Shown here: in pieces, positions 1-47,075 of the stretch
Numbering within the stretch: position 1 is the first letter of the stretch
Layout: each line of letters starts with the position of its first letter
Origin: Candidatus Amphirhobacter heronislandensis
GTDB lineage: Bacteria > Pseudomonadota > Gammaproteobacteria > Tethybacterales > Tethybacteraceae
Length of the DNA: 47,075 nt
NCBI GenBank assembly: GCA_001750625.1
Contig: MEIE01000005.1
Span: 1-47,075, forward strand
Reading direction: 5' to 3'
Program-made: the position numbers and the translations under genes
Notes under the pieces: model-generated
Told to the model about the DNA's origin: nothing
Seen by the model: only the letters and a program-made list of their open reading frames with translations
Database searches by the model: none

Positions 1-141
1 GTCGATCGCGCAGCCGCCGAAATCCGCCTCGGCGATCTCGAAGCCCGCCCGGGACTCGAGCGCTTGGAGCAGCGGCCGCAGCTGCCCGATCACCTCGGGG
101 CCGATGCCGTCCCCCGGCAGCAGCAGGACTGTTTCAGCCAC
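1..141 (-). CDS. leuB: 3-isopropylmalate dehydrogenase, N-terminal part (truncated by window edge)
   Basis: Reverse strand from GTG at 141 reads VAETVLLLPGDGIGPEVIGQLRPLLQALESRAGFEIAEADFGGCAID, typical IPMDH N-terminus; adjacent to leuD. Confidence 0.8.
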   Translation of the reverse strand, partial: MAETVLLLPGDGIGPEVIGQLRPLLQALESRAGFEIAEADFGGCAID

Positions 142-156
142 GGCGGCGCCGCGGCG

Positions 157-807
157 CTACTTGCCGATTTCGAGCCAGGGCTCCAGCTCGGCGCGCTTTT
201 GCTCGTATTCCTTGATCTGGTCCGCCAGCCGCTCGGTCGCCGCGATGTCGTCGAGGCCCTCGAGCAGGCGCTCCCTGGTCCCCGCGTCGATGCTGAAGTG
301 CAGCCTGCGTCCCTTGGCCGCGACGTACGGCCGCTCCGCCGCCAGCGCGACCTCGATCTTGAAGCCCGGCTCGGCCTCGCACTGCCGCGCCAGCGCCAGG
401 ACCTCGGCGGCCTCGAGCTCGACCAGCAGCAGGCCGTTCTTGCTGGCGTTGCTGCTGAAGATGTCCGCGAAGCCCGGTGCGATGATCGTCTTGAAGCCGT
501 AGTCGGTCAGCGCCCAGACCGCGTGCTCGCGCGAGCTGCCGCAGCCGAAGTTCGCGCCGGCGAGCAGCACCTCGGCGCCGGCGTAGCGCTCGGCGTTGAG
601 CTCGAAGGCCGGATTGGGCCGCAGCTTGGCGCGCGGCGTGTCGGCGTCCTGCGCCGGCTCGAGCCAGCGCTCGTCGTTGAACAGGAACAGGCCGTAGCCG
701 GTCTTCTTGACGCTCGTCAAGAACTGCTTGGGGATGATCTGGTCGGTGTCGACGTTCTCGCGCATGTAGGCGGCCGCCAGGCCGGTGAAATCGCGGAACC
801 TCTCCAT
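157..807 (-). CDS. leuD: 3-isopropylmalate dehydratase small subunit
   Basis: ENVDTDQIIPKQFL, GANFGCGSSREHAVWAL, GFADIFSSNASKNGLL motifs. Confidence 0.95.
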   Translation of the reverse strand: MERFRDFTGLAAAYMRENVDTDQIIPKQFLTSVKKTGYGLFLFNDERWLEPAQDADTPRAKLRPNPAFELNAERYAGAEVLLAGANFGCGSSREHAVWALTDYGFKTIIAPGFADIFSSNASKNGLLLVELEAAEVLALARQCEAEPGFKIEVALAAERPYVAAKGRRLHFSIDAGTRERLLEGLDDIAATERLADQIKEYEQKRAELEPWLEIGK

Positions 808-1685
808 CAGGGATGGTGCTCTTGCAGCAGCTTGCCTATCTCCGCGGGGTTTTTCGTCGTCGGGATGCCGGCCTTCTCGAGCGCGGCGATCTTCTCGTCC
901 GCCGTGCCCTTGCCGCCGGCGATGATCGCGCCGGCGTGGCCCATGCGCTTGCCCGGCGGCGCCGTGACGCCGGCGATGAAGCCGACGATGGGCTTGGAGA
1001 CCTCGCTGCTGGCGTACTCGGCCGCCTCTTCCTCGTCGGTGCCGCCGATCTCGCCGACCATCACGATCGCCTTGGTCGCCGGATCCTCGTTGAACAGCTT
1101 CAGGACGTCCTTGTGCTTGAGGCCGTTGACCGGGTCGCCGCCGATGCCGACGCAGGTCGACTGGCCCAGACCCAGCTGCGAGACCTGGTGGACCGCCTCG
1201 TAGGTCAGCGTGCCCGAGCGCGAGACGATGCCGACCGTCCCCGCCTTGTGGATGTAGCCCGGCATGATGCCGATCTTCACTTCGTCCGGCGTGATGACGC
1301 CCGGGCAGTTCGGCCCGACCAGCAGCGTCTTGGAGGACTTCATCATGTCGCGGACCCGCACCATGTCCAGCACCGGGATGCCTTCGGTGATGCAGATCAC
1401 CAGCTCGAGCTCGGCGTTGACCGCGTCCTCGATCGCGCTCGCGGCGAACGGCGGCGGCACGTAGATCACCGAGACGTCGCAGCCGGTCTCCTTCTTGGCC
1501 TCGCCGACGCTTTCGAAGACCGGGATCCCCTCGAAGTCCTGGCCGCCCTTGCCGGGGGTGACGCCGGCGACGTAGCAGTCCTTGCCGCCGGCGTACTCGC
1601 GGCTGTGGCGGGTGTGGAAGCTGCCGGTCTTGCCCGTGATCCCCTGGGTCACGATGCGGCTGTCCTTATTGATCAGAATCGACAT
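807..1685 (-). CDS. sucD: Succinyl-CoA ligase alpha subunit
   Basis: [25 protein letters not shown]..., [22 protein letters not shown] (catalytic His region). Confidence 0.97.
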
Positions 1686-1694
1686 TTGTTTATC

Positions 1695-2855
<1,161 letters not shown>

Positions 2856-2885
2856 CGTCTGCGCCGTGCGTGCATATTATAGGCT

Positions 2886-3644
2886 TTACCAATATTTCTC
2901 GATGGTGACGTTGCCGGGCCGGGCGCGGCGGTTGCGCTCGAGGCCCTTGGCCTGCAGCAGCGCGCAGACCTCCTGGACCATCGCCGGATTGCCGCACAGC
3001 ATGAACTGGCAGCTCGCGTCGAGCGCCGTTTTGGTGAGGCGCTCGAGCTCGCCGCTGGCGATCATCGCCGTCACCCGCTCGTTCGCGACGCCCTCGACCC
3101 GCTCGCGGGTGACGATCGGGACGTAGGCGAACTGCTTGCGCCGCAGCGCCGCGATCTCGGCGAGCTGGTCGTCGTAGAGCAGGTCCTGCCGCAGCCGCGC
3201 CGAATACACCAGCGCGATCTTCTCGTACCTGCTCCAGACCTCCTCGCCCGCCTGCAGGATGGAGACGAAGGGGCCGATGCCGGTGCCGGTCGCGATCATG
3301 AACAGGCTCAGCGCCTCGGGCACGTTCGCCAGCGTCAGCAGGCCGTTCGGCCGCATCGACACCAGCACCTCGTCGCCGGCGGCCAGCTCGGCGAGCCGCG
3401 GCGTCAGGTTGCCGCCCTCGGCCAGGACGTCGTAGCAGAACTCCAGCGTCGCCGCGGCCGGCGGATTCACGAAAGAATAGGCCCGCGCCAGCGGCTTCGC
3501 CTCGCCGTCCTGCGGCAGGCCCAGCTTGGTGAACTGGCCGGGGACGAAGTCCAGTCCCGGCGGCCGGGCAACTTGTAAAATACGCAGCTGGGACGTCGGG
3601 GCGAGCTGGCCCGCAACCTGGGCGGCCTGATATTCCTCGGGCAT
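2886..3644 (-). CDS. fpr: Ferredoxin/flavodoxin--NADP+ reductase family protein
   Basis: RAYSFVNPP (FAD), MIATGTGIGPFVSIL (NADP), C-terminal NVTIEKYW; start taken at MPEEYQ (3644) rather than the longer 3806 ORF. Confidence 0.85.
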   Translation of the reverse strand: MPEEYQAAQVAGQLAPTSQLRILQVARPPGLDFVPGQFTKLGLPQDGEAKPLARAYSFVNPPAAATLEFCYDVLAEGGNLTPRLAELAAGDEVLVSMRPNGLLTLANVPEALSLFMIATGTGIGPFVSILQAGEEVWSRYEKIALVYSARLRQDLLYDDQLAEIAALRRKQFAYVPIVTRERVEGVANERVTAMIASGELERLTKTALDASCQFMLCGNPAMVQEVCALLQAKGLERNRRARPGNVTIEKYW

Positions 3645-4800
3645 GCGAACCTTTATGCTGGCAAGGCTGAATTCTACAATTTGCGGCCTGCTCGCCGCCG
3701 CCGCCTGGGCCAGCGCCGACCCCGCCACCGCGCTCGCGAAGGCGGTGCTGCCACCGGGCTTGAAGATCGTGCAGCTGGACGCCGGCCTCGACCGTCCCGC
3801 CGGCATCGACGTGTCGGCTGCCGGGCACTTGGCCGTCGGCAGCTACGGCGACAGCCTCTACCTCTACGAGCGGCTCCCCGACGGCAACGTCATCAGGCAC
3901 ATCCTCTCCGGCATGCGGGCGCCGACCGGCGTCGCCTGGCTCGGCGACGACCTGGTCTTAACCCAAGGCTCCTACTTGATAATGATCGCCGAGCCGCTCG
4001 CGAAGCTGCGCGAAGGCCGGGCGCTCGCGCCCCAGCAGCTCGCCAAGATCAACAAATCCTCGGGACGCCGGTTCCTCAAATACGACGGGGAACGGGAGCT
4101 TCTTTACGTCGGCGTCCCGTCCTCCTGCAACGCCTGCCAGGTTCCCGGCGAGGAGCTGGCGGGGACGATCATCGCCTACGACCTCAAGGCCAAGAGCAGC
4201 TACGTCCACGCCCGCGGCCTGCGCGCGCCCCGCAGCCTTGACGTCCATCCGGCCACCGGCGAGCTGTGGGCGACGGACGCCAGCGCCTACCGGCACCCGC
4301 CGGTCCCGACGCCCGCCGACGAGCTCAACCGCATCACCGCCCAGGGGCTGCACTTCGGCCATCCCCACTGCCACGGCATCGCTGGGCCAGAGGGCGAAGG
4401 CAGTCCCGGCTGCGACGGTTACGCGGCCCCGGCCGCGCTGCTCGACGCGCGCAGCCAGCCCCACGGCCTGCATTTCATCCGCAGCGACGCGCTGCTCGAG
4501 CCGGGCTCGGCGCTCGTCGCGCTGCGCGGCGGCTGGAAGGAAAAAGACGGCGGGCCGCGCGCCGGCTTCGAGGTGCGGCAGCTCCTGCTCTCGGCCGACG
4601 GCCGGCAGATTCTCGGCAGCAAGCCGTTCATCACCGGCTGGCTCGATGCGGACGAGCGCTACTACGCCCGGCCGGCCGGCATCGGCGAAACCGCCGAAGG
4701 CTCGATCCTCATCACCGACAGCGCCAACGGCGCGATCTACATCGTCTCAAAAGACCAGGGCAATGCATCAGGCCAGCATCAAGACGCCGGCGGAAATTGA
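3643..4800 (+). CDS. Secreted sorbosone/glucose dehydrogenase-like beta-propeller protein (alternative start 3655)
   Basis: Signal-peptide-like N-terminus; GLDRPAGIDVSAAGHLAVGSYGDSLYLYE, HGLHFIRSD, GSILITDSANGAIYIV typical of PQQ sugar dehydrogenase-like propellers. Confidence 0.75.
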   Translation: MRTFMLARLNSTICGLLAAAAWASADPATALAKAVLPPGLKIVQLDAGLDRPAGIDVSAAGHLAVGSYGDSLYLYERLPDGNVIRHILSGMRAPTGVAWLGDDLVLTQGSYLIMIAEPLAKLREGRALAPQQLAKINKSSGRRFLKYDGERELLYVGVPSSCNACQVPGEELAGTIIAYDLKAKSSYVHARGLRAPRSLDVHPATGELWATDASAYRHPPVPTPADELNRITAQGLHFGHPHCHGIAGPEGEGSPGCDGYAAPAALLDARSQPHGLHFIRSDALLEPGSALVALRGGWKEKDGGPRAGFEVRQLLLSADGRQILGSKPFITGWLDADERYYARPAGIGETAEGSILITDSANGAIYIVSKDQGNASGQHQDAGGN

Positions 4801-5545
4801 GCGCATGCGCCGCAGCGGCGCCCTGGCCGCGTCGCTGCTGGACATGGTCGCCGAACGCATCGGCCCCGGCGTCTCCACCGGCGAGATCGACGACTGGTGC
4901 GCGCGGGAGATCGCGGCGGCGGGCGCGATCGCGGCGCCGCTCAACTACGCGCCCGCCGGCCACACGCCCTTCCCCAAGTCGGTCTGCACCTCGATCAACC
5001 ATCAGGTCTGCCACGGCATTCCCAGCCACGACCGCGCCCTCAAGAACGGCGACATCGTCAACGTCGACGTCACCGTCATCCTCGACGGCTACTACGCGGA
5101 CTGCTCGCGCATGTTCCAGATCGGCCCGGTTTCGAAAGCCGCGCGGCTGGTCTGCGACGTCGCCGAGCAGTGCCTGGACATCGGCATCGCGGCCGCGGTC
5201 GCCGGCAGCGACATCAGCGCCATCGGCGCCGCGATCGAGGAGCGCGCCGCGGCGGACGGCTGCAGCATCGTCCGCGAATACTGCGGCCACGGCGTCGGCC
5301 GCCGCTTCCACGAGCCGCCGCAGGTGCTGCATTACGCCAGCCGGCAGCCGCGGTTCACGCTGCGCGAGAACATGACCTTCACCATCGAGCCGATGGTCAA
5401 CGCCGGCCGGCGGGAGATCAAGGTGCTGCCCGACGGCTGGACGGTGGTCACCAAGGACCGTAGCCTGTCGGCGCAGTGGGAGCACACCATCCGCGTCACC
5501 GACGGCCCGGCCGAGATCCTCACCCCGCGCAGGGCGCCGTCTTGA
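4763..5545 (+). CDS. map: Methionine aminopeptidase type I
   Basis: ATG at 4763 inside the long ORF: MHQASIKTPAEIERMRRSG..., NVDVTVILDGYYADCSRMF, YCGHGVGRRFHEPP, FTIEPMVN. Confidence 0.95.
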   Translation: MHQASIKTPAEIERMRRSGALAASLLDMVAERIGPGVSTGEIDDWCAREIAAAGAIAAPLNYAPAGHTPFPKSVCTSINHQVCHGIPSHDRALKNGDIVNVDVTVILDGYYADCSRMFQIGPVSKAARLVCDVAEQCLDIGIAAAVAGSDISAIGAAIEERAAADGCSIVREYCGHGVGRRFHEPPQVLHYASRQPRFTLRENMTFTIEPMVNAGRREIKVLPDGWTVVTKDRSLSAQWEHTIRVTDGPAEILTPRRAPS

Positions 5546-7206
5546 GCAAGAAGAAGAAAAAGCGCTCCGGCGGCTCCGCGCCGGAGAAAAAGGCGCCGCC
5601 GCCGCCGGCTAGGCCGCCCGCCTTCCTGCGGCGGCTGTTCCCGCCCGCCGAAACCGAGGAGCCGTCCTGGCGCTGGCTGTGGCCGTGGCTGGGCGTGGCC
5701 TTCGTCCTGCGCGCCTGCGTCGGCATCTTCGGCGACTTCCTGCTGCACCCGGACGAGATCATGCAGTATCTCGAGCCCGCCCACAAGGCGGTCTTCGGCT
5801 ACGGCGTCTCGTACTGGGAGCACTACTACGGCGCGCGCAGCTTCCTCATCCCCGGCTTCGTCGCGACGATCCTGTGGCTGGCGAAGGTCACCGGCCTCGA
5901 CCATCCGGGCTTTTACGTCTACGCGGTCAAGACGGCGTTCTGCGCGGTCTCGGTGCTCGTCCCCTGGGCCTGCTACCGCATCGGCCGCCGCTTCTTCGGC
6001 GAGGAGGCCGGCCGCCTCGCGCTCATCATGACCTGCCTGTGGCCGTACCTGATCGTCTTCGCCCACAAGCCCTTCACCGAGTTCGTCGCGACCTCGATCT
6101 TCTTCGCGGCCTTCGGCTTCGCCTGCCGGCCGGCCGCCGAACGGCGCGGCGGCGCCCTCGCGGTCGGCGCGCTGCTCGCGCTGGCCGCGGCGGTCCGCAT
6201 GCAGTATCTGCCGATCGCCGGCCTGCTGTGGCTAGGGCTCGCGCTCGGCCGCGGCCGCGGCTGGGCGCTGGCGTCGATCGCCGGCGGCGTCGGCATGGTC
6301 CTCGCCGTCGGCGCCTTCGAGGCGCTGACCTGGGACTATCCCTACCAGTCCTACTACGTCAACTTCATGGCGAACCTCATGATCGCGCAGAACCGCCTGG
6401 CCGAGCCCGCCGAGTTCTACGTGATCCGGCTGATGGTCGCGACCGGCATGCTGTTCCCGGCTGCCCTGTACATGATGGGCGCCGAGTTCCGCCGCTGCGC
6501 GCTGCTCGCGACGCTGCTGGCCTTCACCCTGCTGCTGCACAACCTGCAGGTCCACAAGGAGCTGCGCTTCATCTTCGTCATCCAGCCGCTGTTTCTGCTG
6601 CTGATCGCGCCGGGGCTGCTGCGCTGGCTCGGCGGCGTCCGGCGGCCCGAGCTGCGGCTGGGGATCCCCGGCGCCTACGCCGCCGCCTTCGCCGTCATCG
6701 TCTGCTTCAACTTCTACGACGACCGCTGGCTGCACGCGGCGAGCTCGCGCGAACGCGGCGACACTTTCTACCTGCGGGAGAAGAACAACCTCTACGGCCT
6801 GTACCTGCGGCTGCACGACGACGAAAGCCTGCAGGGGCTGGCGCATTTCGGCGACCCCTACTTCAACACGCCGGGCTACTACTACCTGCACCGCGCCGTG
6901 CCCTTCTACGACGAGAGCGCGCTCGAATCGGCGGTGCGGCAGACCGGCGGGCGGCGGCTGCGCCCGCTGGTCAGCCACGTCGTCAGCAGGCGGAGCCTGG
7001 GCTCCTTCGAAGACTTCACGCTGCAGCGGCCCGACGGCGAATACCTGCTGTACGTCTCGGAGACGGAAGAATCCGTCCGCGGCCTCGAAGACCTCAACCC
7101 CTATCTCGTCGGCGGCTCCATGCACTACGAGTTCCGCCGCCGCGGCATCACCAGCCTGCCGCAGCCGCCGGACTTCCCCAAGCTGCTGCCCGCTCCGCAG
7201 GAATAA
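5542..7206 (+). CDS. Alg9/GPI-mannosyltransferase-like (GT22-type) integral membrane glycosyltransferase
   Basis: TTG at 5542; multi-TM; HPDEIMQYLEPAHKAVFGYGVSYWEHYYGARSFLIPG resembles the GT22 HPDE...E...WE...RS signature. Confidence 0.65.
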   Translation: MSKKKKKRSGGSAPEKKAPPPPARPPAFLRRLFPPAETEEPSWRWLWPWLGVAFVLRACVGIFGDFLLHPDEIMQYLEPAHKAVFGYGVSYWEHYYGARSFLIPGFVATILWLAKVTGLDHPGFYVYAVKTAFCAVSVLVPWACYRIGRRFFGEEAGRLALIMTCLWPYLIVFAHKPFTEFVATSIFFAAFGFACRPAAERRGGALAVGALLALAAAVRMQYLPIAGLLWLGLALGRGRGWALASIAGGVGMVLAVGAFEALTWDYPYQSYYVNFMANLMIAQNRLAEPAEFYVIRLMVATGMLFPAALYMMGAEFRRCALLATLLAFTLLLHNLQVHKELRFIFVIQPLFLLLIAPGLLRWLGGVRRPELRLGIPGAYAAAFAVIVCFNFYDDRWLHAASSRERGDTFYLREKNNLYGLYLRLHDDESLQGLAHFGDPYFNTPGYYYLHRAVPFYDESALESAVRQTGGRRLRPLVSHVVSRRSLGSFEDFTLQRPDGEYLLYVSETEESVRGLEDLNPYLVGGSMHYEFRRRGITSLPQPPDFPKLLPAPQE

Positions 7207-7212
7207 GAAGGC

Positions 7213-8361
7213 CTAGGCCGGCGCCGCGACCGGCGGCCGGCCGGCCGACTCCAGATACTCCCGCGACTGCATCTCCCGCAGCCGCGACAGCGTCCGGCCC
7301 GCTTCGCCGCCGGCGCCCGCGTACAGCTCGTCCAGCGGCGCCTCGGCCAGCAGCAGCAGCTTGGTGCGGGCCTCGTACAGCACGTCGATCATCCAGGTGA
7401 AGCGCCGGGTCGCCTCGGCGTTGTCCTCGCGGCCAAGCCGCGGCACCCCCGACAGAAAGACGGTCGCGAAGCGCGCCGCGATGCTCAGGTAGTCGCCCTG
7501 GCCGTAGCTGCCGCCGCAGGCCTCGGCGAAGTCCAGCCACAGCGCGTCGCTGGTCCGGCGCAGCGCCGGCATGCGGCGGCTGCCGACCCGGACGCTGCGC
7601 TTGAGGTTCATGCCCTTGGCGAGCTCGCCGAAGCGCTCCTTGAGCCGCTTTTGGTTCGCGTCGCTGAGCGGATGGTAGTACAGGCTGGCCTGCTCGAGCG
7701 CCCGCAGGCGGTAGTCCTCCGGCCCGTCGAGGTCGAAGACGTCGAGCCGCTCCTCGAGCAGCCGGATCGCCGGGATGAAGCGGTCGCGGGCGAGGCCGTT
7801 GGGATACAGGCCCGCCGGCGGATAGTTCGAGGTCGCGACCAGGACGACGCCGTGCTCGAGCAGGCGCTCGAGCAGGCGGCCGAGGATCATCGCGTCGGCG
7901 ATGTCGCTGACGTGGAACTCGTCGAGGCACAGCACCGCGTGCCGGTCCGCGAGGCGGTCGGCGAAGGCGGCCAGCCCGTCCTCCTCGCTTCCGGCCTTCG
8001 CCATCTCGGCGTGGAAGCGCTGCATGAAGCCGTGGTAGTGCGCGCGCAGCTTGTCCTGGCGCTGCAGGTTCAAGAAGAAGCCGTCGACCAAAAAGCTCTT
8101 GCCGCGGCCGACCGCGCCGTGGACGTACAGGCCACGCAGCCGCTCGTGCGGCCGGACCCGGCCGAGCAGCCGGCCCAGGTAGCCCTTCTTGCGCTCGTCG
8201 CGCTTCGCGACCAGGTCGTCGGCGAGCTGCTGCAGGCGGTCGACCAGCCGTTCCTGCGCCGGGTCAGGCCGCAGCTGGCCCTTGGCGAGGCGGCGGCGGT
8301 ACCAGCGCCTGACCGCGTCCTCGCCGATCAGGCACTTCGCCCGCGCGGCTTCGTCCGCCAA
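7213..8361 (-). CDS. zapE: Cell division protein ZapE (AFG1-like ATPase)
   Basis: GLYVHGAVGRGKSFLVDGFF (Walker A), AVLCLDEFHVSDIADAMIL (Walker B), VATSNYPP. Confidence 0.92.
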   Translation of the reverse strand: MADEAARAKCLIGEDAVRRWYRRRLAKGQLRPDPAQERLVDRLQQLADDLVAKRDERKKGYLGRLLGRVRPHERLRGLYVHGAVGRGKSFLVDGFFLNLQRQDKLRAHYHGFMQRFHAEMAKAGSEEDGLAAFADRLADRHAVLCLDEFHVSDIADAMILGRLLERLLEHGVVLVATSNYPPAGLYPNGLARDRFIPAIRLLEERLDVFDLDGPEDYRLRALEQASLYYHPLSDANQKRLKERFGELAKGMNLKRSVRVGSRRMPALRRTSDALWLDFAEACGGSYGQGDYLSIAARFATVFLSGVPRLGREDNAEATRRFTWMIDVLYEARTKLLLLAEAPLDELYAGAGGEAGRTLSRLREMQSREYLESAGRPPVAAPA

Positions 8362-8362
8362 G

Positions 8363-9775
8363 CTACGAATGGATGGCGCGCTTGGCCACCGCCAGCGCCG
8401 CTTCCTTGGTCGCTTCGGACAGGGTGGGATGCGCGTGGCAGATCAGGGCGATGTCCTCGGCCGAGCCCTCGAACTCCATCGCCATCGCCGCCTCGGCGAT
8501 CATCTCCGAGGCGCAGCTGCCGAAGATGTGGACGCCGAGCACCCGGTCGGTCTGCTCGTGCGCGAGGATCTTGACCATGCCGGTCGAATCGCCGATGCTG
8601 AGCGCGCGGCCGTTGGCCGCGAAGGGGAAACTGCCGGCGCGGTACGGCGTGCCCGCTTCCCGCAGCTGCTGCTCGGTCTGGCCGACCCAGGCGATCTCGG
8701 GATGGGTGTAGATCACCCACGGCACCGTGTTGAAGTCGACCTCCGGATGCTTGCCGGCGATCAGCTCGGCGACCATCACGCCCTCCTCCTCGGCCTTGTG
8801 CGCCAGCATCGGGCCGCGGACCACGTCGCCGATCGCCCACAGGTTCGGCAGGCCGGTGCGGCACTGTCCGTCGACCTCGATGCGCCCGCCGTCAAGCCGC
8901 AGGCCCGCCTCTGCCGCGCCGAGGCCGTCGGTGCAGGGGACGCGGCCGACCGCGACGATGAGCCGGTCGAAGGCGGCCGAGCTGGCCTTGCCGTTCTCCT
9001 CCCAGGACACGTCGACCTTCTTGGCTCCGGCCTTGGCGGCGGTGACCTTGCAGCCCAGCTTGATGTCCAGGCCCTGCTTGGCGAAGGCCTTGGCCGCCGC
9101 CTTGGCGACGTCCTGGTCCGCCAGCGCCAGGAACTCGGGCAGGGCCTCGAGGACGGTGACCTCGGCGCCGAGCCGGCGCCAGACGCTGCCGAGCTCGAGG
9201 CCGATGACGCCGGCGCCGATGATGCACAGCTTCGCCGGGACCTCGGCGAAGGCCAGCGCGCCGACGTTGTCGACGATGCGGTCGCCGTCGACCGGCGCGG
9301 CGGGGATCGGCCGCGACACCGAGCCGGTGGCGATGATCACGTGGTCGGCCTGGACCGTCCCGACGCCCTCGACCTCGACCTCGTGCGGCGGCCCGGCCTT
9401 GGCGAGGCGGGCGGTGCCGGCGAGGGCCGCGACCTTGTTCTTCTTGAGCAGCATCGCGACGCCGCCGGTGAGCTGCTTGACGACCTTTTGCTTGCGCTCG
9501 AGCATCGTCCCCAGGTCGAGGCCGATGCCCTTGGCCTTGATGCCGTGCGCCGCGAACTCCTCGCGGGCCATCTCGTAGTGGTGCGAGGACTCCAGCAGCG
9601 CCTTGGAGGGGATGCAGCCGACGTTCAGGCAGGTGCCGCCGTAGACGACGCCCTTGCCGTCCGGCGCCGGCCAGCGGTCCACGCAGGCGGTCTTGAAGCC
9701 GAGCTGGGCGGCGCGGATGGCCGCGACGTAGCCGCCGGGGCCGCCGCCTATAACCAGTACATCGTATTTGTCCAT
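8363..9775 (-). CDS. lpdA: Dihydrolipoyl dehydrogenase
   Basis: [38 protein letters not shown] redox-active disulfide, [24 protein letters not shown]. Confidence 0.97.
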
Positions 9776-9837
9776 CGCCTGAGCTCCACGTAAAAGCGGG
9801 ACGCTGATTTTAAACCGCTGGCTTAAAATCCGCCCGC

Positions 9838-10149
9838 ATGCGCCTTCCCGCCATCCCCCTCGCGCTCGCCGCGCTGCTCGCGCTCGCCGCCTGCAGCCTG
9901 CCGCCGGTCACCCGCAACGTCGTCATCGAGCAGGGCAACCCCCGCCTCGAGGAGCAGATCGCCAAGCTCGACGGCCTGAACATGGACGAGGTCCGGGTCC
10001 TGCTCGGCCCGCCGCAGTCGCGCTGGAACATCGACCACGAGGTCTGGGTGTATTTCAGCTCCTACCGCGACCAGCGCGAGGAGCGGCGCTTCAGCGCCGA
10101 GGTCCATTTTGACGGCGACGGCAACGTCGCCTACGTCTTCACCAACTGA
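9838..10149 (+). CDS. bamE: Outer-membrane assembly lipoprotein BamE/SmpA
   Basis: Lipobox [25 protein letters not shown](V)YFSSYR. Confidence 0.85.
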
Positions 10150-10152
10150 GCG

Positions 10153-10938
10153 ATGGCGGGCGGACCGGTCAGGATAGGCGTCTGGGGCGCGGCGGGCCGG
10201 ATGGGCATCGCCATCGCCCAGGCCATCGCCGACGAGCCCGGCGCCGAGCTCGCCGCCGCCTTCGAGCACGACGGCCACCCGCTGCTCGGCGAACAGATGC
10301 CCGGCCGCCACCGCGGCGTCCGGCTGCAGGCCGCCTCGGCGCCGGCGCCGGACTTCGAGGTCCTGGTCGCCTTCCCGATCCCCGAAGGCCTGGCGCCGGC
10401 GATCGCGCTCGCGCGGCAGCGCAAGATCGCGCTGGTCGTCGGCACCACCGGCTACAGCGACGAGGACCACCGCGCCCTGGCCGCCGCCGCCGAGGAGATC
10501 CCGCTGCTCGTCGAGCCCAACATGTCGCTCGGGGTGGTCGTCGTCAACATCCTGCTGCAGCAGGCCGTCCACGTCCTGCCGAACTGGGACGCCGAGGTCC
10601 ACGAGATCCATCACGCCGAGAAGAAGGACGCGCCGTCGGGGACCGCGAAGCTGCTCGTCGACAGCATCCGCGACGCCCGCAGCAAAAGCAAGGTGCTCGC
10701 CGGCCAGAACCTGCAGATCGACCCGGACAAGATCGGCGTGACCTCCGGCCGCGCCGGCGACATCGTCGGCGTCCACACCGCCCTGCTCGCGAACCGGGGC
10801 GAGTGCATCGAGCTCACCCACCGCGCCTTCGACCGCGCCACCTTCGCCGGCGGCGCCGTCTTTTCCGCGGTGCGCATCGCCCGCCAGCCGGCCGGGCGCT
10901 ACCGCCTCGCCGAGCTGCTGCTAGGGGGCGGCGGCTGA
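10153..10938 (+). CDS. dapB: 4-hydroxy-tetrahydrodipicolinate reductase
   Basis: IGVWGAAGRMGIAIAQAI, VGTTGYSDEDHRAL, HHAEKKDAPSGTAKLL. Confidence 0.95.
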   Translation: MAGGPVRIGVWGAAGRMGIAIAQAIADEPGAELAAAFEHDGHPLLGEQMPGRHRGVRLQAASAPAPDFEVLVAFPIPEGLAPAIALARQRKIALVVGTTGYSDEDHRALAAAAEEIPLLVEPNMSLGVVVVNILLQQAVHVLPNWDAEVHEIHHAEKKDAPSGTAKLLVDSIRDARSKSKVLAGQNLQIDPDKIGVTSGRAGDIVGVHTALLANRGECIELTHRAFDRATFAGGAVFSAVRIARQPAGRYRLAELLLGGGG

Positions 10939-11841
10939 CAGCAGCTCGCGGCAGCGCGCCACGTCCGCCGCGATCGCCTCTTGCAGCTCGGGCAGGCCGG
11001 CGTACTTTTCCTCCGGCCGCAGGAAGAAGCGCGGCTCGACCTGCAGCAGCTCGCCGTAAAAATCAGGCCCCGCGTAGTCCAGCAGATGGGCCTCGACCGC
11101 CAGGCGGCCGCCGGGGACCGTCGGCCTCACGCCCACGCTGAGGGCGGCCGCCCAGCTCCGGTCCCCCAGCCGCGCCGTCGCGGCGTAGATGCCGCGCAGC
11201 GGCGGCGAGCCGTTGAAAAAGACGTTCGCGGTGGCAAAGCCCAGCTCGCGGCCCAGCCGGTCGCCATGGCCGACTCTGCCGCCAAAACAGTATCTTCGGC
11301 CCAGCAGCTCGGCGGCGCGGTCAAGCTCGTTGGCCTGCAGCGCGGCGCGGACCAGCTTGCTCGCGACCCGGTCGGGCCCGGCGGCGACGTCCTTGACGAC
11401 CAGCAGCTCGAAGCCCAGTTCAGGCGCCAGCGTCCGCAGCATGTCGGCGTCGCCGCGCCGGCCCTGGCCGAAGCGGAAGTCCTCGCCGGCGACCAGGGCG
11501 CGCATGCCGAGCCGCTCGCGCAGCAGCCGCACGAACTCCTCGGCCGGCAGGGAAGCGAAGGCCCGCGTGAAGGCCATGACGTTGAGCTGCTCGATTCCGG
11601 CGGCGGCGAGCAGCGCCGCCTTGGTGCGCAGGTCGATCAGGCGGGCGGGCGTCCTTGCGGGCGCGAGCAGCGCCAGCGGATGCGGCTCGAAGCTCAGCGC
11701 GGCCGGGCACAGATCCGCGGCGGCGGCGGCCTCAAGCAGCCGGCCCAGGATGCCCTGGTGGCCCCGGTGGACGCCGTCGAAATTGCCGATGGCGAGGGCG
11801 GCCGGCCGCGGCGGCGGCGCCCAGTTTGCTCGGATTCTCAT
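10921..11841 (-). CDS. ribF: Bifunctional riboflavin kinase/FAD synthetase
   Basis: AIGNFDGVHRGHQGIL, FRFGQGRRGD, GATANVFFNG...RGIYA, LLDYAGPDFYGE. Confidence 0.95.
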   Translation of the reverse strand: MRIRANWAPPPRPAALAIGNFDGVHRGHQGILGRLLEAAAAADLCPAALSFEPHPLALLAPARTPARLIDLRTKAALLAAAGIEQLNVMAFTRAFASLPAEEFVRLLRERLGMRALVAGEDFRFGQGRRGDADMLRTLAPELGFELLVVKDVAAGPDRVASKLVRAALQANELDRAAELLGRRYCFGGRVGHGDRLGRELGFATANVFFNGSPPLRGIYAATARLGDRSWAAALSVGVRPTVPGGRLAVEAHLLDYAGPDFYGELLQVEPRFFLRPEEKYAGLPELQEAIAADVARCRELLSAAAP

Positions 11842-11900
11842 CTGCTAGAATTGGCATTATAGTCTTCGCCCCCGCGAAAATCCCAAAGGAACAAGCAAGC

Positions 11901-12514
11901 ATGGCCCTGACATTCAACGACCTGCCCTACGGCTACGACGCCCTCGAGCCGCACATCGACGCGCGGACGATGGAGATCCACTACGACCGCCACCACCGGA
12001 CCTACTTCACCAAGATGCAGGACGCGCTCGCGGGCACCGGCCTCAAGGACAGCGACGACATCGCCGCGGTCCTCGCCCAGGCCGGCAAGCTCGGCCCCGC
12101 GGTCCGCAACAACGCCGGCGGCTACTACAACCACAACCTGTTCTGGGCCTGCATGGCCAAGGACGGCGGCGGCGACCCCGAGGGCGATCTCGGCGCGGCG
12201 GTGGCCGAGGCCTTCGGCAGCGCCGACAAGCTGCGCGAGGAAATGAACGCCGCCGGCGTCGCGCGCTTTGGCTCGGGCTTCGCCTGGCTCATCCTCAAAG
12301 ACGGCGCCCTCAAGGTCGTCTCGACCCCGAACCAGGACAACCCGCTGATGGACGCCGTCCCGGACGAGGCCAAGGGCATCCCGCTGCTGTGCATCGACGT
12401 CTGGGAGCACGCCTACTACCTCAAGTACCAGAACAAGCGCCCGGACTACCTGGCGGCGTTCTGGAACGTCGTGGACTGGAAAGCCGTGGCCGCGCGCTAC
12501 GACGCCGCCAAGGC

Positions 12515-12518
<4 letters not shown>
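11901..12518 (+). CDS. sodB: Superoxide dismutase (Fe/Mn)
   Basis: MALTFNDLPYGYDALEPHIDARTMEIHYDRHHRTYF, GSGFAWLIL, DVWEHAYYLKYQNKRPDYL. Confidence 0.96.
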
Positions 12519-15365
<2,847 letters not shown>

Positions 15366-15373
<8 letters not shown>

Positions 15374-15749
15374 CGAGGCTCGCCTGGTACGTCTCCAGGT
15401 CCATGAAGTCGGCCTTGGGCTGGACCGCTTCGTTGGCCCGGATCTCGAACAGCCAGCCCTGGTCCTCGGGCGACTGGTTGACCAGCTCGGGCGCCGCCTC
15501 GAGGCGGTTGTTGACGGCGACGACCAGGCCGGCGATCGGCGCGAACACGTCGCTGGCGGTCTTGACCGATTCGATCACCGCGCAGGCCTCGCCGGCCTTG
15601 ACCTCCCGGTTGACCGCCGGCAGCTCGATCATGACGGCGTCGCCGAGCTCCTGCTGGGCGAAGTCGGTGATGCCGATGCGCCAGACCCCGACGCCGGCCT
15701 CGTACATCCACTCGTGCTCCTGGGTGTACCACTTGGTGGGCTCGCTCAT
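15366..15749 (-). CDS. gcvH: Glycine cleavage system H protein
   Basis: YTQEHEWMYE, CAVIESVKTASDVFAPIAG lipoyl-lysine. Confidence 0.97.
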
Positions 15750-15775
15750 TTTCCTTTCTCCTTTTTTTTGGTTGA

Positions 15776-16891
15776 TTATTTAGCGGAAACAGACTTTTGG
15801 CTGAAATACCTGTGAGGAACAAAAGGCAGCTCGCGCAGGCGGCAGGGCAGCTCGCGGCCCCGGACCACGGCGGCGTAACTGGCGGCCGGATCGATGCGTT
15901 CGCTGGCGAGCCGCGCCAGGGCGATGGGCTGGCCCAGGTTGGGCGAGAAGCAGCCGCTGGTGACCTTGCCGACTTCCTCGCCATCGAGCTGGACGGGGGC
16001 GCCGGCGCGCGCCGGCGTCCGTCCCTCGAGGACGAGGCCGACCAGGCGCTCCGGGCAGCCATGCTCGTTCTCGGCCGCAAAGCGCTCGGCGCCGATGAAG
16101 GCCGGCTCGGCGCGCAGGGCGGGCGGCACCAGCCACTGCAGGCCGGCGGCGCAGATGCTGGTCCGCTCGTCCAGGTCCTGGCCGTACAGGCACAGGCCGG
16201 CCTCGAGGCGCAGGACGTCGCGGGCGCCAAGCCCGGCGGGGGCGCAGGCTTCGGCGGCGAGCAGCGCGCGGGCGAGCGGCACCGCCTGCGCGCCGGCGAC
16301 CGAGAACTCGAAGCCGTCCTCGCCGGTGTAGCCGCAGCGCATGACGCGGACCGGCTTCCCGGCGTGCTCGAGCCAGGCGCTGCCCATGAAGCCCAGCTCC
16401 GCGGCGGCGGGAAACAGCCCGGCGCAGACCGCGGCGGCCCGCGGCCCCTGCAGCGCCAGCAGCGCGCGGTTCTCGAGCCGCGTCCACTCGCAGTCGGGCC
16501 CGATGGCGGCGGCGGCGTGGCTTGCGACCGCCGCGGCGCGGCTGGCGTTGCTGACCACGTGGTAGTCGCTGGCGCCGTCGCAGCTGACGATGAGGTCGTC
16601 GATGATGCCGCCGTCGGCCGCGCACATGACGCTGTACCTGCCGCGGCCGGGCTTGAGGGCGGCGGGCCGCAGCGGCAGCAGGCGGCCGAGCGCGGCCGCG
16701 GCGCCAGGGCCCCGCAGGGCGAACTGCGCCATGTGGGAGACGTCGAACAGGCCGCAGGCCTCGCGGACCTGGCGGTGCTCGGCGAGCGTCCCGGCGAAGC
16801 TCAGCGGCAGGCTCCAGCCGGCGAAGTCGGTCAGGCGGGCGCCGAGCTCGCGGTGCAGCGGCTCAAGCGGCGTGGGCTGGCTGGCGATCAT
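15776..16891 (-). CDS. gcvT: Aminomethyltransferase (T protein)
   Basis: TPLEPLHRELGARLTDFAGWSLPLSFAG, CGLFDVSHMAQ, RCGYTGEDGFE. Confidence 0.97.
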   Translation of the reverse strand: MIASQPTPLEPLHRELGARLTDFAGWSLPLSFAGTLAEHRQVREACGLFDVSHMAQFALRGPGAAAALGRLLPLRPAALKPGRGRYSVMCAADGGIIDDLIVSCDGASDYHVVSNASRAAAVASHAAAAIGPDCEWTRLENRALLALQGPRAAAVCAGLFPAAAELGFMGSAWLEHAGKPVRVMRCGYTGEDGFEFSVAGAQAVPLARALLAAEACAPAGLGARDVLRLEAGLCLYGQDLDERTSICAAGLQWLVPPALRAEPAFIGAERFAAENEHGCPERLVGLVLEGRTPARAGAPVQLDGEEVGKVTSGCFSPNLGQPIALARLASERIDPAASYAAVVRGRELPCRLRELPFVPHRYFSQKSVSAK

Positions 16892-16934
16892 CTGGTCATA
16901 TGCGGCGCTGGCTTGCTAGCCAAGGCCCCATCTG

Positions 16935-17108
16935 TCCCGCTACCTGAGAGTTTCGCGCCTGACCGGCGTTTCCTCCTTCGGTGAACGCGCCGTCGCCGCC
17001 GCGTTGCTCTCCAGATAATCCCAAGATCCCACAGTTCGTTCGCCTGAGAGTTTCCGAGGCAGTTGCTCCTTCGGCCAGGCCGTCCCACCGGCCCGTCTCC
17101 TGCACGAT
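16935..17108 (-). ncRNA. Tandem glycine riboswitch (two aptamers) upstream of gcvTHP
   Basis: Reverse strand: aptamer 1 GGAGACGG...GCCGAAGGAGCAACTGCC...AACTCTCAGGCGAACGAACTG, linker, aptamer 2 CTGGAGAGC...ACCGAAGGAGGAAACGCC...AACTCTCAGGTAGCGGGACAGATGGGG; hallmark GGAGAG / CCGAAGG(A)GCAA / CTCTCAGG blocks occur twice. Confidence 0.95.
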
Positions 17109-17123
17109 CGACGGATTGCCCCT

Positions 17124-17156
17124 ATTCTAAGCCCCGCCGCCGCCAGCAGTTAGAAT
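17124..17156. promoter_or_regulatory. Back-to-back -10 elements: TAGAAT (-) 17124-17129 for riboswitch/gcvTHP and TAGAAT (+) 17151-17156 for xseB
   Basis: ATTCTAA...TTAGAAT inverted repeat between divergent transcription units. Confidence 0.55.
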
Positions 17157-17166
17157 CGCAGCCGCG

Positions 17167-17391
17167 ATGGCGAAGGAGGCGCGGACCAAGAAGGCGGCGG
17201 AAAAGGCGCCGAGTTTCGAAGAGGCGCTCGCCGAGATTGAAGACAGCGTCGCCGCGATCGAGGCCGGCGAACTGCCCCTGGACGAGGTCATCAAGCGCTT
17301 CAAGTCCTGTTCGACGCTGATCGCCCAGTGCAAGGACATGCTCAAGGAAGTCCAGCAGCAGATCGATATTCTTGACGGCAAAGACAAGTAG
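17167..17391 (+). CDS. xseB: Exodeoxyribonuclease VII small subunit
   Basis: PSFEEALAEIEDSVAAIEAGELPLDEVIKRFKSCSTLIAQCKDMLKEVQQQI. Confidence 0.93.
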   Translation: MAKEARTKKAAEKAPSFEEALAEIEDSVAAIEAGELPLDEVIKRFKSCSTLIAQCKDMLKEVQQQIDILDGKDK

Positions 17392-17429
17392 AGTTCCGGC
17401 GGTCCGACGCCGGCCGGCGACGCGCCCCG

Positions 17430-18284
17430 ATGGCCGATGACGGCGGCTGGCGGCGCTGGCGGCGCCAGGCCGCGCGGGACGTCGACGAAGAGCTGCGCGC
17501 CCTGCTGCCGCGGGACCGCTCCTTGCTGGCCCAGAGCATGCGCTACGCGACCCTGCGCGCCGGCAAGCGGCTGCGGCCGCTGCTGTACCTCGCCACCGCC
17601 GCCGACCTCGGCGCGCCCCGGCCCGACCTGCGCCTCGCCTGCGCGCTGGAGCTGGTCCACTCCTACTCGCTGATCCACGACGACCTGCCCTGCATGGACG
17701 ACGACCGCATGCGCCGCGGCCAGCCCGCCTGCCACGTGCGCTTCGGCGAGGGCATGGCGCTGCTCGCCGGCGACGCGCTGCTCACCCTCGCCTTCGCCGC
17801 CGCGAGCGCGACCGGCAACGCCGCCGACGCGGCGCTGCTCGCCGCCGCCGCCGGCCACGACGGCATGGTCAAGGGCCAGGCGCTGGACATCGCCGACGCG
17901 GCGGGCACCCTGCCCAAGCTGCGCGCGATGCACCAGCTCAAGACCGGCCGCCTGATCGAGGCGGCGTTCATGCTCGGCGCAGCCGCCGCCCGCGCCCGCG
18001 CCGCCCGCCGCGCCCAGGTCCAGCGGCTCGCGAGCGCCTTCGGCGTCTGCTTCCAGATCGCCAACGACATCAAGGACCGGACCGGGACGCTCAAAGACAC
18101 TGGCAAGCGCCCTGGCGGCGACCGCAAGCGGGGCCGGCGGACCTACGTGACGGTGCTCGGCCTCGGCCAGGCCGAAGAACGCTACCGGGCGGAGCGCGCC
18201 GTCCTGCAGGACGAGCTCGCGAAGCTGCCGGCCGGCGGCCAGCGCCTGGCGCAGCTGAGCGCGGCGCTGCTGCCCGCCGCCTGA
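17430..18284 (+). CDS. ispA: Polyprenyl (farnesyl) diphosphate synthase
   Basis: GKRLRPLLYL, YSLIHDDLPCMDDDRMRRGQPACH (DDxxxxD), QIANDIKD second Asp motif. Confidence 0.95.
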   Translation: MADDGGWRRWRRQAARDVDEELRALLPRDRSLLAQSMRYATLRAGKRLRPLLYLATAADLGAPRPDLRLACALELVHSYSLIHDDLPCMDDDRMRRGQPACHVRFGEGMALLAGDALLTLAFAAASATGNAADAALLAAAAGHDGMVKGQALDIADAAGTLPKLRAMHQLKTGRLIEAAFMLGAAAARARAARRAQVQRLASAFGVCFQIANDIKDRTGTLKDTGKRPGGDRKRGRRTYVTVLGLGQAEERYRAERAVLQDELAKLPAGGQRLAQLSAALLPAA

Positions 18285-18289
18285 ACGCG

Positions 18290-19537
18290 ATGAAAAAGAC
18301 CTACACGCTGCGCGAGCTGGGGCTGGACGAGGCCATGCTGGCCTCCGAGCACGCCCGGCCAAGCGTTGAGATCGTCAAAAAACTGCAGCAGAGGAAACAC
18401 GAGAGCTACATCGTCGGCGGCGCGGTCCGCGACCTGCTGCTCGGCATCAGCCCCAAGGACTACGACGTCGCGACCAGCGCCACCCCCGAGGAGATCCGCC
18501 GCATCTTCCGCCGCGGCGCGCGCATCATCGGCCGCCGCTTCCGGCTCGTGCACGTCCGCCAGGGCCGCGCCATGGTCGAGGTCAGCACCTTCCGCCGCCG
18601 CACGCCCAAGGCCGAGACCGAGACCGTCGGCGGCCTGCAGGCGGACAACACCTACGGCAGCCCGGCGCAGGACGCCCTGCGCCGCGACATGACGATCAAC
18701 GCCCTGATGCTCGATCCGGTCGCCAAGACCGTCATCGACCACGTCCGCGGCATCGACGACATCCGCGACCGGCTGCTGCGGGTGATCGGCGACCCCGCGA
18801 CCCGCTACGACGAGGACCCGGTGCGGATGATCCGCATCCTGCGGCTCGCGGCGAAGCTCAACTGCGAGGTCGAGCCCGCGGCGCTGCGCGCGATCGCCCC
18901 CGCGGCCGACAAGCTCGAGGTGATCTCATCCTCGCGGCTGTTCGAGGAGTTCAAGAAGACGGTCAATTCGGGCGCCGCCTACAAGGCCTTCGAGCTGATG
19001 CGCAAGAACAAGCTCATGCACGCCGCGATGCCCGACGGCGAGAAGCTGCGCCGCGAGCAGCTGCAGTTCGTCCGGGACGCGCTGCGCTCCAACGACGAGA
19101 AGTTCAACGGCGGCGGCCGCAACTCGCTGTCGGTGCTGCTGGCCTGCATGTACTGGTCGCTCGTCGCGCCGCGCTGGCGCGAGGCCTGCGCCGGCGGCGA
19201 GGAAAGCACCGACCTGCTGTACGAGATGGCGGCCGAGGCGGGCCTCAACCGCAACCAGTGGGTCACGCGGATGGTCAAGAGCCATATCATGAACATCTGG
19301 GAGTACCAGTACCGCTTCGAGCGGATCATCAAGGACGGCCGCAAGGTGCGCTTCCGGCCGGACAGCTACGAGGTGAAAAAGGCGCTGGAGCTGTTCGAGC
19401 TGCGGGTCCGGCACGGCGAGGTCCCGGCCGAGGACAAGGCGACGCTGGACCAGGCCCTTGCCGTGGACGCGGCGGACGTCCCGCGGAAGCGGCCGCGGCG
19501 CCGCCGGCCCCGCCGCCGGGCCGCCGCCGCCGAATGA
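18290..19537 (+). CDS. pcnB: Poly(A) polymerase I (polynucleotide adenylyltransferase)
   Basis: YIVGGAVRDLLLGISPKDYDVATSATPEE, RRDMTINAL, GDPATRYDEDPVRMIRILRLAAKL, Arg-rich C-terminus. Confidence 0.9.
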   Translation: MKKTYTLRELGLDEAMLASEHARPSVEIVKKLQQRKHESYIVGGAVRDLLLGISPKDYDVATSATPEEIRRIFRRGARIIGRRFRLVHVRQGRAMVEVSTFRRRTPKAETETVGGLQADNTYGSPAQDALRRDMTINALMLDPVAKTVIDHVRGIDDIRDRLLRVIGDPATRYDEDPVRMIRILRLAAKLNCEVEPAALRAIAPAADKLEVISSSRLFEEFKKTVNSGAAYKAFELMRKNKLMHAAMPDGEKLRREQLQFVRDALRSNDEKFNGGGRNSLSVLLACMYWSLVAPRWREACAGGEESTDLLYEMAAEAGLNRNQWVTRMVKSHIMNIWEYQYRFERIIKDGRKVRFRPDSYEVKKALELFELRVRHGEVPAEDKATLDQALAVDAADVPRKRPRRRRPRRRAAAAE

Positions 19538-20226
19538 GCGGCGCGCTGGCGATCGACTGCACCTTCGGGGGCTTCAGCGCCGCGGTCGCCGGCCCAGGCG
19601 GAATCATCGACGAGCATCATCCGGACGTCCACGCCAGCGAAGGCCTGATCGACTGCGTCGACCGCCTGCTGCGCGACGCCGGGCTGGAGCTGGCCGGCCT
19701 CGACTTCCTCGCCTGCGGCGTCGGCCCGGGCAATTTCACCGGCATCCGCACCGCCTGCGGGACGGTCCAGGGATTTGGCTTCGTCCATAAGCTGCCGGCC
19801 GCCGGCATCGTCTCCACCCTCGCCCTCGCCCGCGCCAGCGGCTGCCAGCGGCGCTGCGCCGTCGCCTGCCGCGCCCACCGCGGCCACTGCTACCTCGCAA
19901 GCTACGAGGCCGAAGACGGCGAGCTGCGCGAGCGCGACGCCCCCGCCCTGCACGCCCTCGACGGCCTCCCGCCGCTCGAAGGCGACTGGGAGCTGTGCCT
20001 GCACGGCCGGATGAAGGACGAGCGGAAGGCCTTCGTAGCCGCCGTCACCGGCGCGGCGACGCTGGCCGACTGCCACGAGGGCTCGCTGGCGCCCACCGTG
20101 CTGGAGCTGGGCAGGCAGGAGCGGGAACGCGACGAGCTGGTGGACGTGCGGGCGCTCAAGCCGCTGTACGTGCGCAACAAGATCGCGCTGACCAAGGAAG
20201 AGCATCGGGCGGGCATGCGGCTGTGA
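19534..20226 (+). CDS. tsaB: tRNA threonylcarbamoyladenosine biosynthesis protein TsaB
   Basis: ATGA overlap with pcnB stop; LAIDCTFGGFSAAVA, CGVGPGNFTGIRTACGTVQGF. Confidence 0.88.
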   Translation: MSGALAIDCTFGGFSAAVAGPGGIIDEHHPDVHASEGLIDCVDRLLRDAGLELAGLDFLACGVGPGNFTGIRTACGTVQGFGFVHKLPAAGIVSTLALARASGCQRRCAVACRAHRGHCYLASYEAEDGELRERDAPALHALDGLPPLEGDWELCLHGRMKDERKAFVAAVTGAATLADCHEGSLAPTVLELGRQERERDELVDVRALKPLYVRNKIALTKEEHRAGMRL

Positions 20227-21009
20227 AGCGCAAGGACTACGAAGCGCTAGGCCTAGGAGTCTGGCACGACTGGGCGCGGCGGCTGCATGCGCCAGCCCCT
20301 GCTCCCGCTCCGACCCCGGCGGCGGTACCCGCCAAGCCTGCGGCCGCGGCGAAGGAGGCTGACCCCAGACCCGCCGCGGCGCCACCCAAGCCTGCGCCCA
20401 AGTCCACGCAGGCCAAGCCTGCCAAAGCAGCCAAGCCGGCCGCGAAGAAGGCGGACGCTCCCGCCCGCTCCACCGTGACCCTGCAGCCGCTGGCGGATCT
20501 TGAAGCCGAGGTGAAGCAGTGCGTCAAATGCGGGCTGAGCAAGGGCCGCACCAACACGGTCTTCGCGCGGGGCAAGAGCGTGACCAATGCGGTGATGTTC
20601 ATCGGCGAGGGGCCGGGCGAAGAGGAAGACCAGCAGGGCCTGCCCTTCGTCGGCCGCGGCGGCAAACTGCTCGACGCCATGATCGATGCCCTGCCGAAAC
20701 TGCAGGAGAAGGACGTCTACATCGCGAACATGGTCAAGTGCCGACCGCCGAACAACCGCGATCCTGAACCTGAGGAGCTGGCGGCCTGCCGTCCCTACCT
20801 CGACCGGCAGATCGAGCTGATCCAGCCGGAGGTGATCGTCACGGTCGGCAAGGTGGCCGCGAACAACCTGCTGGGTGCGCGGCGTGGTGCACGAGCACCG
20901 TGGCTGCAAGGTGATCTGCATGTACCACCCGGCCTACCTGCTGCGGGCGCCGATGCAGAAGCGCCAAGCTTGGAACGATCTGCTTTTTCTAGGCAAGCAA
21001 CTTTCCTAG
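20223..21009 (+). pseudogene. Family 4 uracil-DNA glycosylase, interrupted by a frameshifting deletion near 20876-20880
   Basis: Frame 1: [18 protein letters not shown]...[29 protein letters not shown]...NMVKCRPPNNRDPEPEE...VGKVAANNLLG, then sense jumps to another frame: RGVVHEHRGCKVICMYHPAYLLRAPMQKRQAWNDLLFLGKQLS* ending 21009. Confidence 0.85.
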
Positions 21010-21029
21010 CCCCTCTCAAGAGATCCGCA

Positions 21030-21067
21030 TGATCTAATAGTGTATAATGTTAGATCATATTGATCTA
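21030..21067 (+). promoter_or_regulatory. Operator-like repeats overlapping a TATAAT -10 (21043-21048) upstream of the DUF262 gene
   Basis: TGATCTAA (21030-21037) - TTAGATCA (21050-21057) - TGATCTA (21061-21067), alternating inverted half-sites bracketing TATAAT. Confidence 0.55.
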
Positions 21068-21084
21068 TTGGGGGATTTGGCGCC

Positions 21085-22791
21085 ATGGACATTAAGAGCA
21101 ACGACACCGTCAGCTTGGAAAAAATTCTCAATCTGGGCACCCTTCATGTGCCTAAGTTTCAGCGCGATTATTCTTGGAGCAAGACCGAATGGAAGGAGCT
21201 CTGGGAAGACATAGACGACACATTCAGCACTTCCATGCAGATTGATCACCACTACATGGGCTATATGGTTCTGCAAGAGCATGCACCCGAAGCCGACGAG
21301 CACTTCGACATAATCGACGGTCAGCAACGCATAACCACTCTCTCCCTTCTTCTGCTTGCAGCCGTCCAGCATATCAAGGACATGGCACCTTCTAGCGAAA
21401 GAATAACTCTCCTCTTTGAAGCTTGCATAGGAAGCAAAAGCCCCACTACCCTCGAAATCACCAATAGACTGATTCTCAACAAACACAATAATCCGATTTA
21501 CTCAGAGTTGCTCAAACTAGATGGCGGACCGAACCGCAAAGAGATGATTGGGTCCAATCGACTTCTTTGCGGGGCCTTCGACTTTTTCAAAGAAATGATT
21601 GGCAAAAAATGCACCGGCGGTGAAAATGATTTTGCCGAGCTGGCGGGCGGCATCCTAAAAAACCTTCACTTCACATACATAACCGCAAGCAGGGATACAA
21701 ATATATATAAAATTTATCAGACGCTAAATGCTCGCGGCCTTGAACTATCAATTAGCGACTTGCTTAAAAACCATCTATTCACAACTATAGACAGCAAAGA
21801 AGGCCTGGGAGAAAAGCAAATAGATGATCTTCAGGATAGGTGGCGAGATATTGAAGACAATGTCAAAGCGGCCAATCTTGCAAAATTCATATCCTTGGAG
21901 TGGAACAGGCGCAATGAATTTTGCCGTAAGAAAGAGTTGTTCCAAAAGATAAGCAACGAACTTGACACTTCCCAAAGCGTTCATAGATATCTACGCACGT
22001 TAGATGGGAGCAGCAAAATGTACGCTCAATTACTCAAGTATGATCCTGATTACTGGAACAAAAGATGTCGAAAAATCACAGGTGAGATTCGAGCATGCCT
22101 TCGCTGCCTCAACGCCTTAGGAATCAAAAGTCCGCATGGACTATTGTTGACCGCCCTTCAAGAAATGTCGGATGAAGCCGAGCGCCTAAAGTCTATTCTT
22201 CGAATAATTACAGCGATTTCGGTTCGCTATAACTGCATATGCCAGAAACAAGCAAATATACAGGAGCAAACATACAGCAAAATTGCCAACGCCATTTCTC
22301 GAAGAAAATTTAAATTCGATGACAGAACTAAACAAATGTTTCAGGACATGTATCCTTCAGACAAAGAGTTTGAGGCCGCCTTTGCAGAAGTAGAATTTAA
22401 CTCTGCCCTCAAGCCTAAGTACCTCCTAATGTCCCTAGAAAACAATATAAACACAAGGGATATGATAGGCAAAAGCAAGGTGACCTTGGAACATATACTG
22501 CCTAAGAAGCCAAGCAACGAGTGGAAAAAAGATTTTCCCGGCAAGATTCATGAAAACTATATCCACAGATTAGGGAACATGACTTTGCTTCCCGAAAAGC
22601 CCAACAAAGAGCTTCGCAACAAACCTTTTAAGGAAAAGAAAAAAGAATTTAAAAAATCCTCAGTATTGCTGACTAAAACACATGTAAGCAAATATTCTGT
22701 TTGGAATCCGAAAAACATTGATAAGCATCAGCGATTTCTTGCCAAGTCCGCGCTTAAGGTCTGGTTCATCAACTGGGATTCGATCAAATGA
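21085..22791 (+). CDS. DUF262 / C-terminal HNH (DUF1524-like) protein, GmrSD-type restriction-like
   Basis: VPKFQRDYSW, FDIIDGQQRITTLSLLLLA (DGQQR), YQTLNARGLELSISDLLKN, C-terminal VTLEHILPKKP...HRLGNMTLLPEKPNKEL. Confidence 0.88.
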   Translation: MDIKSNDTVSLEKILNLGTLHVPKFQRDYSWSKTEWKELWEDIDDTFSTSMQIDHHYMGYMVLQEHAPEADEHFDIIDGQQRITTLSLLLLAAVQHIKDMAPSSERITLLFEACIGSKSPTTLEITNRLILNKHNNPIYSELLKLDGGPNRKEMIGSNRLLCGAFDFFKEMIGKKCTGGENDFAELAGGILKNLHFTYITASRDTNIYKIYQTLNARGLELSISDLLKNHLFTTIDSKEGLGEKQIDDLQDRWRDIEDNVKAANLAKFISLEWNRRNEFCRKKELFQKISNELDTSQSVHRYLRTLDGSSKMYAQLLKYDPDYWNKRCRKITGEIRACLRCLNALGIKSPHGLLLTALQEMSDEAERLKSILRIITAISVRYNCICQKQANIQEQTYSKIANAISRRKFKFDDRTKQMFQDMYPSDKEFEAAFAEVEFNSALKPKYLLMSLENNINTRDMIGKSKVTLEHILPKKPSNEWKKDFPGKIHENYIHRLGNMTLLPEKPNKELRNKPFKEKKKEFKKSSVLLTKTHVSKYSVWNPKNIDKHQRFLAKSALKVWFINWDSIK

Positions 22792-22831
22792 AATCTTGGA
22801 AACATTTTCCTAAAGCATGCGGTCGCTTTCT

Positions 22832-23506
22832 TCAGGATTTCATCATGGTTTCCTGAAATCTCCGATCAAATTCCTTTTCCCTGACCCAGCTAAAGCGCTT
22901 AGGGCTGACAAAAGACGCTGCCATGCGGTTGGATATCAAGCCAGCGATTTTTGCCTGGAATGACCGATCTTCAGGATTCTCGTGGTCCCCCTCCTTCGAG
23001 CTGTCGTCAGGCACCAGCATGATATAGTGGATGTTTGCATATTTGAAGATGCTAGCCAGCTCTCGATCCACTCCCACTTGATACATTCTCTCGAGAATGA
23101 GGAGCGTGGCCTGCGCTTTTGCGACATGCTCTTCGCAGAGTTCCCGGAAAATGAGATTCCAGATCTTGCGGGCACGCCGGCTTTCGTTGATTTTCGCAAT
23201 CAAGCCACGTCTATCTTCCTTGGCGAGGCCGGGCGCCAGATTTTTCAAGGCTTCCTTGAAACGATCTAAAGCGAGGTCGACTGATTTTGCGAAATCAGTC
23301 TTTTCGATGAGGACGAGACTTTTGCCCTCTTCAGTCTCGACGACTTTGTAGTAGTCGCAGCGATGCATGCGCCCGAAGTCAGCCCAGAGCTGGAGCACGA
23401 AAGACTCGCGTCCGTCCTCCTCATCAAGGCTCACCGCCTCGATGGCACTTCCTGCCGCCACCCGCTGCCGGTAGCAGTCGAGGATTATGATCCTAAGCGC
23501 GAGCAC
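22832..23506 (-). CDS. Hypothetical protein (224 aa), translationally coupled to the upstream ATPase
   Basis: GTG start at 23506 overlaps the 3' end of the ATPase (stop at 23493) by 14 nt; no motif recognised. Confidence 0.7.
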   Translation of the reverse strand: MLALRIIILDCYRQRVAAGSAIEAVSLDEEDGRESFVLQLWADFGRMHRCDYYKVVETEEGKSLVLIEKTDFAKSVDLALDRFKEALKNLAPGLAKEDRRGLIAKINESRRARKIWNLIFRELCEEHVAKAQATLLILERMYQVGVDRELASIFKYANIHYIMLVPDDSSKEGDHENPEDRSFQAKIAGLISNRMAASFVSPKRFSWVREKEFDRRFQETMMKS

Positions 23507-24792
23507 GCATCATTTCTCCGAAAAGGATTTGCATGTACACTTCGTTCAGCGAGTCCTGAATGAACTTGTCCTTGGTGAAGTAGTTCGCGGCGACTATCCG
23601 ATCGAGAACATCACTGTCCCTGACGCTGTATTTAAGATACTGGAGCGTGAACGTGCTGTGCGTCGCAATCACTATATTGATCCCTTTCAGGGCAAGCTTG
23701 GTTAAAACAACCGCCAGCGACGACTGCCATGCCGGATGCAGGTGCAGCTCGGGATCGTCTATGAAAATGGTTGAGTTCTCCTGCACTAGGCCCCGCTCAA
23801 CAAGTGCCAGCGGAGGCCATTGAAGCCTCGATTCTGAGGCCTTTCTTCCCCTTGAAATAAAGCTGGCCGCCTTCGTACTCGAACTTTCCTCCTATGATTT
23901 CGCTGATTTGATCCAGCTCTTCTTGGAAATCCCCTTGCGCGGCCCGAGGGAAGTCAAGCATCTTCGACAAATCCTCGTGGTAAGAAGGAAAGCATTTGGC
24001 CAAGCCATTCCCCCTTGGCATCCTGAAGCTTTCGATGCTGACCTGGGTTTCCAAGTTATCCAGATAGATGACAGAAGGCATGCCGCTTATTTTTGCAGCA
24101 TTTTTGACTGCGACCTTGCATTTGTTGCCCGTAGTCGCGAAGCTAAGCGCGCCCTTGATGTCGAGGCTGAATTCTTTTCGCTCTCCAGCTGCCAGCGCTG
24201 AAAGCCTGGGCGCCATGAAACTGCCCAGCAGCAAATCCGGCAAGGTCCGTTCAAGGGATTTGTGAAGAATCTTTTCCGGCGACAGCCTGGCAAAGGCCTT
24301 GATCGCCCGCACCGCGCGCTGGATTTCCTCGTAGTCCGTGCGAGACCCCCTCTTTTTGGCGGCAGCGGCCCCATTGGCCCGTTTCTTCGCGGCGCCGTTG
24401 CACATGGCTTCCGCCGTGAAAGCCGGCGCGGCGGCTACGGCGCGGACGCGCTCAACATAGCTCGCGCCGTCCCGCTCCAGGAAATGCAGGACATGCGCTG
24501 GCATCTCCGCAAGCTCCGCGATTTCCCGCCTCAGCGGGTCGGAACGCCTCCTGGCTCCGTAAGGCAGCAGCCGATGAAGGGTTTCGATCTCATGGCCGAC
24601 GAGGTTCCAGGCGTGATTGGAGTTGACCGCCCGCAGCGCCGAGTACAGCGTCTTGGCGGCGTAGGTCTTGCCCGAGCCGTTCCAGCCGCAGAACAGCGTG
24701 AGCCCGCCCAGGCCGATGCTCCCATTAGGGAGATTGCCCAGATTTTTTATGCTCGCAGTGAGTTTTATGGTGAATTCCTGCCCCGGGACAAT
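23493..24792 (-). pseudogene. AAA/ABC-type ATPase paralog 1 (P1), frameshifted at ~23803-23806
   Basis: N-terminal part in ORF 23797-24879 (Walker A GWNGSGKTY), C-terminal part in ORF 23493-23786 (Walker B STIFIDDPELHLHPAWQ, H-loop IVIATHSTF); aligns with the intact paralog 24988-26352. Confidence 0.85.
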
Positions 24793-24987
24793 TATAACAT
24801 ATGTTTTTCTTTTTTTCAGACAAGACCGGAAAAGCCCGGTACTACAAGCAAAAATATATCCTTTGCCGCCTGGTTTCATCGAAAATCAGCTCCGGCGCGC
24901 TCCAAAGGCTGGGAAATAGGACGCCAGCCATCTCCCCTTCGGCTCTTCACCCTGCCCTCTGCCTGCAGAGATCGATCTCCCAAGTGC

Positions 24988-26352
24988 CTAGTCGCCGGCA
25001 AAGCCCCGATACATGGTGCGCACGTAGGTCTCGCTGAGCATTGCCTGGACCTGCTTCATCCTGTCGTAGTTATTGTCGTAATCCTTGAGCTCCCCGTTGA
25101 TTCCCTTGCCGCAGCTGCAGTGATTCACCGCGAACATCTTATCGAAAGCCTCGCTGTTCCGCGCGCGGTATTTCAGATGCTGGATTATGTAAGGGCTGTT
25201 CGTCACCAGCACTATGTTGATTCCGTCCAGCGCCAGACTGGTCAGGATCTTGGAAAACTCGACCTGCCACGCCGGATACAGGTCCGCCTCGGGCTCGTCA
25301 ATGAAAATCGTGGCGTTCTCCCGCAGCAGCCCCCTCTCGGCAAGCAGTCCCAGAATTCCAAGCCGCCGCACGCCAGCAGAAGCCAGCGCGGCGTTGATTC
25401 TGCGCCTCTTCTTCTCCTTGAAATGCAGGACGCCGTCTGCGTACTCGAGTTTTCCTCCGATGGTTTCAGCGATCTGGGCGCCAATGTCCCGAGAAAGGCC
25501 GGACGCGGACGGCGGACGGTCAAGCATGTCCAGGAAATCGTTGTGGTAGCAGGGAAAGTCTTCCGCTATCCCGTGCTGCGACCTCAGCCTGCCGAAGGCC
25601 CTTATCAGGCCGCTGCTGATCTTGGCCTCCATCCCGTCCAGGTAAATGACTGACGGCATCGCGCTGATTTTCGCAACGTCCTTGACCGCAAGCCTGCATT
25701 TGCTGTCCGCCGTGGCGAATCTCAGCACCCCCTTGATGTCAAAGCTGAAACCGCTTTTCCCGCCGGCGGCCAGCGCCGACAGCCCGGGCGCCATGAAACT
25801 GCCGAGCAGCAAAGCGGGCAGCGAGCTTGCAAGGGATTTTTGCAGCACCTTCTCCGCCGGCATCCTGGCAAATCTTTTGATCGCCTTTATTGACCTCTCC
25901 ATCTCGGCGAAATTGGCCTCCGCCACCCTGTCAGTGATCCTGCGGCCGTTCCTGAACCTCTTGGCGAATCCGGGATGCAGCGCCTCCGCGCAAAAACCCT
26001 GCCGCCCGGCCAAGGCGCGCACGCGCTCAGCGTAGCGGCCTTCCTTCAGGAGATGCGGGGGCATCCCCGCGAGCTCGGTTATTTTCCGCCGGAGGACAGC
26101 GGTCTTCCCAACAGGCCCGGCAGGCAGCGAGTGAGCGATCGTTTCGACATCATGGCCGACGAGGTTCCAGCCATGGTCGGCGTTCGCCGCCCGCAGCACC
26201 GAGTACAAGACCTTGGAGACATAGGTCTTGCCCGTATTGTTCGGGCCGCAGAGAAGCGTGAGGCCGCCCAGGCCAATCTCCCCCTTGGGAACCTTGCCCA
26301 GATTGGCTATGGAAGCGGTGAGTTTAATTTTGAAATCGCTACCTCGGGGCAT
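24988..26352 (-). CDS. AAA/ABC-type ATPase paralog 2 (P2)
   Basis: Walker A LLCGPNNTGKTYVSK, Walker B ATIFIDEPEADLYPAWQ, NIVLVTNSPY at the H-loop position. Confidence 0.85.
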   Translation of the reverse strand: MPRGSDFKIKLTASIANLGKVPKGEIGLGGLTLLCGPNNTGKTYVSKVLYSVLRAANADHGWNLVGHDVETIAHSLPAGPVGKTAVLRRKITELAGMPPHLLKEGRYAERVRALAGRQGFCAEALHPGFAKRFRNGRRITDRVAEANFAEMERSIKAIKRFARMPAEKVLQKSLASSLPALLLGSFMAPGLSALAAGGKSGFSFDIKGVLRFATADSKCRLAVKDVAKISAMPSVIYLDGMEAKISSGLIRAFGRLRSQHGIAEDFPCYHNDFLDMLDRPPSASGLSRDIGAQIAETIGGKLEYADGVLHFKEKKRRRINAALASAGVRRLGILGLLAERGLLRENATIFIDEPEADLYPAWQVEFSKILTSLALDGINIVLVTNSPYIIQHLKYRARNSEAFDKMFAVNHCSCGKGINGELKDYDNNYDRMKQVQAMLSETYVRTMYRGFAGD

Positions 26353-26411
26353 ATTATAACATGATTTTCATTTTTTGCAGGCACGCCTCGCCTTGCGCAG
26401 GGCCAGGCTAG

Positions 26412-26417
26412 TAAAAT
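26412..26417 (+). promoter_or_regulatory. Probable -10 (TAAAAT) of leuS
   Basis: GTAAAATACAACGCC ~50 nt upstream of leuS start. Confidence 0.4.
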
Positions 26418-26469
26418 ACAACGCCTTACCAAGGGATTTTTTCAAAAAACCAGCCCCGGCGCAGTGGAA

Positions 26470-28920
26470 ATGCAGGACAAATACGACGCCAAGGCGGTCG
26501 AGCAGGCCGTCCGGCGGCGCTGGGAGGAGCGCGGCGCCTTCGCCGTCAAGGACGACGACCCCCGGCCGAAGTACTACAGCCTGTGCATGTGGCCCTACCC
26601 CTCGGGCGACCTGCACGTCGGGCATCTGCGCAACTACTCGATCGGCGACGTCTGGGCGCGCCACAAGCGCATGCAGGGCTTCAACGTCCTGCAGCCGATG
26701 GGCTGGGACGCCTTCGGCAAGGACGCCGAGCTCAAGGCCCGCAAGGAAGGAATCCACCCGGCCGCCTGGGTGGAGTCGAACACCGCGAACATGCGCCGCG
26801 AGCTCAGGGAGCTGGGCTACATGGTCGACTGGAGCCGCGAGCTGGCGACCTGCAACCCGAAGTACTACCGCTGGGAACAGCACCTGTTCCTGCGGATGTG
26901 GGAGAAGGACCTGGTCTACTACAGCCCGACCAAGGTGCTGTGGGACAAGGCCACCGGCACGGTGGTGGCGCGCCGCGACGTCGACGACGGCAAGGTGGCG
27001 CGGCAGGACGTCGAGGTCAGGGAGTTCCCGGCCTACCAGATGCGCCTGCGCCGCTACGGCGAGGAGCTGCTGGCGGGCCTGGCGAAGATCGCCTGGCCGG
27101 AGAAGATCGTCAAGGACCAGCAGTACCTGATCGGCCGCAGCGAGGGCATGAGCATCAGGTTCGCGCTGGAAGCCCCCGCCGCCGGCCTCGAGGAGATCGA
27201 GGTCTACACGACTCGCCCGGACACCCTGATGGGCGTGACCTACATGGCGGTCCACGCCAGCCACCCGCTGGCCGCGGCGGCCGCCGAACGCGACCCGAAG
27301 ATAAAGGAGTTCTGCGAGCAGGCCCTGCAGATCCTGCCGATCGACGCCGGCAACGCCGACAGCGAGAAGAACGGCGTCGCGCTCGACGTCCGCGTCCTCA
27401 ACCCGGTCTCGGGCGAGCCGGTCCCGGTGTGGGTGGCCGACTACGTCATCGACGACTACGGCAGCGGCGCGCTGATGGGCGTGCCGGCCCACGACGAGCG
27501 CGACTTCAGCTTCGCCCGCAAGTACGGCATCCCGATCGTCCGCGTCAACGCCCTGCCCGGCGCCGACCCGGCGGCGCCGGTCGAGCAGGCCGAGGTCGCC
27601 AAGGGCGTCGCGGTCAACAGCGGCCCGCTGGACGGCCTCGACCTCGCCGGCTGCGTCGCGAAGCTCGAGGAGCTGCTGGGCCCGAAAGGCAAGGCGCGGC
27701 GCGACCACAACATGAGCCTGCGCGACTGGCCGATCAACCGGCAGATGTACTGGGGCACGCCGATTCCGATCATCAAGTGCGCCAAGTGCGGCCTGGTGCC
27801 GGTGCCCGACGAGGACCTGCCGGTGGAGCTGCCGCTGGACGTCGACTTCCTCAAAGAAGGCCTCGCCTCCCACCCCGAGTTCGTCAACGCCAAGTGCCCC
27901 AAATGCGGCGCGGACGCGCAGCGCGAATGCGACACCATGGACACCTTCGTCAACTCCGCCTGGTACTACGCCCGCTTCGCCTGCCGCGACGCGGCGGACG
28001 AGATGGTCGCGGCGCGGGCCGCGCCCTGGCTGCCCTGCGACCACTACTTCGGCGGCGACGAGCACGCCCAGGGCCATCTGGTCTACGCGCGCTTCATCCA
28101 CAAGGTGATGCGCGACCTGAAGATCCTGCCGCCGGAGTCCGGCGACGAGCCCTTCGCGGCGCTGCTGTGCCAGGGCATGGTCCTCGGCAGCGACCGCAAG
28201 AAGATGTCCAAGTCGCAGGACAACACCGTGATGGCCAAGGACATCCTCGAGCGCTACGGCGCCGACACCGCGCGCATGTACATCATCGGCATCGGCAATC
28301 CCAAGGACGCCTACCCCTGGAACGAGGAGCACGTCCGCGACCACGCCCTGTTCCTCGAGGCGCTGTGGACCCTCGCCCGCGAGCGCCGCGAACAGGTCGC
28401 CGCCGGCGCGGACGCCGAGCCGGCGGCGGCGAACGGCCTCGCGCTCAAGCGGCTGCAGGCGGCGATCGACCGCAACCTCAAGGAGCAGCGCTTCAACAAC
28501 CTGGTCTTCGGCGGCATCCACTCCATCCGCAACCTGGTCCGCGACAACCCCGAGGACGCGGGCCTGCAGCATCAGGGCTTCGCCGCGCTGCTCAAGACGC
28601 TCAACCTGATCGCGCCGCACGTCGCCGAGGAATTGTGGGCCGGGCTCGGCTACGAGGGCCTGCTGATTGACGCCTCCTGGTGGGAGCCGATCGCGGCGGC
28701 CGAGCTGCAGGGCGACGAGCAGCTGTACGTCGTCCAGGTCAACGGCCGCAAGCGCGACGAGCTGACGGTCGCCGCCGGCCTCGGCGACGAGGAGGTGATC
28801 GCGGCCGCGCGCGCCTGCGCCAACGTCGCCCGCCACCTCGAGGGCAAGCAGGTCGCCCAGGCCAAGGTCGTGCGCAAGCCCGGCGGCCACGGCATCGTCT
28901 TCTTCGTCGCCAAGGGATGA
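26470..28920 (+). CDS. leuS: Leucyl-tRNA synthetase (GTG at 26464 also possible)
   Basis: YPSGDLHVGHLRNY (HIGH), TTRPDTLMG and GVPAHDERD editing motifs, KKMSKSQDNTV (KMSKS). Confidence 0.98.
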   Translation: MQDKYDAKAVEQAVRRRWEERGAFAVKDDDPRPKYYSLCMWPYPSGDLHVGHLRNYSIGDVWARHKRMQGFNVLQPMGWDAFGKDAELKARKEGIHPAAWVESNTANMRRELRELGYMVDWSRELATCNPKYYRWEQHLFLRMWEKDLVYYSPTKVLWDKATGTVVARRDVDDGKVARQDVEVREFPAYQMRLRRYGEELLAGLAKIAWPEKIVKDQQYLIGRSEGMSIRFALEAPAAGLEEIEVYTTRPDTLMGVTYMAVHASHPLAAAAAERDPKIKEFCEQALQILPIDAGNADSEKNGVALDVRVLNPVSGEPVPVWVADYVIDDYGSGALMGVPAHDERDFSFARKYGIPIVRVNALPGADPAAPVEQAEVAKGVAVNSGPLDGLDLAGCVAKLEELLGPKGKARRDHNMSLRDWPINRQMYWGTPIPIIKCAKCGLVPVPDEDLPVELPLDVDFLKEGLASHPEFVNAKCPKCGADAQRECDTMDTFVNSAWYYARFACRDAADEMVAARAAPWLPCDHYFGGDEHAQGHLVYARFIHKVMRDLKILPPESGDEPFAALLCQGMVLGSDRKKMSKSQDNTVMAKDILERYGADTARMYIIGIGNPKDAYPWNEEHVRDHALFLEALWTLARERREQVAAGADAEPAAANGLALKRLQAAIDRNLKEQRFNNLVFGGIHSIRNLVRDNPEDAGLQHQGFAALLKTLNLIAPHVAEELWAGLGYEGLLIDASWWEPIAAAELQGDEQLYVVQVNGRKRDELTVAAGLGDEEVIAAARACANVARHLEGKQVAQAKVVRKPGGHGIVFFVAKG

Positions 28921-31900
28921 GCGCTTCAGGCGTGCGCTGCCGCGCGATGCCGCTGAGCCTGAGCGAGGAGCTCAACGCCGGCTCGTGCCGCAGCCTGCTG
29001 CTGAGCGACGTGATCGCGCGGCTGCGCCGCATGCAGGGCGAGCGGGTCGAGCCGGGCGCCAGCTGGGACAGCTTCGGGGCGGGCGTGCACATCGCGGCCA
29101 AGAACGAGGGCCTCGCGCCGCAGACCTACGTGCGCCGGACCATCGCCGCGCACCGCAGCGCGCTCGAGCGCCTCGACCTGCTGCTCGATCCCGGCGCCAT
29201 GCTCGACACCAGCGACCCGGCGCACGTCAAGTGGATCCAGGAGCTGTTCGTCCTGCTGTGGCGGGAGCGGCCGGCGACGCTGAACGAGGCCAAGGCGCAC
29301 AGCCACGCCTACTGGGATCCGGGGACCAAGAGCAACCTGGCGCTCAAGCAGATCGTCAACGGCCGCGGCTTCTTCTCGGGCATGCTGATCGAGATCCGCG
29401 AGGCCAGCTCCTACGAGATCCCGGTCTCGGTGGAACTGGGCGAGCGGCTGCTGGCCGGCCTCGAGCGCCTGGTCGGCTGGGACGACTTCGTCAAGAGCAT
29501 GCAGCGCGAGAGCGTCGGCCTCGAGGACGGCCTGCGCATGAGCTTCGGCCTTTTCGATCCGGCCCACCGCCGGCTGGAGCCGCTGGAGATCTTCACCTCG
29601 CGGCCGGACACCCTGCTCGGGACGACCTTCATCGCGGTCGCGGCCGACCATCCGCTGGCGCGGCGCATCGCGCACGACAGCGCCGCGGTCCGCGCCTTCC
29701 GCGAGGAGGTGATGCGGCCCGAGTACGCCTACCAGCGCCTCGGCGACGACAAGAGCCGCGACGGCGTCGAGCTCGGCGTGTACGCGGTCAACCCGGTCAA
29801 CGGCGACCACATCCCGGTGTGGGCGACCAACTTCGTGGTCGCGGGCTACGGCACCGGCGCGGCGCTGGGCATCCCGGGCCACGACCTGCGCAACCATCAT
29901 TTCGCGCTGCGCCACAACCTGCCGATCCGCCGGGTCGCGGTCGAGGACGGCGCCGACCCGACCGCCCCGATCAACTCGCCCTACGTCCACAAGCAGGGCC
30001 GCGCGGTCAACAGCGGCGCGCTGGACGCGGCGATCAACCGCCGCAAGAGCAGGCTGCGGCGCGAGGGCAACGACGGCGGCGGCGCCAGCCTGCGCGCCAA
30101 GCAGGACTGGGACCGCGGCGTCGCCGAGGAGGTGATCGCCTTCCTGGCCGAGCGCGGGGTCGATGCCACGCCGGCGACGATGGCGCGGCTGCGCGGCTGG
30201 AAGATCAGCCAGCAGGACTGCTGGGGCTATCCGGTGCCGCTGGTCCACTGCGAGGCCTGCGGGACCGTGCCGGTGCCGGCCGCCGAGCTGCCGCTGATGC
30301 CGCCGAAGTACGCCGAAGGCAAGGAGCTGCTGAGCGACTACCCGGCCTTCATCGCCTGCCGCTGCCCGCGCTGCGGCGGCAAGGCCGAGCGCGACGCCGA
30401 CACGCTGTCGAGCTATTTCGACGCCGCGGTCCAGCATCTCGCGGCCGGCGGCAAGAACATGACGTGGCGCGGCAAGGCCAAAGCGCGGCCGGTGGACTAC
30501 TACTGCTGCGGGGTCGAGCACGCCACCAACCATCTGCTGACGGCGCGCGTCATCCAGCGGCTGCTGGCGCAGGCGGGCCGGCTGGCCGGCGCGGCCGAGC
30601 CCTTCGCCGCGCTGCTGTGCCAGGGCACGGTGCTGAACTACGGCCTGCCGATGGCGCCGGGCTACGGCAACGCGGTGAGCGTCGCGAGCCTGCTGGACGC
30701 CTACGGCGCCGACCTGCTGCGGCTGTACGTCGCGACCGCGGCCGATCCGCGCCACCCGCTGCACTGGGACGAAAGCCGGCTGCTGGCGCTGCAGGGCGTC
30801 ATCGACGGCAAGGACCTCGCGGCGCTGCGGCGCGGCCGCCTGCGCGGGCTCAAGGCGGACAAGGTGGCGAACATGCTGAGCCCGCGGGAGCTGCGCCGGC
30901 TGCGCGAGGGCCTGCTGGGCCCCGAGGAATACGGCCTGCTGCTGCGCGACCGCCTGCCGGCGGCGCGGCTGCGCAAGGTCAAAAAAATCATCGGCGTAAG
31001 CGAGCTGGCGCGGCTGCGCGAAGGCATGTTCAGCGCCGCGCAGCTGCGGCGGCTGCGCAAGGGGGAGCTGACGCCGGCCGAGCAGGCCGCGGCGGCGGCA
31101 GAGTTCGACGCGCTGGAGCTGCGGCGGCTGCGGGACGGCCTGCTCGAGCGGCACGAGTTCGCCGCCCTGCTGCGCGGCGAACTGCCCGCCAAGCGCCTGG
31201 GCCAGGTCCAGCGCCACTGGCCGGCGGCGCTGCTCGCGAAGCTGCGCGCCAGCGGCGCCGACCCGGCCGACGCGGCCGCCGTCGCCGAGCTGCAGGAAAA
31301 GATCCTGACCCCGCTCGAACTGGTGGACGCTTTGCGGCAGGAGCAGCGGCTCGCGGCCGAGCGCAAGGCGCGGACGGTGCTGCGCGACGCCGACGTCCAG
31401 CGCCTGCGCGGCGGCCTGCTCGACCGCGGCGAGTGGAAACGGCTGCGCCAGGGCAAGCTCGCCGGCGCGAAGATGAAGGCGGCCAGGGAGCTGGCCGGCG
31501 AAGACGGGCTGGCGCGCATGCGCGGCGGCCTGCTCGACGAGGACGAGTTCGCCGCGCTGCTCGCCGGCAAGCTGCCGGCGGCCAGGCGGGCGCGGGCGGC
31601 GAAGCTGGTGGGCGAGGCGGCGCTGCGGCGCCTGCGGGCGGCGCGCGGCGCGCTGGCGCGGCTGCCGTTGCTGGAGAAGATCATGCCGGCGGAGCGCCTG
31701 TTCGGGACGCTGGCGGCCGGCGAGCCGGACGCCGGGCTGCGCCGGCGCCTGCTGGCCGTGCTCGACGCCAAGGAGCTCGCCAGCCTGCGGCAGGCGGCGG
31801 CCGCCCTGCCGGCGGACGGCTGGGTCCGGCTGACGGCCTTCGTCGACGAGCGGCGCATGGCGCGGCTGTGCGGCTTCGTGCCGGCCGCGAAGGAGAACAA

Positions 31901-32711
31901 ACTGGCGCGGCTGCTGGACGCGGTCGAGCTCAGGAGGCTGCGCGAGGAGGCGCGGCCGCGGCCGCCATTGCTGCGCTTCTTGCCGCCGGCGCGGATGGAC
32001 CGGCTGTGCGGCTTCATCGACGAAAGCAAGATGGACCGGCTGGTCAACCACCTCGACCCCGAGCGCATGGAGCTGCTGCTCGGCTTCACCGGCGCGCTGC
32101 GCGACCTGTTCGCGCGCAAGGACGCGGTCATCCGCGCCGGCGCGCGCCCGGACCCCGCCGATCCGCGCCGCGACGAGCTGCGGCGCGTCCTGCAGGCGCT
32201 CGGCTCCTGCTACGGCCTGGACCGGCGCCACGGCGTCCCCGAGCCGCAGCGCGCGCTGCCGCGCCTGCGCGAGCTCGCCGCGCTGCTCGAGACCGCATGC
32301 GACCCGGCCGACGCCGCGGACGCGGGTTTCGCCCGCGAGGCGGCGCGCGCCCTGCTGCTAGCGGCGCACCCCCTGCTCCCGGGCCTGACGGCCGAGCTGT
32401 GGGCCGCGGCCGGCTTCAAGGGCCAGCCGCTCGACGCGCCCTGGCCGCAGGTCGCCGCGCGCAAGGGCAAAGCGCGGGCGCGGCAAACCTGCATCATCCA
32501 GGAAAACGGCGCCAAGCGGCTCGTCACCGAGCACGAGGCCGGCCTGGCCGCGGCGCAGGCCAAGCGGCTGGCGCGGCGGGAGATGGCAAGATACGTCCAT
32601 GACCGCGGCTACCCGAGCTACCCGCGGCCGGGCGAGCGCATCCTCCGGACCGAGCACGTCGAGCGGCCGCACGAGACGGTGATCAACTTCGTCCTGGGGC
32701 CGGCGCGATGA
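28917..32711 (+). CDS. LeuRS-like protein lacking HIGH and KMSKS, with inserted 38-aa repeat array (~1264 aa)
   Basis: ATGA overlap with leuS stop; [17 protein letters not shown]~[40 protein letters not shown]~[38 protein letters not shown]~[27 protein letters not shown]~[24 protein letters not shown]~AEELWAGLGYEG. Confidence 0.9.
   Translation: [1264 protein letters not shown]
30885..31730 (+). repeat. Coding tandem repeat, 114-bp (38-aa) units: 30885, 30999, 31113, (irregular 31227-31388), 31389, 31503, 31617
   Basis: Units [38 protein letters not shown] / [38 protein letters not shown] / [38 protein letters not shown] / [38 protein letters not shown] / [38 protein letters not shown] / [38 protein letters not shown]. 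Confidence 0.85.
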
Positions 32712-33160
32712 GGCGCGCGCTGCTGGCGGCGGCGCTGCTGCTGGCGGGCTGCGGCCTGCAGGCCTACGACCCGCGCGGCCTCGGCGCCGGGCCCTTCGAG
32801 ATCGACGCCGACAGCCCCGCGCTGGCCGCCGACCTGCGGCTGCGCATCGCCCGCCTCGAGGCGGCCGGCGGCCGGCCGATGCGGCTGCGGCTGGACGAGG
32901 GCTTCAGCAGCGGCCTCGCCTCGCGCGTCATCAAGGGCCACGCGACCAAGCGCGAGCTGCGCTACGAGCTCAGCTACGTCCTGTACGAGAACGGCGCCGA
33001 GCTGCACCGCGGCGACTTCAGCGCCAGCCAGGTCCTCGACAACGACGAGACCCTGCACCGCGCCAACCTGCTGAGCGACGAGCGCTTCATCGAGCAGGCG
33101 CGGCTGCGCGGCATCGACTACCTGCTCGTGGACCTGCGGCGGCGGCTCGGCGGCCTGTGA
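32708..33160 (+). CDS. lptE: LPS-assembly lipoprotein LptE
   Basis: Lipobox LLAGCG; conserved position leuS-lptE-holA; RELRYELSYVLYENGAEL, VLDNDE. Confidence 0.8.
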   Translation: MRRALLAAALLLAGCGLQAYDPRGLGAGPFEIDADSPALAADLRLRIARLEAAGGRPMRLRLDEGFSSGLASRVIKGHATKRELRYELSYVLYENGAELHRGDFSASQVLDNDETLHRANLLSDERFIEQARLRGIDYLLVDLRRRLGGL

Positions 33161-34170
33161 TCGACAGCGAAAAGCTTGGGAGGCACCTCGCCGAGGACGA
33201 GCTGGCCCCGGCCTACCTGGTCACCAGCGACCAGCCCTACCTGCAGGGCCAGGACCGCGACGCGCTGCGGGCCGCCTTCGCCTGCGAGGAGCGGCACCTG
33301 TTCTTCGGCGACGCCAAGGACGCGGTCGCCGAGGCCGCCGCCGTCGCCGCGACCGGCAGCCTGTTCAGCTCGTCGGTGCTGGTCGAGCTGCTGTATCCCG
33401 GCGAGATCGCCGAAAAGGCCGCGGCCGAGCTCGTCGAGCTCGCCGAAACGGCCGCCGCGAACAATGTCAGGCTGCTGGTCGGCTGCGCCGGCCTGAGCCG
33501 GCCGCGGAACTGGAAAAATCCCGCGCGGCTCGAGGAGGCCTTCACGCGGGTCAACCTCGCCGAGATCCCGGCGGCCCGGCTCGCGGGCTGGATCGAATCC
33601 CGCGCGACGCGCCTGGGCCTGCGGCTCGACCGCGAGGCCGCCGGCCTGCTGGCCGAGCTGCACGAGGGCAACCCCGACATGGCCGCGATGGAGCTCGAGA
33701 AGCTGCTGCTGCGGCACGGCGAGGAGCCGGTGGGCCTGGCCGAGCTGCAGGGCGGCGACGGCGCCGACCACAGCATCGACAGCGTCTTCAGCCTCAACGG
33801 CCACCTGGCGCGCTGCGACGCCCGCCGGACCATCCGGGCGCTGCGGCACTTCCGCGCGACCCGCGAGGAGCCGACCCTCGTGGTCTGGAGCCTGGCCTCG
33901 CAGATCCGGGCGATGCGGGCGATGCAGGAGCGGACCAAGGCCTGGGGCTTTTTCCCGCCGGCGACGCGGCGGGCGATGCAGGACCTCGCGCGGCGGATGC
34001 CGCCCGCGCATTTATTAGAATTGAACGCCGCTTTAAGCCGTGCCGACCTTGCCGCCAAGGGCCTGCTCGGCCCCGGCGGCGACATCTGGCTCATCCTCGA
34101 ACGCTTCTGCGCCGCCTTCATCTATGCCGCCAAGCATGGCCGCCTCGTCCGCAAGCTCATCCGCAGCTGA
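33157..34170 (+). CDS. holA: DNA polymerase III delta subunit
   Basis: AYLVTSDQPYLQGQDRDALR, HEGNPDMAAMELEKLLL, position after lptE. Confidence 0.88.
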   Translation: MIDSEKLGRHLAEDELAPAYLVTSDQPYLQGQDRDALRAAFACEERHLFFGDAKDAVAEAAAVAATGSLFSSSVLVELLYPGEIAEKAAAELVELAETAAANNVRLLVGCAGLSRPRNWKNPARLEEAFTRVNLAEIPAARLAGWIESRATRLGLRLDREAAGLLAELHEGNPDMAAMELEKLLLRHGEEPVGLAELQGGDGADHSIDSVFSLNGHLARCDARRTIRALRHFRATREEPTLVVWSLASQIRAMRAMQERTKAWGFFPPATRRAMQDLARRMPPAHLLELNAALSRADLAAKGLLGPGGDIWLILERFCAAFIYAAKHGRLVRKLIRS

Positions 34171-35407
34171 CCCCGCCGCGGCGCTCGACGCCCTCGTCGC
34201 CGCCAAGGGGCCCCTGGCCAGCTCGGCCGCCGCTCAGCGCGACGATGCCATCGAGCGCTTCGAGGCCAACCTCGAGCAGGCGCGGGCCGAGATCCAGGAG
34301 GCCAACGCCGCCGAATGCGCCCGGGCCGAGGCCGACGGCCTGAGCGCGCCCTTGCTGCGGCGCCTGCGCCTCGACGGCCGCCACTACGACGGCATGCTGG
34401 CGTCGCTGCGGGCGCTGCGCGCCCTGCCCGACCCCATCGGCGGCGTCTTCGATGAAAGCGAGCAGCCCTCGGGCATCACCACGGCGCGCATGCGGGTGCC
34501 GCTGGGGGTGATCTGCTTCATCTACGAATCGCGGCCGGCGGTGACCGCCGACGGCGCCGCGCTGTGCGTCAAGTCCGGCAACGCCGCCATCCTGCGCGGC
34601 GGCAAGGAGGCGCTGCAGAGCAACCTGCTGATCGCCGCCCAGATGGACCGGGCGCTGAAAGAAGCCGGCCTGCCGGCGGCGGTCGCGATGCTGCCGACCG
34701 CCGACCGGGCGCCGCTGGACGCCATCTTAGCCGACCCCCGCATCGACATGGTGATCCCGCGCGGCGGGCCGGGACTGGTGCGCAAGGTCAAGGAGACCGC
34801 GCGCTGCATGGTGCTCGCCCACCTCGACGGCAACTGCCACGTCTACGTCGCGGCCAGCGCCGACCTCGCGATGGCGCGGCGCATCGCCGTCAACGCCAAG
34901 ATCGGCAATCCGAGCACCTGCAACGCGGCCGAGTCGCTGCTGGTGCACGAGGACGCCGCGGCCGCATTGCTGCCGCCGCTGGCGGCCGAGCTCGCGGCAA
35001 AAGGCGTCGTCCTGCGCGGCTGCGAAGCGACCCGGGCGCTGCTTGGCGACGCGGCCGAGGCGGCGGCCGAGGAGGACTGGGGCCGCGAGTACCTCGACCT
35101 GGTCCTGTCGTGCAAAATCGTCCCGGACACCGCCGCGGCGATCGCCTGGATCAACCGCTACGGCTCGCACCACACCGACTGCATCGTGAGCGGAGACGCC
35201 GCCGAGCAGCAGCGCTTCTGCCGCGAGGTGGACTCGAGCTCGGTGCTGGTGAACACCTCGACCCGCTTCGCCGACGGCTACGAGTACGGCCTCGGCGCCG
35301 AGACCGGCATCTCGACCGGCAAGTTCCACGCCCGCGGCCCGGTGGGCCTCGAGGGCCTGACGACGGCCAAGTGGGTGGTCCGCAGCGCCGGCGCGGTCCG
35401 GGAGTGA
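34124..35407 (+). CDS. proA: Gamma-glutamyl phosphate reductase (alternative start 34136)
   Basis: RVPLGVICFIYESRPAVTADGAALCVKSGNAAILRGGKEA, NAKIGNPSTCNAAESLLVH, RFADGYEYGLGAETGISTGK. Confidence 0.96.
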   Translation: MPPSMAASSASSSAADPAAALDALVAAKGPLASSAAAQRDDAIERFEANLEQARAEIQEANAAECARAEADGLSAPLLRRLRLDGRHYDGMLASLRALRALPDPIGGVFDESEQPSGITTARMRVPLGVICFIYESRPAVTADGAALCVKSGNAAILRGGKEALQSNLLIAAQMDRALKEAGLPAAVAMLPTADRAPLDAILADPRIDMVIPRGGPGLVRKVKETARCMVLAHLDGNCHVYVAASADLAMARRIAVNAKIGNPSTCNAAESLLVHEDAAAALLPPLAAELAAKGVVLRGCEATRALLGDAAEAAAEEDWGREYLDLVLSCKIVPDTAAAIAWINRYGSHHTDCIVSGDAAEQQRFCREVDSSSVLVNTSTRFADGYEYGLGAETGISTGKFHARGPVGLEGLTTAKWVVRSAGAVRE

Positions 35408-35414
35408 GGCGGCG

Positions 35415-36821
35415 ATGGCCGAGCACAGCACCGACCGCATCGTCATCCTCGGCGCGGGGCGCTTCGGCGGCAGCATCGCCGAGAGCCTGGCGAAGACCAA
35501 GGCGATCCTGACGATCGTCGACGTCGACCCCGACAACGTCAGCGCGCTGCGCGACCGCAACATCGACGCGCGCTTTTTGACCGGCGACGCGACCTCGCCC
35601 GCGCTGCTGCGCAAGGCCGGCTGCGAGGACGCCGACGCCATCCTGGCGCTGACCAACCACGACATCACCAACCTGGCGGCCTGCCACATCTGCAGCACGC
35701 TGTTCGAGTCGAGCCGCGCGGTGCGCATCGCCAAGCTCGGCAGCCAGGAGCTGGTCGCCGACCGCGAGCTGCTGGCGAAGTTCGGCGTGACGCTGGGCTA
35801 CAACCCCGAGGAGATGGTCGCCGAGGAGTTCGTCAAGATCCTGCAGTTCACCGGCACCCGCGCCGTCCACAGCTACTGGAACAACAGCGTCAACGTCTTC
35901 GTCATCGGCGTCGGCGAGGACGACGGCCTCGCCGGCCGGACCCTGGCCGAGCTGCGCGGCGCCGGCGACCCCAAGGCCTTCAGGGTGGCCGCCGCGATCC
36001 GGGACCGGGAGCACCTGCCGGTCGCCGACGAGCTCGCGCTGCGGGAGCAGGACGAGCTGGTGGTGGTCTCGCAGCGGGACGAAGGCATCAGCGCGGTCAA
36101 CCGGCTGCGCGGCGACCAGCGCAGCGACAGCCGCAAGGTCTTCATCGCCGGCGGCACGACGGTCGGGCGGGCGATCGCGCAGCGGATCGAGAGCCGCTAC
36201 AGCGTGACGATGATCGAGCCCAGCCAGACCGCCTGCGCCGAGATGATCCAGCACCTCAACCAGACGGTCGTCGACCACGGCAACCCGACCGACGCCAACA
36301 TCCTGCGCAACGAGAACATCGAGGACGCCTACTACTTCTGCGCGGTCACCGGCCGGGACGAGGAGAACATCCTGTCGGCGCTGCTGGCGAAGGACATGGG
36401 CTGCCGCAAGGCCGCGGTGCTGGTGCAGCAGAACTCCTACAACGACGTGCTCTTCCACCACCGCATCGACACGGTGCTGTCGCCGGCGAACATCACCATC
36501 GGCACGATGCTCAAAGAAATGAGCGAGCGCAGCCGCGAAAGCATCCAGCACGTCGGCGACCACGGCGCCCAGCTGGTCGAGTTCAGCGTCAACGACCAGG
36601 CCCCGATCGTCGGCTCGGCCTTCGCGGGCATCGACTGGCCCGCCAACGTCGTTCCCTGCGTCCTGAGCTCCCGCTCCAAGCGCGACGGCGGCGGCCGGGC
36701 CAGCCAGCTGTTCGCCGACAGCCAGCAGGTCGTCAAGGCCGGCGACCGCATCATCGTCTATGTGACCGACGGCGACAGCCGCAGCGTCAACCGCCTGCTG
36801 GACGTGCCCTTCTACGTCTGA
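35415..36821 (+). CDS. trkA: Trk potassium uptake regulatory NAD-binding protein
   Basis: IVILGAGRFGGSIAESL, two KTN/TrkA-C modules, second Rossmann VFIAGGTTVGRAIAQ. Confidence 0.92.
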   Translation: MAEHSTDRIVILGAGRFGGSIAESLAKTKAILTIVDVDPDNVSALRDRNIDARFLTGDATSPALLRKAGCEDADAILALTNHDITNLAACHICSTLFESSRAVRIAKLGSQELVADRELLAKFGVTLGYNPEEMVAEEFVKILQFTGTRAVHSYWNNSVNVFVIGVGEDDGLAGRTLAELRGAGDPKAFRVAAAIRDREHLPVADELALREQDELVVVSQRDEGISAVNRLRGDQRSDSRKVFIAGGTTVGRAIAQRIESRYSVTMIEPSQTACAEMIQHLNQTVVDHGNPTDANILRNENIEDAYYFCAVTGRDEENILSALLAKDMGCRKAAVLVQQNSYNDVLFHHRIDTVLSPANITIGTMLKEMSERSRESIQHVGDHGAQLVEFSVNDQAPIVGSAFAGIDWPANVVPCVLSSRSKRDGGGRASQLFADSQQVVKAGDRIIVYVTDGDSRSVNRLLDVPFYV

Positions 36822-36832
36822 GGAAGCTCCCC

Positions 36833-38380
36833 GTGCCGGGCATCCCGAAATTCTTCCGGCTCCAGTCGAGCATGGTCAGCCCTTACGGCAAGGTGCTGAC
36901 GGTGTTCGGCGCGAGCATGCTGCCGCCGGCCGCCCTGGCCGCGATCGGCGGCTTCGACCCGCTGACCTTCCTCGCGCCGGCGGCGCTGGCGATCGGCGCC
37001 GGCCTGCTGTGCTGGTACTTCGGCCGCCGCGCCCAGCAGAACTTCAAGCCGCGGCACGCCTCGCTGCTGGTGATCCTCATCTGGTTCACGCTGCCGCTGT
37101 TCGGCGCGATTCCGCTGCTCGACCACACCGACCAGTCGCTCACCGACGCCTATTTCGAGGCGGTCTCGGGCCTGACGGCCTCCGGCGCGACCGTGCTCAG
37201 CGGCATCGAGTACCTGCCGGACTCGGTCAAGCTGTGGCGCGGCATCATGTCCTGGCTGGGCGGCATGGGCCTGATCGTGCTGGCGGTGGCGATCCTGCCT
37301 AACATCGGCCTCGGCGGCCGGCAGATGATGCGCTCGGAGATCACCGGCCCGAACAAGGACAGCGACCTGTCGCTGCAGATCGCGGAGACCGCGCGCGGCC
37401 TGTGGCTGATCTACGCCTCGCTGACGGCGCTGTGCGGGCTGTGCTACTGGCTCGCGGGCATGAACGAGCTCGACGCGACCGTGCACGCCTTCACCACCCT
37501 GGCGCTGGGCGGCTTCAGCAACTACGACGCGAGCTTCGGCCATTTCGATTCGCGGACGATCGAGGCGATCGCGATCTTCTTCATGCTGCTGGCCGGCTTC
37601 AACTTCGCGACCCACATCCTGCTGGTCCAGCGGCTCAGGCGGCCGGAGCGCTCGCCGCGGCTGGGCGCCGGCGGGCTGGCGCGGCTGCGCGGCCGCCTGT
37701 CCTACTACTTCGCGGGCTACCGCAACGACGTCGAGCTGCTGCCCTACATCTTCACCGCGGTGGCCGCCGCCGCGTTCGTCAGCCTGGCGCTGCACTACGG
37801 CGGCGTCTACGCCAGCGGCGGCGAGGCGCTGCGCCACGGCGTCTTCAACACGGTCTCGATCATCACCACCACCGGCTACGTCAGCAGCGACTTCTACGCC
37901 GCGTGGCCGCTGCACCTGAGCCTGCTGATCCTGCTGCTGGCGAACTTCTGCTCGTGCAGCGGCTCGACCGGCGGCGGCGTCAAGATGGTCCGGGCGCTGA
38001 CCTTCCTCCGCCGCACCAAGGTCGAGCAGGTGCGCATGCTGCACCACTACTCCTACACCCAGGTCAAGATCGGCGGCGGCATCGTCTCCGACAAGGTGGT
38101 GTCCTCGATCCTGTTCTTCATGATGACCTACGCGGCGACGATCGTGGTCGTGACGCTGCTGCTGCTCGCGAGCGACGCGAACATCGACCTGGTCACCAGC
38201 CTGTCGGCGGCGGTCGCGAGCGTCAGCAACACCGGCCCCGGCCTCGGCGCGGTCGGCCCGGGCGCCAACTACGCCATCCTCAACCCGCTGGCGACCGACA
38301 TCTGCTCGCTGGCGATGATCATGGGCCGGCTGGAGTTTCTGCTGTTTTTGCTGCTGTTCAGCCGCGACCTGTGGCGCTGA
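36833..38380 (+). CDS. trkH: Trk/Ktr potassium transporter membrane subunit
   Basis: AVSGLTASGATVL, SWLGGMGLIVLAVAILP, TLALGGFSN, SCSGSTGGGVKM selectivity-filter-like loops. Confidence 0.93.
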   Translation: MPGIPKFFRLQSSMVSPYGKVLTVFGASMLPPAALAAIGGFDPLTFLAPAALAIGAGLLCWYFGRRAQQNFKPRHASLLVILIWFTLPLFGAIPLLDHTDQSLTDAYFEAVSGLTASGATVLSGIEYLPDSVKLWRGIMSWLGGMGLIVLAVAILPNIGLGGRQMMRSEITGPNKDSDLSLQIAETARGLWLIYASLTALCGLCYWLAGMNELDATVHAFTTLALGGFSNYDASFGHFDSRTIEAIAIFFMLLAGFNFATHILLVQRLRRPERSPRLGAGGLARLRGRLSYYFAGYRNDVELLPYIFTAVAAAAFVSLALHYGGVYASGGEALRHGVFNTVSIITTTGYVSSDFYAAWPLHLSLLILLLANFCSCSGSTGGGVKMVRALTFLRRTKVEQVRMLHHYSYTQVKIGGGIVSDKVVSSILFFMMTYAATIVVVTLLLLASDANIDLVTSLSAAVASVSNTGPGLGAVGPGANYAILNPLATDICSLAMIMGRLEFLLFLLLFSRDLWR

Positions 38381-38420
38381 GCCGGCCCGGCCGCCCTGGC
38401 CGCCGGTTTCGGGGGCATTT

Positions 38421-38435
38421 GGCGTAAAATACGCC
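38421..38435. promoter_or_regulatory. Palindromic promoter element GGCGTAAAATACGCC upstream of aapJ (contains -10 TAAAAT)
   Basis: Perfect 6+3+6 inverted repeat, ~37 nt upstream of ATG 38472. Confidence 0.5.
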
Positions 38436-38471
38436 GCAACCTATCCAATCCACCTACGGACAGAGGGGAAA

Positions 38472-39506
38472 ATGAAACAAAAATCCATCATCATCAGCGT
38501 CCTGGCGGCCGGCATGGCCGCGGCGGGCGCGGCGTCCGCCCAGACCATCGACTCGGTCAAGGGCCGGAACGAGCTGGTCTGCGGGGTCTCCGGCGGACTG
38601 GCCGGCTTCTCGGCTCCGGACGACAGCGGCCGCATGCAGGGCCTGGACGCGGACTACTGCTACGGCCTGGCCGCGGCGATCCTGGGCCCGAACGGCAACG
38701 TGCGCTTCGTCAACCTGACGGCCAAGGAGCGCTTCGAGGCCCTGGCTTCGGGCGAGGTCGACGTGCTGTCGCGGAACACCACGCACACGCTGACGCGCGA
38801 CGCGTCGCTGGGCCTGAACTTCACCTACTACAACTTCATCGACGGCCAGGCCTTCATGGTCTACAAGAGCCTCGGCGTCAGCAGCGCCCTGGACCTTGAC
38901 GGCGCGCGCGTCTGCGTGCAGTCGGGCACCACGACCGAAGCGAACATGGCGGACTTCTTCCGGACCAACAACATGAGCTACGAGCAGATCGCCTACGACA
39001 CCTCGCCGGACACGACCCAGGGCTTCGAGAACAACTACTGCGACGTCCTGAGCTCGGACACGTCCCAGCTGGCGTCGATCCGCTCGGAGCTGTCGAACCC
39101 CTCGGACGCGGTCATCCTGCCTGAAGTCATCTCGAAAGAGCCGCTCGGACCGGTGGTCCGGCAGGGCGACGACGAGTTCTTCAACCTGGCGAAGTGGGTG
39201 CTGTACGCGGTGCTCAACGCCGAAGAGCTCGGCATCACCCAGGCCAACGTCGACCAGCACCGCGGCAACGCGGACGCTGACCCGGCGATCAAGCGCCTGG
39301 TCGGCACCGAAGGCGGCATGTGCAAGCTGATCAGCTCCAAGCTGGACGACGCCTGCCTGTACAACGTCGTCAAGACGATCGGCAACTACGGCGAGTCCTA
39401 CGAGCGCCACGTGGGCGCGAACACCCCGCTCGGCATCAACCGCGAAGGCACGCCGAACGCGCTGTGGTCCAAAGGAGGCCTGCTGTACGCGCCGCCCCTG
39501 CGGTAG
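38472..39506 (+). CDS. aapJ: General L-amino acid ABC transporter substrate-binding protein
   Basis: RNELVCGVSGGLAGFSAPDDSGRMQGLDADYCYGLAAAIL, NTTHTLTRD, followed by aapQMP. Confidence 0.92.
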   Translation: MKQKSIIISVLAAGMAAAGAASAQTIDSVKGRNELVCGVSGGLAGFSAPDDSGRMQGLDADYCYGLAAAILGPNGNVRFVNLTAKERFEALASGEVDVLSRNTTHTLTRDASLGLNFTYYNFIDGQAFMVYKSLGVSSALDLDGARVCVQSGTTTEANMADFFRTNNMSYEQIAYDTSPDTTQGFENNYCDVLSSDTSQLASIRSELSNPSDAVILPEVISKEPLGPVVRQGDDEFFNLAKWVLYAVLNAEELGITQANVDQHRGNADADPAIKRLVGTEGGMCKLISSKLDDACLYNVVKTIGNYGESYERHVGANTPLGINREGTPNALWSKGGLLYAPPLR

Positions 39507-39560
39507 CAGCGGCGCGGCGGACCGCGCTGTCATGGGCAGCATGCGGTCCCATCTGACTGG

Positions 39561-39613
39561 CCGCCGCCCCGCGGGGCGGCGGCGGGCGGCCCGCGCAGGC
39601 GGGCCGCTTTTTT
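39561..39613 (+). terminator. Two consecutive GC hairpins, the second followed by TTTTTT (intrinsic terminator/attenuator between aapJ and aapQ)
   Basis: CCGCCGCCCC-GC-GGGGCGGCGG (39561-39582) and GCGGCCCGC-GCAG-GCGGGCCGC-TTTTTT (39586-39613). Confidence 0.85.
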
Positions 39614-40837
39614 ATGGCCTGGACCATCATGCCTGAACGACCAGCCCCAGACCCCAAGGCCGCGCCCTGGTGGCGGCGGCCGCGCACGCGCGGCTATTTC
39701 TACCAGGCCATGGTGGTGGTCGGCACGCTGTACCTGCTGTACGTGCTGGTGAGCAACACGGTCGCGAACCTGCGCGACCGCAGCATCAAGACCAGCTTTG
39801 CTTTTTTGGAAGAGACGGCGACCTTCGCCATCCCGCTGAACTTCTTCCCGTTCTGGGACTTCACCTTGGGCGAATCGGTCTACTGGGACGTCTTCATCAT
39901 CGGCGTCCAGAACACCATCATCATCACCCTGCTCGGCATCCCGACCGCGACCATCCTCGGCCTGACGCTGGGCGTGACCATGCTGTCGCCGAACTTCCTG
40001 CTGCGCAAGCTGTCGACCGGCTTCGTCGAGATCTTCCGCAACACGCCGCTGCTGCTGCAGCTGCTGTTCTGGCACTTCGCCTTCTTCCCGCCGATCTACA
40101 ACAGCCTGCCGCCGGTGCGCGAGAGCATCCTCACCGGCGGCATGGTGATCAACAGCGCGGGCATCTACCTGCCGGCGCCGACGCTGGCGGGCTCGGCGGG
40201 CTGGGCGCTGGCGGCGTTCTTGGCGGTCGCGGCGGTCGCGGCGGTGATGCTGGCGCGCCACGCCCACCGGCGGCGGATGGAGACCGGCGTGGGCTTGCCG
40301 ACCGGCACCTACATCGTGGGGATCTTCGTGCTGGCGCTGGCCGCCTTCATGTTCTTTTTCGGCGACCAGGTCGGGGTCGACCTGCCGGAGAAGAAGGGCC
40401 TGAACTACCGCGGCGGCATGCGGCCGACCAAGGAGATCATCTCGCTGTGGTTCGGCCTGACGGTCTACACCTCGACCTACATCGCCGAGAACGTCCGCGG
40501 CGGCATCCTGTCGGTGAATCCGGGGCAGAGCGAGGCGGGCATGGCGCTGGGCCTGAGCCGGGTGCTGCGCATGAAGCTGGTGGTCCTGCCGCAGGCGCTG
40601 CGGGTGATCATCCCGCCGACGATCAGCCAGTACCTGAACCTGACGAAGAACTCCTCGCTGGCGGTGGCGGTGGGCTATCCGGACATCACCAACATCTGGC
40701 TGGGGATCGCGCTCAACCAGACCGGCCAGGCTTTGATCATCGTCTTCATGACCATCGTGGTCTACGAGACCATCAACGCGCTGACCTCGCTGGCGACCAA
40801 CCTGTACAACCGCAGCGTGCAGATCCAGGAGCGCTGA
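39614..40837 (+). CDS. aapQ: Amino acid ABC transporter permease (alternative start 39629)
   Basis: VEIFRNTPLLLQLLFWHFAFFP, AENVRGGILSVNPGQSEAGMALGL EAA loop. Confidence 0.92.
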   Translation: MAWTIMPERPAPDPKAAPWWRRPRTRGYFYQAMVVVGTLYLLYVLVSNTVANLRDRSIKTSFAFLEETATFAIPLNFFPFWDFTLGESVYWDVFIIGVQNTIIITLLGIPTATILGLTLGVTMLSPNFLLRKLSTGFVEIFRNTPLLLQLLFWHFAFFPPIYNSLPPVRESILTGGMVINSAGIYLPAPTLAGSAGWALAAFLAVAAVAAVMLARHAHRRRMETGVGLPTGTYIVGIFVLALAAFMFFFGDQVGVDLPEKKGLNYRGGMRPTKEIISLWFGLTVYTSTYIAENVRGGILSVNPGQSEAGMALGLSRVLRMKLVVLPQALRVIIPPTISQYLNLTKNSSLAVAVGYPDITNIWLGIALNQTGQALIIVFMTIVVYETINALTSLATNLYNRSVQIQER

Positions 40838-40838
40838 C

Positions 40839-41972
40839 ATGGACGGCATCAGCCACCGCCACCCCGCGCTGCACTGGCTGCACGTCAACCTGTTCTCGTC
40901 GCCGACCAACACGATCCTGACCCTCCTCGCGGCGCTGCTGCTGTGGCAGCTGGTGCCGCCGGCCCTGAACTGGGCGGTGTTCGAGGCGACCTTCTCCGGC
41001 ACCGATTCGGACGCCTGCAAGTACGTCGACGAGCACGGCGAGAAGGTCGACGCGCCCGGCGCCTGCTGGACCTTCGTCAAGATCCGCTGGCCGCAGTTCC
41101 TGTTCGGGCTGTGGTACACGCGCAACTTCGACCAGGCCTGGCGGCCGGTGCTGGCCTTCGTCCTGGCGCTGGGCATCATCGCGGCGCTGGCGCTGCCGAT
41201 GTTCAGCCACAAGCAGCGCTACCAGATCGCGGCCGGCGCGCTGGTCGTCTACCCCTTCGTCGCCTACGCCCTTTTGAACGGCGCCTGGCTGGGGCTGCCG
41301 GAGGCCAAGACCGCCGACTGGGGCGGCCTGACCCTGACGCTGGTGCTGGCGTCGCTCGGCATCATCGCGGCCTTCCCGCTGGGCGTGTGCCTGGCGCTGG
41401 CGCGGCGCTCGCGCATGCCGGTGGTCAAGGGCTACGCGGTGCTGTGGATCGAGATGTTCCGGGGCATGCCGCTGATCACGCTGCTGTTCATCGCCTCGGT
41501 CATGCTGCCCTACTTCTTCCCCATCGGCACCGAGATCGACAAGGTCGTGCGCGCGATCATCGCGATCACGATCTTCCAGTCGGCGTACACCGCCGAGGCG
41601 ATCCGCGGCGGGCTGAGCGCGGTGCCGCGGGGGCAGTACGAGGCCGCCGAGGCGCTGGGCTTCGGCTTTTGGAAGAGCACCATCCTCATCACGCTGCCCC
41701 AGGCGCTGAAGATCTCGATCCCGGCGATCATGAACTCCTTCATCCAGCTGTTCAAGGACACCTCGCTGGTGCTGATCATCGGCCTGCTGGAGCTGTTGAA
41801 CATCATCCAGGTCGCGGCGCGCTCGTCGCAGTGGAAGGGCTACGAGGCGGAGGGCTACATCTTCGCGGCGGCGACCTTCTTCTTCTTCTGCTACAGCATG
41901 TCGCTGTACTCGCGGGGGCTGGAGCGGCGGCTGGACACCTCGCTCGCGGCGCGGCGGGCGCAGCAGGACTGA
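40839..41972 (+). CDS. aapM: Amino acid ABC transporter permease
   Basis: [49 protein letters not shown] loop. Confidence 0.92.
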
Positions 41973-42012
41973 GGCCGGACGTAATAGAATCGGCCGGCGG
42001 GAAGCACTTGAC

Positions 42013-42804
42013 ATGACCGAAGCGAACGGCGGCGGCGCGCAGGAAAAAAGCGCGGAGTCCATCATCCAGATCCGGGGCCTGAACAAATGGTTCGGCCCGC
42101 AGCTGCACGTGCTGCGCGACATCGACCTCGACGTCAAGGTGGGCGAGAAGATCGTGATCTGCGGCCCCTCCGGCTCGGGCAAGTCGACCCTGATCCGCTG
42201 CATCAACCGCCTCGAACACCACCAAAAGGGCAGCATCATCGTCGACGGCACCGAGCTGACCGAGGACCTCAAGAGCATCGACGAGGTCCGCCGGGACGTC
42301 GGCATGGTCTTCCAGCACTTCAACCTGTTCCCGCATCTGACCATCCTCGACAACCTGATCCTCGCGCCGGTGTGGGTCAAGAAGGAGCCCAAGGCCAAGG
42401 CGACCGAGACCGCGATGCACTACCTCGAGCGGGTCAAGATCCCCGAGCAGGCGCACAAGTATCCCGGCCAGCTCTCCGGCGGCCAGCAGCAGCGGGTCGC
42501 GATCGCGCGGGCGCTGTGCATGAACCCGAAGATCATGCTGTTCGACGAGCCGACCTCGGCGCTGGACCCGGAGATGATCTCCGAGGTCCTGGACGTGATG
42601 GCCGAGCTGGCGCGCGAGGGCATGACGATGCTGGTGGTGACCCACGAGATGGGCTTCGCCAGCCAGGTCGCCGACTGCGTGATCTTCATGGACGAAGGCA
42701 GCATCGTCGAGTGCAGCGAGCCGGGCAAGGTCGAGGAGTTTTTCAAGCATCCGACCAACGAGCGGACCCAGAAATTCTTCGGCCAGATCCTGCATCATAT
42801 ATAA
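42013..42804 (+). CDS. aapP: Amino acid ABC transporter ATP-binding protein
   Basis: Walker [40 protein letters not shown]. Confidence 0.96.
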
Positions 42805-42827
42805 TAAGCGGCGGCAGAGCATCTGAC

Positions 42828-42965
42828 ATGGCACACCTCACTTACCGGCCCTCGCGCGTCAAGCGCAAGCGCAAGCATGGCTTCCGCAAGCGCATGCGGA
42901 CCAAAAGCGGCCGCGCCATCATCAACGCCCACCGCCGCAAAGGCAGCAGGCGCCTGGCCGTCTGA
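42828..42965 (+). CDS. rpmH: Ribosomal protein bL34
   Basis: [45 protein letters not shown]. Confidence 0.98.
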
Positions 42966-42969
42966 CATA

Positions 42970-43317
42970 TTGTCCCCCTGGCGGGACCATCGCCTGCGCG
43001 GACGGCATTTCGCGGACGTTTTCGCCAAGGGCAGCGCCATCAATGGACGGCTCCTGCGCATCCACTACCTCGATTCGGGCGCCGGCCCGGCCCGGCTGGG
43101 CATGGCGGTCAGCAAGAAGCGCGCCGGCAATATCGTCCAGGTCAACCGAATCCGGCGGCGCGTCCGCGAGCAGTTCCGGCTCCGCAAGGGGAAGCTGGCG
43201 GGCATGATGCTGGCGGTGGTGCTGCGGGCCGACTGCCGCACTGAGGACGACGCCCGGGCGGCGGCGGCGGAGTGCCGCGGCCTGCTGGAGAAGCTGGCGA
43301 AGCGCAAAGAACGATGA
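42970..43317 (+). CDS. rnpA: Ribonuclease P protein component
   Basis: GMAVSKKRAGNIVQVNRIRRRVREQFR; between rpmH and yidC; TTG start proposed. Confidence 0.93.
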   Translation: MSPWRDHRLRGRHFADVFAKGSAINGRLLRIHYLDSGAGPARLGMAVSKKRAGNIVQVNRIRRRVREQFRLRKGKLAGMMLAVVLRADCRTEDDARAAAAECRGLLEKLAKRKER

Positions 43318-45002
43318 ACCGGGACTTCATGCGGCTGCTGGTGACGGGGGCCTTCGCCTTCAGCTGCCTGCTGCTGTACCAGCGCTGGGTGGCGCACCAG
43401 CAGGAGCGCATCGAGGACATCCTGGTGGGCGATTCGCCCCCGAGCGAAGCCGCGGCCCGCCCGCCCGCGGCCGCCGCCCCGGCCCCGGCCGCGAGCGACG
43501 AAGCCGTCCCCGAGGTGACCCAGCAGCTGACGACGCCCGCGTCCGACCCCGAAGACGAGCTGCCGGCCGCGACGCCGGCGCCCGCCGCCGCCGCCCCGGC
43601 CGCGGTGGTGGCGACGATCGCCAACGAGACCGTCAGCGCCAGCTTCAACGCCGGCGGCGACCTCGTGCGGCTGGAGATGCCGATGCACCGGGTGAGCCTC
43701 AACGGCCCGCCGCTGCCGCTGTTCCTGGACACGCCCTCGCACCATCTGTATCCGCAGACCGGGCTGCTGGGCGACGGCCTGCCGACGCATCAGGACGCCG
43801 GCTGGCGCTACAGCGAGGATCTGTCCAGCCCCGGGCAGGCGGCGAGCGTCTGGACCGGCGGCGGCGTCCGGATCACCCGCAGCTACGTCCTGACGCCCGA
43901 GCCCTACCAGCTGTCGGTGGTGCACGTCGTTGAAAACAATTCGCAAAATCAGATAGCTGGCCACGTCTATTACCAGTTCATCCGGGACGGCGCCGAGCCG
44001 CTGTCGTACGCCTCGACCATCCCCTCCTTCTACGGCGCGGCGATCTACACCGAAGCAGACAAGTACCAGAAATTCGATTTCGACGAGTTCAGCGACAGCT
44101 ATCCGAAGCGGGTCGAGGACGGCTGGATCGGCTTCATCCAGCGCTATTTCATGGCGGTGTGGCTGGACAGCGGCGAGGCGCGGGAGAACTCGATGCGCAA
44201 CCTGCCGAACGGCGACGTGGCGATCGGCATCATCCGGCCGCTGGCGCCGGTCCCACCAGGGGCGGCCGCGACCGTCGCCCAGGTCATGTACGCCGGCGCG
44301 CTGGAGCAGCGCATCCTCAAGAACATCGACGAGGAGCTGGGCCGCAACCTGAGCCTGGCGGTGGACTACGGCTGGCTGACGCTGCTGGCGGCGCCGCTGT
44401 TCTCCCTGCTGGACCTGATCCATCAGGGCGTCGGCAACTGGGGGCTGGCGATCGTGCTGCTGACGGTGCTGATCAAGCTGGTGTTCTTCCCGCTGTCGGC
44501 GAAGTCCTACCGCTCGATGGCGCGGCTGCGCAAGGTCACGCCGCAGCTGCAGGCGATCCGCGAGCGCTACAAGGACAAGCGCGAGGAGTTCCAAAAGGCG
44601 ACCATGGAGCTGTACCGCAAGGAGAAGATCAACCCCTTCGGCGGCTGCCTGCCGATCCTGATCCAGATTCCGGTCTTCATCGCCCTGTACTGGATGCTGC
44701 TCGAAGCGGTCGAGCTGCGCCAGGCGCCGCTGGGGCTGTGGATCGGCGACCTGTCGAGCCCGGACCCCTTCTACGTGCTGCCGCTGCTGCTGGGCGTGGC
44801 GATGTACGGCCAGTTCAAGCTCAATCCGGCGCCGACGGACCCGACGCAGGCGATGATCATGAAAATCATGCCGGTGGGCTTCGCGGCCTTTTCGATCATC
44901 ATGCCCTCGGGGCTGGTGCTTTACTGGATCGCCAACACGGCGCTCTCGATCGCCCAGCAGTGGCAGATCACCCGCAGCATTGACGGCCCGCGGCGCAAAT
45001 AG
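43314..45002 (+). CDS. yidC: Membrane protein insertase YidC
   Basis: ATGA overlap with rnpA; MNRDFMRLLVTGAFAF, NWGLAIVLLTVLIKLVFFPLSAKSYRSMARLRKVTPQLQ, NPFGGCLPILIQIPVFIALYWML. Confidence 0.97.
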   Translation: MNRDFMRLLVTGAFAFSCLLLYQRWVAHQQERIEDILVGDSPPSEAAARPPAAAAPAPAASDEAVPEVTQQLTTPASDPEDELPAATPAPAAAAPAAVVATIANETVSASFNAGGDLVRLEMPMHRVSLNGPPLPLFLDTPSHHLYPQTGLLGDGLPTHQDAGWRYSEDLSSPGQAASVWTGGGVRITRSYVLTPEPYQLSVVHVVENNSQNQIAGHVYYQFIRDGAEPLSYASTIPSFYGAAIYTEADKYQKFDFDEFSDSYPKRVEDGWIGFIQRYFMAVWLDSGEARENSMRNLPNGDVAIGIIRPLAPVPPGAAATVAQVMYAGALEQRILKNIDEELGRNLSLAVDYGWLTLLAAPLFSLLDLIHQGVGNWGLAIVLLTVLIKLVFFPLSAKSYRSMARLRKVTPQLQAIRERYKDKREEFQKATMELYRKEKINPFGGCLPILIQIPVFIALYWMLLEAVELRQAPLGLWIGDLSSPDPFYVLPLLLGVAMYGQFKLNPAPTDPTQAMIMKIMPVGFAAFSIIMPSGLVLYWIANTALSIAQQWQITRSIDGPRRK

Positions 45003-46293
45003 CGGCGAGCTGATCGCGGCCGCGGCGACGGCCCAGGGCAAGGGCGCCATCGGCATCGTGCGCCTGTCGGGGACCGGCGCCGCGGCGCTGGCGAAGCGGC
45101 TGCTCGACCGGCCGCCCCGGCCCGGCCGCGTCAACCGCCGCCGCTTTTTGGCCGCCGACGGCGGCGTCATCGACGAAGGCCTGGTGCTGGCCTTCCGCGC
45201 GCCGCGCTCCTTCACCGGCGAGGACATGCTCGAGCTGCATGGCCACGGCGGGACCGCGGTGCTGCAGGCCCTGCTCGCGCGCTGCATCGAGCTCGGCGCC
45301 CGGCTCGCCGAGCCCGGCGAGTTCGCGCTGCGGGCCTTCGGCAACGGCAAGATCGATCTGACCCAGGCCGAGGGCATCGCGGACCTGATCAACGCGACCA
45401 GCGCCCGCGCCGCGCGGCTCGCGGCGGCGAGCATGGGCGGCGCCCTGCGGGCCGCCCTCGACGGCCTCGGCGCCGAGCTGCTGGCGGCGCGGGGCCAGCT
45501 CGAGGCCGCGATCGACTTCGGCGAGGACGTGGACTTCGGCGGCAAACACCAGCGCCGCCTGCGCGCCGACCTCAAGCGCCTGAGCGCGCGCGCCGCGGCG
45601 CTGCTGGCCGAATGCCGGCGGGCGGCGGCCTGCCAGGAAGGCGCGAGCATCGCGCTGGTCGGGCGGCCGAACGCGGGCAAGTCGAGCCTGCTGAACGCGC
45701 TGGCGGGCCGGGACGCGGCGATCGTCGACGGCCGGCCCGGGACCACCCGCGACGTGGTGACGGCGACGGTGGAGATCGACGGCGTCGCCGCGACGGTCTA
45801 CGACACCGCGGGGCTGCGCGACGGCGGCTCGAAGGTCGAGCGCGAAGGCATGCGGCGCGCCCGGCGGCGGCAGGAGGAGGCCGACGTGGTGGTCCTGGTC
45901 CAGGACGTCCGGGACGAGCGGCCGGCGGCGGCGGCGCACGACGTCCTCGCGCTCAACAAGATCGACCTGCTGCCGCAGCGGCCGCGGGCCGGCGGCAAAA
46001 AGGTGCCGGTGGCGGCGAAGACCGGCGCCGGCCTGCCCGCCCTGCGGCGGGCGCTGGCGCGGGCGCTGGGGCGCGGCGGAGGCGACGAGCCGGCCTTCTT
46101 GGCGCGGGCGCGGCACGTCCGGGCCCTCGAGGAGGCCGCGGCGGCGCTGGCGGCGGCGGCGGCCGGCGGCGAGCTGGTGGCGGCGGCCGAGGAGCTGCGG
46201 CGCGCCCAGGAGCGGCTGGGGACGATCACCGGCGCGGTGGGCGTCGAGGACCTGCTCGGCGAGATCTTCGCCCGGTTCTGCATAGGGAAATAA
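44980..46293 (+). CDS. mnmE: tRNA modification GTPase MnmE/TrmE
   Basis: IAAAATAQGKGAIGIVRLSG, ALVGRPNAGKSSLLNAL, VDGRPGTTRDVV, DTAGLRD, C-terminal FCIGK; TTG start. Confidence 0.96.
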   Translation: MTARGANSGELIAAAATAQGKGAIGIVRLSGTGAAALAKRLLDRPPRPGRVNRRRFLAADGGVIDEGLVLAFRAPRSFTGEDMLELHGHGGTAVLQALLARCIELGARLAEPGEFALRAFGNGKIDLTQAEGIADLINATSARAARLAAASMGGALRAALDGLGAELLAARGQLEAAIDFGEDVDFGGKHQRRLRADLKRLSARAAALLAECRRAAACQEGASIALVGRPNAGKSSLLNALAGRDAAIVDGRPGTTRDVVTATVEIDGVAATVYDTAGLRDGGSKVEREGMRRARRRQEEADVVVLVQDVRDERPAAAAHDVLALNKIDLLPQRPRAGGKKVPVAAKTGAGLPALRRALARALGRGGGDEPAFLARARHVRALEEAAAALAAAAAGGELVAAAEELRRAQERLGTITGAVGVEDLLGEIFARFCIGK

Positions 46294-46299
46294 TAAAAT
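46294..46299 (+). promoter_or_regulatory. -10 element TAAAAT immediately after the mnmE stop
   Basis: TAATAAAATCAGCGGC-ATG: hexamer ends 7 nt before ATG 46307. Confidence 0.5.
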
Positions 46300-46306
46300 C
46301 AGCGGC

Positions 46307-47075
46307 ATGAAAACCCTCTCCATCCGCCTCGCGCTGCGCGGACTCTGCCTGGCGGCCCTCGCGGCGGCGCCCGGCGCCGGCGCGCAGACCATGAAACTGA
46401 TCCAGGACCGGGACGAGCTCATCTGCGGCGTCTCCGGCCTGCTGACCGGCTTTTCCGCCCCGGACGACAACGGCGTCATGCAGGGCCTGGACGCCGACTT
46501 CTGCCGGGGGCTGGCGGCCGCGGTCCTCGGCGACCAGGACAAGGTGCGCTTCGTCAACCTGACGGCCAAGGAGCGCTTCGAGGCCCTGGCCTCGGGCGAG
46601 GTCGACCTGCTGGCGCGCAACTCGACCCACACCCTGACGCGGGACGCCTCGCTGGGGCTGAACTTCACCTACTACAACTTCATCGACGGCCAGGGCTTCA
46701 TGGTCTTCGAGGACCTGGACGTCAGCAGCGTCCTGCAGCTCGACGGCGCCCGCATCTGCGTGCAGTCGGGGACGACGACCGAATCCAACCTGGCGGACTA
46801 CTTCCGCCAGCACGACATGGAGTACGAGCAGATCACCTACGACAACATGACCGAGGCGACCCGCGGCTTCGAGAACAACTACTGCGACGTGATCACCACC
46901 GACGCCTCGGGGCTGGCCTCGGTGCGCACCGACCTCGCCAACCCGGCGCGGGCGATGATCCTGCCTGAGATCATCTCCAAGGAGCCGCTGGGCCCGGTGG
47001 TCCGGCAGGGCGACGACGAGTTCCTCAACGTGGTCAAGTGGGCGCTGTACGCGATGATCAACGCCGAGGAGCTGG
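46307..47075 (+). CDS. Second AapJ-like amino acid substrate-binding protein (truncated by window edge)
   Basis: My translation: MKTLSIRLALRGLCLAALAAAPGAGAQTMKLIQDRDELICGVSGLLTGFSAPDDNGVMQGLDADFCRGLAAAVL...; not in the ORF track because no stop lies inside the window. Confidence 0.9.
   Translation, partial: MKTLSIRLALRGLCLAALAAAPGAGAQTMKLIQDRDELICGVSGLLTGFSAPDDNGVMQGLDADFCRGLAAAVLGDQDKVRFVNLTAKERFEALASGEVDLLARNSTHTLTRDASLGLNFTYYNFIDGQGFMVFEDLDVSSVLQLDGARICVQSGTTTESNLADYFRQHDMEYEQITYDNMTEATRGFENNYCDVITTDASGLASVRTDLANPARAMILPEIISKEPLGPVVRQGDDEFLNVVKWALYAMINAEEL

Follow-up and report, generated by a model that had tools for sequence, protein, structure and literature searches.

Directly behind leuS, the gene for LeuRS, Candidatus Amphirhobacter heronislandensis has a second LeuRS-like gene, leuS2, which, as read from its codons and signature sites, is a coding, non-catalytic LeuRS paralog carrying an array of 38-residue repeats. 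We consider it best explained, at a probability of roughly 40%, as a prozyme-like, non-catalytic partner of LeuRS, in which the array would bind LeuRS and/or tRNA-Leu. The window, that is the whole stretch of 47,075 nucleotides that was analysed, is a single 47-kb contig (G000:C185) from an assembly of 1.6 Mb in 239 contigs, 87.6% complete. Its relevant features are collected in Table 1.

Table 1. Features of the leuS2 locus and its surroundings, by position in the window
Feature	Positions	Strand	Remarks
GmrSD-type restriction gene	21085-22788	+	in low-GC stretch
OLD/PD-T4-4_A-like ATPase ORF	23800-24879	-	in low-GC stretch
OLD/PD-T4-4_A-like ATPase ORF	24991-26352	-	in low-GC stretch
Canonical leuS (P0001)	26464-28920	+	HVGH and KMSKS intact; TIGR00396 750 bits, above cut-off 548
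leuS2 (P0002), LeuRS-like paralog	28917-32711	+	1264 aa from ATG 28917; alternative start ATG 28947
LeuRS-homologous part of leuS2, residues 15-621	28959-30779	+	LeuRS profile positions 46-621; 444 bits
Degenerate HIGH site LNAGS	28971-28985	+	both His lost (alignment)
CP1 editing domain, retained	29514-30032	+	PF13603 142.8 bits, E 1.1e-41
KMSKS-equivalent site PMAPG	30648-30662	+	both Lys lost (alignment)
Degenerate repeat unit U0	30780-30887	+	12.3 bits; one period before U1, exactly in register
Repeat unit U1	30888-31001	+	29.7 bits held out
Repeat unit U2	31002-31115	+	13.8 bits held out
Repeat unit U3	31116-31229	+	35.1 bits held out
54-aa spacer	31230-31391	+	1.4 bits with core profile, hence not recognised
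Repeat unit U5 (fourth unit of the earlier note)	31392-31505	+	27.7 bits held out
Repeat unit U6 (fifth unit of the earlier note)	31506-31619	+	40.6 bits held out
Helical, charged segment without LeuRS homology	31620-32306	+	from profile and model; holds the sixth unit of the earlier note
Remnant: end of anticodon-binding domain and C-terminal domain, residues 1131-1228	32307-32600	+	LeuRS profile positions 702-800
lptE homologue	32708-33160	+	34% identity to the ORF that separates leuS from holA in the sister genome; name from synteny
holA	33157-34170	+	TIGR01128 109 bits
proA	34040-35407	+	PRK00197 493.7 bits; longest ORF given

The architecture of leuS2 was defined with a LeuRS profile built from 20 canonical LeuRS. 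Homology with bacterial LeuRS (TIGR00396) extends over two stretches, a long one that takes in the editing domain and the Cys-x2-Cys pairs of the zinc module, with all four zinc-type cysteines kept, and a short remnant near the C-terminus, which scores 27.8 bits in the full protein and 32.2 bits when the tail is taken alone. In contrast to bacterial LeuRS, leuS2 has neither HIGH nor KMSKS nor, in the profile alignment, any counterpart of the first ~45 LeuRS residues, and the match to TIGR00396 (337.3 bits) is under the curated cut-off of 548.4. The anticodon-binding domain is also incomplete: residues 622-1130 (~509 residues, the array included) stand in place of profile positions 622-701 (~80), which are unmatched. 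Overall, leuS2 retains 118 of 222 near-invariant LeuRS positions. The earlier note had put the repeats into a LeuRS-like protein, which is right as far as the homology goes, but this protein is not the LeuRS proper of the bacterium; its gene is a second, catalytically stripped one directly behind an intact leuS. The note's placing of the array is likewise right in part: the array does come shortly after the KMSKS-equivalent segment but, rather than being inserted before an intact anticodon-binding domain, it replaces the first ~80 positions of that domain.

The best-kept part of leuS2 is CP1, with 29 of 39 near-invariant residues retained. The threonine of TSRPDT is kept in the alignment, and one key Asp has become Asn; we take this Asp to be the equivalent of E. 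coli LeuRS D345. Such preservation, together with a PF13603 match of 142.8 bits, would suit an alternative in which leuS2 edits in trans, as a stand-alone deacylase whose CP1 clears mischarged tRNA-Leu and whose array is a tRNA-docking module. We regard this as rather improbable given the Asp to Asn change and the intact editing residues of the catalytic LeuRS, which leave no need for a second deacylase evident.

Despite its extreme divergence, leuS2 shows the same codon-position contrast as its neighbour genes in every segment (GC3 0.94-0.98 against GC2 0.47-0.55). This shows it to be coding in frame throughout and argues against a pseudogene; a wrong frame or spurious ORF is ruled out by the same contrast. 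Charging of tRNA-Leu by the product is, to judge from what it has lost, very unlikely: in full-length LeuRS, combinatorial mutants of HIGH and KMSKS lose the catalytic (rate) advantage (PMC10450160), and leuS2 is without more than these two signatures. The loss of both signatures and of the first ~45 residues favours reading leuS2 as a non-catalytic partner.

The gene lies in one operon, leuS-leuS2-lptE-holA-proA, and overlaps both neighbours by ATGA, at 28917-28920 with the leuS stop and at 32708-32711 with the lptE start. The order leuS-lptE-holA-proA is typical of beta- and gamma-proteobacteria. It is also found in the family sister genome (G001), with nothing between leuS and lptE and with leuS2 absent, so that leuS2 is seen to be a second gene inserted in a conserved operon. 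The downstream genes score alike in the two genomes (holA 109 and 112 bits, proA 494 and 493 bits); the lptE homologue has no Pfam match, and the true start of proA probably lies further in than that of the longest ORF. Tandem position with ATGA overlaps, inside an operon that the sister has without leuS2, again favours the partner reading. Elsewhere in the window, at 3643-4797 on the forward strand, a 385-aa ORF with coding-type GC has no Pfam match.

The strict 38-residue, 114-bp period described in the earlier note is real. The best local BLOSUM62 self-match scores are 149 at a lag of 38, 110 at 76, 166 at 130 and 119 at 168, whereas over 300 shuffles the maximum per shuffle was 40 +/- 6 and never exceeded 65; contiguous units are exactly 114 bp apart. 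Each unit was further scored with a leave-one-out profile HMM built from the other four, for which the best of 2000 shuffled segments reached 12.8 bits (Table 1). The degenerate unit U0, for which the best of 2000 shuffles was 11.9 bits, begins at the boundary where LeuRS homology stops (residue 621/622). The layout had been given as three units, an irregular 54-aa spacer and three more. The first five units and the spacer, at exactly 54 aa, are confirmed. The sixth unit, from 31620, fails at -1.5 bits with the core profile, being helical and charged and only loosely unit-like. By eye the spacer can be taken for a unit interrupted by 16 extra residues, a reading that gains no support from the same profile. 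After the array, at 31620-32110, motifs of the type RMARLCGF, RMDRLCGF and LDPERMELLLGF resemble a second, more diverged helical repeat.

The units are 26-50% identical to one another as protein and 46-62% as DNA, identical residues in different units are often encoded by different codons, and TRF reported no array at the leuS2 repeat region. The identities, the codon differences and the TRF result point to an old repeat that has been kept as protein, and a recent tandem expansion at the DNA level is ruled out by the DNA identities and the TRF result.

The array was correctly described as charged: it is strongly basic, with a pI of 10.9 and a net charge of +20 over 271 aa. The segments after it are basic too (pI 10.1 for the C-terminal 207 aa of leuS2), while the catalytic LeuRS has a pI of 5.7. 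The basic pI is owed in part to a genome that is 70% GC and Arg-rich; it is nevertheless counted for the partner reading. AlphaFold modelled the whole array alone poorly (pLDDT 48) but as all-helical. A 182-aa stretch gave pLDDT 78.8 and pTM 0.50, again with helices only, on an alignment of shifted copies (other units) of the same array, so that its confidence is partly self-made. The helical part of the helical-solenoid proposal is thus borne out by prediction; a regular solenoid is not established, the pTM of 0.50 giving moderate confidence at best.

No characterised family matches the units or the array in Pfam, among PDB sequences or with Foldseek, and the statement that LeuRS has no such repeats was upheld. 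Pfam searches to E = 10 returned only DUF4880, at 0.0035 and below the cut-off, on one unit; the best match in a PDB profile search with the array was 0.038; and Foldseek against PDB and BFVD gave nothing below E = 2.2 for the array model. There was no profile match to TPR, PPR, HEAT, SHOCT or other Pfam helical repeat families for units or array. A likeness to SHOCT or the end of EF-hands, seen by eye, was not upheld by Pfam, and a match to ribosomal protein uL10/P0 at E 0.02 was judged to be chance between Ala/Arg/Leu-rich sequences. On the predicted structures, then, the array is an orphan helical repeat, for which a role as an RNA- or protein-binding surface, as first suggested, is plausible.

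We know leuS2 from one genome. No second paralog or array was found elsewhere in that genome, nor any relative of either in 387 genomes of the class, four other genomes of the order, 59 relatives or 399 genomes of the phylum; in all, the comparison took in about 900 genomes. Pattern scans of GTDB 220 and of viral contigs, which used exact short peptides and so detect close relatives only, found none. Among plasmids and phages, the matches to leuS2 were ordinary LeuRS only, covering 48-49%. When the N-terminal part was used for a tree, leuS2 fell on a very long branch beside the two LeuRS of the family, with weak support. A clade of leuS2 with the neighbouring LeuRS is not rejected (p-AU 0.30), such long branches making the placement unsure. 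The two proteins share 9 of 128 private residues, no more than leuS2 shares with other LeuRS, which lends no support to a recent duplication from the accelerated neighbour (see below). By these sequence comparisons leuS2 would have arisen either by duplication of a LeuRS gene or by acquisition.

The lack of detectable relatives, the many conserved residues lost and the occurrence in a single lineage are what would be expected if leuS2 were a decaying or neutral duplicate whose array had expanded harmlessly in a genome rich in Ala, Arg and Leu. We nevertheless think decay quite unlikely, for the gene stays open over 1264 codons, shows a coding-type GC contrast along its whole length and overlaps cleanly with both neighbours, it has kept the four zinc-type cysteines and an editing core, and its units are conserved as protein even though identical residues often use different codons.

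The catalytic LeuRS encoded next door is itself unusual. Both its place in the operon and the fact that it groups with LeuRS of the family sister (99/99 support) argue that it is the native enzyme. Its branch in the LeuRS tree measures 1.27 against 0.31 in the sister, a difference of about fourfold, whereas the MetRS branches of the two, in a tree from the same set of genomes, measure 0.39 and 0.37, by which a genome evolving fast as a whole is ruled out for MetRS. It has kept 173 of 222 near-invariant columns (49 lost), compared with 213-222 in 19 LeuRS from other genomes, and its 750 bits against TIGR00396 compare with 1017 for the sister LeuRS. The overlapping genes and the fast-changing catalytic LeuRS together suggest that leuS2 is a partner.

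Some points count against this. First, conserved residues were not lost in a complementary way: the losses in the two copies coincide more often than expected (odds ratio 2.96, p = 0.002), which rules out complementary loss and means that a simple split of conserved residues between two subunits did not happen. Second, HIGH, KMSKS and the editing residues are all intact in the catalytic LeuRS, which may be a self-sufficient enzyme. Third, the link between its acceleration and leuS2 is a correlation from a single lineage. Given the incomplete assembly, a further, normal leuS may also lie elsewhere in the genome.

In our reading, a LeuRS gene was duplicated or acquired and lost its leucine/ATP site, and a basic array of helical repeats came to stand in for the front of its anticodon-binding domain. 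As a partner, the protein would now be made by coupled translation directly behind the catalytic LeuRS. Using the array together with the editing and C-terminal parts that it has kept, it would bind the catalytic LeuRS, tRNA-Leu or both, and would in this way support or regulate leucylation. That LeuRS here should be an obligate two-subunit enzyme, in which the new-type array of the dead paralog has taken on a share of the tRNA binding while the catalytic LeuRS became partly impaired, appears doubtful to us on the sequences at hand.

Directly upstream of leuS, positions 20900-26400 have a low GC content (41-60%) in a contig of ~70% GC, and from the genes listed in Table 1 this stretch looks like a defence island. 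As these defence-like genes stop only ~110 bp before leuS, leuS2 could be linked to them (GmrSD and the OLD-like ATPases, 21-26.4 kb) and protect tRNA-Leu or LeuRS. We hold this to be highly improbable, the GC and coding make-up of leuS2 being those of the host operon and not of the island, and PADLOC having no match for it.

The tRNA-Leu genes found among 42 tRNA matches in the genome (CAA, UAG, UAA and GAG) look ordinary. tRNA-Leu CAG was not found among these matches, although CTG is the codon most used for leucine (135 of 176 in leuS2); a gap in the incomplete assembly may account for its absence.

The closest described relatives of leuS2 are the weakly or non-charging LeuRS duplicates of archaea, LeuRS-I of Sulfolobaceae and LeuRS2 of Halobacteria, in which a second, diverged LeuRS, presumably non-charging, likewise stands beside a working one (PMC9437257); here the motifs of the first copy suggest that it is active. 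The C-terminal domain of LeuRS-I is acidic, and the protein can still form leucyl-adenylate (PMC9437257), while leuS2 is basic at its C-terminal end (207 aa, pI 10.1), is without both signatures, lies in tandem with leuS and has a repeat array. Since the archaeal duplicates, though non-charging or poorly charging, still bind tRNA-Leu (PMC9437257), leuS2 might similarly have kept those LeuRS surfaces that contact tRNA and be a free-standing tRNA-Leu- or RNA-binding regulator with a role apart from LeuRS, in sensing or moonlighting, and its basic array would fit. Such a regulator would not specifically predict the overlap directly behind leuS or a changed catalytic copy, and much of the tRNA-contacting anticodon-binding domain has gone from leuS2; we think it possible but unlikely.

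For the partner reading the closest described behaviour is, by analogy, that of a prozyme pair. In trypanosomatid deoxyhypusine synthase the catalytic subunit is impaired and depends for its activation on a dead paralog (PMC3663545). Both this enzyme and AdoMet decarboxylase (PMC5201418) share with leuS2 the pairing of a dead paralog with an unusually diverged catalytic one; they are unrelated to LeuRS, and complex formation and activation were measured there, while the present pair is known from sequence. HisZ, a HisRS paralog that is the regulatory subunit of HisG (PMC9437257), is also a catalysis-free synthetase paralog serving as a subunit, but it is of class II, its partner is a biosynthetic enzyme and it has no repeats.

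Catalytically inactive synthetase paralogs are thus already known as a class. Within a limited literature search, we know of no dead tandem twin that overlaps a bacterial LeuRS, has an orphan repeat array in its anticodon-binding domain and stands beside an accelerated working copy. If the partner model is true, it would show how a universal, normally monomeric enzyme can come to depend on a second subunit, and with the leuS/leuS2 pair this path could be tested directly on two proteins.
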